Made by a program: the position numbers and the translations under genes
Assembly: GCF_001517975.1 (NCBI RefSeq)
Contig: NZ_KQ950180.1
Coordinates: forward strand, 797,498 to 861,497
Length of the DNA: 64,000 bases
Direction: 5' to 3'
From: Thermobifida cellulosilytica TB100
Lineage (GTDB): Bacteria; Actinomycetota; Actinomycetes; Streptosporangiales; Streptosporangiaceae
The notes under the pieces: model-generated
Told to the model about the DNA's origin: nothing
What the model saw: the letters and a program-made list of their open reading frames with translations, nothing else
The model's database searches: none
Part shown: one piece after another, positions 1 through 64,000 of the stretch
How the letters are laid out: each line of letters opens with the position of its first letter
Numbering within the stretch: position 1 is the stretch's first letter

Positions 1-39
1 GGTGCGGACCGGAGGCCGCCGACGGGGGTGCGGGCTGGG

Positions 40-1224
40 TCAGTCGGCGGGCAGCCACAGGTCGGGGCCGAAGACCTCGTAGTGGACGTCCCTGGCGGCC
101 ACGCCCGCGGCCAGGAGCTGGTCCCGCACCCGGCGCATGAAGGGCACCGGCCCGCACAGGTAGGCCTCGGCGTCGGCGGGGATCTCCAGGGAGCTCAGGT
201 CCATCTGGCCGGCCAGCCCGCCGTCGCCCTCCTCGTACCAGACGATCTGCTGCCCGTTCGGCAGCGTGGCGACCAGTTCGGAGGTCTCCCGCCACAGCGC
301 GTGGGCGGCGCGGGAGCGGTCGGCGTGCAGCACCAGCACCCGGCGGGTCGTCCGGGTGTCGGCGAGGTGGTGCAGCATGCCGACGACGGGGGTGCACCCG
401 ATGCCGGCCGAGACGAGGACCAGCGGCCGGTCCCCGTCCTTGAGGACCACGTCGCCGAAGGGCGCGGAGACGGTGAGGCGGTCGCCCACCCGGGTGGCCT
501 CGTACAGCAGGGTGGACACCTCCCCCTCGGGCGCGTCCTCGGTGGCGCGGACCCGCTTGACGGTGATCCGCCGGGTGTGCTCGTCCCCGCCGGAGACGGA
601 GTACTGGCGGATCTGGTGGACGCCGTCGGCCATGCGCATGCGGACGCTGACGTACTGGCCGGGCAGCACCTCGGGCAGGGGGCCGCCGTCGCTGGGCCGC
701 AGGACGAACGAGACCACGTCGGGGGTCTCCTGGCGGCGGTCCACGACCGTCCACTCCCGCCAGGTGCGGCCGTCGGCGGTGCCCCGCTCCGCGTAGAGCC
801 GGGCCTCCAGCGCGATCAGCGCCCCGGCCATCAGCCAGTACACCTCGTCCCAGGCCGCGACGACCTCGGGGGTGGCGGCCTCCCCCAGCACGTCGGCGAT
901 CGCACCGAACAGGTACTTGTGGACGATGACGTACTGGTCGTCGGTGACGGCCAGGGAGGCGTGCTTGTGGGCGATGCGCGACAGCAGGGTGTCGGGGCGT
1001 TCGTCGGGGTGGCGGATCAGGGCGTGGGCGAAGCCCGCGATGGAGCCGGCGAGCGCCCGGCGCTGCTCTCCGTTGGCCTGGTTGCCCCGGTTGAACAGGC
1101 CGTCGAGGAGTTCCGGGCGCTCGGCGAACATGGTCGCGTAGAAGCGCTCGGTGATCTGGTCGAGGTGGGCTCCGACCACCGGAAGCGTGGCGCGGACGAT
1201 CTCGGCGGACTGGGTTGACAGCAT
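40..1224 (-). CDS. hmp: Flavohemoprotein (nitric oxide dioxygenase)
   Basis: Oxidises NO to nitrate with O2 and NAD(P)H in the cytoplasm. The 394-residue protein has an N-terminal globin domain with Tyr29 (B10), Gln54 (E7) and the proximal His88 in RIAHKHASL. A ferredoxin-reductase FAD domain follows (RQYSVS), then an NAD domain (SAGIGCTPVVGM) and the C-terminal CGP and FGPDLWL elements. Length is normal for Hmp. I start it at the ATG preceded by TGGAGGGCGC; an in-frame ATG 48 bases upstream lies inside the operator and has no ribosome site. The divergently placed Rrf2 gene upstream and the NsrR-like palindrome in the promoter indicate NO-responsive repression. High confidence in function. 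Confidence 0.95.
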   Translation of the reverse strand: MLSTQSAEIVRATLPVVGAHLDQITERFYATMFAERPELLDGLFNRGNQANGEQRRALAGSIAGFAHALIRHPDERPDTLLSRIAHKHASLAVTDDQYVIVHKYLFGAIADVLGEAATPEVVAAWDEVYWLMAGALIALEARLYAERGTADGRTWREWTVVDRRQETPDVVSFVLRPSDGGPLPEVLPGQYVSVRMRMADGVHQIRQYSVSGGDEHTRRITVKRVRATEDAPEGEVSTLLYEATRVGDRLTVSAPFGDVVLKDGDRPLVLVSAGIGCTPVVGMLHHLADTRTTRRVLVLHADRSRAAHALWRETSELVATLPNGQQIVWYEEGDGGLAGQMDLSSLEIPADAEAYLCGPVPFMRRVRDQLLAAGVAARDVHYEVFGPDLWLPAD

Positions 1225-1263
1225 GCGCCCTCCAAGGGGTCGGGGAGCCGGAACGCCCCACTT

Positions 1264-1286
1264 AATTTGCATCTGAGATGCATATT
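1264..1286. promoter_or_regulatory. Predicted NsrR operator upstream of hmp
   Basis: The site has an 11-1-11 inverted-repeat layout: AATTTGCATCT, one G, AGATGCATATT. The inner GCATCT/AGATGC half-sites are perfect. This is the architecture described for NsrR sites. It lies about 40 bases upstream of the hmp start and about 60 bases downstream of the nsrR stop, so it most likely controls hmp. Identity as an NsrR site is inferred from shape and gene context. Confidence 0.75.
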
Positions 1287-1348
1287 AAAGAGCGCTCCAC
1301 GGCACCCCCATCCACCCCCCGTCAATCGGCCAAGCGCCGTCCGCCGGC

Positions 1349-1801
1349 TCAGACGCCGCCCTGGGGGCCCTCGGGAGGCCGCAGCGCCACCAGGACCGGC
1401 CCCGTCGGACCGGCCACGAGCGACTCGACGGTCACCTCGTCCAGGGCGGCGAAGAACGCCTCCTGCGCCCGGCGCAGCTCCCCGCGCAGCCGACAGGCCG
1501 CCCGCAGCGGGCACGGCGGATCGTCCTCGCAGGCCACGACGTCGCCGCCGCCCTCCAGTGCCCGCACGATCGCGCCGACGGTCGCCGTCCGCCCCTCCGG
1601 TGTGAGCCGCAGCCCGCCGCCGCGGCCGCGCCGCGCCTCCACCAGCCCCATCTCGCTCAGCCGCGCCACGGCCTTGGCCGCGTGCGTGTAGGGGACGGCC
1701 AGCATCCCGGCAACCGAACGCGTGGTGAGCGCCTCGCCGTCGGCGACGGCCAGGCGCATCACGATCCGCAGCGACAGGTCGGTGAAGGCGGTCAGACGCA
1801 T
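1349..1801 (-). CDS. nsrR: Rrf2-family nitric oxide sensor repressor
   Basis: A 150-residue winged-helix Rrf2 regulator. It starts MRLTAFTDLSLR, with Asp8 in the position that completes the [4Fe-4S] ligand set in Streptomyces NsrR. The three cysteines Cys91, Cys97 and Cys103 keep the x5/x5 spacing of that protein. NO is expected to destroy the cluster and release DNA. I chose the ATG giving the conserved N-terminus rather than an upstream frame extension of 21 codons that adds unrelated sequence. The gene lies directly upstream of hmp in the same orientation, separated by the operator region. Confidence in NsrR rather than IscR or RsrR is good because of the ligand spacing and the hmp neighbour. 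Confidence 0.9.
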   Translation of the reverse strand: MRLTAFTDLSLRIVMRLAVADGEALTTRSVAGMLAVPYTHAAKAVARLSEMGLVEARRGRGGGLRLTPEGRTATVGAIVRALEGGGDVVACEDDPPCPLRAACRLRGELRRAQEAFFAALDEVTVESLVAGPTGPVLVALRPPEGPQGGV

Positions 1802-1917
1802 GCCCCCACGGTATGTCCCGTCAGCCCCCGGAAACCAAACGCGGCATACCCCCACAAGCAGCACGTCACTACTTCAAGTCATGGTCAAACTACTCTGAGT
1901 CATGCCATGATGGGGGC

Positions 1918-2382
1918 ATGGCTGTCTCACCTGTCCTGCTCGTCGCCGCCGACGGGGGACACCCCGCCCGGCTGTGGCCCCTGCGGCCCCGGTGGCACGA
2001 GCACACGAGGTTCTGGATCACCCTGCACACCGCGGACCTCGCCGCCCAGGAGGCCACAGCCCCGCTCCCCCCGCGACGCCGCCCCGTCCTCCGCGGCGCC
2101 GTCGCCCCGGTCCGCACCACCCTGGCGGCGATCCGCGCGTTCGCCCGCTACCGGCCCACCGTGGTGGTCTCCACCGGCGCGCGCGGCGCCCTGCCGTTCC
2201 TCCTGCTCGCCCGCCTCCTCAGGGTGCCCACCCTCCCCGTCGAGGTGCACGACCGGGTCACCACTCCGACCCGCACCACGCTGCTGTGCCACCCCTCGAC
2301 CGGACGCCGCTCCCCGCTGCTGCGGCTCCGGAGACGGCGCAGCGCCGCGACCGGGCCCGGCACGGCCCGACCGCGGCGCTGA
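1918..2382 (+). CDS. Alg14-like glycosyltransferase subunit (orphan)
   Basis: A 154-residue protein with the Alg14/PssD pattern. The N-terminal strand VLLVAADGGH resembles the nucleotide-sugar subunit start. The stretch VVVSTGARGALPFLLLARLL matches the conserved STGA block, followed by a PVEVHDRVTTPTRTT segment. Alg14-type proteins normally anchor a catalytic Alg13/PssE partner; none lies next to this gene. The frame extends 35 codons further upstream, but the ATG after GATGGGGGC fits the conserved beginning. The C-terminus is short and arginine-rich, so the protein may be a diverged remnant. It converges on cysN with about 20 bases between stops. Function is uncertain. Confidence 0.55.
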   Translation: MAVSPVLLVAADGGHPARLWPLRPRWHEHTRFWITLHTADLAAQEATAPLPPRRRPVLRGAVAPVRTTLAAIRAFARYRPTVVVSTGARGALPFLLLARLLRVPTLPVEVHDRVTTPTRTTLLCHPSTGRRSPLLRLRRRRSAATGPGTARPRR

Positions 2383-2404
2383 GAGCCGGGGAGGAGGCGT
2401 CCCG

Positions 2405-3673
2405 TCACTCCGGGCGGAGGACCATGCCCGCGCCCACCGTGGCGTTGGTGCCCTCGTCGATCAGGATGAATCCGCCGGTCAGCCGGTTGCGCTGGTAGTC
2501 GTCGACGAACAGCGGCTGGGTGACCCGCAGCGCCACCCGGCCGATCTCGTTGAGCGACAGGCTCGTCGCGGACTCGTCCCGGTGCAGGGTGTTCACGTCC
2601 AGGCGGTACAGCAGGTCGCGGACCATCACCTTGGCGGTGCGCGTGGTGTGCTTGATCAGCAGCTTGGTCCGCGGCGTGAGGCTGCGGCCCTCCGCCATCC
2701 AGCACACCATCGCGTCCAGGTCCTGGGTGACGTTCGGCCGGTTGTTCGGGCGGCAGATCATGTCCCCGCGTGAGATGTCGATGTCGTCCTCCAGCAGCAG
2801 CGTCACCGACATCGGGGGGAACGCCTCGGGCACGTCCCCGTCCGCGGTGGCGATCCGCCGGATCCGGGTGGTCAGTCCCGACGGGAGGTGCACCACCTCG
2901 TCGCCCGGCTTGAGCACCCCGCCCGCGACCTGGCCGGCGTAGCCGCGGTAGTCGTGCAGGTCGGGGTCGTTGGCCCGGTGCGGCCGGATCACGTACTGCA
3001 CCGGGAACCGCACGTCGATGAGGTTGCGGTCGGAGGCGATGTGCACGTGCTCCAGGTGGTGCAGCAGCGACGGGCCCTCGTACCAGGGCATGTTCGCCGA
3101 GCGCTCCACCACGTTGTCGCCGTGCAGCGCCGAGATCGGGATGAACGTCAGGTCCGGGATGTCGAGCTTGGCGGCGAACGCGGTGAACTCCGCCTTGATC
3201 TCCTCGAACCGCTCCTCGGAGTAGTCCACCAGGTCCATCTTGTTCACCGCGAGCACCATGTGCGGCACCTGTAGCAGCGTGGCCAGGAAGGCGTGCCGAC
3301 GGCTCTGCTCCTGCAACCCCTTGCGGGCGTCCACCAGGACCACCGCCAGGTCCGCGGTGGAGGCTCCGGTGACCATGTTGCGGGTGTACTGGATGTGCCC
3401 GGGGGTGTCGGCGATGATGAAGGTCCGCCGGGGGGTCGCGAAGTACCGGTAGGCCACGTCGATCGTGATGCCCTGCTCGCGTTCGGCCCGCAGGCCGTCG
3501 GTGAGCAGCGCCAGGTTGGCCTGCTCCTCCCCCCGGGAGCGGCTGGTGCGCTCCACCGCGGCGTACTGGTCCTCGAAGATCGACTTGGAGTCGTAGAGCA
3601 GACGGCCGATCAGGGTGCTCTTGCCGTCGTCGACGGAGCCGGCCGTGGCGAACCGCAGAATGTCAGTAGTCAT
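2405..3673 (-). CDS. cysN: Sulfate adenylyltransferase subunit 1 (GTPase)
   Basis: The GTPase subunit that drives ATP sulfurylase to make adenosine 5'-phosphosulfate from sulfate and ATP. The 422-residue protein shows the GTPase boxes in order: GSVDDGKST (G1), GITIDVAYR (G2), DTPGH (G3) and NKMD (G4), then EF-Tu-like beta-barrel domains. No APS kinase domain is fused, so this is CysN and not a CysNC fusion. The start is the ATG giving MTTDILRFATAG; its ribosome site is weak. It is the last gene of the cysQ-cysD-cysN unit, 59 bases after cysD. No cysC or cysH lies in this window. Confidence 0.95.
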   Translation of the reverse strand: MTTDILRFATAGSVDDGKSTLIGRLLYDSKSIFEDQYAAVERTSRSRGEEQANLALLTDGLRAEREQGITIDVAYRYFATPRRTFIIADTPGHIQYTRNMVTGASTADLAVVLVDARKGLQEQSRRHAFLATLLQVPHMVLAVNKMDLVDYSEERFEEIKAEFTAFAAKLDIPDLTFIPISALHGDNVVERSANMPWYEGPSLLHHLEHVHIASDRNLIDVRFPVQYVIRPHRANDPDLHDYRGYAGQVAGGVLKPGDEVVHLPSGLTTRIRRIATADGDVPEAFPPMSVTLLLEDDIDISRGDMICRPNNRPNVTQDLDAMVCWMAEGRSLTPRTKLLIKHTTRTAKVMVRDLLYRLDVNTLHRDESATSLSLNEIGRVALRVTQPLFVDDYQRNRLTGGFILIDEGTNATVGAGMVLRPE

Positions 3674-3732
3674 GGGCAGTAGGGTCCAAAGTGCGTAGGC
3701 GCGGATGGGATGGGCTGGGAGGGCGCGGCCGG

Positions 3733-4662
3733 CTAGAAGTAGCCCTCGCGCTTGCGGTCCTCCATGGCGGCCTCGCTGCTGCGGTCGTCGGCGCGGGTCT
3801 GGCCGCGCTCGGTGATCCGCGTCGCCGCGATCTCGGCGATCACCTCGTCGAGGGTGGTCGCCGTGGAGAGCACCGCGCCGGTGCACGTCATGTCACCCAC
3901 CGTGCGGTACCGGACGGACGCCTCGAACAGCTCCTCGTCCTCGTCGCGCGCGACGAACGGGCTGTCGGGCAGCAGGATGCCGTCGCGTTCGAACACCCGG
4001 CGCCGGTGCGCGAAGTAGATGGCGGGCAGGTCCAGCTCCTCGCGGCGGATGTAGTGCCACACGTCCAGCTCGGTCCAGTTGGACAGCGGGAAGACCCGGA
4101 TGTTCTCCCCCCGGTTGACCCGGGTGTTGTAGAGGTTCCACAGCTCGGGGCGCTGGTTCTTGGGGTCCCACTGGCCGAACTCGTCCCGGAAGGAGAACAC
4201 CCGCTCCTTGGCGCGCGCCTTCTCCTCGTCGCGCCGCGCCCCGCCGAACGCCGCGTCGAAGCTGTTCTCCTCGATCGCCTCGAGCAGAGCCGCGGTCTGC
4301 AGCCGGTTGCGGCTGGCCCACCGTCCCGTGGGCTCCACCACTTTCCCCGCGTCGATCTGGTCCTGCACCGAGGCCACGACCAGCCGCACCCCGAGCTCGG
4401 CCACCCGCTTGTCACGGAACTCGATGACCTCGGGGAAGTTGTGCCCGGTGTCCACGTGCATCACGGGGAACGGAATCGGGGCGGGCCAGAACGCCTTCTC
4501 AGCGATCCGGAGCATGACCACGGAGTCCTTGCCGCCCGAGAAGAGCAGCACCGGGCGCTCGAACTCGGCGGCGACCTCACGCATGATGAAGATCGCCTCG
4601 GCTTCGAGGAAGTCGAGTTGGGAGAGTTGGTACCGCCCGACGGCGTCGCTGACCTGACTCAT
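3733..4662 (-). CDS. cysD: Sulfate adenylyltransferase subunit 2
   Basis: The catalytic PP-loop subunit of ATP sulfurylase, 309 residues. The PP motif SGGKDS is near residue 43, followed by HVDTGHNFPE. The conserved block around FGGARRDEEKARAKER is intact, as is the C-terminal end EDRKREGYF. Length matches the family. It lies between cysQ (46 bases upstream) and cysN, and forms the heterodimer with CysN. Cytoplasmic assimilatory sulfate activation is the pathway. Confidence 0.96.
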   Translation of the reverse strand: MSQVSDAVGRYQLSQLDFLEAEAIFIMREVAAEFERPVLLFSGGKDSVVMLRIAEKAFWPAPIPFPVMHVDTGHNFPEVIEFRDKRVAELGVRLVVASVQDQIDAGKVVEPTGRWASRNRLQTAALLEAIEENSFDAAFGGARRDEEKARAKERVFSFRDEFGQWDPKNQRPELWNLYNTRVNRGENIRVFPLSNWTELDVWHYIRREELDLPAIYFAHRRRVFERDGILLPDSPFVARDEDEELFEASVRYRTVGDMTCTGAVLSTATTLDEVIAEIAATRITERGQTRADDRSSEAAMEDRKREGYF

Positions 4663-4708
4663 GAAAACCGCCTCGTGCTCGCTGTGTACGCCGAGCCGAG
4701 GCGGCGCC

Positions 4709-5500
4709 TCAGGCTCCGGCGTGCGGGCCCGCGCTGTCCAGATTCGCTACGTGACGAATGCTGGCCAACAAGGTACCCGACAACTCCGGTCGACATACTA
4801 GGATATCCGGCAGGGAAGGGTCCGGCCGGTTGTAGGTCAGGGCGCTCCCGTCGAGCCGGGAGGCGTGCAGACCGGCCGCGCGCGCCACCGCCACCGGTGC
4901 TGCGCTGTCCCACTCGTACTGGCCGCCCGCGTGGATGTAGATGTCGGCGATCCCCAGCATCACCGCGCAGATCTTCGCGCCCGCCGACCCCATCGGCACG
5001 AGTTCGGCGCCCAGTTGGTTCGCCAGCCGCCGCACGAACTCCGGCGGCCGGGTCCGGCTCGTGGTGATCCGCAGCCGCTGTCCGGCGGGGCGCTCCTCCG
5101 GCAGCCACGGCGGGTCCACCGTGGACAGGGTGCTCCCCTGCGCGGGCAGCGACACCGCTCCGGCGACCAGCTCGCCGTCCTCCCACAGCGCCACGTGCAC
5201 CGCCCAGTCCGTCCGGCCGACCTCACCGAACTCGCGGGTGCCGTCCAACGGGTCGATGATCCACACCCGGCGCGCTCCCAGCCGCCGGGGATCGTCCGCC
5301 CCCTCCTCCGACAGCACCGCGTCGCTGGGCCGCAGCCGCCCCAGCGCGGAGAACAGAAACTCGTGCGAGACCCGGTCGCCCAGGGTGCGCAGCACCTCGG
5401 GCTCGTCGAACCCGTTGCGCTCCCGCAGCCGTACGAGCTGCTGCCCGGCCTGGATCGCCAGGTCACGCGCCACTTCGTGATCGTTTCTGATGGTGCTCAC
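4709..5500 (-). CDS. cysQ: 3'(2'),5'-bisphosphate nucleotidase
   Basis: Removes the phosphate from PAP/PAPS, clearing the by-product of sulfate assimilation. It is an inositol monophosphatase-fold protein with the metal-binding motifs EEGADD, WIIDPLDGTREF and the C-terminal EWDSAAP. I start at the GTG giving a VSTIRNDHEVA N-terminus, for 263 residues; the frame is open to a GTG at 5569, so the start is uncertain. It heads a cysQ-cysD-cysN operon on the minus strand. Family proteins are about 250-270 residues. Confidence 0.88.
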   Translation of the reverse strand: MSTIRNDHEVARDLAIQAGQQLVRLRERNGFDEPEVLRTLGDRVSHEFLFSALGRLRPSDAVLSEEGADDPRRLGARRVWIIDPLDGTREFGEVGRTDWAVHVALWEDGELVAGAVSLPAQGSTLSTVDPPWLPEERPAGQRLRITTSRTRPPEFVRRLANQLGAELVPMGSAGAKICAVMLGIADIYIHAGGQYEWDSAAPVAVARAAGLHASRLDGSALTYNRPDPSLPDILVCRPELSGTLLASIRHVANLDSAGPHAGA

Positions 5501-5643
5501 CAGGTTCAGTACGCTCCCGTCCCCGGACTCCGGGCCGTCCGGCCGGAGTCCGCCCTTCCGGACCGCCACCAGTGTCGCACGCCCGGCGCCCCGGGGTGGC
5601 GACTCGCACCCGAAAACCGCGCTCCTGGACCGCGCCGCCGCGC

Positions 5644-6222
5644 TCAGGCCGCCGTGTGGTAGACCAACTGGGCCCGGTCCAGCCCCTCCGTCACCACCAT
5701 CTCGGCCGCGTCGGCCGCCCGCGCCACGTGCACGTCCAGCTCCTTGCGCTCCGCCGCGGAGAAGTCCCGCAGCACGAACGCGGCCGCGTCCATCCTCCCC
5801 GGCGGCCGGCCGATCCCGACCCGGACGCGGACGTAGTCGGGGGAGTCCAGCGACGCGGTGATCGACTTCAGCCCGTTGTGCCCGGCCGACCCGCCGCCCC
5901 GCTTCAGCTTCAGCGTGGCGAACGGGATGTCCAGCTCGTCGTGGACCACCACGACCCGCTCCACCGGGATCTTATAGAAGGCGCACAGGTTCGCCACCGG
6001 TCCGCCCGACAGGTTCATGTACGAGCGCGGCTTGGCCAGCACCACCGGCACCCCGCCCAGGCGGGTCTCCACCACCTCGGCGTGCGCCTTGTGCGCCCGC
6101 CAGCGCTCGCCCTGCTGGGCCGCCAGCGCGTCCACCACCATGAAGCCCACGTTGTGGCGGTTCCCCGCGTACTTGGGCCCCGGATTGCCCAGCCCCACGA
6201 CCAGCCAACGCTCGCCGCTCAC
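5644..6222 (-). CDS. pth: Peptidyl-tRNA hydrolase
   Basis: Recycles peptidyl-tRNA released during translation. Motifs are [22 protein letters not shown] near the N-terminus, which carries the catalytic His, then [10 protein letters not shown] and [10 protein letters not shown] with the catalytic Asp, and [13 protein letters not shown] chose the GTG giving [12 protein letters not shown] (192 residues, normal length), with GGAGAG about 8 bases upstream. An upstream ATG at 6312 would add 30 alanine/arginine-rich residues. The rplY-pth order is conserved in actinobacteria, and rplY ends 111 bases upstream of this start. Confidence 0.92.
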
Positions 6223-6333
6223 CGCACCACTCTCCACCGCTCGCGCATCAGGCCCCGCAGACGCGGACACGCGGCCTCCCCGCACCCGTGCGAGAAGACC
6301 GCGCATCACCACAGAACCGTTCCGGCACCGCCG

Positions 6334-6915
6334 CTACTCGGCGGCGCTCTCCTCCGCCTCGGCGGGGGTCTCCGGGGCCGCCTCGGCCACCACGGACACG
6401 ACGATCGTGTCGGCGTCCGCGGCCAGCTCGACGCCCGCGGGGAGCTTCAGCTCACCGGCGGTGATGCTCGTGCCGACCTCGAGCCCGGCCACGTCCACCT
6501 CGATCCCCTCGGGGAGGTGGGTGGCCTCGGCCCGCACCTCGATCTGGGCCAGCTCCAGGTTGAGCACCCCGCCGCTGGCGACCTCGCCCTGGGGCACCAG
6601 CGGGACCTCGACCACGACCTGCTCGCCCCGCTGCACGGCCAGCAGGTCCACGTGCTCGAGGAAGCCCTTGATCGCGTCGCGCTGCACGCTCTTGGGCAGG
6701 ACGAGGGTGTTGTCCGTCTCGATGCCCTCCAGCCGCAGCAGCACGTTCGGAGTCTTCAGCGCGAGCATCAGGTCGTGGCCCGGCAGGTTGAGGTGGAGGG
6801 GAGCGGTGCCGTGGCCGTAGAGGACGGCCGGCACCTTGCCCGCGCGACGGGCGCGGCGCGCGGCGCCCTTACCGAACTCGGTGCGCGGCTCGGCAGCGAT
6901 ACGTACCTCGGACAC
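6334..6915 (-). CDS. rplY: 50S ribosomal protein L25/general stress protein Ctc
   Basis: Binds 5S rRNA in the large subunit. The 193-residue protein has the N-terminal L25 domain (VRIAAEPRTEFGKGAARRARR, then VLYGHG) and the C-terminal TL5 beta domain, so it is the long Ctc type. It ends in an acidic alanine/glutamate tail. The ATG follows AAGGAGTTCCG, a clear ribosome site. It lies between prs and pth, the usual order. Confidence 0.95.
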   Translation of the reverse strand: MSEVRIAAEPRTEFGKGAARRARRAGKVPAVLYGHGTAPLHLNLPGHDLMLALKTPNVLLRLEGIETDNTLVLPKSVQRDAIKGFLEHVDLLAVQRGEQVVVEVPLVPQGEVASGGVLNLELAQIEVRAEATHLPEGIEVDVAGLEVGTSITAGELKLPAGVELAADADTIVVSVVAEAAPETPAEAEESAAE

Positions 6916-6934
6916 GACGGAACTCCTTGGTGAA

Positions 6935-7101
6935 TCATCCCCCGCAACGGCGGGGGGACACGGCTTCTACGGAACACAGCCCCGCTCCATACCAGCGGGA
7001 AAGAACCCTGCTGACGCGGGGAACATCACGATCTCGCCGTGCCACTGCCACAGCGGCCCGCGCGAGCACGGAGATCGCCCCGCACACGCGGGGAAGCTCA
7101 T
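6935..7101. repeat. Cluster of GC hairpins resembling degenerate CRISPR-type repeats
   Basis: The stretch between prs and rplY contains at least three similar inverted repeats: CCCCCGC-AACG-GCGGGGG at 6939-6956, a decayed copy ending GACGCGGGGAACATC at 7012-7026, and CCCCGCACACGCGGGG at 7078-7093. A further stem pairs CGATCTCGCCGTGC (7029-7042) with GCACGGAGATCG (7066-7077). The last 16-base palindrome looks like the core of actinobacterial type I-E repeats. The spacings (64 and 72 bases between like units) are irregular and no cas gene is near. They may instead act as transcription attenuators between prs and rplY. Confidence 0.45.
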
Positions 7102-7183
7102 AGCAGTCTAACGGCTCACCCGACGCCTCGCGCACGGCAGGCCGGTCGGCCGACGCGGAACCCGCCGACCGGCCCCGCGCACG

Positions 7184-8167
7184 TCACTCGAACAGGCTCG
7201 TCACCGAACCGTCGCTGAACACCTCGTTGATGGCCCGGGCCACCAGCGGGGCGATCGAAAGCTGGGTCAGCTTGTCGAACTGATGGTCCTTGGGGATGGG
7301 CAGCGAGTTGGTGATGACCACCTCGGAGATCCGCGAGTCGCGCAGCCGGTCCACCGCGGGCCCCGACAGCACCCCGTGCGTCGCGGCCGCGATCACCTTG
7401 GCCGCCCCCTGCTCGAACAGGGCGTCCGCCGCCTTGACGATGGTGCCCGCCGTGTCGATCATGTCGTCCACCAGGATGCAGGTGCGGCCCCGCACCTCGC
7501 CGACGACCTCGTGGACCCGGACCTCGTTGGCCACGTCCGGGTCGCGGCGCTTGTGCACGATCGCCAGCGGGGTGCCCAGCCGGTCCGCCCACCGGTCCGC
7601 GGTGCGCACCCGGCCCGAGTCCGGGGACACCACCGTCGCGTTGCCCAGGTCGACGCTGTCCGCCACGTAGTCGGCGAGGAGGGGAAGCGCGAACAGGTGG
7701 TCCACCGGACCGTCGAAGAAGCCCTGGATCTGGTCGGTGTGCAGGTCCACCGCCATCAGCCGGTCCGCCCCGGCGGCCTTGAACAGGTCCGTGATCAGCC
7801 GGGCCGAGATCGGCTCCCGGCCGCGGTGCTTCTTGTCCTGGCGCGCGTAGCCGAAGAACGGCGTGACCACGGTGATGCGCTTGGCCGAGGCCCGCTTCAG
7901 CGCATCCACCATGATCAACTGCTCCATGATGGACTTGTTGATCGGATCGGAGTGGGACTGGATGACGAAGGCGTCACAGCCCCGGACCGACTCCAGGTAA
8001 CGGACGAAGATCTCCCCGTTGGCGAAATCCTGGAACCTGGTGGGAACCACCTCGATACCCAGCTCCGCCGCGACCTCCGCCGCGAGATCGGGATGGGTGC
8101 GTCCCGAGAAGAGCATCAGTTTTTTCTGACCCGCGGCTTTCATGCCGGTCACGTTAACATCCCCCAT
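7184..8167 (-). CDS. prs: Ribose-phosphate pyrophosphokinase
   Basis: Makes PRPP from ribose 5-phosphate and ATP for nucleotide, histidine and tryptophan synthesis. The 327-residue protein has the flexible loop FGYARQDKKHRGREPIS, the metal-binding VDLHTDQIQGFF and the PRPP loop CILVDDMIDTAGT. The frame starts with ATG at 8167. The GTG at 8152 (VTGMKAAGQKK) has GGGGGA eight bases upstream and is an equally good start. It follows glmU by about 65 bases in the same direction, as in other actinobacteria. Confidence 0.96.
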   Translation of the reverse strand: MGDVNVTGMKAAGQKKLMLFSGRTHPDLAAEVAAELGIEVVPTRFQDFANGEIFVRYLESVRGCDAFVIQSHSDPINKSIMEQLIMVDALKRASAKRITVVTPFFGYARQDKKHRGREPISARLITDLFKAAGADRLMAVDLHTDQIQGFFDGPVDHLFALPLLADYVADSVDLGNATVVSPDSGRVRTADRWADRLGTPLAIVHKRRDPDVANEVRVHEVVGEVRGRTCILVDDMIDTAGTIVKAADALFEQGAAKVIAAATHGVLSGPAVDRLRDSRISEVVITNSLPIPKDHQFDKLTQLSIAPLVARAINEVFSDGSVTSLFE

Positions 8168-8233
8168 AGTTCCGGTTGTTCTCTCTTCGCCTGCCCGGGA
8201 GACCGTCCGGAGCCAGACGCGTCAGCGCCGGGC

Positions 8234-9688
8234 TCACCGGTCCTGCTCCGAGCCGGCCCGGGCCCGCTTCGCGGCCTCCGCCGACGGAGTGCCCGGACGT
8301 TTGCGCTCCACCCAGCCCTCGATGTTGCGCTGGGGTCCCGCCGACACCGCGAGCGCCCCGGGCGGCACGTCCTCGCGGACCACCGTCCCCGCCCCCGTGT
8401 AGGCGCCCTCGCCGACCCGGACCGGAGCCACGAACATGTTGTCGCTGCCGGTGCGCGCGTGGTCCCCGATCACGGTGCGGTGCTTGCGCACACCGTCGTA
8501 GTTGACGAACACCGAGGACGCGCCGATGTTGACGCCCCGGCCGATGTCGGCGTCGCCCACGTAGGTCAGGTGCGGCACCTTGGAGCCCTCGCCCACCGTC
8601 GAGTTCTTCACCTCGACGAAGGTGCCGACCTTCACCCCGCGGTCCAGTCGCGCCCCGGGGCGCAGGTAGGCGTAGGGGCCCACCGTGGCCTCCGGGCCGA
8701 TCACCGCCTCGCGGGCGACCGTGTGCGAGACCACGGCGCCCTCGCCCACCTCGGTGTCGCGCAGCACCGTGGCGGGCCCCACCTGTGCGCCCTCGCCGAC
8801 GACGGTGCGTCCCTGCAACTGGGTCTGCGGCTCGATCACCGCGTCGCGCCCCACCTCGACGTCGACGTCCACCCAGGTGGAGGCCGGGTCGACCACGGTG
8901 ACGCCGTCGCGCATGAGCCGCTCCAGCAGCCGGGCGTTGAGCAGTCGGCGGGCCTCGGCGAGCTGGACCCGGTCGTTGACGCCCTCCACCTCGGTGCGGT
9001 CGGCGGCGGTGTACGCGCCCACCCGGTGGCCGTCGCCGCGCAGCAGCGCGACCGCGTCGGTGATGTACTCCTCGCCCTTGGCGTTGTCCGCCGAGAGCCG
9101 GTGCACCACCTGCGACAGCAGCGCGCCGTCGAAGGCGTACATGCCGGAGTTGATCTCGTCGACCGCGCGCTGCTCCTCGGTGGCGTCGGCGTGCTCGACG
9201 ATCGCGGTGAAGGCGCCGTCGGCGTCGCGCACCACCCGGCCGTAGCCGGTGGGGTCGGGAACCCGGGCCGACAGGACGGTGACGGCGTTGCCCTCCGCCT
9301 CGTGCGCGGCGACCAGCTCCCGCAGCGTCGCACCGCGCAGCAGCGGGGTGTCCCCGCAGGTCAGCACGACGGTTCCGGAGAGCTCCACGCCCTGGGCGCG
9401 CAGCGCCTCAACGGCCATGCGCACGGCGTGGCCGGTGCCGTTCTGCTCCTCCTGGACGGCGGTGACGGCCTCCGGCGCGATGCTCTTGAGGTGCTCGGTC
9501 ACCTGCTCGCGGGCGTGACCGACCACCACGACGGTGCGTTCCGGATCGAGTTCGGCGACGGCGGCGAGGACGTGTCCCAACAGGCTCCGGCCACAGATCT
9601 CGTGGAGGACCTTGGGCTGCCTGGACTTCATACGGGTGCCCTCGCCCGCCGCGAGGACGATGACAGCATCTGGACGGCTCGCGCTCAC
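8234..9688 (-). CDS. glmU: Bifunctional GlcNAc-1-P uridyltransferase/GlcN-1-P acetyltransferase
   Basis: Makes UDP-GlcNAc for the cell wall in two steps. The N-terminal pyrophosphorylase domain starts with VLAAGEGTRMKS and carries the GTGHAV segment. The C-terminal half is a left-handed beta helix of hexapeptide repeats, with VEVKNSTVGEGSKVPHLTYVGDA and FVNYDG typical of the acetyltransferase active site. The length of 484 residues is normal. It leads the glmU-prs-rplY-pth series on the minus strand. Confidence 0.97.
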   Translation of the reverse strand: MSASRPDAVIVLAAGEGTRMKSRQPKVLHEICGRSLLGHVLAAVAELDPERTVVVVGHAREQVTEHLKSIAPEAVTAVQEEQNGTGHAVRMAVEALRAQGVELSGTVVLTCGDTPLLRGATLRELVAAHEAEGNAVTVLSARVPDPTGYGRVVRDADGAFTAIVEHADATEEQRAVDEINSGMYAFDGALLSQVVHRLSADNAKGEEYITDAVALLRGDGHRVGAYTAADRTEVEGVNDRVQLAEARRLLNARLLERLMRDGVTVVDPASTWVDVDVEVGRDAVIEPQTQLQGRTVVGEGAQVGPATVLRDTEVGEGAVVSHTVAREAVIGPEATVGPYAYLRPGARLDRGVKVGTFVEVKNSTVGEGSKVPHLTYVGDADIGRGVNIGASSVFVNYDGVRKHRTVIGDHARTGSDNMFVAPVRVGEGAYTGAGTVVREDVPPGALAVSAGPQRNIEGWVERKRPGTPSAEAAKRARAGSEQDR

Positions 9689-10030
9689 TGGCGGCGACTC
9701 CTCATGTCGCTGGCGGATGAACCAGAAAACGAGTGTGGTGCGTAAGAGATACGCGGCGGTCGGCGGCCCCGTCTCGACACGCGGTGTCGGCGAAACGGCG
9801 AAGCAGGACCCCGCTCAGGGCATGCGGAACTCACGTCCCGGACCGACACAGGCAGCATACATCCGGACAGGAAGGCGTTCCGGGGCGGCTCGGCGGGTGC
9901 GTCGCGGGAGCGTGGCGGGCGGCGGGAGGGACACCAGGAGCAGAACGGGATTCGGGAGACCGGCCCCGGGCCGCACGCCCGGTTTATGAGGTTTCCCACT
10001 GAAGCCGTTCCCGCCGGTCGGCGGAGAGAG
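9689..10030. other. Intergenic stretch upstream of glmU
   Basis: About 340 bases between glmU and tRNA-Gln. I see no convincing gene, repeat or RNA. It must hold the glmU promoter and the tRNA-Gln 3' flank. Short frames on both strands here have no ribosome site or recognisable sequence. Confidence 0.5.
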
Positions 10031-10102
10031 CTCCCGGACCAGGACTCGAACCTGGACGATGGGGACCAAAACCCCACATGCTGCCAATTACATCATCCGG
10101 GA
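10031..10102 (-). tRNA. tRNA-Gln (UUG anticodon)
   Basis: A 72-base cloverleaf. The acceptor stem pairs TCCCGGA with TCCGGGA. The D arm has GTAATTGGCAGC, the anticodon loop is TTTTGGT (anticodon TTG), and the T arm is CCAGG-TTCGAGT-CCTGG. The discriminator base is G. The CCA end is not encoded. It reads glutamine CAA codons. Confidence 0.95.
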
Positions 10103-10614
10103 CCGAAGCAGACCTCTGCCTGTCGGTGGGGAGGCACCGGACCGCTTGTCCGCCCGGGGACCACGATAACCCTTTCCCGGCCTCCACGGCATCTCGATAA
10201 GGCTTCCGGCCCCGGTTTCCGCCCCGTCCGCCCGGCGGGCCGGGACCGCGGGGCGGGCCCTGTGCTCCCGGCCGTTCCGCGCCGCCCGCGGGCCCGACCC
10301 GGCCGGGGTAAGCGACCTCTGCCGTTCCGGCAACCTTTCTCCTCTGTATTTCCCCTGGTGATCGGGGTAGCAGACGGACCACACAAAATCACTGCGCTCC
10401 CGCTCTTGCCAAACCTACGATGCCGTAGGTTACGGTTACGTAGGTATAGGTTGTCCAACCGCCGATGGCCGGACGGGTGGCGCAGGTGTCTGCTCATTCG
10501 GCCTCACGACCAGGAACCGCCTGGTGGGGTGGGGTGCGGCCGGTCCGCGACGCAGCGGAGCGGCCGTCCAGGGCTCCCTTCCGATCCGTACGGCCGTCCA
10601 GAACGGGGTGGACA
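10103..10614. other. Non-coding stretch upstream of the desaturase
   Basis: About 510 bases without a convincing gene. The left part is featureless GC-rich DNA. The right part (about 10380-10460) is less GC-rich and carries the inverted and tandem CGTAGG motifs described separately, with a possible -10 box in GGTATAGGTTGT. It most likely holds the tRNA-Gln promoter on the minus strand and the desaturase promoter on the plus strand. Confidence 0.5.
10413..10449. promoter_or_regulatory. Probable TetR-type operator of the desaturase
   Basis: ACCTACG at 10413-10419 and CGTAGGT at 10424-10430 form a perfect 7-4-7 inverted repeat. Two further TTACG/CGTAGG half-sites follow directly (10430-10447). 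The array overlaps a possible -10 sequence and lies about 170 bases upstream of the desaturase start. A TetR gene sits just downstream of the desaturase, making it the natural ligand for this site. The link is an inference. Confidence 0.6.
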
Positions 10615-11565
10615 ATGTCCGCAACATCCGAGAAAGTCCAGACACGACGCGCTCCCGAGCCGGAGATCCTGGAGGAGAAGCGCTCCAGGACCGAGCGCTA
10701 CACCGTCTTCACCTTCGTCTTCGTCCCGCTGCTGGCGGTCGCCGCCGCGGTGCCCTTCGCCTGGGGGTGGGGGCTGACCTGGCTCGACATCGCCATCGGC
10801 GCGGTCTTCTACCTGATCGGCGGCCTGGGGATCACGGTGGGCTACCACCGCCTGTTCACCCACGGCTCCTTCCGGGCCAACCGGCCGCTGAAGATCGCCC
10901 TGGCGGTCGCCGGCTCCCTGGCGATCGAGGGCGGGGTCATCAAGTGGGTGGCCGACCACCGGCGCCACCACAAGTACTCCGACCACGAGGGTGACCCGCA
11001 CTCGCCGTGGCGCTTCGGCGACGACTGGCGCTCGGTGGCCAAGGGCATGTTCTACGCGCACATGGGCTGGCTGTTCCTCGACGAGCAGAAGACCTCCCCC
11101 AAGCGGTTCGCGCCCGACCTGCTCAAGGACAAGGACCTGGTCCGCATCGACCGGTACTTCTGGGTGTTCGTGCTCGCCTCGCTGCTCGTCCCGCCGGTGA
11201 TCGGCGGCCTGGTGACCATGTCCTGGTGGGGCGCGTTCACCGCCTTCTTCTGGGCGAGCCTGGTGCGCATCGCGGTGCTGCACCACGTCACCTGGTCGGT
11301 CAACTCCATCTGCCACACCATCGGCGAGGAGAACTTCGCGGTGCGCGACCGCTCCCGCAACGTGTGGTGGCTGGCGATCCCGTCCTTCGGGGAGTCCTGG
11401 CACAACCTGCACCACGCCGACCCGACCTGTGCGCGGCACGGGGTGCTCAAGGGCCAGATCGACATCTCGGCCCGGATCATCTGGGTCTTCGAGAAGCTGG
11501 GCTGGGCCACCAAGGTGCGCTGGCCCGACCCGGAGCGGCTGGCCGCCAAGCGTGTTGCGGCCTAG
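10615..11565 (+). CDS. Membrane acyl-CoA (stearoyl-type delta-9) desaturase
   Basis: Introduces a cis double bond into a fatty acyl chain using O2 and reducing equivalents at the membrane. The 316-residue protein has the three histidine boxes HRLFTH, HRRHH and HNLHH that bind the di-iron centre. Hydrophobic pairs lie between them (FTFVFVPLLAVAAAVPFAWG, IAIGAVFYLIGGLGITVGY, then YFWVFVLASLLVPPVIGGLV). I start at the ATG in GGGTGGACAATG; the frame is open 50 codons upstream but that part is not conserved-looking. A TetR gene follows 11 bases later, and the promoter carries an inverted repeat, so regulation of membrane fluidity by this pair is likely. Confidence 0.9.
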   Translation: MSATSEKVQTRRAPEPEILEEKRSRTERYTVFTFVFVPLLAVAAAVPFAWGWGLTWLDIAIGAVFYLIGGLGITVGYHRLFTHGSFRANRPLKIALAVAGSLAIEGGVIKWVADHRRHHKYSDHEGDPHSPWRFGDDWRSVAKGMFYAHMGWLFLDEQKTSPKRFAPDLLKDKDLVRIDRYFWVFVLASLLVPPVIGGLVTMSWWGAFTAFFWASLVRIAVLHHVTWSVNSICHTIGEENFAVRDRSRNVWWLAIPSFGESWHNLHHADPTCARHGVLKGQIDISARIIWVFEKLGWATKVRWPDPERLAAKRVAA

Positions 11566-11576
11566 CCTGATCCGCC

Positions 11577-12239
11577 ATGATGGAAGCCGTGAGCGAACAG
11601 AAGCCCAGAGCCCGAAAAAAGCAGCGTATGACCGGCAAGGAGCGCCGGGAACAGCTTCTCGCGATCGGCAGGGAACTGTTCGCAGAACGCGGCTTCGACG
11701 CCACGTCGGTGGAGGAGATCGCGGCGCGCGCCGGGGTCTCCAAACCGGTGGTGTACGAGCACTTCGGGGGCAAGGAGGGCGTCTACGCGGTCGTGGTCGA
11801 CCGGGAGATGCAGTGCCTGCTCGACCTGGTCAGCGACGCGCTGGTCGAGGGCGGGCCGCGGCAGAAGCTGGAGGGCGCGGCCCTGGCCCTGTTGCAGTAC
11901 GTGGAGGAGCACAGCGAGGGGTTCCGCATCCTGGCGCGCGACTCGCACGCGGCGTCGGGGACGGGCAGCTTCGCCAGCCTGATCAGCGACATCGCCACCC
12001 AGGTGGAGCACGTGCTGGCGGAGGAGTTCCGCGCCCGCGACTACGACCCGAAACTGGCCCCGCTGTACGCGCAGGCGCTGGTGGGCATGGTCGCCCTGAC
12101 CGGCCAGTGGTGGCTGGAGGTGCGCCGCCCCAAGCGCGAGGTGGTGGCGGCGCACCTGGTGAACCTGGCCTGGAACGGCCTGTCCCGGCTGGACGTCAAG
12201 CCGCGGGTGGACACCGCGCGGTCGCGCCGCCGGGAGTGA
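11577..12239 (+). CDS. TetR-family regulator linked to the desaturase
   Basis: A 220-residue regulator. The basic N-terminus (RARKKQRMTGKERREQ) is followed by a TetR helix-turn-helix: FAERGFDATSVEEIAARAGVSKPVVYEHFGGKEGVYAVV. The ligand domain contains the LILARDS-like FRILARDSHAASG segment and a GQWWLEVRRPKREVV end, typical of the group that accompanies fatty-acid desaturases. It follows the desaturase gene after 11 bases, so the two are probably cotranscribed. It likely senses acyl-CoA and binds the CGTAGG repeats upstream. Several in-frame starts (ATG 11577, ATG 11580, GTG 11589) are possible. Confidence 0.88.
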   Translation: MMEAVSEQKPRARKKQRMTGKERREQLLAIGRELFAERGFDATSVEEIAARAGVSKPVVYEHFGGKEGVYAVVVDREMQCLLDLVSDALVEGGPRQKLEGAALALLQYVEEHSEGFRILARDSHAASGTGSFASLISDIATQVEHVLAEEFRARDYDPKLAPLYAQALVGMVALTGQWWLEVRRPKREVVAAHLVNLAWNGLSRLDVKPRVDTARSRRRE

Positions 12240-12260
12240 GAACGGCCACCCGCCGATTAT

Positions 12261-12272
12261 CTTGATGTCAAG
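12261..12272. promoter_or_regulatory. Predicted MarR autoregulatory operator
   Basis: CTTGATGTCAAG is a perfect 5-2-5 inverted repeat, flanked by TAT on the left and AGATA on the right, which extends the symmetry. It lies 15 bases upstream of the MarR start and overlaps a possible -10 (GATATG). This shape is common for MarR-family operators. Confidence 0.65.
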
Positions 12273-12287
12273 AGATATGCTTGGGAC

Positions 12288-12782
12288 ATGCGTGACGAGG
12301 TCGACGGTCTGGTCGAGGCATGGCGCGCGGAGCGCCCCGACCTCGACGTGGAGCCGCTACAGGTGCTGAGCCGGGTCTCCCGACTGGCTCGGCACCTCGA
12401 CCGCGCGCGCCGCTCGGTGTTCGCCGCGCACGACCTGGAGCCGTGGGAGTTCGACGTGCTCGCCGAACTGCGCCGTTCGGGAGCGCCCTACGAGCTGAGC
12501 CCGGGGCGGCTGCTCCGTGCCACCCTGGTGACCTCGGGGACCATGACCAACCGCATCGACCGGCTCGCCGAGGACGGGCTGGTACGCCGCCTGCCCGATC
12601 CGGCGGACCGGCGCGGGGTGCTGGTCCGGCTCACCGACGAGGGGCGGGAGCGGGTGGACGCGGCCCTGGCCGACCTGCTGCGCTACGAGGAGTCCCTGCT
12701 GGGGACGCTGGACCGCGCCGAGCGCGACCGGTTGGCCGCGCTGCTGCGGACCGTCCTGGCGCCGCTGGACGAGCCGGACTGA
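12288..12782 (+). CDS. MarR-family transcriptional regulator
   Basis: A 164-residue winged-helix regulator. The dimerisation helices flank the DNA-binding part LSPGRLLRATLVTSGTMTNRIDRLAEDGLVRRLPDPADRRGVLVRLTDEGR, with the characteristic DRRG wing. The ATG lies shortly after a palindrome that is probably its own operator. No obvious target gene is next to it: the upstream TetR gene ends about 50 bases before, and the downstream lipoprotein has its own promoter region. Ligand is unknown. Confidence 0.88.
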   Translation: MRDEVDGLVEAWRAERPDLDVEPLQVLSRVSRLARHLDRARRSVFAAHDLEPWEFDVLAELRRSGAPYELSPGRLLRATLVTSGTMTNRIDRLAEDGLVRRLPDPADRRGVLVRLTDEGRERVDAALADLLRYEESLLGTLDRAERDRLAALLRTVLAPLDEPD

Positions 12783-12955
12783 TCCCCCGATCCAGAACTT
12801 TCTCCCCCTTTGTCCACTTCTCCACCACACGTCTCGATAACGGACACAAGTCGTGACCCTATGACGACTAGCTTTTTGCGGTCTGTTACCGGCATGCTAC
12901 GCAGGGGGCTCGCTTAACCGATTTACCTGCGAGAGAAGAAGAGACGTGAGAGACG

Positions 12956-13942
12956 ATGCGCCGGTTTTCCTGGATGTGTGCCACCGCCGCCGTCGTGGCG
13001 CTGCTGGCCTCGGCATGCAGCAGCGAAGAAGCGGAGAAGCAGTACTACCTGTCGCTGGGTGACGACCTGGCGGTCGGGGTGCAGCCCGACGAGTCGGGCA
13101 CGCCCGCCGAGACCGACAACGGCTACACCGACCTGGTGGCCTCGACCCTGGCGGACGAGCCCCCGGGAGTGGAGCACGTGAAGCTGGGCTGCGCCGGCGA
13201 GGACACCGCCACCTTCGTGGAGGGCGGGGCCGAGGGCTGCGACTACGAGGAGGGCTCGCAGTTGGCCGCGGCCGAGGCCTTCCTGAAGGAGAACCGGGGC
13301 CGGGTGCGCCTGGTGACGGTGAACATCGGCGGCAACAACCTGTTCGCGTGCGCCCTGGACGAGGACGGCAAGCTGACGACCGCCATCGACCGGGAGTGCG
13401 TGGCCAAGAACCTGGAGCAGGTGGCGAAGGACGCGCCGGTGATCGCCCAGCGCCTGCGCGAGGCCGCGGGCGAGGACGTCGAGATCATCGGGGTGACCTC
13501 CTACAACCCCCTGCTGGCGATGTACCTGGCGGAGGAGGTGACGGCCGTCGTCGCCACGGAGGACGACGACGAGCGGACCTACCAGGACACCGCCAACTAC
13601 ACCAACGGCATGCTGGCCGCGATCAACGGCACGCTCACCGACGCCTACAACGCCGAGGGCTTCACCGTGGCGAACGTGGCCACGCGGTTCGAGGTGGAGA
13701 ACTTCACCCCCGTCGGGGACCTCGCCGAGGGGGCCGAGGACGCCGAGGGCGAGGAGGCCGCCGAGGGCGACGAGCAGGCGGAGGACGCCGAGGAGGACGA
13801 GAAGGGCGGCCTGCCGCTCAACGTGCAGAACGTGTGCCAGTACACGTGGATGTGCGACACCGAGCGAGGACCGCACATCCACCTCAACGAGGCCGGGGCG
13901 AAGGAGGTCGCCGCGGTCGTCGAGGAGGTCCTGCGGAACTGA
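12956..13942 (+). CDS. SGNH-hydrolase-like lipoprotein with altered nucleophile
   Basis: A 328-residue exported lipoprotein: the signal ends LLASACSS, with Cys21 as the lipidation site. The fold looks like an SGNH/GDSL esterase: block I is YYLSLGDDLAVG, block III is VNIGGNN, and block V is HIHLNEAG. In block I the serine of GDSL is replaced by Asp, so the usual nucleophile is missing. The conserved NN and late His remain. A strongly acidic Glu/Ala/Asp insert lies at about residues 246-275. It is likely a cell-surface protein that either uses a different mechanism or has become a binding protein. The substrate is unknown. Confidence 0.7.
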   Translation: MRRFSWMCATAAVVALLASACSSEEAEKQYYLSLGDDLAVGVQPDESGTPAETDNGYTDLVASTLADEPPGVEHVKLGCAGEDTATFVEGGAEGCDYEEGSQLAAAEAFLKENRGRVRLVTVNIGGNNLFACALDEDGKLTTAIDRECVAKNLEQVAKDAPVIAQRLREAAGEDVEIIGVTSYNPLLAMYLAEEVTAVVATEDDDERTYQDTANYTNGMLAAINGTLTDAYNAEGFTVANVATRFEVENFTPVGDLAEGAEDAEGEEAAEGDEQAEDAEEDEKGGLPLNVQNVCQYTWMCDTERGPHIHLNEAGAKEVAAVVEEVLRN

Positions 13943-13973
13943 GCCGCGGTGGCGGGCCCTCCCCCGGGAGGGC

Positions 13974-14020
13974 GTCCCCCGCGCCGCCCGTGCAGGGATG
14001 ACACGGGCGGCGCGGGGGAC
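13974..14020. terminator. Bidirectional hairpin between converging genes
   Basis: A perfect 19-base-pair stem: 13974-13992 pairs with 14002-14020 around a 9-base loop. It separates the converging SGNH and ABC-F genes and ends 3 bases before the ABC-F stop. No T-run follows, which is usual for GC-rich actinobacteria. Confidence 0.8.
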
Positions 14021-14022
14021 GG

Positions 14023-15804
14023 TCACTCCCCCAGCTTCTCGGCCTCGGCCAGCCAGGCGTCCTCCAGGTCCGCCTTCTCGGCGGTGAGGGCCTTGAGCTC
14101 GGCGTCGAGCTCGGCCAGCCGGGTGTAGTCGTCGGCGGCCTCGGCCATGAGCGCGTGGAGCTCGCTCTCGCGCGCGCTGATCCGGTCGATGCGGCGCTCG
14201 ATGCGCTGCATCTCCTTCTGCGCGGCCCGCCGCTCGGCCGCGGACAGCCCGGGGGCCTCCTTCCGGCTCCCGGCCGCGTCGGCGGCGCCCCGGGGGACCT
14301 CGCCGCCGTCGGCGGCCTCGGCGCGCCGCCGCAGGTACTCGTCCACGCCGCCGGGCAGGTGGCGCAGGGTGCGGTCGCCGAGCAGGGCGAAGACCCGGTC
14401 GCAGATCCGCTCCAGGAAGTAGCGGTCGTGGCTGACCACCACCAGCGACCCGGGCCAGCCGTCGAGCAGGTCCTCCAGCTCGTTCAGCGTCTCGATGTCC
14501 AGGTCGTTGGTGGGCTCGTCCAGGAGCAGGACGTTCGGCTCCGCCATGAGCAGCCGGAGCAGTTGCAGCCGCCGCCGCTCGCCGCCGGAGAGGTCGCCGA
14601 CCGGGGTCCACTGGCGCTCCCCCCGGAAGCCGAAGCGCTCCAGCATCTGGCTGGCGGAGTACTCCCGCTTGCCGACGGTGACGTGCTGGCGGATCTCACT
14701 GACCGCCTGCAACGGCCGCGCCTCGGGGTCCAGCTCCGCGAGGTTCTGCGAGAGGTGAGCGAGGTTGACGGTCTTGCCGTGGCGCACGCTCCCGGCGTCG
14801 GGCTCGCGCTCCCCGGCGAGCAGCCGCAGCAGCGTCGTCTTGCCGGAGCCGTTGACCCCCACCAGGCCGACCCGGTCGCCGGGGCCGAGCTGCCAGGTCA
14901 GGTGCTCCAGCAGGGTGGTGTCCCCGGCGCGGAGCGTGACGTCCTTGACGTCGATGACCGTCTTGCCCAGCCGGGAGCTGGCGAAGCGGACCAGTTCGAC
15001 GGTGTCGCGGGGCGGCGGCTCGTCGGCGATGAGCGCGTTGGCGGCCTCGATGCGGAACCGGGGCTTGGAGGTGCGGGCGGGCGGTCCGCGGCGCAGCCAG
15101 GCCAGTTCCTTGCGCAGCAGGTTCTGGCGGCGCTCCTCGGCCGCCTGGGCCAGGCGCTGCCGTTCGGCCTTGACGAGCACGTAGGCGGCGTAGCCGCCCT
15201 CGTAGCGCTCCACCCGGCCGTCCACGACCTCCCAGGTGCGGTGGGTGACCGCGTCGAGGAACCAGCGGTCGTGGGTGACGACGGCGACGGCCTCGCGGCG
15301 CCGGTTGAGGTGGTCGGCGAGCCAGGCGATGCCCTCGATGTCGAGGTGGTTGGTGGGCTCGTCCAGGATGATCAGGTCGTGGGTGTCGATGAGCATCCTG
15401 GCGAGTCCGGCGCGGCGGCGCTCCCCGCCGGACAGGTGGGCCATCCGGGCGCCGAGGTCCCAGCCGGACAGCAGGCCGCGCAGCACGTCGCGGACCCGGG
15501 CGTCGCCCGCCCACTCGTGCTCGGCCCGCCCGCCCAGGACGAAGTCGCCGACGGTGGTGTCGGGGAAGCTGTCCTGCTGGTGGAGGAAGCCCACGCGCAG
15601 CCCGCGGTTGTGCACGACCCGGCCGGAGTCGGGCTTCAGCCGCCCGGCGAGCACGGACACCAGGGTGGACTTGCCACCGCCGTTGCGGCCCACGATGCCG
15701 ATCCGGTCCCCCTCGTCGATCCCCAGGGAGACGGAGTCCAGGAGGACCAGGGGGCCGTAGGCGAGTGAGACGTCTTGGAGGTTGACGAGGTTCATCCCCT
15801 CCAT
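14023..15804 (-). CDS. ABC-F family ATPase (Uup-like)
   Basis: A soluble protein with two ABC ATPase domains and no membrane segment, 593 residues. The first domain has GRNGGGKST, LSGGERRRAGLARML and LIILDEPTNHLD. The second has GVNGSGKTT, LSGGERRRLQLLRLL and VLLLDEPTNDLD. The linker is arginine-rich, and the C-terminal 100 residues form a predicted coiled coil as in Uup/EttA relatives. ABC-F proteins act on the ribosome or on DNA branch structures. This gene sits next to ispE in many actinobacteria. A second ATG three codons in is an alternative start. Confidence 0.92.
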   Translation of the reverse strand: MEGMNLVNLQDVSLAYGPLVLLDSVSLGIDEGDRIGIVGRNGGGKSTLVSVLAGRLKPDSGRVVHNRGLRVGFLHQQDSFPDTTVGDFVLGGRAEHEWAGDARVRDVLRGLLSGWDLGARMAHLSGGERRRAGLARMLIDTHDLIILDEPTNHLDIEGIAWLADHLNRRREAVAVVTHDRWFLDAVTHRTWEVVDGRVERYEGGYAAYVLVKAERQRLAQAAEERRQNLLRKELAWLRRGPPARTSKPRFRIEAANALIADEPPPRDTVELVRFASSRLGKTVIDVKDVTLRAGDTTLLEHLTWQLGPGDRVGLVGVNGSGKTTLLRLLAGEREPDAGSVRHGKTVNLAHLSQNLAELDPEARPLQAVSEIRQHVTVGKREYSASQMLERFGFRGERQWTPVGDLSGGERRRLQLLRLLMAEPNVLLLDEPTNDLDIETLNELEDLLDGWPGSLVVVSHDRYFLERICDRVFALLGDRTLRHLPGGVDEYLRRRAEAADGGEVPRGAADAAGSRKEAPGLSAAERRAAQKEMQRIERRIDRISARESELHALMAEAADDYTRLAELDAELKALTAEKADLEDAWLAEAEKLGE

Positions 15805-15927
15805 TGTCGGGGGTGCGGCGGAGTGCCGGGTACGGCCGGGAGCGGACAGTACGTGTCGACCGCGTAACGCCCCGGGAACCTCGGGTTAGGTTGAGGTTGG
15901 AGAGGCTACCGAGAGGAGGACTGGGGC

Positions 15928-16389
15928 ATGGCGCACCTTCCGGCCCGGCTCACCATCGGCCAGTTGGCCGAACGCAGTGGCATGTCGCACAGCGCACTGC
16001 GGTTCTACGAGGCGAAGGGACTGATCCGTGCCGAGCGGACCGCGGGCAACCAGCGCCGCTACCACCGCAGCACGCTGCGCCGCCTGGCGTTCGTCTCGGC
16101 CGCCCAGCGGGTGGGGCTGACGCTCGCCCAGATCCAGGAGGCGCTGGCCACCCTACCCGACGAGCGGACGCCCACGGTCGAGGACTGGGCCCGGCTGTCC
16201 CGCAGGTGGCGGGACGAACTGGACACCCGGATCGACGCGTTGCAGCGGCTGCGGGACCGGCTGACGTCGTGCATCGGCTGCGGGTGCCTGTCGCTGCGCT
16301 CGTGCGGGCTGCGCAACGGCAACGACGAGCTGGCCGCGCTGGGGCCGGGCTCCCCGCTGCTCCGCCCGGCCCGGGAGGGCGGGGTGTGA
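15928..16389 (+). CDS. soxR: Redox-sensing MerR-type activator SoxR
   Basis: A 153-residue MerR-family regulator. The DNA-binding part is LTIGQLAERSGMSHSALRFYEAKGLI. The C-terminus has the [2Fe-2S] cysteine cluster CIGCGCLSLRSC, which identifies it as SoxR. In actinobacteria SoxR responds to redox-active secondary metabolites rather than to superoxide through soxS. The ATG follows GAGAGGAGGACTGGGGC. Its regulated genes are not obvious here; the neighbours ispE and ABC-F are on the opposite strand. Confidence 0.93.
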   Translation: MAHLPARLTIGQLAERSGMSHSALRFYEAKGLIRAERTAGNQRRYHRSTLRRLAFVSAAQRVGLTLAQIQEALATLPDERTPTVEDWARLSRRWRDELDTRIDALQRLRDRLTSCIGCGCLSLRSCGLRNGNDELAALGPGSPLLRPAREGGV

Positions 16390-16407
16390 GGCCCGCCCGC
16401 GGGCGCC

Positions 16408-17331
16408 TCAGCGCACGACGGCGCCGGGGACGGGGCCGTGGGCGGTGACGGCGTCGGCGCACTCCTTGCAGTCGCGCAGGGCCTCGGCGAGGGCGCGGGC
16501 GTGCTCCGCGGACTCGGCGAGGAAGGCGCAGGTGGGCCCGGAGCCGGACACGACGGCGCCCAGCGCTCCGGCGGCGCGGCCGACGTCGAGGACCTCCCCC
16601 AGGGCTGGCCGCAGCGACAGGGCGGCCGGCTGTAGGTCGTTGGCGAGCGCCGCGCCGAGGCGGCGGGGGTCCCCGGCGGCGAGCGCGGCGGCGAGCTCGG
16701 GGTCCAGGCGGGGTTCGGGGGCGTCCGGGCGCAGCCGGTCGTACTCGGCGAACACCGCGGCGGTGGACAGGCCCCCCTCGGCCAGGGCGAAGACCCAGTG
16801 GAACGTGCCCCGCACCGGCAGCGGGGCCAGTCGCTCGCCGCGCCCGGTGCCGACGGCGGTGTGGCCGAGCAGCGGGAAGGGCACGTCGCTGCCGAGGTCC
16901 GCGGCGAGTTCGAGGAGCCGCTCGCGGGGCGTGCCGCCGCCCCACAGAGTGTCGCACGCCACAAGAGCGGCGGCGGCGTCGGCGCTGCCCCCGGCCATCC
17001 CGCCCGCGACGGGGATGGCCTTGGCCAGGTGGATGTGGACTCCGGTGGCCCCGGGGACGTGCCGGGCCAGCAGGGCCGCCGCGCGGGCGGCGAGGTTGGA
17101 GCCGTCGAGGGGGACCCGGGCGACGTGGTCGGCCCGCTCGCCGTCGGCGCTCAGCACGGCCTGCCCCGGCGGCAGGTCGCCGCGGACGGAGACGGTGACC
17201 TCGTCGAAGAGGGAGACCGCGTGGAAGACGTTGACCAGGCCGTGGTACCCGTCACCGCGGGCGGGCCCCACCGCGAGCTGGAGGTTCACCTTCGCGGGGA
17301 CGCGCACGGTGACGGAGGCTGTGGCGTTCAC
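16408..17331 (-). CDS. ispE: 4-diphosphocytidyl-2-C-methyl-D-erythritol kinase
   Basis: A GHMP kinase of the MEP isoprenoid pathway. Motif 1 near the N-terminus is VPAKVNLQLAVG. The ATP-binding motif is PVAGGMAGGSADAAA. Motif 3 is GAVVSGSGPTCAFL. The 307-residue length is normal. It runs in the same direction as rsmA upstream, but a Ser/Thr kinase gene on the other strand separates them, which breaks the usual direct rsmA-ispE adjacency. Confidence 0.95.
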   Translation of the reverse strand: MNATASVTVRVPAKVNLQLAVGPARGDGYHGLVNVFHAVSLFDEVTVSVRGDLPPGQAVLSADGERADHVARVPLDGSNLAARAAALLARHVPGATGVHIHLAKAIPVAGGMAGGSADAAAALVACDTLWGGGTPRERLLELAADLGSDVPFPLLGHTAVGTGRGERLAPLPVRGTFHWVFALAEGGLSTAAVFAEYDRLRPDAPEPRLDPELAAALAAGDPRRLGAALANDLQPAALSLRPALGEVLDVGRAAGALGAVVSGSGPTCAFLAESAEHARALAEALRDCKECADAVTAHGPVPGAVVR

Positions 17332-17570
17332 GGGTTCTAGATCGTACGGGAAAGACCGCCTCTGTGAATTCGCTCGGCCGATATGGGATTCTTGGACAGG
17401 TCGGCCGCCACGCTCGGGGCGGTCGGCTCACTGACAGCAGCGATCACGTTTCACCGGCGTCGCTTGCGTTGCCACATCGGGCCTTCGGGTCCACGTGGGT
17501 GGGTATCGGGGCGGAATCCCCGCTACCGTTGAGGCCGAGACGGAGTTTGGACACCGTCGGGGAGGATCGC

Positions 17571-19412
17571 TTGCCGTCGGATGGGCTCCCGAAGAACCTG
17601 GAACCGCTGGCCGCCGGAGACCCGGCGACCATCGGTCCTTACGTGCTGGTCGGACGTCTGGGCAGCGGAGGCATGGGGACGGTCTACCTGGGCCGCACCC
17701 CGGAGAAGGGAACCCATGTAGCGATCAAGGTTATCCGTCCCGAACTGGCTTTCGACGAGGCCACCCGGGCACGGTTCCGCGACGAGATGGAGAACGCCCG
17801 GCGGGTCGCCTCCTTCTGCACGGCCAAGGTGCTCGACCACGGCACGTTCGAGAACCGGCCGTACATGGTCACCGAGTACATCGCCGGGACCGCGCTGGCC
17901 GAACACATCGCCGAGAACGGCCCGCTCGACTCCGGCACGCTGCACGGCTTCGCGCTGGGCGTGGCCGCGGCGCTGGCCGCCATCCACAAGGCGGGCCTGG
18001 TCCACCGCGACCTCAAACCGGCGAACGTGCTGCTGTCGCTGTCGGGGCCGCGGGTGATCGACTTCGGCATCGCGCGGGCGCTGAACACCTCCACCAGCCA
18101 CACCCAGACCGGGATCGTGATGGGCAGCCCGGGGTGGATGGCCCCGGAGCAGTTGCTGGAGGAGAAGGTCACCACCAAGGCCGACATCTTCGCCTGGGGC
18201 TGCCTGGTGGCCTTCGCGGGCAACGGCAGGCATCCGTTCGGCAACGGCGACGCCATGACCCTGGGCAAGCGGATGCTGTTCGCCGAGCCCGACATCGGCA
18301 ACCTGGACCCGCCGCTGGACCGGCTGGTGGCCCGGGCGCTGGCGAAGAACCCCGACCAGCGTCCCACCGCGCAGGAGCTGCTGCTGGAGCTGGCCGGAGG
18401 GGGAGCCAGCAACGACGCCAACGACATGGTGAGCCACGCGCTGCACCAGTCGTGGCGGCCGAACCTGCCCCCGCCGCCGCCGGGATACCCGCCGCCCTCC
18501 CACCAGACGCACAGCGGCATGCCCCACCCGCAGGCCCCGCCCCAGGGGCAGACCGCAGTGGCTCCGCAGCCCTATGCCCAGCCGCAGCAGGGCGGCCCCG
18601 GGCGGGTGCCGCCGAACCCGGCAGCGGGTCCGCAGGGACCGCCGCCCAACCAGCCGCCGCAGCAGCCGGGACCGCCGCCGCCCCACCACACCGGGCAGTT
18701 CCCGGTCGTTCCGCCCAACACCGGCGCTCCTTCTCCCGGAGCGTCGCAGACCGGCCAGATACCGGTCCCCCAGGCACGCCCGTACGTGCCGCCGAACCCG
18801 CTCCCCCCGCACCGGCCGATGCGCCCCGGCTCCCGCTCCCGCTGGGTCGTGGTCGGCGTGGTGGCCGGGGTGGTCGTGCTGCTGCTGGTCCTCGGACTGG
18901 TCGCGGCTGCGGTGACGCACCGGCTTCCGTTCGGCGGGGGCGGCTCCGACCAGGAACCGCAGTCCACCGCCTCCGCCCAGCCCGGCGGGACGGAGGAGCC
19001 GGACAAGTCCGACACCCTTCCGGAGCCGGCTCCCGGAGAGGCGCTCCACTTCGACCTCGACAAGTGGTACTGCGAGTCGAAGGTCCTGAACCGGAGCGTG
19101 CTCACCGGCGCCAGGTACTGCGTCGCCGAGATCAAGGCGCACAACTCCTCGGAGCGCCCGGTGAGGTTCTCCTACGAGTTGCAGACCCTGCTCAGCAGCG
19201 ACAGCCCTCCCGTGACGGCCGAGGTGCCGGTGTACCCGGAGACGAACACGGACCTCTGGTCGGGACCGATCGAACCGGGCAGCACCGCGGAGGGCCCCCT
19301 GGTGTTCATCATCGGACCCGCCCAGACTCCCGAGTCCCTGGTCCTGAAGAGCGAGAAGGACAGTCCGGGCCAGAAGATCGACGTACCCCAGTCCGCGGGG
19401 CAGCCCGCCTGA
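17571..19412 (+). CDS. Membrane Ser/Thr protein kinase
   Basis: A eukaryotic-like kinase of 613 residues. The kinase domain has the glycine loop GRLGSGGMGTVYLG, the ATP lysine Lys53 (VAIKVIRP), the catalytic HRDLKPANVLL (Asp147), DFGIAR at 164-166 and GSPGWMAPEQ. A long proline-rich linker follows, then one membrane helix (WVVVGVVAGVVVLLLVLGLV) and an extracellular domain with two cysteines. No PASTA repeats are present, so the ligand is not peptidoglycan by that route. I start at TTG with GGGAGG five bases upstream; the frame is open further but unlikely to be coding. It lies inserted between rsmA and ispE. Confidence 0.9.
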   Translation: MPSDGLPKNLEPLAAGDPATIGPYVLVGRLGSGGMGTVYLGRTPEKGTHVAIKVIRPELAFDEATRARFRDEMENARRVASFCTAKVLDHGTFENRPYMVTEYIAGTALAEHIAENGPLDSGTLHGFALGVAAALAAIHKAGLVHRDLKPANVLLSLSGPRVIDFGIARALNTSTSHTQTGIVMGSPGWMAPEQLLEEKVTTKADIFAWGCLVAFAGNGRHPFGNGDAMTLGKRMLFAEPDIGNLDPPLDRLVARALAKNPDQRPTAQELLLELAGGGASNDANDMVSHALHQSWRPNLPPPPPGYPPPSHQTHSGMPHPQAPPQGQTAVAPQPYAQPQQGGPGRVPPNPAAGPQGPPPNQPPQQPGPPPPHHTGQFPVVPPNTGAPSPGASQTGQIPVPQARPYVPPNPLPPHRPMRPGSRSRWVVVGVVAGVVVLLLVLGLVAAAVTHRLPFGGGGSDQEPQSTASAQPGGTEEPDKSDTLPEPAPGEALHFDLDKWYCESKVLNRSVLTGARYCVAEIKAHNSSERPVRFSYELQTLLSSDSPPVTAEVPVYPETNTDLWSGPIEPGSTAEGPLVFIIGPAQTPESLVLKSEKDSPGQKIDVPQSAGQPA

Positions 19413-19439
19413 CCGGCGCCGCGCGGGACGCGCCCCGGC

Positions 19440-20303
19440 TCAGGGGCGGTGCTCGGCGATCCGGGCGAAGTCGGCGACGTCGAGGGCCTCCCCGCGGGCC
19501 CTGGGGTCCACCCCGGCGGCCCGCAGGGCGGCCTCCGCGGCGCTCGCCGAGCCCGCCCAGGCGCTCAGGGCGGCGCGCAGGGTCTTGCGGCGCTGCGCGA
19601 AGGCCGCGTCGACGACCGCGAACACCTCCTCCCGGTCGGCCTTGGTCTCGGGGGCGGGGCGGCGGCGCAGCGCGACGAGCCCGGAGTCGACGTTGGGGAC
19701 CGGCCAGAACACGGTACGGCCGATCGCCCCGGCCCGGCGCACCTCGGCGTACCAGGCGGCCTTGACCGACGGGGCCCCGTAGGAGCGTCCGCCGGGACGG
19801 GCGGCCAGCCGGTCGGCGACCTCGGCCTGCACCATGACCAGGCCGCGTTCCAGGGTGGGCAGCAGGTGCAGCAGGTGCAGGACCACGGGCACGGCCACGT
19901 TGTAGGGGAGGTTGGCGACCAGCGCGGTGGGCTGCGGGTCGGGGAGTTCCGTGATCCGCAGGGCGTCGGCGGTGACCACCCGCAGGCGGTCGGCGTGGCC
20001 GGGGGCGTGCTCGGCGACCGTGCCGGGCAGCGCCTCGGCGAGCCGCGGATCGATCTCCACCGCGGTGACGTGGCGCACGTGCGGCAGCAGCGCCAGGGTG
20101 AGCGAGCCGAGTCCGGGGCCGACCTCGACGACCACGTCGTCGGGGCCGACCTGCGCGGTACGGACGATCCGGCGCACCGTCCCGGGGTCGATGACGAAGT
20201 TCTGGCCGAGGGTCTTGGTGGGGCGCACCCCCAGCCGTTCGGCGAGCCGCCGCACGTCGGCGGGGGTGAGCAGGCGGACGTCGGCGCTGTCGGATTCGGT
20301 CAC
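19440..20303 (-). CDS. rsmA: 16S rRNA dimethyladenosine transferase
   Basis: Methylates A1518 and A1519 of 16S rRNA (KsgA). The 287-residue protein has [11 protein letters not shown], the SAM motif [20 protein letters not shown], and the catalytic NLPYNVAVP. The length is normal. It sits between the accessory island and the kinase gene, in the same direction as ispE and tatD. Confidence 0.96.
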
Positions 20304-20336
20304 CCGCCCATTGTGGCAGGCGGGCCGGAGGGGAGC

Positions 20337-20669
20337 TCACTCCTGCGGGCCGGAGGCCTTCCAGGTGAGCGTCACCTTGAGCGCGGCGTTCGCGGTGGAC
20401 TGGGCGATGAACACGTCGGCGGTGGTGGTGAACCCGACGCCGAGTTCCACGGCCACCTGGTCGGGCCGCCCGGGAAGGTCGCGGATTCTTTCGGCGACGG
20501 TCGCGGCGATCTGCCGGACCTGGCCGAGAACCTGGTCGAGGTGTTTCTGCACCCGCTTGTCCCCGCTTTTGGCCACATTGACGGGGCCGCTGCGCGCCCC
20601 GGCGGGCTCGATGAGGATTTCCGTCCCGTTGTCGTCAACGGTGAGACTGACGAGTTCTCCCACCTGCAC
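20337..20669 (-). CDS. Trypco1-domain (CU044_2847 family) protein
   Basis: A 110-residue protein made of a single small domain. It has an N-terminal strand pair (VSLTVDDNGTEILIE), a central helix region (QVRQIAATVAERIRDLPGRPDQVAVELGV) and a closing strand ALKVTLTWK. This matches the trypsin-co-occurring domain 1 family. Such proteins accompany trypsin-like proteases and NTPase conflict systems in multicellular bacteria. Here the VMAP operon starts 520 bases further along the same strand, with only a convergent DUF397 gene between. I take it as a component or partner of that system. Confidence 0.75.
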   Translation of the reverse strand: MQVGELVSLTVDDNGTEILIEPAGARSGPVNVAKSGDKRVQKHLDQVLGQVRQIAATVAERIRDLPGRPDQVAVELGVGFTTTADVFIAQSTANAALKVTLTWKASGPQE

Positions 20670-20815
20670 TCCTCTACCGGGCTCGGGGGAAACAGCAGAA
20701 CCCCGGGGGTTTTCCGGGATTCTTCAGCTTCCGGGAAGACATGAAGGTTCCTGCCATTGGGGATATACCCCTTTGATTGCCGAATGACAGGATTTTTGCG
20801 AGGCAGGGGAGGACC

Positions 20816-21145
20816 GTGCACCGCACTGGCGCTGCTGCGGATCCGGAATGGCCCCAGGGGACACCGGCAGCGGAAAGTCACACGAGTCCCGGTCGCACCG
20901 TGATCACCGAACACACGGACGCCGGATTCCCGCCTGCCCGCGCCGCTGCCCTCCACGGTGCGACCTCCTGGCGGAAATCGAGCTATTCCGATACGGGCAA
21001 GGGAACTACGTGCGTCGAGGTGCGGTTTGCCTATTCCCGAAGCATGGAGATCCGCGATTCCGTCCACCCCGGCGGGCCGGTGCTCGCCGTCTCCGCCAGG
21101 GCGTGGATCCTCTTCATCCGCCAGGTGAAGCAGAACAGCCTCTGA
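20816..21145 (+). CDS. DUF397-domain protein
   Basis: A 109-residue protein ending in a DUF397 domain: TSWRKSSYSDTGKGTTCVEV, then EIRDSVHPGGPVLAVSARAW. DUF397 proteins are small partners of XRE/DUF5753 regulators in Actinomycetes; no XRE gene is adjacent to this copy. I chose the GTG with GGGGAGGACC directly upstream. A GTG at 20900 would give just the domain. It lies convergent to the VMAP operon and divergent from the Trypco1 gene. A -10-like TATACC lies inside GGGG-N5-CCCC at 20759-20771. Confidence 0.8.
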   Translation: MHRTGAAADPEWPQGTPAAESHTSPGRTVITEHTDAGFPPARAAALHGATSWRKSSYSDTGKGTTCVEVRFAYSRSMEIRDSVHPGGPVLAVSARAWILFIRQVKQNSL

Positions 21146-21185
21146 GCCCGCGCGGCAGCGATTCCGTGCTCCCGTCCCGCGCCCG

Positions 21186-24100
21186 TCACGGCATGCTGAG
21201 GTAGATATCGGCGTTCCCCCGCTGTCTGCGGCGCATCGACGCCGTCGCGGGGTGCTGATCCCCCATGACCTCGGCGTACAGCCGCTCGACCGTGGCGAGC
21301 TCCGCGGCGACGTCCTCGCCCGCGGCCTGGCGGCCGAGGGCGAGGTTGCGCCGGGCCAGCAGGGTGAGCGGGTGTCTCTCGGAGAGCACGCTGCGGCAGC
21401 GCTCCAGGTTCTCCGTGTCGCGCCGCAGCGCCTCTGCGGTGTCGCCGAGGGCGAAGTGGTCGCTCGCCAGGTTGAGTCGGCAGGAGAGGGTGCTGGTGTG
21501 GTCCTCGCCGAGCCGCTCGGCGAGGACCCGCAGCGCCCGTTCGTCGACCTCGCGGGCCTCGGCCGCCCGTCCCAACTGGCGCAGGACCGCTGCCCGGTTG
21601 ACCTCGGCCGCGGCGACGTGGGGGTGGTCCTCTCCGAAGAGTTCGACGTAGTGGCGGCTCGCCTGCTCCGCGAGGTCCAGGGCCTCGTTGTGGCGGTTGG
21701 CGGACCGCAGGGTCGTGGCGTGGTTGGCCGCCGCGACCACCGTGATGGGGCTGTCCTCGCCGAAGCGGTCGCTGGCCTCCCGGTAGACGGTCTCGGAGAT
21801 CTCGACCGCCCTGGCCAGGTTCCCGGTCCGGCGCAGCACGGCCGCGAGCGTGGCCATGTTGCTCAGCGTGCCCCAGTGGTCGACGCCAAAGAGCTCCCGA
21901 ATCCGCTCGGTGTTCTCCTCCTGGTAGCGCAGTGCCCTGAAGTAGTCGCCGCTTTCCATCAGCGCCTCGGCGTAGCCGTTGACGGCCGCGAGCGTGGGGG
22001 GGTTGTTGGGCCCCAGCATCATCTCGTTGGTCTGGTAGACCTCCCAGAACAGTTCAGCGGCCTTGCGGTGGTCCCCGGCCAGGAGCAGGGCGTAGGCGTA
22101 GCTGTGGGAGGCACGGGTGGTGTCGGGGTCGTCCGGTCCCAGCAGTCGCCGGTAGCGGTTGCGGATGTCCCGGGCGAGCTCCCGGGACTCGGCGAACCGC
22201 CCCGCGTCCTGCAGGCTGCGCACGAACTCGATGCTGGCCCGCAGCGTCTCCTCCGAGTCCGGTCCGTACTGCTCGGTGAGGACGCGCACCACCCGCTCGC
22301 ACAGCTCGTAGGCCCGCTGCCGCTCTCCCTGGTCGCGCAGGGTGCGCACCAGGTAGAGCTCGGCGCGCAGGGTCTCTGCGGCGGTGTCCCCCAGCTTCTC
22401 CCGCCACACCCGGAGCGCCTCCTCCGCGAGCCGCTGGCTGTCGGCGTGCTCCCCGTTCAGGTCGGCGACGTAGATCTCCTGGAGGACGAGCTCGCGCACC
22501 CAGGGGTCGGTGCAGTTCCAGGCCTCGGTGGCCCACACGTGGGGGAAGAGCTGGGCGTAGCGCCTGCGCGCCTCCTGCGAGGAGATGTCGCGCGGGTCGT
22601 TCTTGGCCAGCAGCAGGTGGGCGCAGTGCCGCAACTGCTCCCGCTCCCGGTCGTCCAGCGGGAAGTGGACGGCCAGTTGGACCAGCCGGTGCAACTGGAC
22701 GGTACGCGTCCGGTGGTTGAGCAGCGCCAGTCCGTAGCGGCTGACGTCGCTGAAGGCACGGTTCAGCTTGGTGGGGTCCCGCAGCGCGGTCTCCAGCTCC
22801 GGGGGCGCCGCCACGTCCTGGACCTGCCGGAACAGGAAGCGGGGGATGGGCGCGGTGGAGTAGAACGCGCAGACCTGGAGCAGTTGCAGCGCCGCGGGAT
22901 TGGTCACGGCGAGCCGGTCCAGGGAGACGTTCAGCGCGGTGATCACCGTGTCCGGGTAGTCGGGGTCGGCGGGCGCGAACATGGGGAGCAGCTCGGCCCG
23001 CTTGGTCCGGTAGGACGCCAGGTACTCGAAGATGGAGGTGGCGCTGTCGTTCATCCACGCCGCGGCCTGCCGCAGCGCGATCGGCATGTGGCCGAGCTCC
23101 TCAGCGAGCTCCGCGGCCTCCTGCTCGGTGAAGTCCTCCAGTCCGCACCGGCGCAGCAGCGCGACGCTCTCGCGCAGGCTGAACACGTCGACGGTGATCC
23201 CGTTGTAGTAGCCGCCCTCCGGCCAGGAGAGGTTGCGCGTGGTGATGATGATGTGCCCGTTTCCGGCGACCGGCAGGTAGCGCATGATGTCGTCGGGCCG
23301 TTGCACGTCGTCGAAGACGAGCAGCCACCGGCTCCTGGGCCTCCCCTGGCGCAGCGCCTCGCGCACGAAGTGGACCATGCTGGTGATCGAGGTGTCGCCG
23401 CGGAGCACCCCCAGCTCCTGGGCGAGCAGCAGGTACGCCTCGTGGATCTGGTGCACCTGCCCGGCCCGCACCCACCAGATGAGGTCGTACTCGTCCCGGA
23501 AGCGGTACAGGTACTCCGTCGCCAGTTGCGTCTTGCCGATGCCGGGCATGCCCTTGAGCACGGTGGGGGTCATCCGCCCCTGCTCGGTGGCCGAACGCAG
23601 TTGGTCCCGCAGCCGGAGGATGAGGTCGTCGCGTCCGGTGAACAGCGCGTTGCGCGGGGGGATGTCCCCGCCCCAGGCGGCGGAGTACGAAACGCCCGGC
23701 TCCGGACCGGCCTGCGCCGCTGCGGAGCCACCCGCGAGGTTGTCGGACATCGAAACGGGCCTCTGGGACATCATGCTGCTCTCACCTGTGAATATCGGAG
23801 GCGTGTCGGTCGGGTGCGGTGTACGGACGGCAGAGTCGGAGTCCTGTACGGCGTGCCGCCCGCCCCGGACCGGGGCGGGCAGAAGGGCGGAGGGGGTGTC
23901 CTGTCGGGCCAGCGTCTGCTCCTTGATCCGGCGCACCAGGCCGTAGTGGAGGTCGGCCACCCCGATGCTCTCCAGGGCCGGAAGGGTGTCCTCGGCGAGC
24001 CGCAGGGAGGTCTCGTCGAGTTCCGGCTCCGGGACCGCGCCGTGGTCGTCGAGGAGTCTGCGCAGCACGGAGAACCAGGGGTCCTGGTCCTCGAACTCGG

Positions 24101-25619
24101 CGGCGACCGCCGCCAGGGTGCGCCGGATCCGGGAGCGCCGTCCGCCCTGGGACAGCAGCGCCTCACGGACGCCCCTGCGGTACTCCCACCGGATCCGCCT
24201 GGCCGGAGTGACCACGGCGGAGTCGACCTCGCGCATCAGCCCGCTGAAGAGCACCTCGACGAGCTCGGGGATCTTCGGGCTGCCCGCGAGCAGGCGGCAG
24301 ACCGCGTCGACGGCGGGCTGGGTCAGCGGCACCGCCGCCAGGTCCACCGCCAACTGGAACGCCGTGTCGGAGGAGGTACGCCGGAAGCGCCGCACCATGG
24401 CGTCGGGGGTCTCGGGAGCGGTGCGCTGCGGCGCGACCGCATTCGCCGCCGGATCGCCGGGAACCACGCGCAGCGCCCCGGCGTTGAGGACCCGCCGGTC
24501 CCGGCCGACGACGAACTCCGCCCAGGCGCGGACCGCGTCGGGCCGCGGCGGCAGCACGGGGAGCACGACAGAGGCCGCCGCCCGTTGGACCTCCTCGTCG
24601 GGCAGGGGGATCTCCTCCGGCCACTGGAACGGGCGCGCGGTGTAGCGGAGGTTGGCCGGAGCGCGCCCGGCGGCCGCGGCGACGGCGATCTCCATCGCCT
24701 CGGGACGGATCCCGGTCCGGCGCCACTGGCGGGGGTCGAGGAGGTGGAGGACGGCGACGGGGAACTGCCGGGCCAGGTCTGCCAGCCAGCTCTGCACGCG
24801 TCCCGTTTCCCACGCCTCGCCGATGCCGTCGCTGAGCACCACCGCCACGTGGATTCCGTCCCTGCCCCAGGTGCCGAGGGGGTCCGTGCCGGTGTCCCGG
24901 AGGCGGACGTCCGCCCCGGAGTGGAAGCGGCGCACCCGCACCGAGCGGAACACCCCCGAGGAGCGCAGCAGCCCGACGAGGTCCCTGGCCTTCCGCTGCT
25001 GGAAGAGCATGGAGACGCTCTCGTCGACGAGAGCGGTCACGTGCACCGCGGGACGGAGCAGCGGGGCCGTTCTGGGGGTGATCACGGTCTGGCGCCGCCC
25101 CCGCACCGGGACCGGAGCGGCCAGCAGGCTGCGGGCGTAGTCGCGTGCCGTCTCCTCCAGGTCGCACCGCTGCTCCCGTGGGTCGGGGAGCCGCAGGTGG
25201 AACGGGGCCAGCGCCCGGAGCAGCCGCTGGCGGTCGGGCAGCGCCGGGAACGCCTCTTCCTCCGGAGCACTGTCGGCGTCCGTCTCGGCCGCCGCTGCCT
25301 CCCCCTCCTGGGGCGGCAGCCGGGAGTGCGTCCGGAGCCCGGCGGTGTCCTCCAGCGCCCCCGGGGGAGCCTCCTCCAGCGCCGGGAGGGGCGGCGGCGT
25401 GGCGGGTTCCGCGTGGGCGGGCCGCGGTGACCGCTTCTCCCCGTCCGTGGCCGTTTCGGGCCGCGGCCGACTGTCACCGGGCGGAGCAGCCGGTTCCTGC
25501 CGTTCGCGGTACGCCTGCCATGCCGCGAGGTAGATCGCGTCGGCCAGTTCCCACCCGGTCAGGGACAGGGGTGCGTCACGGCTCCCCGGCCCCGGAGTGC
25601 GGCCGTGGTAGGCGTTCAT
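21186..25619 (-). CDS. vWA, NB-ARC and TPR fusion protein (FxSxx/SAV_2336-type)
   Basis: A 1477-residue multidomain protein. Residues 1-30 start MNAYHGRTPG and are followed by a proline/glutamate-rich linker to about 125. A vWA-like domain follows (VDESVSM, a MIDAS-like DxSxS at 199-203, and VVLSDGIGEAW), the SAV_2336 N-terminal type. The NB-ARC/STAND NTPase has the P-loop GMPGIGKTQ near 690, LLVFDD and HIIITTRN. About ten TPR repeats of the LGxDHPxT type fill residues 1020-1455. The ATG overlaps the MoxR stop by ATGA, so translation is coupled. It is the vWA/sensor-effector arm of the four-gene VMAP unit. There is no FxSxx C-terminal tail; it ends in NADIYLSMP. Confidence 0.82.
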   Translation of the reverse strand: MNAYHGRTPGPGSRDAPLSLTGWELADAIYLAAWQAYRERQEPAAPPGDSRPRPETATDGEKRSPRPAHAEPATPPPLPALEEAPPGALEDTAGLRTHSRLPPQEGEAAAAETDADSAPEEEAFPALPDRQRLLRALAPFHLRLPDPREQRCDLEETARDYARSLLAAPVPVRGRRQTVITPRTAPLLRPAVHVTALVDESVSMLFQQRKARDLVGLLRSSGVFRSVRVRRFHSGADVRLRDTGTDPLGTWGRDGIHVAVVLSDGIGEAWETGRVQSWLADLARQFPVAVLHLLDPRQWRRTGIRPEAMEIAVAAAAGRAPANLRYTARPFQWPEEIPLPDEEVQRAAASVVLPVLPPRPDAVRAWAEFVVGRDRRVLNAGALRVVPGDPAANAVAPQRTAPETPDAMVRRFRRTSSDTAFQLAVDLAAVPLTQPAVDAVCRLLAGSPKIPELVEVLFSGLMREVDSAVVTPARRIRWEYRRGVREALLSQGGRRSRIRRTLAAVAAEFEDQDPWFSVLRRLLDDHGAVPEPELDETSLRLAEDTLPALESIGVADLHYGLVRRIKEQTLARQDTPSALLPAPVRGGRHAVQDSDSAVRTPHPTDTPPIFTGESSMMSQRPVSMSDNLAGGSAAAQAGPEPGVSYSAAWGGDIPPRNALFTGRDDLILRLRDQLRSATEQGRMTPTVLKGMPGIGKTQLATEYLYRFRDEYDLIWWVRAGQVHQIHEAYLLLAQELGVLRGDTSITSMVHFVREALRQGRPRSRWLLVFDDVQRPDDIMRYLPVAGNGHIIITTRNLSWPEGGYYNGITVDVFSLRESVALLRRCGLEDFTEQEAAELAEELGHMPIALRQAAAWMNDSATSIFEYLASYRTKRAELLPMFAPADPDYPDTVITALNVSLDRLAVTNPAALQLLQVCAFYSTAPIPRFLFRQVQDVAAPPELETALRDPTKLNRAFSDVSRYGLALLNHRTRTVQLHRLVQLAVHFPLDDREREQLRHCAHLLLAKNDPRDISSQEARRRYAQLFPHVWATEAWNCTDPWVRELVLQEIYVADLNGEHADSQRLAEEALRVWREKLGDTAAETLRAELYLVRTLRDQGERQRAYELCERVVRVLTEQYGPDSEETLRASIEFVRSLQDAGRFAESRELARDIRNRYRRLLGPDDPDTTRASHSYAYALLLAGDHRKAAELFWEVYQTNEMMLGPNNPPTLAAVNGYAEALMESGDYFRALRYQEENTERIRELFGVDHWGTLSNMATLAAVLRRTGNLARAVEISETVYREASDRFGEDSPITVVAAANHATTLRSANRHNEALDLAEQASRHYVELFGEDHPHVAAAEVNRAAVLRQLGRAAEAREVDERALRVLAERLGEDHTSTLSCRLNLASDHFALGDTAEALRRDTENLERCRSVLSERHPLTLLARRNLALGRQAAGEDVAAELATVERLYAEVMGDQHPATASMRRRQRGNADIYLSMP

Positions 25620-26776
25620 CCGAGGGGTTCCGCGAGTCGGTGCCACAGCATCGCGGAGAGTTCCTGGAGGAACTCGGGGCCGGGCTCGGCCGCCCCGGGC
25701 TCGATGACCGTGGCCATGTGGACGGCGTTGAGCAACTGGTCGATGGCCAGCGGGGAGCCCTCCGCGCTGCGGCGGACGAAGTCGGCGATGACGGAGTGCG
25801 CGGCGCCGGGCAGGCTTCCGGAGAAGTGGGCCGCCACGATCCCGGCAAGCTCCTCGGACGAGGGCAGGGCGAGTCGCAGCGGGATGCACCTGCGCAGGAA
25901 CTCGGGCGGGAAGGGCCGCTCGTCGTTGGCGGTGATGACCACGATCGGGAACTCCGCGCAGCGGACCTCGCCGTCCGCGACCACAGTGGTACGGCCCGGG
26001 TCGTCGGTCGGGACGGTGATCCGGGGCGCGGCGGAGCGCAGCCGGTACAGCTCGGGAATGGTGTAGCGGCCGTGCTCCAGCAGGGCGAGCAGGTCTCCGA
26101 CGAGGTCGTGGTCGGCCTTGTCGAGTTCGTCGACGAGCAGGACTCGAGGCAGCCGGTGGGGCAGGAACGCGGTTCCGAGCGGACCGATACGCAGGTAGTT
26201 CCCGATCCGCTGGGCGCTGCTGCGCAGCGCGGCCTCCCCGGGATCGGAGGAGCCGTCAGGGCTCGGGGGTCGCTGGAGGTTCTCCAGGTTCAGGTCGTGG
26301 ATCTGGGACAGCGGGTCGTAGTCGTAGAGGCCGGAGCGGAGCGTGCTGCGGCTGCTGACGGTCCAGCGGAGCACCCGTCCCAGGTTGAGCTCCCGGGCGA
26401 TCTGGTCGGCCAGGACGGACTTGCCCACTCCTGGGGGGCCGGTGACCAGCAGGGGGCGGCGCAGGTAGAGTGCCGCGTTGATCTTGGACAGCCGTTCCTG
26501 CCTGCTCTGGGTGAGCGGGCTCCACCGCGCGCAGAACTCCGGAGCGGCTCCCAGTACTCTTCCCGCCTCGTCGTCATCGTAGGGAGGAGCGTCCGGAAGG
26601 TCGTCCGGGAAGCCGCCGCGGTGGCTGCGCCACGGCGGCGGGGGCGGCAGGACCGCCGCGAGGTCGAGGTGGGGCCGCGGTTTGCCGGTTCCGTGGAAGA
26701 TCCACCAGCGTGGCGCTTCCGTCTCTTCTCCTGAGGGGGAGAGAGTTCCAGAAGGGGGGATTTGCGACGCGGCCAT
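25616..26776 (-). CDS. MoxR-type AAA+ ATPase
   Basis: A 386-residue AAA+ ATPase. A proline-rich N-terminus (1-80) precedes the ATPase: Walker A GPPGVGKS at 113-120, Walker B VLLVDE at 212-217 and sensor 1 VVITAN. The family partners vWA proteins to remodel targets in an ATP-dependent, MIDAS-dependent way. Here the vWA protein starts inside its stop codon (ATGA overlap). The gene follows the VMAP-C gene by 30 bases. The context fits the vWA-MoxR-VMAP ternary system. Confidence 0.88.
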   Translation of the reverse strand: MAASQIPPSGTLSPSGEETEAPRWWIFHGTGKPRPHLDLAAVLPPPPPWRSHRGGFPDDLPDAPPYDDDEAGRVLGAAPEFCARWSPLTQSRQERLSKINAALYLRRPLLVTGPPGVGKSVLADQIARELNLGRVLRWTVSSRSTLRSGLYDYDPLSQIHDLNLENLQRPPSPDGSSDPGEAALRSSAQRIGNYLRIGPLGTAFLPHRLPRVLLVDELDKADHDLVGDLLALLEHGRYTIPELYRLRSAAPRITVPTDDPGRTTVVADGEVRCAEFPIVVITANDERPFPPEFLRRCIPLRLALPSSEELAGIVAAHFSGSLPGAAHSVIADFVRRSAEGSPLAIDQLLNAVHMATVIEPGAAEPGPEFLQELSAMLWHRLAEPLG

Positions 26777-26806
26777 TTGTTGTGCCCCTTGTCCTGGTCT
26801 CCAGGT

Positions 26807-28309
26807 CTACCTGATGTTGCCGCCGGAGAGTCTCTGTCCCTGCTCCCGAGGTTGCCGCTGGTAGTCGTGGTAGATGACCGACAGGTCGTAACTCTGCCTG
26901 GACCTGAGCTTCCTCTCCGGCGTACTTCTGTCCACCCGCGAGAGATAGAGGTTCCTGGTAAGGCTCTTGATACCCTCCTCCAGCGCGTTCATCTCTCGGT
27001 CTTCGGTCAGACTATCCTCCTCACCTCGGAGGATGGACCAGAAATGGGCCTTGGGATCGCCGTTTTGCTCCGACCGGCGCCAGGCCACCACGGGAACCCC
27101 GCAGACGACGGCGGCATACACCTGCCGACGCCATTCAACACCGGGAAGGGCATAGGCCACAAAAGCTGCGATCGCCTCGTTTCCGAGGTAGTCGGCGGCG
27201 TTCTCCCAGCCCTCTTCGAGCACCTCGGACGAGGTCCCCACGCGCCCCTTCCCCTCGTGCAGCTTCTGCCAGCGGCGCAGGCATGCCCGCTGTGCCCTGG
27301 GATCGCGCGCGAATTCCTCGCTCCTGATGAGGATCTCGTACTGGGATCCCAGACGCGCAGCCGGGGCGTCCCGGTGCAGTTCAAGCGGCCAATTCTGGAC
27401 AACAAACCTGAAAAGTAGCGAAAACGGAAATATGAATTCCAGTCGAATCTTTTCATGATTGTCGGCCTGCTGCCCCTCCGCCCAGGCGATCAGCTCGGAC
27501 ACCCTACGGGGCAGCTCCTCCGCGGCGACCTCGGTCAGCGCCTCGGCCTCGCAGACGTCCATCCAGTCGTCCTCGGGGTGCGTGGCCAGCCGGTAGGCGA
27601 CCCACAGCCGCTCCACGTTGCCCAGGTCGTGCTCCACCTTGATGATGAGCCGCGGCGGGAGGCGCAGCGGAGGCTGCGGTTCCCGCACCTCGGTACGCCG
27701 CACCTCTGCTCCGGGGCGCCCCTGCCCGGCGTTCCACTCCGCCACCGCCCGGGCGACCTCCTCCCGGCCCGGCTGAGCGGCGAGGAGGTGCAGGAAGCGC
27801 TCCCCCGGCTCCTCCCCCGAGGGTCCCAACGGGATCTCCTTGAGGTCGAGGAACGCCTCCCAGGCAGTACGGGGGACCGGCACCGCGATCTCCTCCGCCG
27901 ACCGGTGCTCCACAGCGCGGTAGGCCCGGTCCACCCGCTCGTCGTAGGCCACGTCGCGCAGCGTCCTGCGCAGCCGCTCCCACACGGCCCGGTCGCGGCC
28001 CGAGCCGCTGATCTCCCACTCCTCCTGCACCAGCAGACCCTCGGCCAGTTCGCACACCTGCACCACGGGCCTGGAGTCGTCCTCCAGCCAGCGCAGCCAG
28101 CGCAGCATCACCCCTAGCTGCCCCTGCCTGCAGCACTGGACCACCAGGGAGAACGCGAACCCCTGCGGGTCCATCGACAGCCTGAGCTTGGACCGCACCC
28201 CCGTCGGGAGGCAGTGCCAGAACTGCTGGCGGGCGTCCTCCTCGTACACGGACCTGACCTGCCACAGCGCGCTCGCCACCTCGTGGTGGGCGCGCCTGAC
28301 CTCCGTCAC
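26807..28309 (-). CDS. VMAP-C-like protein
   Basis: A 500-residue protein without a catalytic motif that I recognise. Its layout fits the VMAP component that links protease and ATPase in vWA-MoxR conflict systems. The N-terminal 150 residues are helical. A middle segment has PPRLIIKVEHDLGNVERLWVAY and EDDWMDVCEAEALTE. The C-terminal part has RLEFIFPFSLLFRFVVQNWPLE and GVPVVAWRR. The GTG start overlaps the upstream protease stop (GTGA), which indicates coupling. The part beyond about 27000-27450 is less GC-rich than its neighbours. Assignment rests mainly on context and general similarity. Confidence 0.7.
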   Translation of the reverse strand: MTEVRRAHHEVASALWQVRSVYEEDARQQFWHCLPTGVRSKLRLSMDPQGFAFSLVVQCCRQGQLGVMLRWLRWLEDDSRPVVQVCELAEGLLVQEEWEISGSGRDRAVWERLRRTLRDVAYDERVDRAYRAVEHRSAEEIAVPVPRTAWEAFLDLKEIPLGPSGEEPGERFLHLLAAQPGREEVARAVAEWNAGQGRPGAEVRRTEVREPQPPLRLPPRLIIKVEHDLGNVERLWVAYRLATHPEDDWMDVCEAEALTEVAAEELPRRVSELIAWAEGQQADNHEKIRLEFIFPFSLLFRFVVQNWPLELHRDAPAARLGSQYEILIRSEEFARDPRAQRACLRRWQKLHEGKGRVGTSSEVLEEGWENAADYLGNEAIAAFVAYALPGVEWRRQVYAAVVCGVPVVAWRRSEQNGDPKAHFWSILRGEEDSLTEDREMNALEEGIKSLTRNLYLSRVDRSTPERKLRSRQSYDLSVIYHDYQRQPREQGQRLSGGNIR

Positions 28310-29292
28310 TGCCCCCACAGCACTTCGGCCGCCTCCCGTACCCGGCGCATCGACAGGCTCCCCTCCTCGAGCATCTCGAGCGTCTCGAGCACCTCCTCCA
28401 ACTGCTCGTGTTCCAGGGCGAGCCTGACCAGGCGGTCCGCGAAGAACAGCGGCGCCGCATCGGCGTTCAGCCGCTGCCGGAACCTGGCGTCGAGCAGGGC
28501 GTAGAACGCTCTGCGGGCCTCCGGCTCGGCGATCGTGGACGTGCGGGCCACCGCGACGGCGAGGCCGTGCACCGCGCGAGGACCGGGATCGCGCCGGGAG
28601 GCACCGGACAGCGGCGCGGCCCGGCGGCCCCACACGTCGGGGACGGCCTCGACCGGGATCATCCAGCCGCGCACCCCCAGGCCCGTCTCGTCGTGGTCGG
28701 CCTGGCAGACAATGCCGATCAGCGCCCCGCCGGGGTCCTCCCGGACGCCGCTGCCGCTGAAGCCGTAGACCACCCGCGCCGCGGTCGAGGACTCGAGGTC
28801 GAGCTGCACGTACTCGAAGCGGCGCCCACCGCCCTGGCCGACCAGGGTCGCCCGGGACCACACCCCGGCCGGAGCCGTGTCGTGGGTGAAGCCCACCATG
28901 CTCACCGTCCGCCCCGGCCGGTCGACCGGACCGCAGCGCCGGATCTCGGGCGGCGCGGCCGGTGCGGGGCGGTCGAGCAGGAGGACTGCCGCGTCCCACG
29001 GGGAGCGGTCGACGAACCAGCCGTCCTCGAGGACGGTCGCCCGGGCCTGCCAGGTGCCGCCGCCGCGGGGCGCGTCCAGCAGGACCGGCTCCTCCGGGCG
29101 CGGCGTGGCCTCCTCCTCCCAGAAGACCCCCAGGGCGGCACAGACCACGTGGGCGCATGTGAGCAGATGCCGCGGAGAGACGAGGACTCCGGCTCCCGCT
29201 GTGCCCCCGTCGAGCGTGCGGACTCGCAACTGCCAGTCGGGGGAAAGCGGCGCAGCGGGGGGAACAGGCACAGCGGCTGTCTCTTTCTGCAC
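28306..29292 (-). CDS. Trypsin-like serine protease with helical adaptor domain
   Basis: A 328-residue cytoplasmic protease; no signal peptide is visible. The trypsin/HtrA-like fold has the full triad: His48 (LTCAHVV), Asp100 (SPWDAAVLLL) and Ser179 in GFSGSG. After a linker, residues 250-328 form a helical domain (RRAFYALLDARFRQRLN...VREAAEVLWGQ) that looks like an effector-associated adaptor. It is the first gene of the VMAP unit and is coupled to the next by a GTGA overlap. It probably cleaves a host or toxin substrate once the NTPase arm senses a trigger. The GTG start has no strong ribosome site. Confidence 0.85.
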   Translation of the reverse strand: MQKETAAVPVPPAAPLSPDWQLRVRTLDGGTAGAGVLVSPRHLLTCAHVVCAALGVFWEEEATPRPEEPVLLDAPRGGGTWQARATVLEDGWFVDRSPWDAAVLLLDRPAPAAPPEIRRCGPVDRPGRTVSMVGFTHDTAPAGVWSRATLVGQGGGRRFEYVQLDLESSTAARVVYGFSGSGVREDPGGALIGIVCQADHDETGLGVRGWMIPVEAVPDVWGRRAAPLSGASRRDPGPRAVHGLAVAVARTSTIAEPEARRAFYALLDARFRQRLNADAAPLFFADRLVRLALEHEQLEEVLETLEMLEEGSLSMRRVREAAEVLWGQ

Positions 29293-29559
29293 GAACGCGG
29301 GTTGCCAGAAGAAATCGACCGTAGGACTCCCGTTTCCCGGAAACGGATCCCCTCCAACGGAAATTCTGCTTTTTCGGCAATGCTACCCACACCAGTTATT
29401 CACGGACAGATCTCTTCGAGAGCAGCCCCGGAAAGGCCCGCGACCTCTCGGAACGCACCGGGCACTTCCCGGTCCTGCGCGACAGCGCCCGATCCGGGAA
29501 GAGCACAATGGGACCGCGCCCCTGTCGCCTGGTCTGTCGTCTCACCTCGGAGGCTGCTC

Positions 29560-30657
29560 ATGGGACCCCTCAACGGAATCCGCGTCGTGGAGTTCGCCGG
29601 AATCGGCCCGGGGCCGATGGCCGCCATGCTCCTGGCCGACCTGGGGGCCAGCGTGATCCGGGTGGACCGGCCCGGCTCCCCCACGCTCGCCCCGGGGGCG
29701 AAGTGGCCCCAGATGAGCGCGGGCCGCCCGGTGCTGGAGGCGGACCTGAAGTCGCCGGAGGACCTCGCCCGGGTGCGCGCCGTGGTCGACGCCGCGGACG
29801 TCCTGCTGGAGGGGTTCCGGCCCGGGGTGATGGAACGGCTCGGCCTGGGCCCCGAGGAGTGCCTGGCGGCCAACCCGGGACTGGTGTACGCGCGGATGAC
29901 CGGGTGGGGGCAGGACGGCCCGCTGGCGCTGCGCGCCGGGCACGACATGAACTACATCTCGCTGACCGGGGCGCTGCACAGCGTGGGCCGCCGGGGGCAG
30001 GCGCCCGTGCCGCCGGTCAACCTGGTCGGCGACTTCGGCGGCGGGACCATGTTCGTGGTCACCGGCATCCTCGCCGCCCTGCTGGAGCGCGGCCGTTCGG
30101 GGCGCGGCCAGGTGGTGGACGCGGCCATGGTGGACGGCAGCGCCCTGCTGATGTCGATGATGTACGAGGACCGCGTCCAGGGCCTGTGGAGCGACGAGCG
30201 GGGCGTCAACTACCTGGACTCGGGCGCCCCGTTCTACGACGTCTACGAGTGCGCCGACGGCCGCTACCTGGCGGTGGCCTGCCTGGAGCCGCGGTTCTAC
30301 GCGCTGTTCCTGGAGCGGACCGGCCTGGACGCCGCCGAGCTGCCCGAGCAGTGGGACCGGTCGGGCTGGCCGGTGCTGCGGGAGCGGTTCGCGGCCGTGC
30401 TGCGCACGCGGACCCGCGACGAGTGGGCGGAGGTCTTCGCCGACTCCGACGCCTGCGTGTCCCCGGTGCTGAGCATGGCCGAGGCCGCCGACCACCCGCA
30501 CATCCGCGCCCGGGGCACGGTGGTGCGCGACGGCGACGTCGTCTACCCGGGTCCCGCGCCGCGGTTCAGCCGCACCCCGGGCCGCAACACGCGCGCGCCG
30601 GGCGCGCCGACGCCCGGCCTGGAGGAGACCCTGAAGGAGTGGGGCGTGGACCGCTGA
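29560..30657 (+). CDS. CaiB/BaiF-family alpha-methylacyl-CoA racemase
   Basis: Interconverts 2R and 2S methyl-branched acyl-CoA so that they can enter beta-oxidation. The 365-residue protein starts LNGIRVVEFAGIGPGPMAAMLLADLGA, the family N-terminus. It has the catalytic pair expected for racemases: GHDMNYISLTGAL with His/Asp and a later GDFGGG Asp. The length matches racemases (about 360) rather than formyl-CoA transferases (about 400). The ATG has CGGAGG six bases upstream. It lies between the VMAP island and tatD on the other strand. Confidence 0.88.
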   Translation: MGPLNGIRVVEFAGIGPGPMAAMLLADLGASVIRVDRPGSPTLAPGAKWPQMSAGRPVLEADLKSPEDLARVRAVVDAADVLLEGFRPGVMERLGLGPEECLAANPGLVYARMTGWGQDGPLALRAGHDMNYISLTGALHSVGRRGQAPVPPVNLVGDFGGGTMFVVTGILAALLERGRSGRGQVVDAAMVDGSALLMSMMYEDRVQGLWSDERGVNYLDSGAPFYDVYECADGRYLAVACLEPRFYALFLERTGLDAAELPEQWDRSGWPVLRERFAAVLRTRTRDEWAEVFADSDACVSPVLSMAEAADHPHIRARGTVVRDGDVVYPGPAPRFSRTPGRNTRAPGAPTPGLEETLKEWGVDR

Positions 30658-30687
30658 GCCCCGCCGGCGGCAGTGTCCCGGCGCCGG

Positions 30688-31599
30688 TCAGGGCAGGTCG
30701 AAGGCGCGCCGGGCGTTGGCCGCGACCGTCTCGGCCAGTTCGTCCTCGGCGACGCCCCTGACCTCGGCGAGCGCGCGCAGGGTGTGCGGGACCAGGTAGG
30801 GGGCGTTGGGGCGGCCCCGGTGCGGCCGCGGGGTGAGGAAGGGCGCGTCGGTCTCGACCAGCAGCAGCTCCGGCGGGGCGACGGCGGCGGCGTCGCGCAG
30901 GTGCTGGGCGGTGCCGAAGGTGACGTTGCCCGCGAAGCTCATGTAGTAGCCGCGGTCGGCGCAGGCCTTGGCCAGCTCGGCGCCGCCGGAGAAGCAGTGG
31001 AACACCACCCGCTCGGGGGCGCCCTCCTCGTCGAGGACGCGCAGCACGTCGTCGTGGGCGTCGCGGTCGTGGATCATCAGCGCCTTGCCGTGCCGCTTGG
31101 CGATGGCGATGTGCGCGCGGAACGACCGCTCCTGGACGGCCCACCGCTCGGCGGTGGTGCGGTAGTGGTCGAGCCCGGTCTCGCCGACGGCGCGCACCCG
31201 CTCGTGGGCGGCGAGCGCGTCGATCTCGGCGAGCGCCTCGTCCAGGGCGGCCTCCCCTCCGGCGGGACGCTCCGGGTCCCACTGGGTGGCCTCCTCGGCG
31301 GTGACGCCGTAGACGATGCGCGGGGCCTCGTTGGGGTGCAGCGCCACGGCCGCCCACACCGTGTCGTGCTCGGTGGCCGCCCGGACCGCCCAGCGCGACC
31401 CGGCCAGGTCGCAGCCGACCTGGATCAGCGGGGTCACCCCGACCGAGGCGGCCTTGGCCACGATCGCCGCGACGTCGCCGCCCTGCATGTCCATGTGGGT
31501 GTGGCAGTCGGGCACCGCCACCCGCAGCGGTTCGGGCAGCGGCGGCGGCTCGGTGCGGGCCCGGTCCCGGTTCTCCCGCTGGCGCTTGCTCTTGCTCAC
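30688..31599 (-). CDS. tatD: TatD-family metal-dependent hydrolase
   Basis: A TIM-barrel deoxyribonuclease/hydrolase of about 303 residues. Motifs are PDCHTHMDMQGG (metal His-x-His), GVGETGLDHY, MIHDRDAHDD, VFHCFSGG and LLLVETDAPFL. It has a short basic N-terminal extension (SKSKRQRENRDR). The GTG at 31599 or the TTG at 31608 can start it. In actinobacteria it usually lies between metG and rpfB-rsmA; here accessory DNA lies on both sides and rpfB is absent. Confidence 0.92.
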   Translation of the reverse strand: MSKSKRQRENRDRARTEPPPLPEPLRVAVPDCHTHMDMQGGDVAAIVAKAASVGVTPLIQVGCDLAGSRWAVRAATEHDTVWAAVALHPNEAPRIVYGVTAEEATQWDPERPAGGEAALDEALAEIDALAAHERVRAVGETGLDHYRTTAERWAVQERSFRAHIAIAKRHGKALMIHDRDAHDDVLRVLDEEGAPERVVFHCFSGGAELAKACADRGYYMSFAGNVTFGTAQHLRDAAAVAPPELLLVETDAPFLTPRPHRGRPNAPYLVPHTLRALAEVRGVAEDELAETVAANARRAFDLP

Positions 31600-31715
31600 G
31601 GAAGGCAAGTCTAGGGGAGCGCGGACCGCCCGGTTCGCGGCATGGACAGCGGGACCGGTGCGGGACGCGCCTATCCTGGCGGGGTACCCCTCTTTCTCCG
31701 TACTCGGAGCGTTTC

Positions 31716-32795
31716 TTGTACGTCGCAGAGTTGACGGTCTCCGGAATCCGCGGATTCCGCGGCGCGCGCGGCGCCGATCTGGGCCTCACCCGGCCCGACG
31801 GCACCCACGCGGGCTGGACCGTGCTCGCGGGGCCCAACGGCGCGGGCAAGAGCACGCTGCTGCGCGCGCTGGCGCTGGCGCTGGTGGGGCCGTCGGTGAG
31901 CCGCAACCTGATGACGGACTTCCGGGGCTGGCTGTCCCGGGGGGAGACGGACGGCCGGGTGCGCGTGCGGGTCCACCCGGACCCGAAGTGGGACCGCACG
32001 CCCCGGGGGCGCGACGTGCTGCGGGAGCCGTTCGAGGCGGAGCTGTACTGGAGCGACTTCGGCGGGGGCCGGCCGCAGTTCCTCATCGAGCCGGACCGCA
32101 CGGTGCTGTTGGAGAACGGCCCGTGGACGGAGGAGCCCAAGGGCTGGTTCGTGGTCGGCTACGGTCCGTTCCGCCGCCTGGTCGGGGCGCGGTCCACGGG
32201 GCGGCCGGTGCCGGTGCCGGGCGCGGTGTCCCGGCTGGCCAACCTGTTCGGCGAGGACACGTCCCTCTCCGAGGCGCTGCGCTGGCTGACCGGTGTCCAC
32301 CTGGGCTGGCGGGAGGGCTCCGCCAGGCTGCCGCGGTTCGTGCTGTCGCTGCTCGACGACGGGCTGCTGCCCGGCGGGTTCCGGGTGGTGCGGCTGGACG
32401 ACGACGGCCTGTGGGTGGCCCACGGCGGCGAGGAGTTCCTGCTCGCGGAGCTGAGCGACGGTCACCGGATGGTCGTGGCGCTGGTGGTGGACCTGGTGCG
32501 GCACGCCTTCGAGGTGTTCGGCACCGCGGCGCTCGGCGAGCACGCGGGCGCCCCGGCCGTGGTCTGCCCCGGCGTGGTCCTGATCGACGAGGTCGAGGCG
32601 CACCTGCACGCGGGCTGGCAGCAGACCATCGGCGACTGGCTGACGCGGCACTTCCCCCGCATCCAGTTCGTGGTGACCACGCACAGCCCCTACATCTGCC
32701 GGAGCGCCGACCCCGGGGGCCTGGTCCTCCTGCCCGCCGCGGGCCGGGAGGAGGCGCCCTACGTGGTCTCCGAGTCCCAGGAGCTCGCCTCCTGA
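31716..32795 (+). CDS. AAA ATPase, paralog of the Septu-like ATPase
   Basis: A 359-residue SMC/RecF-like ATPase. It starts MYVAELTVSGIRGFRG. Walker A is GPNGAGKST, the ABC-like signature is ELSDGHR, Walker B is VVLIDEVEAHLH, and the H-loop is TTHSPYICRSADPGG. It is clearly paralogous to the ATPase at 33089 along its whole length but stops about 80 residues earlier, at VVSESQELAS. It has no HNH partner of its own. The TTG start and 24 bases around it are almost identical to those of the paralog (GGAGCG then TTG). Its role is unknown: a decoy, a regulator or a second subunit. Confidence 0.85.
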   Translation: MYVAELTVSGIRGFRGARGADLGLTRPDGTHAGWTVLAGPNGAGKSTLLRALALALVGPSVSRNLMTDFRGWLSRGETDGRVRVRVHPDPKWDRTPRGRDVLREPFEAELYWSDFGGGRPQFLIEPDRTVLLENGPWTEEPKGWFVVGYGPFRRLVGARSTGRPVPVPGAVSRLANLFGEDTSLSEALRWLTGVHLGWREGSARLPRFVLSLLDDGLLPGGFRVVRLDDDGLWVAHGGEEFLLAELSDGHRMVVALVVDLVRHAFEVFGTAALGEHAGAPAVVCPGVVLIDEVEAHLHAGWQQTIGDWLTRHFPRIQFVVTTHSPYICRSADPGGLVLLPAAGREEAPYVVSESQELAS

Positions 32796-32900
32796 CCCGG
32801 CGATCATGGCCCCAGGGCCATGACGGGCGGCCTCTATGGTCCCAGCACCATGATCGTCGGGAGCGCGTCGGGCTTCTGCCCTACCGGCAGCCGCTACGGA

Positions 32901-32914
32901 CTGCAGTACTGCAG
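32901..32914. promoter_or_regulatory. Perfect palindrome adjoining a -10 box
   Basis: CTGCAGTACTGCAG is a perfect 14-base palindrome. It ends one base before the candidate -10 hexamer TAGAGT (32915-32920). That position would let a bound dimer block RNA polymerase. It lies between the two ATPase genes, so it probably controls the second ATPase and HNH gene or the short transcript described next. Confidence 0.55.
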
Positions 32915-33000
32915 TAGAGTGTGCCTCGTAAGCCCCGGCGTAGCCTCCGCTCGTCAAGCTCCGGGGCACAGCCTTTCCGGCCTGCTCCACAGCGCACCTG
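32915..33000 (+). ncRNA. Promoter-plus-hairpin element, copy 1
   Basis: TAGAGT (32915-32920) acts as a candidate -10; transcription would start about seven bases on, at GTA (32928). The RNA would fold a 7-base-pair stem, GCCCCGG at 32932-32938 with CCGGGGC at 32961-32967. The same layout, with 29 of 39 bases identical up to GCTCG and then GCTCC/GGGGCACAGC, occurs at 37507. In this copy the triplet after the spacer is GTA, not a start codon, which favours an RNA or leader over a small leaderless gene. It could be the 5' leader of the ATPase/HNH operon or a separate RNA. Confidence 0.4.
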
Positions 33001-33088
33001 TCTTCTGTTGAGGCGAGCATGCAGCAGGATGACCCGGTAAGGATCTCGGGCTTGCACTTGTCTTGGCCGTCCACGCTCGGAGCGTTCC

Positions 33089-34423
33089 TTGTACGTCGCG
33101 AAACTGGCGATCTCTGACATCCGCGGGTTCCATGGCACACGCGGTGTCGACCTGCGATTCACTCGCCCCGGTGGTGAACACGCAGGATGGACCGTGCTCG
33201 CCGGACGCAACGGCTCCGGAAAGACCACGCTGCTACGGTCCCTGGCTCTGGCACTGGTCGGCCACCTGACCGGACGCCGCCTAGTCCCCGACTTCCAGGG
33301 GTGGCTGTCCTCCGGCAGTTCGCGGGGGCAGATCAACGCCTTGGTCCATCCCGACCCGGAATGGGACCTCCTGAACAACGGCTCTCCCCTCCGAGAGCCG
33401 TTCAACACTGTGCTGACGTGGGAGAACCTCGGCGACGATCGTCCCGGGAACAGCGCCCGGTCAACGCTCATCGTCGACGTTCCGTCAGACCTTCCCCTTC
33501 ACCGCGGTCCTTGGTCGGATAATCCTCGGGGCTGGTTCGTCGCAGGATACGGGCCTTTCCGACGCTTGGGCCGAGGGTCGTCAGAGGCTCAGCGGTTGAT
33601 GCTCGCCACGGGGCCGGTCTCCAGGCTCGCCACTCTCTTCAACGAGGACGCATCCCTGACAGAAAGTGTCCAGTGGCTGATCAGCCTGCATCTGAGGCGT
33701 CTGGAGGAGCGGGAGGGAGCCGCAGAACTCCTGGAGTTCGTATTCTCCCTGCTCAACGACGGCTTGCTGCCCGACGGGTTCCGGGTGCTGCGGGTGGACA
33801 GCGAAGGTCTGTGGGTGGTCCGTGACGGCGGGGAGATCCCGTTGCGGGAGATGAGCGACGGCTACCGCACGGTCACCGCCCTGGTACTGGATCTGGTTCG
33901 CCACGCCTTCGACGCTTTCGGCACTGAGGCTCTCGGCGAGCGGGACTCCGTTCCGACCGTGGTCTGTCCCGGAGTGGTACTGATCGACGAGATCGACGCT
34001 CACCTGCACGTGAGCTGGCAGAAGGTGATCGGTGACTGGCTGAAGCGGCACTTCCCCCGCATCCAGTTCATCGTGACCTCGCACAGCCCCTACATCTGCC
34101 AAAGCGCCGATCCGGGAGGCTTGATCAGGTTGCCCGGCGTGGACGAGGACGAGGCTCCCCGTGTGGTCTCCGAGGAGCTGTACGAGCGGGTGGTGTACGG
34201 CAGCGGTGACGATGCACTGCTTACCGAGCTGTTCGGAATCGACTCGCCCTACTCGGAACGTGCCGAGGAGAAACGTCGGCGACTGGCACGTCTGGAGTCT
34301 GCCGTACTGCGCGGAACGGCCACTCCCGAAGAGGTGAGTGAATACGAGGACCTGCAAAGGACTCTGACCAGTTCGTTCACCGCACGGGTGGACGAGGTTG
34401 CGGGACGGATACACCGGGCTTGA
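33089..34423 (+). CDS. Septu-like AAA ATPase (PtuA-like)
   Basis: A 444-residue SMC/RecN-like ATPase. Walker A is GRNGSGKT at 39-46, the signature is EMSDGYRTV, Walker B is VVLIDEIDAHLH, and the switch is TSHSPYICQSADPGG. The last 80 residues are a charged helical tail (RAEEKRRRLARLESAV) absent from the paralog. The HNH gene starts one base after its stop. ATPase plus HNH is the gene pair of the Septu anti-phage system (PtuA/PtuB). TTG start with GGAGCG upstream, conserved with the paralog. No reverse transcriptase is near, so it is not a retron-linked Septu. Confidence 0.82.
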   Translation: MYVAKLAISDIRGFHGTRGVDLRFTRPGGEHAGWTVLAGRNGSGKTTLLRSLALALVGHLTGRRLVPDFQGWLSSGSSRGQINALVHPDPEWDLLNNGSPLREPFNTVLTWENLGDDRPGNSARSTLIVDVPSDLPLHRGPWSDNPRGWFVAGYGPFRRLGRGSSEAQRLMLATGPVSRLATLFNEDASLTESVQWLISLHLRRLEEREGAAELLEFVFSLLNDGLLPDGFRVLRVDSEGLWVVRDGGEIPLREMSDGYRTVTALVLDLVRHAFDAFGTEALGERDSVPTVVCPGVVLIDEIDAHLHVSWQKVIGDWLKRHFPRIQFIVTSHSPYICQSADPGGLIRLPGVDEDEAPRVVSEELYERVVYGSGDDALLTELFGIDSPYSERAEEKRRRLARLESAVLRGTATPEEVSEYEDLQRTLTSSFTARVDEVAGRIHRA

Positions 34424-34424
34424 C

Positions 34425-35147
34425 GTGATTCGTATTCGCCGGGCGAAGCTGCCCGAACCGTTACGTCACCAGTTGGCCAGGAAAACTGAAGAACTCCGCG
34501 CCTCTGAAGCTGGCCCCGGGGAGGCGCGAAACGAGTGGAAGAGGGCGGAGAACGTCCGCCGGTCGGTACGAGAACTGCTCGCCACGATGGCCACCGGTAT
34601 CAAGCGGTGCATGTACTGCGGCGACAACCAGGGTGATGCCATCGACCACTTCGAGCCGATCGCTCAAGCTCCACTGCGCACCTTCGACTGGCACAACCAT
34701 TTCCTCGCCTGTTCCCACTGCAACAGCCACCAGAAGCGTGATCTCTTCCCCCGTGCTGCCAACGGGACCCCGCTGCTGATCGATCCAACCGCCGAAGACC
34801 CCTACGAACACTTGAGGCTGCTGCTGAGCATCGGGGAGTACGAGGCGCTGTCTGAACAGGGCGAGGCAACCATCAAGGTCTTCGGACTCAACCGCACCGT
34901 CCTCACCCGGGGCCGCGCCGTCGCGTTCATAACAATGCGGTCGTTGCTACGTGACCGACAGCGCCTCGTCCAGGAAGGCAACCCTACAGAGGCTGCCGAG
35001 ATCACCGAGTCGCTACGTTTCCAGCCCTTCGCAGACGTGCTCTCGGCGATGCTGCGCTACCGCCATCTTCCCGGCGCGGCGGTTGTCCTGGGCGGTCCCG
35101 ATGTGCTCGAAGCACTGGACGATCCAGAACTGGACTTCTGGTCGTAG
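34425..35147 (+). CDS. HNH endonuclease (PtuB-like)
   Basis: A 240-residue HNH nuclease. The zinc site and catalytic core are CMYCG, AIDHFEPIAQ and NHFLACSHCNSHQKRD, arranged as in PtuB-type HNH proteins. A C-terminal region of about 100 helical residues follows. The GTG start follows the ATPase stop by one base, giving VIRIRRAKLPEPL. A TTG at 34398 would overlap the ATPase end. It is expected to cut nucleic acid when the ATPase is triggered by phage infection. Confidence 0.84.
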   Translation: MIRIRRAKLPEPLRHQLARKTEELRASEAGPGEARNEWKRAENVRRSVRELLATMATGIKRCMYCGDNQGDAIDHFEPIAQAPLRTFDWHNHFLACSHCNSHQKRDLFPRAANGTPLLIDPTAEDPYEHLRLLLSIGEYEALSEQGEATIKVFGLNRTVLTRGRAVAFITMRSLLRDRQRLVQEGNPTEAAEITESLRFQPFADVLSAMLRYRHLPGAAVVLGGPDVLEALDDPELDFWS

Positions 35148-35179
35148 GTTGAGAGCAGTCGGAAAACAGGGACTACCTC

Positions 35180-35371
35180 TCAGAGCTCGCCGTGCTTGGC
35201 AGCGGCCAGGAGCGCCGCCCACTCGGCAGCGGGAAACTCCAGGTGGCCCAGGTGCCGGTGCTGCGTGTCACGGACAGCGGAAGAACGCGGAGCAGTGGCA
35301 ACCTCGACACAGTTGTTGCTGCTGGGGTTGCTGTAACTGGACTTCTTCCACCTGGCGACAGTCAGGTCCAC
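35180..35371 (-). CDS. DUF397-domain protein
   Basis: A 63-residue protein that is essentially one DUF397 domain: ARWKKSSYSNPSSNNCVEVA, AVRDTQHR and EFPAAEWAALLAAAKHGE. The GTG has GGAGG six bases upstream, which decides against the longer frame. It follows the XRE gene by 25 bases and is its usual small partner. The pair behaves like BldB/WhiJ-type regulatory modules. Confidence 0.85.
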   Translation of the reverse strand: MDLTVARWKKSSYSNPSSNNCVEVATAPRSSAVRDTQHRHLGHLEFPAAEWAALLAAAKHGEL

Positions 35372-35396
35372 GTCTCCCCTCCACCAGTCCAAGTCG

Positions 35397-36242
35397 TCAG
35401 ACGAGCAACCGTTCCAGGAAGTCACGCGAGTCCTCGACAGACATGGCGCTTCCCTGAGTACGACCGAAAATCAGCCTATACCTGGCAATCTCCTCATCAG
35501 TGTCCAAGTAGTACCCATCTTTGTGGGTTTCCAGATAAACGACACTGCCAGCAGCATCAGTGCCGTCAAAGCCGAGGATGGTGAAGGGGATTCCGGCTGC
35601 TGCGTGCGCTCCTGCGGCGAACGGAAGTACCTGGATGTCGACCCGAGGCCGTTCAGAGAGTTCGATCAAGTGTCTGACCTGGGACTTCATCGTCTCGCCC
35701 CCGCCAATCTGACGGCGTACCGCGGCTTCGTCGATGACCGCCATGACCATCGGAGGATTATCGCGGTCGAGCACTGCCCTCTGCCGTTCGGCTCGTATCT
35801 CCAGACGACGTCGGATCTCTTCCTCTCCATGGATGTCTACCGAGGTGCGCATCAGGGCAGCGGTGTAGTCGCGAGTCTGGAGCAACCCGGGTACAAGGGC
35901 GATGTTGTACTCCTGGATCAGCGTGGCTTCTGTCTCAAGACCCAGGAAGGCCCCTGGAAGCACATCCTTGTACTGCGTCCACCAGGGCTTTTCCGTGCGG
36001 GAATCTCGGGCGATCTGAATGAGCTCCTGCGCCACGGCCTCGTCAGCCTTGTAGATCTGGCACAGCGCCATGATGTCTCCCGCACGGAGCCTCTGGAAAT
36101 CTCCGGCTTCGAGACGTTGGAGTTTGGCCCGGCTCCATCCCAGTGCCTTCCACACCTCGTCCTGGGAGAGTCCGGCCTCACGCCGGAGCCGCTTCAACTG
36201 AATCACCAAGTGCCGTCTCCGGACTGGCATTCTCGCAGCCAT
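35397..36242 (-). CDS. XRE-family regulator with DUF5753 domain
   Basis: A 281-residue regulator. The N-terminal helix-turn-helix is LKRLRREAGLSQDEVWKALGWSRAKLQRLEAGD. The C-terminal DUF5753 ligand-like domain covers residues about 95-275 (FLGLETEATLIQEYNIALVPGLLQT...VVYLETHKDGYYLDTDEEI). It is paired with the DUF397 gene downstream. The upstream 36243-36419 region is less GC-rich than its surroundings and carries two GCCGCCTC copies, likely for autoregulation. Confidence 0.9.
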   Translation of the reverse strand: MAARMPVRRRHLVIQLKRLRREAGLSQDEVWKALGWSRAKLQRLEAGDFQRLRAGDIMALCQIYKADEAVAQELIQIARDSRTEKPWWTQYKDVLPGAFLGLETEATLIQEYNIALVPGLLQTRDYTAALMRTSVDIHGEEEIRRRLEIRAERQRAVLDRDNPPMVMAVIDEAAVRRQIGGGETMKSQVRHLIELSERPRVDIQVLPFAAGAHAAAGIPFTILGFDGTDAAGSVVYLETHKDGYYLDTDEEIARYRLIFGRTQGSAMSVEDSRDFLERLLV

Positions 36243-36419
36243 CGCACCTCCCGGGCCGAGTCGTCAGCTCACCCATCTTAAAGCCGCCTCGAAACTCACA
36301 TATGCGACTTTGCTACACATAGTTACAAGGCACTCAACTTTTGAGGCCGCCTCATTTAATCTGTGCATCAGATGTCCTGCTGCCGTGCTGGAACGGCCTG
36401 CTTTTCTGTGGGGTGCCTC
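36243..36419. promoter_or_regulatory. Divergent promoter region of XRE and HATPase genes
   Basis: A 177-base stretch that is clearly more AT-rich than the neighbouring DNA. It contains two direct GCCGCCTC copies (36284-36291 and 36344-36351), each followed by an AT-rich segment (CGAAACTC and ATTTAAT). This suggests binding sites for the XRE protein, with promoters leading both ways. Confidence 0.5.
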
Positions 36420-36929
36420 ATGACTGCTGCCCAACCGCCCTCGGCTCCGCCCGTCCCGTTGGTCCGGTGGGAGCCGCGGGTCTATCCCGGCTCGCTGGCC
36501 CTGGCGGGCCGGGTGCGTTCGCACGTGTGCCGCGATCTGGACGGGTTCCCCTCCGGGCTGGTGGACGACGTGCAGTTGTGCGCCAGCGAGCTGTTCGCCA
36601 ACGCGGTGGTCCACACGGCCTCCGGCGCGCCCGGCGGCGAGGTCGTGTGCTCCCTGTCGCTTCCCGCGCCCGACCGGCTGCGCCTCGCGGTCACCGACGG
36701 CGGCCTGACCCCGCACCGGCCCCGCATCCCCGACCTGGACTGCACCGAATGGTTCACCGTCGAGCGCCACCGCGGACTGCTGCTGGTCTCCGCGCTCGCC
36801 CTGGACTGGGGGCACCGCCCGGTCGTGTCACACCCCCGGGCCAACCTGGGCCTGGTGGTCTGGGCCGACTTCGCACTCGACCCGGCGCAGGTCCCGCCCG
36901 GCCTGCCCGCGTTCGTCGCCCGCACCTGA
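36420..36929 (+). CDS. HATPase-domain anti-sigma-type regulator
   Basis: A 169-residue protein with a GHKL/HATPase_c_2 fold. The N-box is ASELFANAVVHTASG, followed by LAVTDGG and RGLLLVSALALDWG. This is the small stand-alone ATP-binding type related to RsbW/SpoIIAB that is very common in Streptomyces relatives. It often accompanies XRE/DUF397 modules, as here. The ATG has GTGGGGTGCC upstream. Confidence 0.85.
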   Translation: MTAAQPPSAPPVPLVRWEPRVYPGSLALAGRVRSHVCRDLDGFPSGLVDDVQLCASELFANAVVHTASGAPGGEVVCSLSLPAPDRLRLAVTDGGLTPHRPRIPDLDCTEWFTVERHRGLLLVSALALDWGHRPVVSHPRANLGLVVWADFALDPAQVPPGLPAFVART

Positions 36930-37002
36930 GACCGTCCGCCGTCCGCGCCGCGGCCCGCACGCCCGGCCCCTCCCCGTACGTACGGAAAGGCACCGCACTG
37001 CC

Positions 37003-37425
37003 ATGCCCGCGACCTTCACCCTCAGCAACCCAACCGACACCGACCGGACCCAGGACGCCCGGCTGGCGGCCCTGATCCGCCAGCTCGCCGGGGTGCGCCC
37101 CGACATCCTCGCCCCGGTCGCGCCGCCCCCGCGTCCCGCGCCCCGGCCCGCCGAGCGCCCCCTGCGCAAAGCCCGCCACTACCCGGTCGATCCGGAGACC
37201 CTCGACCGCATCGCCTACCTGCGCGCCGTGGCCTGCGGCACCCACCGGCCCGGCCAGTACTGGCCCGCCCACGCCACCCGGGACTACTACGCCCGCAAGC
37301 TCCGCACCCCGCTGCGCCGCCGCCTGTCCGACGCCGTGCGCGCCGCCGCGCCCGTGGCCTCGCCCGCGCTCGCCTTCGCCGCCGGCTGCCTGTCCGCCCT
37401 GCTGGGCACCGCGCTCCTGGGCTGA
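37003..37425 (+). CDS. Hypothetical protein with C-terminal membrane helix
   Basis: A 140-residue protein that I do not recognise. The first part is charged with a proline-rich stretch (PVAPPPRPAPRPAERP). The middle has an arginine-rich amphipathic segment (YYARKLRTPLRRRLSDAV). The end is one hydrophobic helix (ALAFAAGCLSALLGTALLG). It lies 73 bases after the HATPase gene in the same direction and may be cotranscribed. Codon use supports it being a real gene. Confidence 0.65.
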   Translation: MPATFTLSNPTDTDRTQDARLAALIRQLAGVRPDILAPVAPPPRPAPRPAERPLRKARHYPVDPETLDRIAYLRAVACGTHRPGQYWPAHATRDYYARKLRTPLRRRLSDAVRAAAPVASPALAFAAGCLSALLGTALLG

Positions 37426-37506
37426 AGCACCCCGCGCGGGTGCCCGCACCGCCGACGCGCACGGAGCAGTTCGGTGAAACACCCCACACGCCCGCCGCGG
37501 CGGAGG

Positions 37507-37624
37507 TAGCCTGTACGCCGTGGACCCCGGCGGAGTCTCCGCTCGCACGCTCCCCGGGGGCACAGCTCCTCTCAGAGCACGCCTCAGCGTGTCGCCTGTG
37601 GTCCGGAGCATCCCCGGACAGCAC
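37507..37624 (+). ncRNA. Promoter-plus-hairpin element, copy 2
   Basis: A candidate -10 TAGCCT (37507-37512) is followed after seven bases by GTG (37520), then a CCCCGG/CCGGGG stem (37525-37530 with 37554-37559). A second hairpin (GTCCGGAGCATCCCCGGAC at 37601-37619) and a strong terminator hairpin follow. The promoter, spacing and first hairpin match the element at 32915. The total transcript would be about 140 bases. It could be read as a leaderless peptide starting MDPGGVSARTLPGG, but the first copy lacks the start codon, so an RNA role is likelier. Confidence 0.4.
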
Positions 37625-37654
37625 CGAGGGCGGTCCCGCGCGGGACCGCCCTCG
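37625..37654. terminator. Hairpin terminator between the short RNA and metG
   Basis: A near-perfect inverted repeat, GAGGGCGGTCCCGCG followed by CGCGGGACCGCCCTC, with almost no loop. It lies 20 bases before the metG stop on the other strand, so it can end transcripts in both directions. Confidence 0.75.
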
Positions 37655-37673
37655 TCGCTTCTGCCGGTCGGGC

Positions 37674-39491
37674 CTACCCGGCCGCCTCCTCCAGGCGGGC
37701 CAGCTCCTCGTCGACCACGGACTGGTCGAGCTTGCGGAACAGCGGCGTCGGCGGCTTCAGCGGGGTGCCGGGCACGATCGGGATCGACTCCCAGCGCGCC
37801 TCGTTGTCCGCGTAGTCGCCGGTGATCACCGGGTAGGTGGACACGCCGTCCTCACCGCCGATGGAGTCGGTGACCTCCTCCAGGCGCGGCATCCCCGTCC
37901 ACGTGCCCTGGCCGCCGAGCATCTCGTACACCTTGTTCGACGAGGCGGGCAGGAACGGGGTGAGCAGCGTCTTGGCGTCGCTCACCAGTTGCAGGGCGAC
38001 GTGCAGGACGGTCGCCATGCGTTTCGGGTCGGTCTTCTTCAACTGCCAGGGGGCCTGGTCGGAGATGTACTTGTTGGCCTCGGCGACGGTGCGCATGGCC
38101 TCCTGGAGGGCGGCCTTGAACTGCGCCCGGTTCAGCCGCTCCCCGACGGTCGTGAACGCGGCCTTCGAGGCGTCCAGCACCGCGCGGTCGACGTCGGTGA
38201 GCTCCCCGGCCTCCGGGATGTGGCCGATGTTCTTGGCCGCCATGGAGATGGACCGGTTGACCAGGTTGCCCCAGGCCGCCACCAGCTCGTCGTTGTTGCG
38301 GCGGACGAACTCGGCCCAGGTGAAGTCGGTGTCCTGGGTCTCGGGCCCGGCCGCGACGATGTAGTAGCGCAGCGCGTCGGCGTCGTAGCGCTCCAGGAAG
38401 TCGCGCACGTAGATGACGACGCGGCGGGACGAGGAGAACTTGCGGCCCTCCATCGTCAGGAACTCGCTGGAGACCACCTCGGTGGGCAGGTTCAGCGCAC
38501 CCAGCGAGCCCGGTTCGCCGCCCCGAGCGCCTTGCCCGCTGTAGCCGAGCAGCATGGCAGGCCAGATCTCGGAGTGGAAGACGATGTTGTCCTTGCCCAT
38601 GAAGTAGAAGGCCTCGGCCTCGCCGTTCTGCCACCACTTCCGCCACGCCTCGGGGTCGCCGCTGCGCTTGGCCCACTCGATGGAGGCGGACAGGTAGCCG
38701 ATGACCGCGTCGAACCAGACGTAGAGGCGCTTGTTGGGCTGGTCGCGCCATCCCTCCAGCGGGATCGGCACGCCCCAGTCGAGGTCGCGGGTGATCGCCC
38801 GGGGCTGGAGCTCGTCGAGCAGGTTCAGCGAGAACTTCAGCACGTTGGGGCGCCACTGGCCCTGCTTGCTCTTCAGCCAGTCGCCCAGGAGCTCGGCGAA
38901 CGCGGGCAGGTCGAGCATGAAGTGCTCGGTGTCGACGAACTCCGGCGTCTCGCCGTTGATCTTCGACCTGGGGTTGATCAGGTCGATCGGGTCGAGCTGG
39001 TTGCCGCAGTTGTCGCACTGGTCGCCGCGCGCACCGTCGTAGCCGCAGATGGGGCAGGTGCCCTCGACGTAGCGGTCGGGCAGGGTGCGGCCGGTGGACG
39101 GCGAGATCGCGCCCTTGGTGGTCTTGCTGAAGATGTAGCCGTTGCGGTGCAGGCCGGTGAACAGCTCCTGCACCACCGCGTAGTGGTTGGCGGTGGTGGT
39201 CCGGGTGAACAGGTCGTAGGAGAGGCCGAGCGCAACGAGGTCCTCGGCGATGATCCGGTTGTAGCGGTCGACCAGCTCCCGGGCGCTCACGCCCTCCTGG
39301 TCGGCCAGCACCTGGATCGGTGTCCCGTGCTCGTCGGTGCCACTGACCATCAGCACGTTGTTGCCGGACATTCGCTGGAAACGAGCGAAGACGTCGGAGG
39401 GGACTCCGAACCCGGAAACATGCCCGATGTGGCGGGGGCCGTTGGCGTAGGGCCAGGCCACCGCAGTCAGAATGTGGCGTTTCGACGACAT
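37674..39491 (-). CDS. metG: Methionyl-tRNA synthetase
   Basis: A class I synthetase charging tRNA-Met, 605 residues. Motifs are [18 protein letters not shown] (HIGH), the zinc knuckle [18 protein letters not shown], and the KMSKS-equivalent KFSSSR. No C-terminal tRNA-binding (EMAP) domain is present. In actinobacteria it usually precedes tatD on the same strand, as here after a 6-kb insertion. Confidence 0.97.
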
Positions 39492-39678
39492 GACTCAAGC
39501 CTAGAGCCAAGCGGGCCGCGCTTCATCCGACTCCCCGCCCCGGGAGGGCGGCAGATTCCGCTCTTCCCCGGTGAAACGTCAGGAAATCGGTACTCGACTG
39601 CCCGTCTCTTTTCTTCTGTCCCCCGGATAGGGTGTGTGTCCGTAACTTCACTGTCCGTTCGTCACGCACCGGAGGAAG

Positions 39679-40080
39679 GTGGTCACCACGGTCTCCCGTG
39701 TCCTGGCCGCGCTGCTGTCCGTGCTGCTGGCGTTCGGCCAGTCCCCCTCGGGGCCGGAGCAGCGGGCAGTGCGCGGCACCGCGCCGTCCACCGCCGTGGC
39801 CGTGGTCAAGCCGTGGCCGCACGTGGTGGTCAAGCCCGCCTCGGACTCCACCACGATCTCCCTGGCGCTGGCCCAGGGGCAGGGCAAGCCGAGCGCGTAC
39901 CCGCGCGACCTGCCGGACGGGTACGTGCCGCCCCCGGCGGCCCTCCCGGCGCCGACCGGCCTGCGGCGGCTCTCGCCGCGCACCGGCGGCCCCGGCCTGC
40001 TGCCCGAGGCGCACCTGGCCCTGCCCCGGGGACGGGCTCCGCCGCTCACGGCGCTCAGTCGACCCCCGTCCGGCGGCTGA
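39679..40080 (+). CDS. Exported hypothetical protein
   Basis: A 133-residue protein with an N-terminal signal sequence (VSRVLAALLSVLLAFGQS) and a proline-rich, unstructured remainder (PDGYVPPPAALPAPTG). I recognise no domain. GGAGGAAG lies directly before the GTG start. It precedes secDF by 75 bases in the same direction and may share its promoter. Confidence 0.6.
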   Translation: MVTTVSRVLAALLSVLLAFGQSPSGPEQRAVRGTAPSTAVAVVKPWPHVVVKPASDSTTISLALAQGQGKPSAYPRDLPDGYVPPPAALPAPTGLRRLSPRTGGPGLLPEAHLALPRGRAPPLTALSRPPSGG

Positions 40081-40155
40081 GCACTCCGACGGCGCACGCA
40101 GTCCCGTGCCGCCGTGTTCCCCCACCCCCTTCGTAGTCGTGAGAGGTAGTCCGTC

Positions 40156-42882
40156 TTGACCAGTTCACCGGGATCCGGAGCGCGCTGGCTGCGCGCGCTC
40201 ATATCCCTGCTCATCATGGTCGGCGCGTTCGCCGCCGGCTGGTTCATGAAGCCGACGCTGGGCCTCGACCTCAGCGGCGGCACCCAGATCGTCCTGGAGA
40301 CCCGCGACGCCGACGACGGGACCGAGGCCAACGCCGAGAACACCGACCGGGTCGTGGAGGTGCTGCGCAACCGCATCGACTCCCTCGGTGTCAGCGAGGC
40401 CACGCTGTCCCGCTCCGGGGAGAACCGGATCATCGTCGAGCTCCCCGGCGTGCAGGACCCCACCGAGGCCGCCGAGGTGCTCGGCCAGACCGCCCAGCTG
40501 ACCATCCACCCGGTACTGGGCGTGGACCAGAGCATCGGCTCCACCAACGGGATGTTCGGCGACTTCGGCAACGCGCCCGCCGACGAGGCGAAGGCCCCCG
40601 CCGACAGCACCGCGGAGGACTCCTCGACCGAGGAGGCCCCCGCGGCTGAGGAGGCCCCCGCACAGGAGGCCCCGGCCGCCGAGCCCGTCGACCCGAACGA
40701 CGTCGCGCTGACGCTGCCCGACGAGTCCGGCACCATGCTGATGCTGGGCAAGGCCGCGCTCACCGGCGAGCAGGTCGCCAGCGCCGAGGCCGCGCTCAAC
40801 GAGATGCAGACCGAGTGGATGGTCAACGTCGAGTTCCGGGGCGACGGCCGCGACGCCTGGAAGGAGCTGACCGGCGACGCCGCCTGCAACCCGTCCGGCG
40901 ACCCGAAGCGGCGCATCGCGATCGTGCTGGACAACGAGGTCATCTCCTCGCCGGAGGTCGTCGCCGACGTGGCCTGCGACGTCGGCATGTCCGGCGGCCG
41001 CACCTCGATCACCGGCAGCTTCGACAGCGAGGCCGCCAACGAGCTGGCCCTGCTGATCGAGGGTGGTTCGCTGCCGCTGCCCGTCGAGGAGGTGCAGCGC
41101 CAGACGGTCGGCCCGACCCTGGGCGCCGAGGCCATCGAGGCCAGCTTCATCGCCGGCCTCATTGGTGTCGCGCTGACCGCCGTCTACATCAGCGTCACCT
41201 ACCGCTTCGCGGGCTTCCTCGCCTCCATCGCGCTGCTGTGCTACGCCGTCATCTCCTACGCGGCGCTGGTGGCGCTGGGCGCGACGCTCACCCTGCCGGG
41301 TCTGGCCGGTTTCGTGCTGGCCATCGGTATGGCGATCGACGCCAACGTGCTGATCTTCGAGCGGACGCGGGAGGAGTACCAGCGGCAGGAGAAGGTCTAC
41401 CAGGCCAACAAGTCCGCGGGCATGGCGGACGCCACCGAGAAGGAGCAGGCGGAGGCCGCGGCCGGCGTGCTGACCCGGCGTCGGCGGCGCGCGATCCCGC
41501 CGAACCTGCTCAAGGCGTTCACCGTCGGTTCGCAGAAGGCGTGGAGCGCGGTGCTGGACACCAACGTCACCACGCTCATCGCGGCGGCCCTGCTGTTCTT
41601 CCTGGCGTCCGGCACCGTGCAGGGCTTCGGCGTGACGCTGGGCCTGGGCACGATCGCGTCGATGATCTCGGCGCTGCTCATCGCCCGGGTGCTGATGGAG
41701 TGGGCGGTCTCCCGCGCCACCCCGGCGCGGCGGCTGTGGCTCATCGGCGCGGCGGCGCTGGTCGTGGGCCTGGTGGCGGTGCTGTCCGACGGGTTCAGCC
41801 TGGACAACTGGCTGCTGCTGGTCGCCGGCGCGCTGGCCGTGCTGGCGGTGTCGGTGGCGGTCATCCCGCTCATCGTGCAGAAGTTCCCGGCCAGCAGCGG
41901 CATCGCCCACATCAGCGTGGTCCGCAGGTGGCTGGTGGAGCACAACCCGGACCTGATGAAGCGCAGCACGCTGTGGCTGGGCATCACCGGCGCCATCACG
42001 CTGCTGGCGATCCTCGGCGTGTTCGTGCGCTCGCCGAACTTCGGCGTGGAGTTCACCGGCGGCCGGGTGATGACCTTCTCGGTCACCGAGGAGCTCAACG
42101 CCGACCAGGCGCGGGAGATCGTCGCGGACGCCGGCTACCCGGGCGCGGTCGTCCAGACGGTCGACGACGGCGACATCTCGGTGCGCACCGGGCAGATCTC
42201 CGACGAGGAGGCCACCCAGATCGAGGAGGCGATCTCCGAGCAGGGCGGCGACGTCCAGCGGGTCAGCGACGAGAAGATCGGCCCGAGCATGGGCGACGAG
42301 CTGCGCAACAAGGCGCTGATCGCGCTGATCGCGGCGCTGGTGTTGCAGATGGCGTACCTGGCGTGGCGGTTCCGCTGGTCGTTCGGCCTGTCCACGATGC
42401 TGGCGCTGGCCTTCGACATCGTGCTGGTGGTGGGCCTGTTCGCGTGGCTGGGCAAGCCGATCGACGGCGTGTTCCTCGCCGCGGTGCTGAGCATCATCGG
42501 CTTCTCGGTGAACGACTCGGTGGTGGTGTTCGACCGGGTGCGGGACGAGTGGGCGCACAGCCCGAAGAAGCCGTTCCGCGAGATCGCGAACACGGCGATC
42601 CTGCACACGCTGCCGCGTACCGTGAACTCCGGTATCGGCGGCCTGTTCATCCTGGCCGCGCTGGCGGTGCTGGGCGGGTCCTCGCTCACCGACTTCTCGG
42701 TCGCGATGCTGGTGGGCCTGGTCTCCGGCATGTTCTCCACGGTGTTCGTGGCGGTGCCGCTGGCGATCTGGCTTCAGCGGTTCGACCGGACGCCGCCGCC
42801 GCACGTGGTCAAGGAGCGCAAGACCAAGCAGCGCAAGGAGCTGCGGGTCGCCCGGGAGAAGACCGACGGGGCGGTCGTGTAG
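40156..42882 (+). CDS. secDF: Fused protein translocase subunit SecDF
   Basis: An accessory subunit of the Sec translocon that uses proton motive force to pull proteins out. The 908-residue protein joins SecD (residues 1-480: GLDLSGGTQIVLE, six membrane segments, GMAIDANVLIFER) and SecF (about 550-890: NFGVEFTGGR, SVNDSVVVFDRVRDE). An acidic Ala/Glu/Pro insert lies at about 140-180 in the first periplasmic domain. TTG start with GAGAGG upstream. Most actinobacteria keep separate secD and secF elsewhere, so this fused gene is probably a second copy. Confidence 0.93.
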   Translation: MTSSPGSGARWLRALISLLIMVGAFAAGWFMKPTLGLDLSGGTQIVLETRDADDGTEANAENTDRVVEVLRNRIDSLGVSEATLSRSGENRIIVELPGVQDPTEAAEVLGQTAQLTIHPVLGVDQSIGSTNGMFGDFGNAPADEAKAPADSTAEDSSTEEAPAAEEAPAQEAPAAEPVDPNDVALTLPDESGTMLMLGKAALTGEQVASAEAALNEMQTEWMVNVEFRGDGRDAWKELTGDAACNPSGDPKRRIAIVLDNEVISSPEVVADVACDVGMSGGRTSITGSFDSEAANELALLIEGGSLPLPVEEVQRQTVGPTLGAEAIEASFIAGLIGVALTAVYISVTYRFAGFLASIALLCYAVISYAALVALGATLTLPGLAGFVLAIGMAIDANVLIFERTREEYQRQEKVYQANKSAGMADATEKEQAEAAAGVLTRRRRRAIPPNLLKAFTVGSQKAWSAVLDTNVTTLIAAALLFFLASGTVQGFGVTLGLGTIASMISALLIARVLMEWAVSRATPARRLWLIGAAALVVGLVAVLSDGFSLDNWLLLVAGALAVLAVSVAVIPLIVQKFPASSGIAHISVVRRWLVEHNPDLMKRSTLWLGITGAITLLAILGVFVRSPNFGVEFTGGRVMTFSVTEELNADQAREIVADAGYPGAVVQTVDDGDISVRTGQISDEEATQIEEAISEQGGDVQRVSDEKIGPSMGDELRNKALIALIAALVLQMAYLAWRFRWSFGLSTMLALAFDIVLVVGLFAWLGKPIDGVFLAAVLSIIGFSVNDSVVVFDRVRDEWAHSPKKPFREIANTAILHTLPRTVNSGIGGLFILAALAVLGGSSLTDFSVAMLVGLVSGMFSTVFVAVPLAIWLQRFDRTPPPHVVKERKTKQRKELRVAREKTDGAVV

Positions 42883-42908
42883 CCGTCCTCGTCCGGCTCT
42901 TCCGGGGC

Positions 42909-42937
42909 GGGGGCGCGGTCCGCGGGGCCGCGCCCCC
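42909..42937. terminator. Bidirectional hairpin between secDF and rsmI
   Basis: GGGGGCGCGG (42909-42918) pairs with CCGCGCCCCC (42928-42937) around a 9-base loop. The converging secDF and rsmI genes end 27 and 17 bases away. Confidence 0.8.
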
Positions 42938-42953
42938 GTCGGCGTTCCGGCGG

Positions 42954-43814
42954 TCAGCCGCGGTGCACCGCGTCGTAGACCTCGCGTTTGGGCCGGCCGT
43001 GCTCGCGGGCGACCTGCTGGATGGCCGTCTTGCGGGGGACGCCCCGCTCCTCCAGGGCGGCCACGGCCGCCGCCAGGTCGGCGGGGGCGGCCGGCGCGGC
43101 CTGCTTCGGCGCTCCCCCCACGACCAGGGTGATCTCGCCGCGGGCGTGCCCGGCGGCCCACTCGGCGAGTTCGGCGAGGCCGCCCCGGCGGACCTCCTCG
43201 TAGGTCTTGGTGAGTTCGCGGCAGACCGCGGCGGGCCGGTCGGGGCCGAACGCCTCGGCCATGGCGGCCAGGGTGGCGGCCAGCCGGTGCGGGGCCTCGA
43301 AGAAGACCATGGTGCGGCGCTCGTCGGCGAGCTCGGCGAGGTAGGCGGCCAGTCCCCGGCGGGGCGGGAACCCCTCGAAGCAGAACCGGTCGGTGGGCAG
43401 GCCGGACAGCACCAGGGCGGTGGTGACCGCCGAGGGGCCGGGAATGGCGGTGACCGGCACCCCGGCCGCCACGCACGCGGTGACCAGCCGGTATCCGGGG
43501 TCGGAGACGCCGGGCATGCCCGCGTCGGTGACCACGAGGACGTCGTGTCCGGCCTGGAGGTCGGCGAGCAGCTCCTCGGCCCGGTCGCGTTCGTTGGCGT
43601 CGTAGTAGGAGACGATGCGGGCGCCGTCCTCCCCGCCGGGGCGCACGCCCAGCCGGGCGGCGAACTGGCGCAGCCGCCGGGTGTCCTCGGCCGCGATGAT
43701 CTGCGCCTCCTCCAGTGCGGCGCGCAGCCGCGGGGTGGCGTCGTCGCGGTGTCCGATCGGCAGCCCGGCCAGGATCAGGGTTCCCGGCCGTGTGCCGTTG
43801 TGCTGGTCGGCCAC
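42954..43814 (-). CDS. rsmI: 16S rRNA 2'-O-ribose C1402 methyltransferase
   Basis: Methylates the ribose of C1402 in the decoding centre. It is a tetrapyrrole-methylase-fold enzyme of 286 residues, with LAGLPIGHRDDATPRL, IIAAEDTRR, VVTDAGMPGVSDPGYRLV and FEGFPPRR. The extended C-terminus has KTAIQQVAREHG. I start at the GTG with GGAGGGCCA upstream; a GTG five codons earlier is possible. It is divergent from the mannosyltransferase gene, an order shared with mycobacteria. Confidence 0.94.
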   Translation of the reverse strand: MADQHNGTRPGTLILAGLPIGHRDDATPRLRAALEEAQIIAAEDTRRLRQFAARLGVRPGGEDGARIVSYYDANERDRAEELLADLQAGHDVLVVTDAGMPGVSDPGYRLVTACVAAGVPVTAIPGPSAVTTALVLSGLPTDRFCFEGFPPRRGLAAYLAELADERRTMVFFEAPHRLAATLAAMAEAFGPDRPAAVCRELTKTYEEVRRGGLAELAEWAAGHARGEITLVVGGAPKQAAPAAPADLAAAVAALEERGVPRKTAIQQVAREHGRPKREVYDAVHRG

Positions 43815-44134
43815 TGGCCCTCCGTCCACGGTCGGGTTAGAGGTTGGTTCGAGGTGTCCCGGCGCCGCCTCCTCGCACCCTCTTTCGCTCTAGTATGGCC
43901 GGGGCGGCACCGTCGCTTCGACCCGGCGGCGGAGCGTCCGGCCTTCCCGCCGTGACTTTCCGGCGCCCTGTCGGGACACTGCGCAATCCGGCCTGGCTGA
44001 ACTGTGCCTCCACGCCCACCAGGAGTCGTCCCGGTGGTCCGGCTGGTGCCGCCCGCCAGCGGGTCGACGGAAAGGAGTCGGCGTCTTTCCTCGGCGCGCC
44101 GTGCGCCGCAGGGACGTACTCGCCTACCACGCGC

Positions 44135-45949
44135 ATGAGCACCACAGCCCTACTGGACGAGGTTCCTCCCCCGCCCGTGAACCGGTCGTCGCTGCGCGCA
44201 CGGCTGGTGCCGGACATGCCCTCCCCGGCGTGGGCAGGCTGGGTGGCCGCACTGGTCGTCGCCGCGTTCGCCGGCGCGCTGCGGTTCATCCGGCTCGGGG
44301 AGCCGGCGCAGATCTACTTCGACGAGACCTACTACGCCAAGGACGCCTACGGGCTGCGCGCGTACGGGTACGAGCACGAGACCGTGGAGAACGCCGACGA
44401 CCTGCTGCGCCACGGCATCACCGACATCTTCACCGGCACCGGGGACTTCGTGGTGCACCCGCCGCTGGGCAAGTGGCTGATCGCCCTGGGCGACACCGTG
44501 TGGGGGCTGCTGCCGTTCGGGGAGACCTTCACCCCGACGGGGTGGCGGTTCGCGGCGGCGCTGTTCGGCGCGCTGTCGGTGCTGCTGCTGGTGCGCATCG
44601 CGCTGCGGATGACCCGGTCGGTGCTGCTGGGGGCGTCCGCCGGTCTGCTCATGGCGCTGGACGGGCTGCACTTCACCCTGAGCCGGATCGCCATGGTGGA
44701 CATCTTCCTCACCTTCTGGGTGCTGGCGGGCTTCGGGTGCCTGGTGGTGGACCGGGACCGCACCCGCGCCCGGCTGGCCTCGGCCACCGAGGCGGGGCGC
44801 GCCACCGTGAGTGCCTTCTCGCTGTTCTGGTGGACGCTGGTCGCCAACACGACGCGGGTGCTGGCCCCCTCCTCGGCCCCGGCCGGGGAGCAGGCGGGCG
44901 TGCCTGCCCGGCCCGGCGTGCGGGAGCGGTGGGCGATGGCCGCCGCGGCGCGCCTGGAGCAGGTGCGCTCGGGCGAGGAGGCCGCGGTGCGCTGGCTGGG
45001 GGTGCGCTGGTGGCGGATCGCGGCCGGGGTGTGCCTGGGGCTGGCGTGCGGCACGAAGTGGACGGCGCTGTTCTACCTGGCCGCGTTCGGCCTGCTCACG
45101 GTGGCGTGGGACTACGGCGCCCGGCGCAGCGTGGGCCAGCGGCGGGTGTGGCTGCGCTGGCTGGTCTTCGACGCGGTGCCCGCGTTCTTCCAGATGGTGG
45201 GGACGGCCCTGGTCGTCTACCTGGCGACGTGGAGCGGCTGGCTGGCCACCGACGGGGGGTGGGGCCGCCAGTGGGCCGAGCACACCCCCGAGGTGGACGC
45301 CTTCACCGGCTTCCTGCCCGCCCCGCTGCGCACGGCGGCGAACGCGCTGGTCAGCCTGGGCTACTACCACTGGCGGATCTGGTCCTTCCACAGCGGCCTG
45401 GACGCCCAGCACGACTTCGCCTCCCAGCCCTGGGAGTGGGTGATCATGCGCGTCCCGGTGGCGTTCTACTACGACGGGGACGGCCGGGGCTGCGGGGCGG
45501 CGACGTGCTCCAACGCGATCCTGAGCGTCGGCACCCCGGCGGTGTGGTGGCTGTCCCTCCTGGCCTGCGCGGTGATGGTGGGCTGGTGGGTGACCTACCG
45601 GGACTGGCGGGCCGGTGCGGTGCTGCTGGGGGCGTCCGCCGGGTGGCTGCCGTGGCTCGCGTTCCCGACGCGCACGATGTTCCTGTTCTACGCGCTGCCG
45701 ATGCTGCCGTTCCTGGTGCTGGCGATCGTGCTGGCGCTGGGCCTGCTGCTGGGGCCCGCGGGAGGCCGTCCGGGGTTCTCCCCGTGGTCGCGGGTGACCG
45801 GCGGGGTGGTCTACGGGGTGTTCATGCTGCTGGTCATCGCGAACTTCGCCTACCTGTACCCCGTGCTGAGCGCCGAGCTGATCCCGCACGAGGAGTGGGC
45901 GGAGCGGATGTGGTTCCCGACCTGGATCTACGGCAACAGCGGCGGCTGA
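44135..45949 (+). CDS. pmt: Polyprenol phosphate-mannose dependent protein O-mannosyltransferase
   Basis: A membrane glycosyltransferase of family GT39 that mannosylates exported proteins on Ser/Thr, 604 residues. It has the first-loop FDETYYAKDAYGL with the catalytic DE pair, then VVHPPLGKWLIALGD, about eleven membrane segments and a C-terminal YLYP segment typical of bacterial Pmt. The ATG starts MSTTALLDEV; the frame is open 97 codons upstream but that part is not conserved-looking. It is divergent from rsmI. Confidence 0.93.
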   Translation: MSTTALLDEVPPPPVNRSSLRARLVPDMPSPAWAGWVAALVVAAFAGALRFIRLGEPAQIYFDETYYAKDAYGLRAYGYEHETVENADDLLRHGITDIFTGTGDFVVHPPLGKWLIALGDTVWGLLPFGETFTPTGWRFAAALFGALSVLLLVRIALRMTRSVLLGASAGLLMALDGLHFTLSRIAMVDIFLTFWVLAGFGCLVVDRDRTRARLASATEAGRATVSAFSLFWWTLVANTTRVLAPSSAPAGEQAGVPARPGVRERWAMAAAARLEQVRSGEEAAVRWLGVRWWRIAAGVCLGLACGTKWTALFYLAAFGLLTVAWDYGARRSVGQRRVWLRWLVFDAVPAFFQMVGTALVVYLATWSGWLATDGGWGRQWAEHTPEVDAFTGFLPAPLRTAANALVSLGYYHWRIWSFHSGLDAQHDFASQPWEWVIMRVPVAFYYDGDGRGCGAATCSNAILSVGTPAVWWLSLLACAVMVGWWVTYRDWRAGAVLLGASAGWLPWLAFPTRTMFLFYALPMLPFLVLAIVLALGLLLGPAGGRPGFSPWSRVTGGVVYGVFMLLVIANFAYLYPVLSAELIPHEEWAERMWFPTWIYGNSGG

Positions 45950-46261
45950 CCGCCGCGGCCGGGCGGCTCCGGGCGGCCCGGCGGCCCGGCGCTAGCACAG
46001 AATCCGCATGGGGCAAATGTTAGAAAGGCCACCTAGGTAAATTCGGACTTTTCTCAGAAATCGCAACGCGTGTGTCTCCGCATTCCGCCTGGGCGGCTGG
46101 TAGGGTCGGAGGCGGTTGCGGTTGTAGTTTCCATGGATGCCCTAGGCGCCCTCGCGGAACTCACGTGGGCGCTGGTCATTTGGGTGGCTACTCCCGGGAC
46201 GGGCGCTCAGCAGCCCGGGACCAGCAGAGTGCGGTCCTGTTGTAGTCCCAAGGGAGAGCAG
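45950..46261 (+). promoter_or_regulatory. Promoter and long leader of the cold-shock gene
   Basis: About 310 bases between pmt and the cold-shock gene. The left end is a GC-rich remnant with GGGCGGCCCGGCGGCCCGG. The middle (46010-46070) is relatively AT-rich and could hold the promoter. The right end has CCCGGGACGGGCG and GCAGCCCGGGACC, which can pair, as expected for the long structured leaders of csp genes. No other gene is evident. Confidence 0.5.
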
Positions 46262-46465
46262 ATGGCTCAGGGCACCGTGAAGTGGTTCAACTCTGAGAAG
46301 GGTTTCGGGTTCATCGCCGTTGACGGCGGCGGCCCGGACGTGTTCGTGCACTACTCGGCGATCGCGGGTACCGGCTTCCGGAACCTGGAAGAGAACCAGG
46401 CTGTCGAGTTCGAGATCACCCAGGGCCCCAAGGGCCCCCAGGCGTCCGACGTGCGCGCGCTCTAG
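46262..46465 (+). CDS. Cold-shock protein
   Basis: A 67-residue single OB-fold RNA chaperone. RNP1 is KGFGFI and RNP2 is VFVHYS; the start is [17 protein letters not shown]. It carries the usual C-terminal [10 protein letters not shown]. The ATG follows AAGGGAGAGCAG. It is tail to tail with the channel gene, with two bases between the stops. Confidence 0.96.
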
Positions 46466-46467
46466 CG

Positions 46468-47433
46468 TCAGCGTCGCCGGTTTTTTCTTCTGGCCCTTCG
46501 CCCTCTGGCGGCGGAGGGCCGTTTTGCTCCCCTGGAGTCCTCCGCGGAGTCCGACCGCTGGATGGTCGCCCCCTCCACGGCCACGCCGAGCGCGCGCAAC
46601 TGGGCGGACAGCACGGCGACCTGGTCGCTGAGCTGGTCCAGGCGGCGCATGACCTCGTGGTGCTGTTCCAGCTCCAGTTCCTGGTCCTCCGCCCAGCGGT
46701 GGGCGTTGACCTCCTCCTCCATCGTGGTCACGATCACACCGATGATCAGGTTGAGCACGATGAAGGCGCTGACGACGATGTAGCTGACGAAGAAGATCCA
46801 GGCGTAGGGGGCCTCCCCGATCACCGAGTCGGAGATGTCCGGCCAGTTCTCCGTGGTCAGCAGCATGAACAGGGTGTAGAGGGTGGTCCCCAGGTCGCCG
46901 AAGTACTCGGGGGAGATCTCCCCGAACAACTGCTCGCCCATGACCGCCGCGGTGTACATGACCACGAACAGCAGCGCGATGACGGTGCCCAGGCCGGGAA
47001 CGGACCGGAACAGCGCGTTGACGATGTAGCGCAGGCTGGGGACCACGCTGACCAGGCGGAGCAGGCGCAGCACGCGCACCAGGCGCAGCACCGCGAAGCT
47101 CCCGGTCAGGGGGATCAGCGCGATCCCCACCACGACCAGGTCGAACCAGTTCCAGGCGTCCCGGAAGAACGCGAGACCGCGGGCGAAGATCTTGAGCGAC
47201 AGCTCGGCGGCGAAGAAGGCGAGGAAGCAGCCCTCCACCACCACCCAGTTGCGGTCCAGCCACCAGAACTTGGTCTCGTAGGTCTCCAGGCCCAGGATGA
47301 CCCCGTTGACCAGGATCGCCGCGACGACGACGTTCTGGAACCAGCGGGATTCGACGAACCGGGCCACCTTGTGCCGCAGCGCCCAGTTCGCCACGTAGTC
47401 CCCCGTTCGTCCCGCGTGTCGTCCGGAGGTCAC
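46468..47433 (-). CDS. Single-domain voltage-gated cation channel (NaChBac-like)
   Basis: A 321-residue bacterial channel that forms a tetramer. Segments S1-S4 span about 31-135, with voltage-sensing arginines Arg117, Arg120, Arg123 and Arg126 in S4. S5, pore helix and S6 follow. The selectivity filter is T193-T-E-N-W-P-D199 in FMLLTTENWPDIS, unlike the classic TLESW. The S6 end leads into a C-terminal coiled coil (AEDQELELEQHHEVMRRLDQ) and a basic tail (ARGRRARRKNRRR). The GTG at 47394 with GGGGGA upstream is an alternative start. Cation selectivity is uncertain. Confidence 0.9.
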   Translation of the reverse strand: MTSGRHAGRTGDYVANWALRHKVARFVESRWFQNVVVAAILVNGVILGLETYETKFWWLDRNWVVVEGCFLAFFAAELSLKIFARGLAFFRDAWNWFDLVVVGIALIPLTGSFAVLRLVRVLRLLRLVSVVPSLRYIVNALFRSVPGLGTVIALLFVVMYTAAVMGEQLFGEISPEYFGDLGTTLYTLFMLLTTENWPDISDSVIGEAPYAWIFFVSYIVVSAFIVLNLIIGVIVTTMEEEVNAHRWAEDQELELEQHHEVMRRLDQLSDQVAVLSAQLRALGVAVEGATIQRSDSAEDSRGAKRPSAARGRRARRKNRRR

Positions 47434-47575
47434 CCTAACGCGTCGGCCTGCCGTCGGACCAACCGCCCGTTCCCCCCGGTGTCCGGCTTCCGGGCGCGCT
47501 TGCCCGGCCCGCGGCGGGTGCGGGCTCTAAGCTGAACTCCGCTCCGCCGAGTCGATCCGTGGGGAGGGCAGGCCA

Positions 47576-48373
47576 GTGACGTCGCACCGGACCGTCGCCC
47601 CGGACGCGCCCCCCGCGGCTCCGCTGCTGCTCGGGCTGGTCGCGGCGGCGGCCGCACTGGCCGCGGTGACCTGGCAGGTCCTGGTCGGCGGGCCGGTGAC
47701 GGCGCTGGACTGGCCGGTCCACGTGTTCGTCGACCCGCGGCAGCCCGAGGGGCCGCTGCTGGCGGCGGCGGTGGTGGTGGCCCGGCTGGGCCAGCGTCTG
47801 GTGACGGTTCCGCTGCTGCTGGGGCTGGCGCTGTGGGCGGCGCGGCGCGGGCGCGGGCTGCGGCCGCTGTGGGCGGTGCTGACCGGCCTGGGGTCGCTGG
47901 CGGTGCTGGGCACGCTGCTGAAGGTGGCGGTGGGGCGCACTCCCCCGGTGCTCGGGGTGGACCAGGTCGCTCCCGGGTGGGACAACGTCGTGGCCTGGGC
48001 GGGCGCCGTGCTCGTTCCCGGCGCGGCCGCCTTCGAGGGATATGTCTCTTTTCCGTCGGGGCACTCGGCCAACGCGGCGCTCACCTACCCGTTGGCGGCG
48101 TGGCTGCTCTTCGGTGCGGGCGGGGTGTTCCCCGACGCCCGGCGCCTGCGGCTCGCGCTGGGCCTCTCCCTGGTTCCGGTGGCCGCGGTCGGGGTGATGA
48201 TGACCGTTCTGGACTACCACTGGCTCAGCGAGTCGCTGGGCGGTTGGCTGCTGGGCCTGGTGGTGCTGCTGGCGGCCCGTCTGGTCCTGGGGGTGCGCGG
48301 TGCCGCTCCGGCGGCCGGCGGGACAGAAGTGGGAAGTCGGGCCATGGCAGGCGAACCATCAGGAAACAGTTAG
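47576..48373 (+). CDS. PAP2-family phosphatase
   Basis: A 265-residue membrane phosphatase. The PAP2 signature is split in the normal way: KVAVGRTPP, then FPSGHSANAA and LDYHWLSESLGG. About six membrane segments. Substrates may be phosphatidic acid or undecaprenyl pyrophosphate, which the sequence does not decide. It is 44 bases upstream of tatB. Confidence 0.88.
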   Translation: MTSHRTVAPDAPPAAPLLLGLVAAAAALAAVTWQVLVGGPVTALDWPVHVFVDPRQPEGPLLAAAVVVARLGQRLVTVPLLLGLALWAARRGRGLRPLWAVLTGLGSLAVLGTLLKVAVGRTPPVLGVDQVAPGWDNVVAWAGAVLVPGAAAFEGYVSFPSGHSANAALTYPLAAWLLFGAGGVFPDARRLRLALGLSLVPVAAVGVMMTVLDYHWLSESLGGWLLGLVVLLAARLVLGVRGAAPAAGGTEVGSRAMAGEPSGNS

Positions 48374-48417
48374 TCTGCTAGCAGGCCGGATCGCGTGGGG
48401 TCTGTGGAGGAAGACGC

Positions 48418-48732
48418 ATGTTCAACATCGGGGCGGGCGAGTTCCTCGTGCTGGGCGTTCTCGCGCTCCTGATCCTCGGTCCCGAGCAGCTTCCCAAGGT
48501 CGCGGCGCAGGCCGGACGGGCGCTCCGGCAGCTCCGGCGGCTGGCCGACAACGCCAAGAGGGACATCCGCGAGGGGCTGGGCCCCGAGTACCAGGACTTC
48601 GACGTCGAGGACCTCAACCCGAGGCGGTTCATCCAGAAGCACTTCTGGGAGGCGTCGGAGGAGTCGACCTCGCTGAGCGTCTCGGCCCGGTTGAACGGCC
48701 GCCGTCCGCCCTTCGACGACGAGGCCACCTGA
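48418..48732 (+). CDS. tatB: Twin-arginine translocase subunit TatB
   Basis: A 104-residue protein with the TatA/B layout: an N-terminal membrane helix FNIGAGEFLVLGVLALLILGPEQLPK, the GPEQLP hinge and an amphipathic helix, then a flexible acidic tail. The E at residue 8 and the long tail favour TatB over TatA. GGAGGAAGACGC precedes the ATG. Confidence 0.9.
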   Translation: MFNIGAGEFLVLGVLALLILGPEQLPKVAAQAGRALRQLRRLADNAKRDIREGLGPEYQDFDVEDLNPRRFIQKHFWEASEESTSLSVSARLNGRRPPFDDEAT

Positions 48733-48764
48733 CGTACGGCGCCCCGGCGGAGGGCGCTGCGCCG

Positions 48765-49277
48765 TCATCCCAGCATGAACAGGATGAGCACGACCACGGA
48801 GAGCACCACCGCCGATCCGATGATGACGACGGGGGAGCTCACCGCCGCGACGAGCACCTCGACGGCGAGGGTGCCGCAGATCAGGGCGGCCACCCACGGC
48901 CACCGGCGGGCGGGCTCCCAGCCGTGGATCCGCTCCCGCTGGACGGTCACCAGCAGCCCGGCTCCCAGGGCCAGCCAGAACAGGACGTGGCCGAGGAGGC
49001 GCACGCCGACCGGGAGGTAGTCGGCGCTGCCCGCGGAGCACATCACGTACAGCACGGTCCCGCTGATCAGCCACCAGTGTCCCCTGGGCCGCTCCGGGCG
49101 GATCACCTTGACCCTCGCCGGAGTCGTCCGTCGGAAGTCCTGTCCGGCTTCCGGGGGATCCGGTTCGCGCGGAACGGCGGCGGCCTCCGCGGGCGGCGGG
49201 ACCTCGGCGGGGCGGGGGGTCTCGTCGACGAAGTAGTACCCGCCCTCCTCCTCGTGCTGCTCAGGACGATCGGTCAC
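48765..49277 (-). CDS. Hypothetical membrane protein
   Basis: A 170-residue protein that I do not recognise. Residues 1-70 are charged and proline-rich; four hydrophobic segments follow (about WWLISGTVLYVMCSAGSA, LLGHVLFWLALGAGLLVT, WVAALICGTLAVEVLVAAV and VVIIGSAVVLSVVVLILFML). The GTG start has GGAAGGAGCGAG just upstream. It converges on tatB. Confidence 0.75.
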   Translation of the reverse strand: MTDRPEQHEEEGGYYFVDETPRPAEVPPPAEAAAVPREPDPPEAGQDFRRTTPARVKVIRPERPRGHWWLISGTVLYVMCSAGSADYLPVGVRLLGHVLFWLALGAGLLVTVQRERIHGWEPARRWPWVAALICGTLAVEVLVAAVSSPVVIIGSAVVLSVVVLILFMLG

Positions 49278-49306
49278 CTCGCTCCTTCCGGGTCGCGGCC
49301 GCGACC

Positions 49307-49338
49307 GTGCGGGGGACGGCGGCCGCCGTCCCCCGCAC
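49307..49338. repeat. Perfect 32-base palindrome
   Basis: GTGCGGGGGACGGCGG and its exact complement form one inverted repeat without a loop, 30 bases upstream of the membrane-protein start. It could be an operator or a terminator for antisense transcription. No plus-strand gene precedes it nearby except tatB, about 575 bases back. Confidence 0.6.
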
Positions 49339-49596
49339 GCCGCGAGATCGCCTAAAGCATGACCCGCGGGGGCGTCCGTCAATCCCCCTGCGGCGCACGG
49401 GGGTGCTCCCCGCGGCCGTTCGGGCAGGCCGCGGCCGCGACCGCGGCGGCACCGCCGGAGGTTACGGATTTCCGTTTCGGCGGTTCGGTCGCTGCCGTTG
49501 CGGGGCGGCCACCCGGACGGCACGGAGTGACACCCGGTTCACAGGGCGGAACCGGGGGCCAGGGTCATGCGCCCGGCGGAGGAGCGAGGGGCCTCG
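49339..49596. other. Non-coding stretch, no feature seen
   Basis: About 260 bases of GC-rich DNA between the palindrome and the small secreted protein's stop. I see no gene with a ribosome site and coding bias, and no repeat. Confidence 0.45.
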
Positions 49597-49812
49597 TCAT
49601 CCCCGCAGCTCGGGGAAGAGGACGACCTCGCCGCTGTCGGTCTCGCCCACGATGAACCCGACGATTTCGTCGGCTATTTCGGCGACTCCGGTGCCCAGCC
49701 ACCACGTCCAGCCCCGGAACTCGGTGCCCGGAGAGTCAGCGGACGCGGCTCCGGTCGAGCCGAATATGGCCGCGGTGGTCAGGGCGGCCACGACGCAGAT
49801 CTTCTTGATCAC
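49597..49812 (-). CDS. Small secreted protein
   Basis: A 71-residue protein. It has a clear signal peptide (KKICVVAALTTAAIFGSTGAASA) with cleavage after ASA, leaving about 45 residues (DSPGTEFRGWTWWLGTGVAE...). No domain is recognised. GAAGGG is seven bases upstream of the GTG start. The WTWWLGTG stretch is striking and might be membrane-active. Confidence 0.65.
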   Translation of the reverse strand: MIKKICVVAALTTAAIFGSTGAASADSPGTEFRGWTWWLGTGVAEIADEIVGFIVGETDSGEVVLFPELRG

Positions 49813-50307
49813 AATGCACCCTTCAGTTGTGACTCACGTCCATCCCCGTGTCACAAGATGACGTATCAGGACGGAAGGGCACAATACCCAGAAGAGCCCG
49901 ATTTTCGAACTTGCTCCCTAAAAGGTTCTTGGTCGTGATAGTCGCCATTGCCCCGCCTCGCCCAACGGCGCAGGTCCCCGCGGGTCCGGGCCCGGGCTTC
50001 CCGTCCTGACAGGCGATCCCGCCGTTCCGGGGCCGCCGCGCGGAGCGCGGAAGCACCCCCCTCCCGGACACGATCCCGGCCGCGGGGAAGGCCCGGAAAA
50101 CCGGCCTCCCGGCACGGTGTCCGCCGGTTTAACCCACCTTCCGGCAGGTCATTAGCATTTCCTTTGACTTCTTCCGAGAAGCGTTGTCTTTCCGTTGCCT
50201 TTAGTAGGATTACACACTGTTTCCGTTCTCGTTCCCGACAACACTCAACGGTTGCACTCCGTGGCCGCGGACATACTCCACGGAAAAACCGCAGGAGGAA
50301 ACAGGAA
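49813..50307. other. Intergenic stretch with an AT-richer part
   Basis: About 500 bases without a convincing gene. The part 50140-50270 is noticeably AT-richer than its surroundings (TTTGACTTCTTCC, TTTAGTAGGATTACACAC), which suggests a promoter. The left end holds the promoter of the small secreted protein. Confidence 0.4.
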
Positions 50308-50335
50308 GGGCCCGCACCGGAAACGGTACGGGCCC
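50308..50335 (-). terminator. tRNA-Ala terminator hairpin
   Basis: On the minus strand GGGCCCGTACCG pairs with CGGTGCGGGCCC around a short loop (one mismatch), followed by TTCCTGTTTCC. It lies six bases after the tRNA-Ala 3' end. Confidence 0.85.
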
Positions 50336-50341
50336 GATCTG

Positions 50342-50415
50342 TGGAGCTAAGGGGATTTGAACCCCTGACCCCCTCGATGCGAACGAGGTGCGCTACCGGA
50401 CTGCGCTATAGCCCC
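50342..50415 (-). tRNA. tRNA-Ala (CGC anticodon)
   Basis: A 74-base cloverleaf. The acceptor stem pairs GGGGCTA with TAGCTCC (one G-T). The anticodon arm is CCTCG-TTCGCAT-CGAGG, anticodon CGC, reading GCG. The T arm is AGGGG-TTCAAAT-CCCCT. The discriminator is A and no CCA is encoded. Confidence 0.95.
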
Positions 50416-50586
50416 TTGCCTGCCGTCGTGCGACGACGCCTAAGAGATTACCAGCTTTGGAGCGCTTCTTCGAACCGGTTTGGCTCCCGTGCCGACGTCC
50501 GGCGCCGCGGCGGGGCTCCCCGCCCGGGCGCACGGCGGGTTCCGCGGCTCCTCCGGGACCGTCCGCCGCCCCGGTCCCCGCCCCGG

Positions 50587-51174
50587 TCAGTCGCCCGCGG
50601 CGCGGCGCTGGGCGTCGGTGTACTGGTCGTAGACCTGGTTGCGCCGCTTGGCGAGCCCGACGACCCGGGCCCGCCGGGCGGCCTCCGCCCTGCGGCGGGC
50701 CCGCTGGCGCGCGCGACGGCGGCGGGCCGCCTCGGCCGCGCGCCGCTCCGCGTCGGCCTTGGCCGCCTCGCGCAGCAGGACCAGGTGCCCGGCCATGAGC
50801 AGGACGGGCGGGACCAGCACCCACCACGGGCCGAGCCCCAGGGCCACGGCGGCTCCCGTGCCGAGCAGCAGCAGGGCCAGAACACTGGTCCGCCGGCGGC
50901 GGCGCGCGATGATCCGGGCGCGGCTGACGCGGGCGGGCCGGGGCACGACGGGCGGCGGCTCGGCCCGCGCGGCGTGTTCGGCCTCGGTCTCCGCGTTCTC
51001 GGAGGGTTCGGTGTCGGCGGTCTCGTGGGACGTCCCGCCCGCCCCGCCCTCCGCGGGTTCGCGGCGCAGCCCGTCGGCGGCCGGGTCCGCGGCGTCCCGG
51101 CGCAGCAGCATCGGCACCAGGACGAGGATCCACACGGCCACGATCGCCAGGTAGAGGGGAGAGCTGCTCACCAC
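50587..51174 (-). CDS. Divisome membrane protein SepX/GlpR
   Basis: A 195-residue membrane protein. The first helix is VSSSPLYLAIVAVWILVLVPMLLRR, the family signature start. An acidic linker follows, then a hydrophobic pair (VLALLLLGTGAAVALGLGPWWVLVPPVLLMAGHLVLL) and an Arg/Ala-rich helix. In Corynebacterium GlpR is the membrane receptor of the gephyrin-like Glp, and in Streptomyces SepX acts in cell division. The moeA-like gene of this window lies in the same locus with rimJ between, matching the order in Mycobacterium. Two adjacent GTG starts are possible. Confidence 0.85.
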   Translation of the reverse strand: MVSSSPLYLAIVAVWILVLVPMLLRRDAADPAADGLRREPAEGGAGGTSHETADTEPSENAETEAEHAARAEPPPVVPRPARVSRARIIARRRRRTSVLALLLLGTGAAVALGLGPWWVLVPPVLLMAGHLVLLREAAKADAERRAAEAARRRRARQRARRRAEAARRARVVGLAKRRNQVYDQYTDAQRRAAGD

Positions 51175-51623
51175 CCCTCCTCGCTTCGCCGTTCCACGAG
51201 CCCCGTCCGGCGCCTGCCTCGTACGTCCTCCGGTACCGACTCCACGGGCGCACTCACTTCACGAACGGGCAGTCCGCAGGCAGCGGCACGGCGTCCCCGG
51301 GAGTCGTGCCCATCGTCATCCTGCCGTCTCCGTACCTCGCATGTGACAACACCGTCCGCATACACTGATGCGCCTCATCGCACCGTACGACCCGGTGTCC
51401 AGTAATGCGCGGTATTGGAACCGGAGTGTCGTGAGATCTGTTCTTGTCCTTTATCTCCGACCCATGCTTACATCAAGGAAATCACTGGTCAAAGAGCACG
51501 AGAACAGAAAGTCTCCCAACAGACACGGAGAGTAGCAAACAGTCGTCCCCCCTGCCGGGAACTCAGTCCCAAATCATGACACCTGTCGCGGGAGCGGACC
51601 ACACCCGCCGCCGCGGCCGCCCC
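51175..51623. other. Intergenic stretch between sepX and rimJ
   Basis: About 450 bases. The part 51340-51560 is AT-richer (TTATCTCCGACC, CATCAAGGAAATCACTGG). No gene, RNA or repeat is apparent beyond the sepX promoter expected at the left end. Confidence 0.4.
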
Positions 51624-52271
51624 TCAGGAGCTGTCGGGCCGGATCCGCGACGCCCCGTGCGTCTGGCCCTGCTGCGCACTGATCCTCCGCCACCGGGGAA
51701 GCAGGCCGCCCGGGACGTCCTCGACCGTGAGGGCGTAGCACAGATGGTCCCGCCACGCGCCGTCGATGTGCAACTGGCGCCTGCGCAGCCCCTCCTCGCG
51801 GAAGCCGAGCTTCTCGACCACCCGTCGGCTCTTGTGGTTCTCCGGCCGGATGCTGGCCTCCACCCGGTGCAGCCCCACGGTGAAGAAGGAGTGGTCGACC
51901 GCGAGCGCGACCGCGGTGGGCATCACCCCGCGTCCGGCATAGGCGCTGTCGATCCAATAGCCGATCTGCGCCGAACGCGCCGACCCCCAGGTGATCGCCC
52001 CGATCGTGAGCTGGCCGACGAACCGGCCCGCCCAGGTGACCGCCCAGGGCATCGCGACGCCCTGCCGGGCCTCCCGGCGGATCGACTGCACCATGACCAG
52101 ATAGGGCAGCAGGCCGTCGCGCTGCAACGGCATCTCGGGATGGGTGGGCTCCCACGGACGCAGCCACTCGGCGTTGCGGGCGCGGACCTCGCGCAGCGCG
52201 GGGGCGTCACGCAGCCTGAGCGGACGCAGCCCGACATCCCCCTCGACCAGGGACACCGGCCAACCGTGCAT
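51624..52271 (-). CDS. rimJ: GNAT acetyltransferase, RimJ-type
   Basis: A 215-residue N-acetyltransferase of the RimJ/RimL group. It has GLRPLRLRDAPALREVRARNAEWLRPWEPT at the start, the acetyl-CoA loop around DSAYAGRGVM and the C-terminal ASIRPENHKSRRVVEKLGFREEG. The substrate may be the N-terminus of a ribosomal or other protein. The ATG gives MHGWPVSL; upstream in-frame starts at 52280 and 52322 exist. It follows mog in the galU-glp-moaC-mog-rimJ direction. Confidence 0.87.
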   Translation of the reverse strand: MHGWPVSLVEGDVGLRPLRLRDAPALREVRARNAEWLRPWEPTHPEMPLQRDGLLPYLVMVQSIRREARQGVAMPWAVTWAGRFVGQLTIGAITWGSARSAQIGYWIDSAYAGRGVMPTAVALAVDHSFFTVGLHRVEASIRPENHKSRRVVEKLGFREEGLRRRQLHIDGAWRDHLCYALTVEDVPGGLLPRWRRISAQQGQTHGASRIRPDSS

Positions 52272-52367
52272 CCGTCTCACCGTCCCTCGTGTCGCCCACC
52301 AGGTCCCATCATCCTCTTTCACATCCGGACAGGGAAGGCAAACCCGGAAAACTCCTCTTCGTCCCGC

Positions 52368-52877
52368 TCACGGGCGGGCGTGGTCGCCGCCCCGCATCTG
52401 GGCGACGGCGTGGGCCAGGACCGGGCCGAGCACCGCCATGCCGTCGCGCACCCCGCCGGTGGAGCCCGGCAGGTTGACCACGAGCATGCGGTGGCCGCCG
52501 AGCCGGGCCACCCCGGCCAGCCCGCGGGAGAGCACCGCGGTGGCCACCCCCTTGTCCCGGCCCGCCGCGCGCAGCGCCTCGGCCAGCCCGGGGATCTCGT
52601 ACTCCAGCAGCGGCCGGGTCGCCTCCGGGGTGGCGTCGCGCGGCGCCAGCCCGGTGCCGCCGGTGGTCAGCGCCGCGTCGTAGCCCTCGGCCAGTGCGCG
52701 GCGCAGCGCCTCGGTGACGGGCTCGCCGTCGGGCACCACCCACGGCCCGTCCACCGCGCACCCCGCCTCCGCGGCCAGCTCGGCGAGCAGCGGGCCCGAC
52801 CGGTCCTCGTACCTGCCCGCGGCGGCCCGGTCGGAGACGGTGACGACGACCACCCGGGGGACGGCCGCACCGCTCAC
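52368..52877 (-). CDS. mog: Molybdopterin adenylyltransferase (MogA/MoaB family)
   Basis: Adenylylates molybdopterin before metal insertion. The 169-residue protein has VVVTVSDRAAAGRYEDRSGP, the TTGGTGLAPRDATPEA nucleotide-binding motif and LPGSTGGVRDGM. The GTG overlaps the moaC stop (GTGA) and has GGAGG five bases upstream, so it is coupled to moaC. Confidence 0.92.
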   Translation of the reverse strand: MSGAAVPRVVVVTVSDRAAAGRYEDRSGPLLAELAAEAGCAVDGPWVVPDGEPVTEALRRALAEGYDAALTTGGTGLAPRDATPEATRPLLEYEIPGLAEALRAAGRDKGVATAVLSRGLAGVARLGGHRMLVVNLPGSTGGVRDGMAVLGPVLAHAVAQMRGGDHARP

Positions 52878-53362
52878 CCGGACCTCCGCCAGTGCCCGGT
52901 CTTGCCGCCGGTCTTCTCCTCGACCCGCACGTCGGTGACGACCGCCTCCGGGTCGAGGGCCTTGACCATGTCGATCAGGCCCAGCGCCGCCGTCATCACG
53001 CAGGTCAGCGCCTCCATCTCCACCCCGGTGCGGTCCGCGGTGCGCACGGTGGCCCTGATGTCGACGCCGCTGTCGACCACCGTCAGCGCGACGTCGACGC
53101 CGTGCACCGCGATGGGGTGGCACAGCGGGACCAGGTCGGGGGTGCGCTTGGCCCCCTGGATACCCGCGATACGCGCCACGGCGAGCGCGTCCCCCTTGGG
53201 CACCCCGCCCTCCCGCAGGGCGGCGACCGTCTCGGGCGACAGCAGCACCCTGCCGGTCGCGACGGCGGAGCGGGCGGTGACCTCCTTGGCGGACACGTCG
53301 ACCATGCGTGCCGCGCCGGAGGGGTCGAGGTGCGGGAAGTCTGCGGAAGGTGTCTGGGACAT
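52874..53362 (-). CDS. moaC: Cyclic pyranopterin monophosphate synthase
   Basis: Catalyses the second half of the first step of molybdenum cofactor synthesis with MoaA. The 162-residue protein has MVDVSAKEVTARSAVATGRV, GDALAVARIAGIQGAKRT, LCHPIAVHGVDV and TGVEMEALTCVMTAALGLIDMVKALD with the catalytic residues. It is followed at once by mog (overlap) and preceded by glp/moeA after 38 bases. moaA is not in this window. Confidence 0.95.
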   Translation of the reverse strand: MSQTPSADFPHLDPSGAARMVDVSAKEVTARSAVATGRVLLSPETVAALREGGVPKGDALAVARIAGIQGAKRTPDLVPLCHPIAVHGVDVALTVVDSGVDIRATVRTADRTGVEMEALTCVMTAALGLIDMVKALDPEAVVTDVRVEEKTGGKTGHWRRSG

Positions 53363-53400
53363 GGGTGGCTGGGACTCTCCTGACGGGGACAGGGGGGAGC

Positions 53401-54633
53401 TTACCGGCGGGGGAGCTGGAGCGCCTCGACGACGCTGCCCACGGGCAGCTCGGTGACCTGCTCGGGCACCACCACGAGCGCGTTGGCCTCGGCGAGCCCG
53501 GAGAGCTGGTGCGAGCCCTGCTTGCCGGCGGGCAGGGCCGTGTAGGCGACGTCCCCGCCCGCCGCGTCGTAGTCCAGGACCGCACGCAGGTAGGAGCGCC
53601 GTCCCCGGGGGGAGGAGACGACGGGGGCCAGCAGCCGCGCGCGCACCGACGGGAGCTGCTCCTGGGGCAGGCCGCTCATCTTGCGCAGCGCGGGCAGCAC
53701 GAAGAGGTGGAAGGAGACGTAGGCGCTGACCGGGTTGCCCGGCAGGGTGATGACGGGCACCCGGTTCTCGCCCACGGTGCCGTAGCCCTGGGGCATCCCC
53801 GGCTGCACGGCCACCTTCTCGAAGCGGACCGTGCCCAGGCGTTGCAGCACCTGCTTGACCACGTCGTAGGCGCCCATGCTGACGCCGCCGCTGGTGATGA
53901 CGAGGTCGGCGTGGGCCAGGGCGTCCTTGACGGTGGCGAGCACCTCGTGGGGGGAGTCGCCGACGAAGCCGTACCGGTAGCCCTCGCAGCCCGCCTCGAT
54001 CGCGGCGGTGGTGAGCATGAAGCTGTTGGACTCCCAGATCTGGCCGGGGCCGATCGGCTGCCCCGGCTCGACCAGCTCCTCCCCGGTGGCGAGGACGACG
54101 ACGCGGGGGCGCGGGTAGACCGACACCGAACGTCGGCCGACCGCGGCGAGCACCGCGATCTCCGCGGGGCCGATCCGGACCCCGGGGGAGAGCACCTCGG
54201 CGCCCTTCACCACGTCGCTGCCTGCCCTGCGGATCGCGTTGCCGGGTTCGGCGGCGCGTCGGACGCTCACCGTGGCAACGCCGCCGTCGGTCCACTCCAC
54301 CGGCACCACCGCGTCCGCGCCCGCGGGAAGCGGCGCCCCGGTCATGATGCGCGCGCAGCAGCCCGCGGGGATGGCCGAGACGGAGGAGTCCCCGGCGGGG
54401 ATGTCCGCCACGACCGGCAGCGTCACCGGGGACTGCGGGGTCGCCGCGGCCACGTCGGCGGCACGGACCGCGTAGCCGTCCATGGCGGAGTTGTCGAACG
54501 GGGGAAGCGCCACCTCCGCCGCGACCGGCTCGGCGAGGACGGTTCCGTGCGCGCGCAGCAGGTCCAACTCGATCGGCTCGGGCCGGGACACCACCGCCAG
54601 GATGTCGCTGACGTGCTGTTCGACGCTCTTCAT
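53401..54633 (-). CDS. Gephyrin-like MoeA-family protein (Glp/MoeA)
   Basis: A 410-residue MoeA-fold protein. It has FDNSAMDGYAVRAADV at the N-terminus, RIMTGAPLPAGADAVVPVE, ITSGGVSMGAYDVVK and LPGNPVSAYVSFHLFVLP. All active-site motifs look intact, so molybdenum insertion is possible. In the actinobacterial locus with galU, rimJ and SepX/GlpR this copy is the Glp that works in the divisome in Corynebacterium. The close moaC-mog neighbours leave both roles open. The ATG has GGGGGAAG upstream. Confidence 0.9.
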   Translation of the reverse strand: MKSVEQHVSDILAVVSRPEPIELDLLRAHGTVLAEPVAAEVALPPFDNSAMDGYAVRAADVAAATPQSPVTLPVVADIPAGDSSVSAIPAGCCARIMTGAPLPAGADAVVPVEWTDGGVATVSVRRAAEPGNAIRRAGSDVVKGAEVLSPGVRIGPAEIAVLAAVGRRSVSVYPRPRVVVLATGEELVEPGQPIGPGQIWESNSFMLTTAAIEAGCEGYRYGFVGDSPHEVLATVKDALAHADLVITSGGVSMGAYDVVKQVLQRLGTVRFEKVAVQPGMPQGYGTVGENRVPVITLPGNPVSAYVSFHLFVLPALRKMSGLPQEQLPSVRARLLAPVVSSPRGRRSYLRAVLDYDAAGGDVAYTALPAGKQGSHQLSGLAEANALVVVPEQVTELPVGSVVEALQLPRR

Positions 54634-54662
54634 CGGCTTCCCCCGCCGGGTCGTTCGGTCGG

Positions 54663-55592
54663 CTACCTGGTGGGGCCTGACTCGCGCTCCGCGAGGAAGT
54701 CGCTCAGCCACGGGAGGAACTCCGCGGCCAGGTCCGGACGGTCGCAGGCGAACTCCACCACGGTGCGAAGGTAGTCGATCTTGTTGCCGGTGTCGTAGCG
54801 CTTGCCGCGGAACAGCACGCCGTGGACGGAGCCGCCCCCGGTGGAGCCGTTCCGGGCGAGCTCGCGGAGCGCGTCGGTCAACTGGATCTCCCCGCCGCGG
54901 CCGGGCGGGGTCTCGCGCAGCACGTCGAAGATCTCCGGGTCGCAGATGTAGCGGCCGATGATCGCCCAGCGGCTGGGCGCCTGGTCGGGGCTGGGCTTCT
55001 CGACGAGGTCGGTGACGGTCACGACGTCGGGCTCGTCGGTGGGCTGGATCGCGGCGCACCCGTACAGCGACACCTGCTCGGGCTCGACCTCCATGAGGGC
55101 GATGACGCTGCCGCCGTAGGTCCGGCGGACCTCGATCATCCGCTTGAGCAAGGGCTCGCGGACGTCGATGAGGTCGTCGCCGAGCAGCACCGCGAACGGT
55201 TCGTCGCCCACGTGGGCGGCGCTGCACAGGACCGCGTGCCCCAGGCCGCGGGGCTCTCCCTGGCGCACGTAGTGCACCTGCGCGAGCTCGCTGGAGGCGC
55301 GGACCGAGTCGAGCCGGTCGAAGTCCTTCTTGACGCGCAGCGCCTCCTCCAGCTCGTAGGCCCGGTCGAAGTGGTCCTCGATGGAGCGCTTGTTGCGTCC
55401 GGTGATCATCAGGACGTCGTCGAGGCCCGCCGCGACGGCCTCCTCCACGACGTACTGGATCGCCGGCTTGTCGACGATCGGCAGCATCTCCTTGGGCGTG
55501 GACTTGGTGGCGGGCAGGAATCTGGTGCCCAGTCCGGCGACGGGGATGACCGCTTTGGTCACCTGGGTTACAGAGTGCTGTTTTTCTGCCAT
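54663..55592 (-). CDS. galU: UTP-glucose-1-phosphate uridylyltransferase
   Basis: Makes UDP-glucose for glycogen, trehalose and wall polymers. The 309-residue protein has KAVIPVAGLGTRFLPATKSTPKEMLPI, ITGRNKRSIEDHFD, FAVLLGDDLIDV and RYDTGNKIDYL. The length is normal. It starts the galU-glp-moaC-mog series; glp follows after 29 bases. Confidence 0.96.
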   Translation of the reverse strand: MAEKQHSVTQVTKAVIPVAGLGTRFLPATKSTPKEMLPIVDKPAIQYVVEEAVAAGLDDVLMITGRNKRSIEDHFDRAYELEEALRVKKDFDRLDSVRASSELAQVHYVRQGEPRGLGHAVLCSAAHVGDEPFAVLLGDDLIDVREPLLKRMIEVRRTYGGSVIALMEVEPEQVSLYGCAAIQPTDEPDVVTVTDLVEKPSPDQAPSRWAIIGRYICDPEIFDVLRETPPGRGGEIQLTDALRELARNGSTGGGSVHGVLFRGKRYDTGNKIDYLRTVVEFACDRPDLAAEFLPWLSDFLAERESGPTR

Positions 55593-55740
55593 GGTCCGCA
55601 CGATAGGACACTGTCATGTCAGGAACATGTCACGCATGGCCACCGGCGTTTTCCGCACGGTCGGCCCCCGGAGCCGCGTCGTCGGCGCTCCTGCGCCCCC
55701 GGTCCGCCCCGGCGCGGGGGCACTGGCAGGCTTGGCTACC

Positions 55741-56328
55741 GTGAACAGTGTGCTGACCAAGAGCGACCTGCGGCGCCGGGTGCTCGCGGCGCGCCGGGAG
55801 CGGTCCGCCCGGGAGCGCGCCGCGGCCGGCGCGGCGATCCGGGACGCCGTGCTGGCGCTGCCCGCGGCGGCCCCGGGCGCCACCGCGGCGGTCTACTACG
55901 CGGTGGGCTCCGAGCCGGACACCCGGCCGCTGGTGGCTGCCCTGGCCGAGCGCGGCGTCCGGGTACTGCTGCCGATCTTCCTGGACGGCGGGGACCTGGA
56001 CTGGGCCGAGTACACCGGGCCGGAGTCGCTGGCGGCGGCCGGGCACGGCCTGGTGGAGCCCACCGGGCCGCGGCTCGGGGTGGACGCGGTGCGCGGGGCC
56101 GACGTGCTGGTCTGTCCGGCCCTGGCGGTCGACGCCGCGGGCTACCGGCTCGGCCGCGGGGCGGGCTGCTACGACCGGGTGCTGTCCCTGGTCGACGCGC
56201 GGACGCCGACGCTGGGCGTGGTCTACGACGACGAACTGGTGGACTCGGTGCCCGTCGAGGCGCACGACCGGCCGGTGCGGGCGGCGGTGACTCCCGGACG
56301 CGGCGTGGTGCCCCTGGCGGACCGGTAG
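55741..56328 (+). CDS. 5-formyltetrahydrofolate cyclo-ligase
   Basis: Converts 5-formyl-THF to 5,10-methenyl-THF with ATP. The 195-residue protein has a basic N-terminus (KSDLRRRVLAARRERSARER), the substrate loop and the family motif GYRLGRGAGCYDRVLS. The GTG at 55741 is in frame with a second GTG two codons later. It is divergent from galU, the conserved actinobacterial order. Confidence 0.9.
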   Translation: MNSVLTKSDLRRRVLAARRERSARERAAAGAAIRDAVLALPAAAPGATAAVYYAVGSEPDTRPLVAALAERGVRVLLPIFLDGGDLDWAEYTGPESLAAAGHGLVEPTGPRLGVDAVRGADVLVCPALAVDAAGYRLGRGAGCYDRVLSLVDARTPTLGVVYDDELVDSVPVEAHDRPVRAAVTPGRGVVPLADR

Positions 56329-56512
56329 GGCCTCCTGGCCCCGGTGGCGAATCTCACTTGCGACACGGGGCACCGATGGTGGACACCGCCGCGTTGGTAC
56401 CGGCGACCGGTTGTCGGTCGCAACGGCGTTACCACCCCCGTTGTCGCGACCATGTCACCCGGCGGCGTACTATTTAGCAGTCGTCGGGCGAGAGTGCCAG
56501 CTAGGAGGACCC

Positions 56513-56815
56513 GTGCCTACGTACCAGTACGCTTGCACCGAGTGCGGCGCCGACCTCGAGGTCGTGCAGAGCTTCAGTGACGATCCGCTGACCACCTGCC
56601 CCGAGTGCCAGGGCAGACTGCGCAAGGTGTACTCCGCTGTCGGCATCGTCTTCAAGGGGTCGGGCTTCTACCGCACCGACAACAGCTCCAGCTCCAACAG
56701 CTCCGCGCTGACCGGCTCCTCCAAGAGCAGCTCCTCCGCCAAGGCCGACTCCTCGTCGTCCTCCAGCTCCTCCTCCAGCGACTCCAGCAGCACGAAGGCG
56801 ACCTCCGCGGCCTGA
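56513..56815 (+). CDS. FmdB-family zinc-ribbon protein with serine tail
   Basis: A 100-residue protein. The first 50 residues are an FmdB zinc ribbon: PTYQYACTECGADLE, then TCPECQGRLRKVYSAVGIVFKGSGFY. The last 45 residues are mostly serine with a few Asp, Lys and Thr. The GTG has AGGAGG five bases upstream. The role is unknown; relatives often lie near the cyclo-ligase and moa genes in actinobacteria. Confidence 0.88.
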   Translation: MPTYQYACTECGADLEVVQSFSDDPLTTCPECQGRLRKVYSAVGIVFKGSGFYRTDNSSSSNSSALTGSSKSSSSAKADSSSSSSSSSSDSSSTKATSAA

Positions 56816-56845
56816 TCCAGCGCTCTGGCGCACCCCGAACTGCCC

Positions 56846-56883
56846 GTGAGGGCCGTTCCCCGCGACCGGGGAACGGCCCTCAC
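56846..56883 (+). terminator. FmdB terminator
   Basis: A perfect 17-base-pair stem, GTGAGGGCCGTTCCCCG with CGGGGAACGGCCCTCAC, around a four-base loop, followed by GGCTTTT. It ends the fmdB-type gene 31 bases after its stop and lies between two converging genes. Confidence 0.9.
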
Positions 56884-56942
56884 GGCTTTTCCGGGCGGCC
56901 CGGAGCCGCCCCCGACGCACGCGGCCGGCTCCGGAGCACGGG

Positions 56943-57227
56943 TCAGGCGGGCGCGTAGGTGAGGCAGTCGGCCTTGTTCGCCTCGAAGCCGACGGAGATG
57001 CCCGGTGCCTGGCACTCGTACTGGACGTTGTGCTGGCAGTTGGCCATCTTGCAGGCGCCGACGTGGGCGACGGCCTTGGGGTCGCCGCCCTTGGCCGAGT
57101 CGCGGAAGAAGGTGTCGCACAGGGCGTCCCGGATGTCGCCCACGGTGATGGCCAGCGCGTGGCAGGAGCGTTGGACGTTGTACACGCAACTGTCCGCCTC
57201 GCACGAATTCACCACTGGCATGTCCAT
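56943..57227 (-). CDS. DUF1540 cysteine-rich protein
   Basis: A 94-residue protein with two DUF1540 repeats: SCEADSCVYNVQRSCHA and ACKMANCQHNVQYECQA, plus further cysteines (DALCDTFF, ADCLTYAPA). Nine cysteines in all, suggesting metal binding. The ATG has AGGAGG about five bases upstream. Function is not known. Confidence 0.88.
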   Translation of the reverse strand: MDMPVVNSCEADSCVYNVQRSCHALAITVGDIRDALCDTFFRDSAKGGDPKAVAHVGACKMANCQHNVQYECQAPGISVGFEANKADCLTYAPA

Positions 57228-57447
57228 GGCAGCCTCCTGGAGCATCAACGGCACTTCGGGCCTTTCCGGCAGTGTGTCTCCTCCCGGGTGAAACGCCCGG
57301 AAGCACCGCGCGGCCCCGGCGGAGTCTTGACCCCGGCTTGGGGGATCCTCTGCTGAGACGTGCGGTCCGGGCCGCGGGGACGGCGGCCGGATTCCCCTGT
57401 GGACGGCCTTGATCCGCGCTGCGGAGCCCTTCCTACCGTGGGCTGCC

Positions 57448-58098
57448 ATGAACGACACCGCATCCACGTCCCCGGGGCGCCCGTTCCGGTTCCGCCTGCA
57501 CCGCTGGCGGCGGCTCCTGGCCGCGTCGGCCGCGGCGGCGGCCGCGACCGGGGCGCTGCTGGTGCTGCGTCCGCCTCCCGCGCCCACCGTCGAGGTGCTG
57601 GTCGCCGCCCGCGACCTGTCGGGGCTCTCCCCGCTGGCCGCGGACGACGCGGTGGTCCGCGAGGTCCCCGAGGCGCTGGCGCCCGAGGGGGCGCTGTCCC
57701 CGGAGCACCCCGTGGCGGGGGCGTCGCTGCGGTCCCCGGTGCGCGCCGGCGAGATCCTCACCGAGGTGCGGCTGGCCGATCCGCCCGCGGCCGGCTACGG
57801 GGCCGACCTGGTCGCCGTGCCGGTGCGTCTCGCCGATCCCGGGGCCGCGGCGCTGCTGCGGCCGGGCAGCCGGATCGACGTGCTCGCCGCCGCCGACCCG
57901 CTGGCGGACGGGTTCGCCGCCCGGGAGCCGGCCCCGGCCCGCACGGTCGTGGCCGACCGCCCGGTGGTCGCGGTGCCGGACACCGACGGGGCCGACGGCG
58001 GGACGGGGGCCCTGGTGGTGCTCGCGGTCACCGAGGCGGAGGCGCGCTCCCTGGCCGGACACACTGCGGACCGATTGTCGATCGCCATCCGGGGCTGA
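57448..58098 (+). CDS. SAF-domain (RcpC/CpaB-like) membrane protein
   Basis: A 216-residue protein. A single N-terminal membrane helix (LLAASAAAAAATGALLVL) is followed by a SAF-type beta domain: VEVLVAARDLSGLSPLAADDAVVREVP and then SPVRAGEILTEVRL. CpaB/RcpC proteins help assemble Flp pili, but no other pilus gene is near. It lies 86 bases upstream of mscL in the same direction. The frame extends 13 codons further upstream. Confidence 0.82.
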   Translation: MNDTASTSPGRPFRFRLHRWRRLLAASAAAAAATGALLVLRPPPAPTVEVLVAARDLSGLSPLAADDAVVREVPEALAPEGALSPEHPVAGASLRSPVRAGEILTEVRLADPPAAGYGADLVAVPVRLADPGAAALLRPGSRIDVLAAADPLADGFAAREPAPARTVVADRPVVAVPDTDGADGGTGALVVLAVTEAEARSLAGHTADRLSIAIRG

Positions 58099-58184
58099 GG
58101 GTTACGCTGCGCGCCGTGCGCGCCGTCGCACGGCGCCGCATTCCCGGTTTCCCCCCGCACAGAAAGAAAGTTGGCCTGTCCGAA

Positions 58185-58592
58185 ATGAGCGGGTTCAAAA
58201 AGTTCCTCTTCCAGGGCAACCTGGTCCAGCTCGCGGTGGCGGTCGTCATCGGCGCGGTCTTCTCCGACCTGGTCACCGCGTTCACCACTGCCTTCATCAC
58301 TCCGCTGCTGGGCATCTTCGGCGGGGTGCCCAAGTTCGCGTCCCTGTCCTTCACGATCAACGGCAGCGAGTTCCAGTACGGCGCGTTCATCGACGCCCTG
58401 ATCTCGTTCCTGCTGACCGCCGCCATCCTCTACTTCTTCGTCGTGCTGCCCATGACGAAGATGCTGGAGCGCTTCGCCAGGGCCGAGGAGGCCACCCACC
58501 GGGAGTGCCCGGCCTGCTTCAGCGAGATCAGCCGGAAGGCCACCCGGTGCGCGTTCTGCACCAGCGAGGTGACGCCCGAGAAGTCGGGCTGA
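58185..58592 (+). CDS. mscL: Large-conductance mechanosensitive channel with zinc-ribbon tail
   Basis: Releases solutes under osmotic downshock. The 135-residue protein has the MscL start FKKFLFQGNLVQLAVAVVIGAVFSDLV, with the TM1 pore helix, a periplasmic loop and TM2 (ISFLLTAAILYFFVVLPM). The C-terminal bundle carries CPACFSEISRKATRCAFC, a four-cysteine zinc-ribbon that E. coli MscL lacks. A weak ribosome site precedes the ATG. Confidence 0.93.
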   Translation: MSGFKKFLFQGNLVQLAVAVVIGAVFSDLVTAFTTAFITPLLGIFGGVPKFASLSFTINGSEFQYGAFIDALISFLLTAAILYFFVVLPMTKMLERFARAEEATHRECPACFSEISRKATRCAFCTSEVTPEKSG

Positions 58593-58601
58593 CCCGGACG
58601 T

Positions 58602-58644
58602 GCGTCGGCGGCCCGCGCCCCGAGGAGGCGCGGGCCGCCGACGC
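58602..58644. terminator. Bidirectional hairpin between mscL and the peptidase
   Basis: An 18-base-pair perfect stem (58602-58619 with 58627-58644) with a 7-base loop lies between the converging mscL and VanY-type genes. Confidence 0.85.
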
Positions 58645-58661
58645 CTGTCCGGGCCGCTGGG

Positions 58662-59768
58662 CTAGGACGGGTCGTACTCCCAGTGCCAGGGCTCGAAGGG
58701 ACTGGAGTAGGCCCAGGCCGGGTGGAACCAGTTGTACTCGCGGGAGTGCGCCTCCAGCCAGTTGAACTGCGGCGACCCCTGGTTCTGCACGCCGCCGCAC
58801 AGGTCGACCGCCATGCCGAGGCCGTGGTTGCTGGTGCCGGGCACGGCCGCGTACCCCGGCGGCTGCTGGGCGTAGACGCGGTGCTGGTTCTGCAAGTCCC
58901 GGTAGGAGCTGGTGACGCACATGTCGGTGCCGAACTCCTGGGCGTAGGCCTGGTTCATGCGCAGGAAGTCCACGGCCGCGTCGGCGCGCAGGTAGTGGCC
59001 CTCCACGTGCAGCTCGCACAGCGAGTCGCCGGGGAGCAGTCCGTTGGCCGCGTTGTAGGCCTTCTCGGCCGCGCTGGGGTCGCACTCCACCCCGGCCATG
59101 TAGGCGTCGACCGACAGCCCCAGGTCCTCCAGCTTCTGGGTGAGCGCCGCGGTGCTCTCCTCGGACTGCTGGCGCAGCTCCTCCAGGTCGCTCTCCAGTT
59201 CGACCCGTTCCAGTTGGGTCTGCGACTGCAACTCCTGGGCCCGGTCGGTGAGCTCGATCTGCTCGTCGCGGAGCGCGGTGGCCTCGTCGAGCAACTGCTC
59301 CTGGTCGTAGGTGAGCTTCATGACGTGCGCCTCGGCCCGCAGGTCGCCCTCGATCGAGTCGGAGGCCAGGAAGCCCAGGATTCCGACGTCGGGCTGCTTG
59401 TAGAGGGTGATGGCGAGCTCCACGAGGGGGACGCGCATGTCGGCGATCTTCCCCTCGATCTGCTGCAACTCGTGCAGCGTCCTGACCAGCTCGTCCTGGG
59501 CCTTCTCCAGGGCCTCCTGGCGCTCCGTGTACTCCTTGGTGGCCTGCTCCAGCTCGTCCTTGGCCTGCTCGGCCTCCTGCCTGAGGGCTTCCAGTTCGTT
59601 GTCGGCGTAGGCGGGCAACGGCGGCGTTCCGACGCCCACCACCGTCAGCACGAGAGTGAGCAGTGCCGCCACCACGGCCCGCGACCGGGATCGGCCGTTC
59701 GAGACGGACGGTGTCCCGTTCCTCGTCGTGCGGCGACGGCTCCGCCCGACATGGAGAACGAACGGCAC
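58662..59768 (-). CDS. VanY-type D,D-carboxypeptidase with coiled coil
   Basis: An exported protein of 368 residues. The signal sequence runs through AVVAALLTLVLTVVGVGTPPLPAYA. Residues about 60-210 form a long coiled coil (EALRQEAEQAKDELEQ...). The C-terminal 120 residues are a VanY/peptidase M15 domain: TSSYRDLQNQHRVYAQ, SNHGLGMAVDLCGG with the zinc His and Asp, and WHWEYDP with the catalytic and metal residues. It likely trims peptidoglycan. The GTG has GGAGG six bases upstream, better than the ATG at 59828. Confidence 0.88.
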   Translation of the reverse strand: MPFVLHVGRSRRRTTRNGTPSVSNGRSRSRAVVAALLTLVLTVVGVGTPPLPAYADNELEALRQEAEQAKDELEQATKEYTERQEALEKAQDELVRTLHELQQIEGKIADMRVPLVELAITLYKQPDVGILGFLASDSIEGDLRAEAHVMKLTYDQEQLLDEATALRDEQIELTDRAQELQSQTQLERVELESDLEELRQQSEESTAALTQKLEDLGLSVDAYMAGVECDPSAAEKAYNAANGLLPGDSLCELHVEGHYLRADAAVDFLRMNQAYAQEFGTDMCVTSSYRDLQNQHRVYAQQPPGYAAVPGTSNHGLGMAVDLCGGVQNQGSPQFNWLEAHSREYNWFHPAWAYSSPFEPWHWEYDPS

Positions 59769-59861
59769 GTGGTTCCTCCGCTGCCTTGGCTCTGATGGTT
59801 CGCGTGGCCGGATCGCAACATACTCCATGGCGTCCTGCGGCCATGGTGATGAGGCGAAAAA

Positions 59862-60018
59862 GCCTGCGGTCGGGTCGGCGCTCGCTTGCGGACCGAGCGC
59901 TGTTCCCGCCGCTCCGGTGATCGAGGGTCTTCGGGGCGCCGCGCCGGGTCGCCCCCGGAGCCGCCGTCTGGCGGGCCACCGCCCCGCCAGGAGGTGTGGC
60001 AGACATCACCCGGCGACC
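59862..60018 (-). promoter_or_regulatory. Structured GC-rich leader of the peptidase gene
   Basis: The minus strand upstream of the peptidase starts GGTCGCCGGGTGATG (60018-60004), passes through GCGGCTCCGGGGGCGACCC and a stem GCGCTCG/CGAGCGC (59894-59900 with 59878-59884), and ends GACCCGACCGCAGGC (59876-59862). These pieces recall the c-di-AMP (ydaO) riboswitch found before wall-hydrolase genes in actinobacteria. The pieces are in the right order, but the first and last stems do not pair cleanly. I give it as a possibility only. Confidence 0.3.
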
Positions 60019-60125
60019 GTGACAACCTGATCGATACGAAGATTACTCAACGATTAGCCCTGCTTGCCCCATCCTTCACCGCGCCGCAGCATCCGCTCGC
60101 CGTTTCCGTTACCCTAGAGGTGCCC

Positions 60126-60199
60126 GGCCTCATAGCTCAGGGGACAGAGCACCGCTCTCCTAAAGCGGGTTGTCGCAGGTTCGAATCCTGCTGGGGCCA
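60126..60199 (+). tRNA. tRNA-Arg (CCU anticodon)
   Basis: A 74-base cloverleaf. The acceptor stem pairs GGCCTCA with TGGGGCC (one T-G). The anticodon arm is CCGCT-CTCCTAA-AGCGG, anticodon CCT, reading AGG. The T arm is GCAGG-TTCGAAT-CCTGC. The discriminator is A; CCA is not encoded. Confidence 0.95.
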
Positions 60200-60794
60200 C
60201 GGCCCGCGCCGCGTCGAGCAGCTCTCCGACGCGGCGCTTCGCATGTCCGGCCTCCCCCCGCTTCCGCTCCGGGTTCCTCCTCCGGAGCGCTCCCCGCGCC
60301 GTGTCCGATCCCACACTCGCCGCGGGGGCGTCCTCGGTGCTCCGCCCGCACGGCGTTCCGTCCCAAGACCCCCGGCCGCCTACCACTCCGACCAAACGGC
60401 CAAGAGCCCCAATCCACCAGAAAAACGCATTGGCCACACATTGCGCATATCGCTTTCCCCGGGGACGCCAAAGCAAAAATCCCCGGCGCTTTCAATTACC
60501 TCTCCAAACCCGTTTGCCGACCCGGCTTTCCGGGCATCTTCCCTGTTCCGAGGCTATCTCAGCGCGAAAGATTTCTTTCGTTCCCGTTACTTCTGAGCGG
60601 ATCTCTGGGTAGCCTCGTTGATTGCCGGGAGTTTTACCGATCACAGAGGAATCCGCCCAGAATCCGGACCCCCCTGGAAGCGGCGTCCGACTCGGCCTGT
60701 CACCGTCGCCGCGCCCCTCGCCCCTGGACACCGGTTGTCGCACCAATGGGCGCGTCATGTCCAGAATCTGCAAATTCGAGAAGGTGATGAGCGC
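60200..60794. other. Long intergenic stretch after tRNA-Arg
   Basis: About 595 bases. The left half is GC-rich; 60400-60620 is AT-richer with TTTCTTTCGTTCCCG and GCAAAAATCCCC. I see no gene, att-like direct repeat of the tRNA 3' end, or integrase. It contains the promoter of the downstream transporter. Confidence 0.45.
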
Positions 60795-62183
60795 ATGCCG
60801 GAGAGCAAGCCCGTCGGACCCCTCCGCCCCCGCAACCGCCCCCCGATGCCGCGTCGGCTACGACGCGCCAGGATCGCGCTGAACGTGTACTTCTTCGTCA
60901 CCGGGGCGGTCATCGCGATCTGGGCCTCGCGCATTCCCGCGGTGAAGAGCCGGACCGGAGTCGACGAGGGCGAGCTGAGCATCGCCCTGCTCGCCCTGGC
61001 GCTGGGCGGCGTGCTCACCATCCGCCTGGTCGGCGGCCTGCTGGACCGGTTCGACGGCCGCACCGTGGTGCCGGCCGCCTCCCTGGCCACCAGCGCCTCG
61101 CTGGTCGCCCCCGGCTACGCCACCGACCAGGAGCAGTTGGTGCTGTCGCTGCTCCTGCTCGGTTCGAGCCACGCCCTGCTCAACGTGTCGGCCAACCTTC
61201 AGGCGGCCCGCCTCCAACGCGAGTGGGGACGTCCGATCATGGTCTCTTTCCACGCCGTGTGCTCGATCGGCGGCGGCCTGGGCGCCATCGCGGGCACCCT
61301 CTGCGTCCGGGCCGGACTGGACGCCACGACCACCTTCATCGCGGCGGCGTCGGTGCTGGCGGGCCTCTCCCTGGCCGTGCGCAGATGGCTGACCGGCCAT
61401 CCACTGCCCCCGGTCGAGAACACGCGCACCGCGCCGCGGTTCCGCAGGTTCTCCCTGCCCCGCGGCAGGATCGTGCTGCTGGGCGTGCTCGCGCTGTGCT
61501 GCATGCTCGCCGAGGGCGCGGCCAACGACTGGAGCGCCCTGTACACCCGGGAGACGGTGGGCGGCTCCGAGACCGTCGCCTCGGCGACCTACGCGGCCTA
61601 CGCCGTCATGATGGCCGCCGGACGGCTGGTCGGGGACCGCCTGGTCGCCCTGCTCGGCCCGGTCACCGTGGTGCGGACCGGCGGCCTGCTCGCCTCGACC
61701 GGGCTGTTCCTCGCGCTCGCCCTGCCCTTGCAGATCCCGGTGGTCATCGGCTTCGCGCTGGTCGGCACGGGACTCTCCGGCATCGTGCCGCAACTGTTCA
61801 ACGCCGCGGCCAACGACAACCCGGCCCGGTCCGGCCGCGACCTGTCCACGGTCGCGGCGATCGGCTACTTCGGCCCGCTCCTCGGCCCGCCCGTGATCGG
61901 CTTCCTCGCCGACAGGGCCGGGCTCTCCGCGGCGCTCCTGCTGCCCGCGCTGCTGATCCTGCTCGTCCCGCTGGGCGCGGGCATGCTGCGCCCCTCCGCG
62001 GAGGGGCGTCCCGGGGCCGGGCCGCGGCCCGCACCGCCCAGGAGACGCCTCGGCAACGGGATGCGCCTGTGGGTGCCGCCGCTGCACAACTCCTCCGAAC
62101 TGCTGAACGGCCACCGCGACGGGAGCTCCGAGGAGACCCTGCCCAACAACAACAACCACCACTCCGGCAACGAGAACCACTGA
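60795..62183 (+). CDS. MFS transporter
   Basis: A 462-residue major facilitator with twelve hydrophobic segments. The first helix runs into FVTGAVIAIWASRIPAVKSRTGVDEGELSIALLALALGGV, typical of the YfcJ/YbjJ-like group that carries sugars or exports small molecules. The last 40 residues form a hydrophilic tail ending TLPNNNNHHSGNENH, unusual for this GC-rich genome. The ATG is in GATGAGCGCATGCC. The substrate is not evident. Confidence 0.88.
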   Translation: MPESKPVGPLRPRNRPPMPRRLRRARIALNVYFFVTGAVIAIWASRIPAVKSRTGVDEGELSIALLALALGGVLTIRLVGGLLDRFDGRTVVPAASLATSASLVAPGYATDQEQLVLSLLLLGSSHALLNVSANLQAARLQREWGRPIMVSFHAVCSIGGGLGAIAGTLCVRAGLDATTTFIAAASVLAGLSLAVRRWLTGHPLPPVENTRTAPRFRRFSLPRGRIVLLGVLALCCMLAEGAANDWSALYTRETVGGSETVASATYAAYAVMMAAGRLVGDRLVALLGPVTVVRTGGLLASTGLFLALALPLQIPVVIGFALVGTGLSGIVPQLFNAAANDNPARSGRDLSTVAAIGYFGPLLGPPVIGFLADRAGLSAALLLPALLILLVPLGAGMLRPSAEGRPGAGPRPAPPRRRLGNGMRLWVPPLHNSSELLNGHRDGSSEETLPNNNNHHSGNENH

Positions 62184-62305
62184 CCTTCCGGCCGCGAGCG
62201 GGCACGCCGTGCTCCGGGGCCGCGGCCCTCCCGGGCGGGGAGGCGGGCCTCCGATACTGGAGGGGCATCGCCCGTCACCGAGCACCCCGTTTCGAGGAGG
62301 CACCC

Positions 62306-62848
62306 GTGACCACCGCGGTCCCGGCGCGCGAACGTGTCCACACCGTCGTCGACAGCCCGATCGGCCCGCTGACCCTGGTGGCCGCCGACGGCGCGCTGGT
62401 CGGCCTGTACCTGGCCGAGCAGCGGCACCGCCCCTCCGAGGAGTTCTTCGGGGCCCCCGACCCGGAGCCGTTCGCCGGGGTCAGGGAGCAGTTGGCGGAG
62501 TACTTCGCGGGGCGGCGGACCGTCTTCGACGTGCCGCTGGCCCCCGTCGGCACCCCGTTCCAGCAGAAGGTGTGGCGGGCCCTGCTGGAGATCCCCTACG
62601 GCCGGACGGTCTCGTACGGCCAGCTCGCCGCCCGGATCGGCAGCCCGTCGGCCTCCCGGGCGGTGGGCCTGGCCAACGGCCGCAACCCCATCAGCATCAT
62701 CGTGCCCTGCCACCGGGTGGTGGGCTCCTCCGGCGACCTCACCGGGTACGGCGGCGGCCTGGAGCGCAAGAAGTGGCTGCTCGCCCTGGAGCGGGGCGCG
62801 GCGGGGCGGGCGGAGCAGTTGTCCCTGCTGGACCCGGCGGCGCGCTGA
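62306..62848 (+). CDS. ogt: Methylated-DNA-protein cysteine methyltransferase
   Basis: Repairs O6-alkylguanine by transferring the alkyl group to its own cysteine. The 180-residue protein has the active site IIVPCHRVVGSSG, the DNA-binding helix region GQLAARIGSPSASRAVGLANGRNP and the Tyr of YGRTVSYGQ. The GTG has GAGGAGG six bases upstream. No Ada-type N-terminal domain is present. Confidence 0.95.
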   Translation: MTTAVPARERVHTVVDSPIGPLTLVAADGALVGLYLAEQRHRPSEEFFGAPDPEPFAGVREQLAEYFAGRRTVFDVPLAPVGTPFQQKVWRALLEIPYGRTVSYGQLAARIGSPSASRAVGLANGRNPISIIVPCHRVVGSSGDLTGYGGGLERKKWLLALERGAAGRAEQLSLLDPAAR

Positions 62849-62917
62849 CCCGTACCGGCCAGCGGAATTCCACCCACAAACCGGGACAATTCGCCGCGCT
62901 CTCTTTAAGATCTCTGC

Positions 62918-63370
62918 ATGACCCGTCACTACGCCGACCCCGACGCGCGGCCGCCCCACCCCCACGAGGGCGCGATCCGCGAGGTGCCCACCCGCCGCAA
63001 CGCCACGACCCTCACCTACGCCCCCGAACGCGACGGCCTGGCCGACGCGGGCGAGATCGTGTGGACCTGGGTGCCCTTCGAGGAGGACCCGACCCGGGGC
63101 AAGGACCGCCCCCTGCTGGTGGTGGGCCGCAAGGGCGGCGTGCTGCACGCGCTGATGCTCTCCAGCCAGGAGCCCGACCACTGGGAGGAGCAGGACTGGC
63201 TGCTGCTCGGCTCGGGCCCCTGGGACCGCGCGGGGCGGACCTCCTACGTCCGCCTGGACCGCCTGTTCGAACTGGAGGAGCACGAGATCCGCCGCGAGGG
63301 CGCGATCGTCGACCCGGACACGTTCTGGCGCGTGGCCGGAGTACTGCGGGAACGCTACGGCTGGACGTAG
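62918..63370 (+). CDS. PemK/MazF-like protein
   Basis: A 150-residue protein. The middle strand pattern GEIVWTWVPFEEDPTRGKDRPLLVVGR is that of the PemK/MazF barrel: an N-terminal G-[DE]-[IV]-[VW] strand, the K-x-RP loop and a V-x strand. An extended hydrophilic N-terminus is present. The end is a helix VAGVLRERYGW. No antitoxin lies beside it, so it may be a domesticated relative rather than a toxin. Confidence 0.8.
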   Translation: MTRHYADPDARPPHPHEGAIREVPTRRNATTLTYAPERDGLADAGEIVWTWVPFEEDPTRGKDRPLLVVGRKGGVLHALMLSSQEPDHWEEQDWLLLGSGPWDRAGRTSYVRLDRLFELEEHEIRREGAIVDPDTFWRVAGVLRERYGWT

Positions 63371-63405
63371 GCGCGGCACCGCGTCGTCCGTGGACGGAGA
63401 TCCCC

Positions 63406-64000
63406 GTGAACGCTCTCTCCCCCTCCTTTCCACCGCTACGCCGCCTTCGTCGTCCGCCACCCGCCGCTGCACCACGCCTTCATCGGCCTGCTGCTGGGGA
63501 TCGGCCTCGCCCTCCTCCTCGGCGGCCTCACCAGCCCGGGGGTGTCCGATCCGCTCCGCCCCGGGGAGGAGATCCCGCCCCTGGCCACGGAGTTCCTGGC
63601 TGCGGGCCTGCTGCTCGGCCCGCTCTGCGGCGCCGTCACGGGGGCGGTGGCCCCCCTGCTCGCGCGCCGCTTCCCCGAACGGCTGGGTACCGCCTGGACG
63701 GCCGGGCGGCTGATGCTGCGCGGCGAGGTCGGCGACGACCCCGAGATCGCCGCGCGCGTCATGCAACTGGCGTACCGGACAGCGCACGCGCGGGCCTCCT
63801 TCCTGCTGGAGCGGCCGTTCGTCCACCTGTCGCTGGCGTTCTGGGGCCTGGGCGCCGCGGGGTTCGGCTACTACGCCTTCCTCGCCCACGCCGGCGGCGA
63901 CGCGGAAAGCACGCTCTTCTTCGCCCTGCTCACCTCGCTCCCCCTCTGCATGGCCGCCATGACCCCCATAGCCGCCTACAACCGGTTCCAGGCGCGTCGG
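63406..64000 (+). pseudogene. Membrane protein with an apparent frameshift, cut by the window end
   Basis: A GTG at 63406 with GGAG six bases upstream begins a reading frame that soon stops looking like protein. The frame one base later shows strong coding bias from about 63413 to the window end: HRYAAFVVRHPPLHHAFIGL, further membrane segments and charged loops (RRFPERLGTAWTAGRL, YRTAHARASFLLERPF), and LTSLPLCMAAMTPIAAYNRFQARR. Joining the two by removing one base within the pyrimidine run at 63413-63430 gives a smooth start MNALSPPFHRYAAF. It is either a real frameshift or a sequencing error in the C/T run. No domain is recognised. Confidence 0.7.

What the first reader, a model, noticed from the sequence alone, without database searches (positions are those of the whole stretch)
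31716..35147. Septu-like ATPase-HNH pair with a second, truncated ATPase paralog upstream
The ATPase at 33089 and HNH gene at 34425 fit the Septu PtuA/PtuB pair. The gene at 31716 encodes a close paralog that stops about 80 residues earlier and lacks an HNH partner, although its Walker motifs are intact. A duplicated ATPase could widen phage recognition or regulate the complex.
Basis: partly seen in the sequence, partly recalled or inferred. Interest (0 to 1): 0.65.

Follow-up and report, generated by a model that had tools for sequence, protein, structure and literature searches.

The report
Septu defence pair plus tail-less ATPase
A standard bacterial anti-phage system (an ATPase with its nuclease) sits beside a second copy of the ATPase that lacks the part thought to hold the nuclease, and related species keep this cut-down copy even after the rest of the system has decayed.

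Summary
ATPase2 (33089-34423) and the HNH gene (34425-35147) are a canonical Septu PtuA/PtuB pair. ATPase1 (31716-32795) is a 59% identical PtuA paralog without the last ~80 residues and without its own PtuB. The window lies in Thermobifida; all four species held carry the locus beside metG and tatD. ATPase1 is intact and ends at the same place in three; in the fourth its front is joined to an ATPase2 tail. The ATPase2-HNH pair is broken in the three species other than the window's. ATPase1 evolves under strong purifying selection (omega 0.05-0.07). The cut fits structure: entries titled as PtuA without PtuB align only to our residue 361-366 (3 of 4 entries; the fourth 392), those with PtuB to 440-444 (8 of 8). 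Among 40 near relatives, tail and PtuB occur together (35) or are both absent (5). Best reading: a PtuA core without the nuclease dock; inferred and untested, it joins PtuA assemblies and keeps PtuB out. Within our searches it is limited to one genus: a new variant of a known kind.

The parts
31716..32795 (+). ATPase1: PtuA paralog of 359 aa ending where the PtuB-dependent C-terminal tail of PtuA begins; TTG start
   Evidence: (PtuA profile 402.6 bits, positions 1-367 of 446)
32796..33088 (+). 293-bp spacer between the two ATPase genes; no remnant of a PtuA tail or PtuB found
33089..34423 (+). ATPase2: full-length PtuA, 444 aa, TTG start
   Evidence: (600.4 bits, 1-445 of 446)
34172..34420 (+). 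C-terminal tail of ATPase2 (residues 362-444, five predicted helices), absent from ATPase1
34425..35147 (+). PtuB, HNH nuclease, 240 aa from the GTG start supported by homologs (mechanical ORF 34398-35147)
   Evidence: PtuB 339.5 bits; HNH above Pfam cut-off
31609..31715 (+). Upstream region of ATPase1, shared with the divergent tatD; CCTATCCTG and CTCGGAGCG(T/C)TTC before the start codon are kept in 4 of 4 species

Best explanation
ATPase2 plus HNH is an ordinary Septu PtuAB system. ATPase1 is a PtuA core from which the C-terminal, PtuB-dependent tail has been lost; it goes back to the stem of Thermobifida and has been kept as a working protein since. Shown here: paralogy, a truncation shared by three species, purifying selection on the truncated ORFs, survival where the PtuAB pair is broken, and coincidence of the cut with the border of the PtuB-dependent tail. 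Inferred: ATPase1 can pair with PtuA but carries no nuclease, so mixed assemblies hold less PtuB. It would act as an attenuator of the resident Septu in the window's species and, where Septu is dead, as an antidote against incoming Septu.
For: Septu. Shared truncation and survival: three ATPase1 ORFs of 357, 359 and 360 aa end in (E/G)LAS-stop; ATPase2 and PtuB are frameshifted in G002, ATPase2 is a stop-bearing remnant and PtuB undetected in T. fusca, PtuB is in pieces in G001. T. fusca is the most divergent of the four by metG, TatD and CaiB nucleotide identity, which suggests that the truncation predates the split. Selection: pairwise ML omega 0.049-0.068 for ATPase1, 0.042-0.046 for tatD, 0.040-0.083 for CaiB; omega=1 rejected (2dlnL 130-235 for ATPase1); codon-position differences 47/28/119. 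Tail; the PtuA constructs with and without PtuB have the same sequence. The ATPase1 model matches PtuA structures best (Z 27.1, 3.2 A over 315 residues, 9nnb_F). PMC11555353 (passages): retron-Eco7 PtuA alone is not toxic, PtuAB is.
Against: No interaction was tested. Retention without a resident Septu fits any PtuB-independent role as well. The signature Ser is Gly in three of four species, which could weaken ATP-driven pairing. That the tail contacts PtuB is inferred from order and co-occurrence, not measured. Tail and PtuB can be lost together in one deletion (seen in Streptomyces), so co-absence is not independent proof of coupling. In G002 the pair may be newly broken: ATPase2 is otherwise open and 92% identical, so only T. 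fusca speaks for long retention without Septu. Only four species are held.
Confidence: 0.38

Rival explanations
1. ATPase1 is a domesticated stand-alone Rad50/SMC-type ATPase with its own role (for example DNA-end sensing or another partner), no longer tied to Septu.
For: Under purifying selection and kept where the Septu pair is broken; long stem branch 0.52 then short tips, as after a change of role; ATPase1-specific changes in 4 of 4 species, among others R40P in Walker A, Y259H, D303E, V308A, S309G, Q338R; codon usage of a resident gene in the window (GC3 0.978 against 0.769 for ATPase2).
Against: No conserved new partner gene was seen: the shared neighbours are metG, tatD, CaiB and a trypsin-like gene. 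I recall no such function for a PtuA-like ATPase.
Confidence: 0.32
2. ATPase1 is a relic: one deletion took the ptuA 3' end and ptuB, and a GC-rich frame stays open by inertia.
For: Such a deletion is visible in Streptomyces sp. ATexAB-D23 when compared with its PtuB-bearing relative A0958. Random GC-biased substitutions leave the frame open in 7-12% of simulations, so an open frame alone is weak evidence.
Against: Omega 0.05-0.07, close to tatD and CaiB; third-position excess, p 3e-16 for window against T. fusca; same stop in three species.
Confidence: 0.15
3. ATPase1 is an alternative sensor subunit that widens phage recognition by the resident PtuAB.
For: Both ATPases are intact in the window; the window's ATPase1 alone in the genus keeps the signature Ser.
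Against: In G002 and T. fusca ATPase1 is kept without a working PtuAB; it lacks the tail seen ordered with PtuB.
Confidence: 0.08

Closest known systems
Septu (PtuA/PtuB), PADLOC PtuA1 PDLC00269 / PtuB1 PDLC00317
   Same: ATPase2 and HNH match over nearly full length and are adjacent
   Different: The locus carries an extra tail-less PtuA upstream
Retron Ec78/Ec83 PtuAB effectors (9nnb, 9e90)
   Same: Same fold for ATPase2 (Z 29.0 and 28.1) and ATPase1 (Z 27.1 and 26.2)
   Different: About 20% identity; retron PtuA/PtuB models of NCBIfam score far below cut-off; the six neighbouring window proteins scanned in Pfam show no reverse transcriptase
Type IV methyl-directed restriction pair mREase_IV (PADLOC PDLC03660/03661)
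   Same: Second-best PADLOC match for all three proteins
   Different: Scores well below Septu: 390 against 600 bits for ATPase2, 224 against 339 for the HNH protein
Orphan truncated PtuA of Actinomadura craniellae (L066)
   Same: 358 aa, match to ATPase2 ends at the same residue (362), no PtuB detected in its genome
   Different: Groups with a PtuB-bearing PtuA of another genome (99/94), not with Thermobifida ATPase1: independent loss

Membership tests
Septu (ATPase2 + HNH) | PtuA ATPase over full profile length | tested here: met
   600.4 bits, profile 1-445/446
Septu (ATPase2 + HNH) | Adjacent PtuB with HNH domain | tested here: met
   PtuB 339.5 bits; Pfam HNH 23.8 against cut-off 21.4
Septu (ATPase2 + HNH) | PtuA fold of solved Septu/retron complexes | tested here: met
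   8eea_D Z 28.1 (3.9 A, 377 residues), 9nnb_D Z 29.0 (4.5 A, 385 residues)
Septu (ATPase2 + HNH) | Phage protection needing Walker and HNH residues | not testable with these tools
   shown for an E. coli Septu in PMC13096335 (passages)
PtuA (ATPase1 as a Septu ATPase subunit) | ABC ATPase core with Walker A, Walker B, H-switch | tested here: met
PtuA (ATPase1 as a Septu ATPase subunit) | C-terminal tail of about 80 residues | tested here: not met
   match ends at profile 367/446
PtuA (ATPase1 as a Septu ATPase subunit) | Own PtuB directly downstream | tested here: not met
Retron I-A | Curated retron PtuA and PtuB score | tested here: not met
   ATPase2 101.7 against cut-off 500; HNH 36.6 against 150

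The most novel reading that the evidence does not exclude
Tail-less PtuA is a dedicated Septu antidote: it joins PtuA assemblies, leaves no dock for the HNH nuclease, protects the host from its own or incoming Septu, and is therefore kept like a solitary antitoxin after the parent system is lost.
Probability: 0.25. Interest if true: 0.72.

Novelty: new variant of a known kind. Interest (0 to 1): 0.45.

Why it matters
PtuA needs PtuB for toxicity in retron-Eco7 (PMC11555353, passages). A natural PtuA that lacks just the part ordered with PtuB, and is kept by selection, is a ready test of whether defence ATPases have a nuclease-free job or serve as self-encoded inhibitors. It also warns that one of two 'PtuA' calls in a locus may not be a working Septu subunit.

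Tried and rejected
Relic reading tested by codon models and largely rejected. A recent tandem duplication in the window's species rejected: the ATPase1/ATPase2 split is older than the species compared. A wider stand-alone family was not found: the class-level search had matches in 9 of 394 genomes at E 1e-20 and no further copy ending where ATPase1 ends. The search of 397 relatives gave 159 genomes with a match at E 0.001, of which by my count 35 are strong (E under 1e-40) and the rest weak; outside Thermobifida only A. craniellae (G107) ends at the same point. Truncated PtuA in phages: the viral-contig scan confirmed no relative among 21 pattern matches; phage records gave 7 weak hits of 22-40% identity. 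Plasmids gave 72 records, the top-ranked at 48.9%; not followed up. Papers: the listings of searches showed none on a tail-less or orphan PtuA; the Septu structure paper (Li 2024) is not held, so tail-PtuB contacts were not read.

Limits of the tail/PtuB count: 40 of the 48 PtuAs were kept. Eight were dropped: seven under 49% identity (L050, L062, L063, L073, L074, L075, L077) and L072 with a broken frame. Of these, L062, L063, L073, L075 and L077 have a PtuB match without this tail motif, so the motif is clade-specific and the rule does not hold beyond the clade in this form; L072 has PtuB and its tail was not scored; L050 and L074 show no PtuB (L074 has only 225 bp downstream). The motif was loosened, where three PtuB-bearing rows (L060, L076, L078) missed the first form. 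PtuB is not intact in all 35: it is in pieces in G001, G002, L004 and L049 and partly matched or stop-bearing in L032, L038 and L039. The five without both stand for four independent losses on the tree. The window's own two genes are not among the 40. Fisher p 1.5e-6 ignores relatedness.

Limits of the structure count: it uses the best chain of each entry and the last aligned residue. I sorted entries by title; nine further retron entries whose titles do not name PtuB (9kjz, 9kjx, 9vhe, 9kk2, 9kjy, 9e8z, 9vhl, 9u9y, 9l7p) reach 443-444 and were left out of the 8.

IQ-TREE codon runs gave likelihoods but no readable omega, and the attempt to read it failed; replaced by a pairwise ML script. YN00 failed for several pairs.

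Full report
Observation. ATPase1 (31716-32795), ATPase2 (33089-34423) and the HNH gene are present as described. The two ATPases are 59% identical over the shared part. PADLOC gives PtuA for both: ATPase2 covers the whole profile, ATPase1 stops at 367 of 446; the HNH protein is PtuB. The mREase_IV pair scores second. Retron models are far below their cut-offs.

Where it lies. The window is G000:C1:797498-861497. Three other species of the genus are held. In all four the locus lies beside metG and tatD-CaiB; in T. fusca metG with the ATPase2 remnant and tatD with ATPase1 are on two contigs, so the join there is inferred from gene order.

State of the locus in the four species. Window: ATPase1, ATPase2 and PtuB intact. 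G002: ATPase1 intact (357 aa, 87%); ATPase2 frameshifted near codon 23 but otherwise open and 92% identical; PtuB frameshifted and cut short. T. fusca: ATPase1 intact (360 aa, 81%); ATPase2 a remnant with stops; PtuB not found. G001: one ORF of 436 aa whose first ~335 residues follow ATPase1 and whose end follows ATPase2 (16-19 of 20 identical residues in the blocks from column 341 to 440), with PtuB in pieces. I read this as recombination between the tandem copies. The three short ORFs end at the same place with a shared end, (E/G)LAS-stop. T. fusca is the most divergent of the four by metG, TatD and CaiB nucleotide identity (no rooted species tree was made). The simplest history is one truncation before the genus split.

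Selection. Pairwise ML omega for the three truncated ORFs is 0.049-0.068; tatD 0.042-0.046, CaiB 0.040-0.083, a fast trypsin-like neighbour 0.10-0.19; omega=1 is rejected in all pairs. YN00 gives 0.045-0.063 for ATPase1 where it ran; NG86 gives 0.22-0.27 for ATPase1 against 0.14-0.20 for tatD and 0.15-0.27 for CaiB (pairs without G001), so the level depends on the method, the constraint does not. ATPase2 between window and G002 gives 0.24 (YN00) or 0.31 (NG86). Differences in ATPase1 fall on third positions (47/28/119 for window against T. fusca). An open frame alone would survive 7-12% of the time, so the codon evidence carries the claim. It covers the whole time since the species split and cannot say how much of it passed after the loss of PtuAB.

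Origin. In a tree of 46 PtuA rows the Thermobifida ATPase1 and ATPase2 clades are sisters (100/98); ATPase1 has a long stem (0.52) and short tips (0.04-0.15). In the window GC3 is 0.978 for ATPase1 and 0.75-0.77 for ATPase2 and PtuB; ATPase1 has 0.944 in G002 and 0.875 in T. fusca. This may mean different histories and I draw no firm conclusion. A route to truncation is visible in Streptomyces sp. ATexAB-D23: against its relative A0958 one gap of about 900 bp removes the ptuA 3' end and ptuB.

What the missing part does. The AlphaFold2 model of ATPase2 (mean pLDDT 84.8, but 55-58 over the last 14 residues) has five helices between residues 362 and 443 that ATPase1 lacks; ATPase1 alone still folds with fair confidence (82.2). 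Aligned to solved structures (best chain of each entry), entries titled as PtuA without PtuB reach model residue 362 (9e91), 366 (8sux), 361 (9n6c) and 392 (8ee4); entries titled with PtuB or the HNH nuclease reach 440-444 (9nnb, 9nnh, 9nnk, 9e90, 8eea, 9o4a, 9n69, 9n6b: 8 of 8). The PtuB-free entries share their PtuA sequence with PtuB-bearing ones (9e91 with 9e90; 8sux and 8ee4 with 8eea; 9n6c with 9n69 and 9n6b), so the missing part is unseen, not cut from the construct. Of the four 8eea chains listed, two have 372-375 ordered residues and two 445-456. ATPase1's homology ends at ATPase2 residue 362. So the cut falls at the border of the PtuB-dependent part; contact itself was not measured. 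Among 40 near PtuAs, 35 have tail and PtuB and 5 neither (limits in Tried and rejected).

Active site. Walker A, Walker B and H-switch are kept in all four ATPase1s; the signature Ser (42 of 42 others) is Gly in G001, G002 and T. fusca and Ser in the window. The one species with an intact Septu keeps the Ser; with four species this is only suggestive.

Mechanism. Shown: a PtuA core without the tail, kept by selection, with or without an intact Septu pair beside it. Inferred: it can still pair with PtuA and lowers nuclease occupancy. PtuA alone is harmless and PtuAB toxic in retron-Eco7 (PMC11555353, passages); Walker and HNH residues are needed in an E. coli Septu (PMC13096335, passages). The chief rival is a PtuB-independent role; the data do not separate the two.

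Verdict. A known system with a selected, tail-less ATPase paralog, found in one genus in these searches: new variant of a known kind, interest 0.45.

Noticed in passing
window 35180-36242 (-): HTH_31-DUF5753 regulator with a DUF397 gene directly downstream of PtuB, low GC3 (0.69-0.78); T. fusca keeps the regulator (89%) with three DUF397 matches next to its dead ATPase2. A similar pair (30% identity for the regulator) sits beside the orphan PtuA of A. craniellae.
   Followed up: partly
window 26810-29292 (-): Two adjacent genes, a trypsin-like peptidase with a weak EAD2 match and an EAD2-VMAP-M0-VMAP-C protein, resembling a protease-effector conflict system (recalled); the protease differs much between species (67-74% identity).
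   Followed up: partly
L051 8022-9326 (-) (G001): Chimeric PtuA: ATPase1 front and ATPase2 tail, next to a fragmented PtuB.
   Followed up: yes
L065 against L076: Streptomyces ATexAB-D23: one gap of about 900 bp removes the ptuA 3' end and ptuB, a direct view of how orphan truncated PtuAs can arise.
   Followed up: yes
L071 30-1331: Actinobacterial MAG with a PtuA that loses its last part and no PtuB match; a SAM-methyltransferase-like ORF follows at once (the label is by eye).
   Followed up: partly
L053 11389-13688 (T. fusca): A flavoprotein (PF02441) and a long ORF without Pfam match lie after ATPase1, up to the contig end.
   Followed up: no
L050 1501-2886: PtuA-like ATPase with a different tail and no PtuB detected, grouping with Lysobacteraceae PtuAs.
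   Followed up: no
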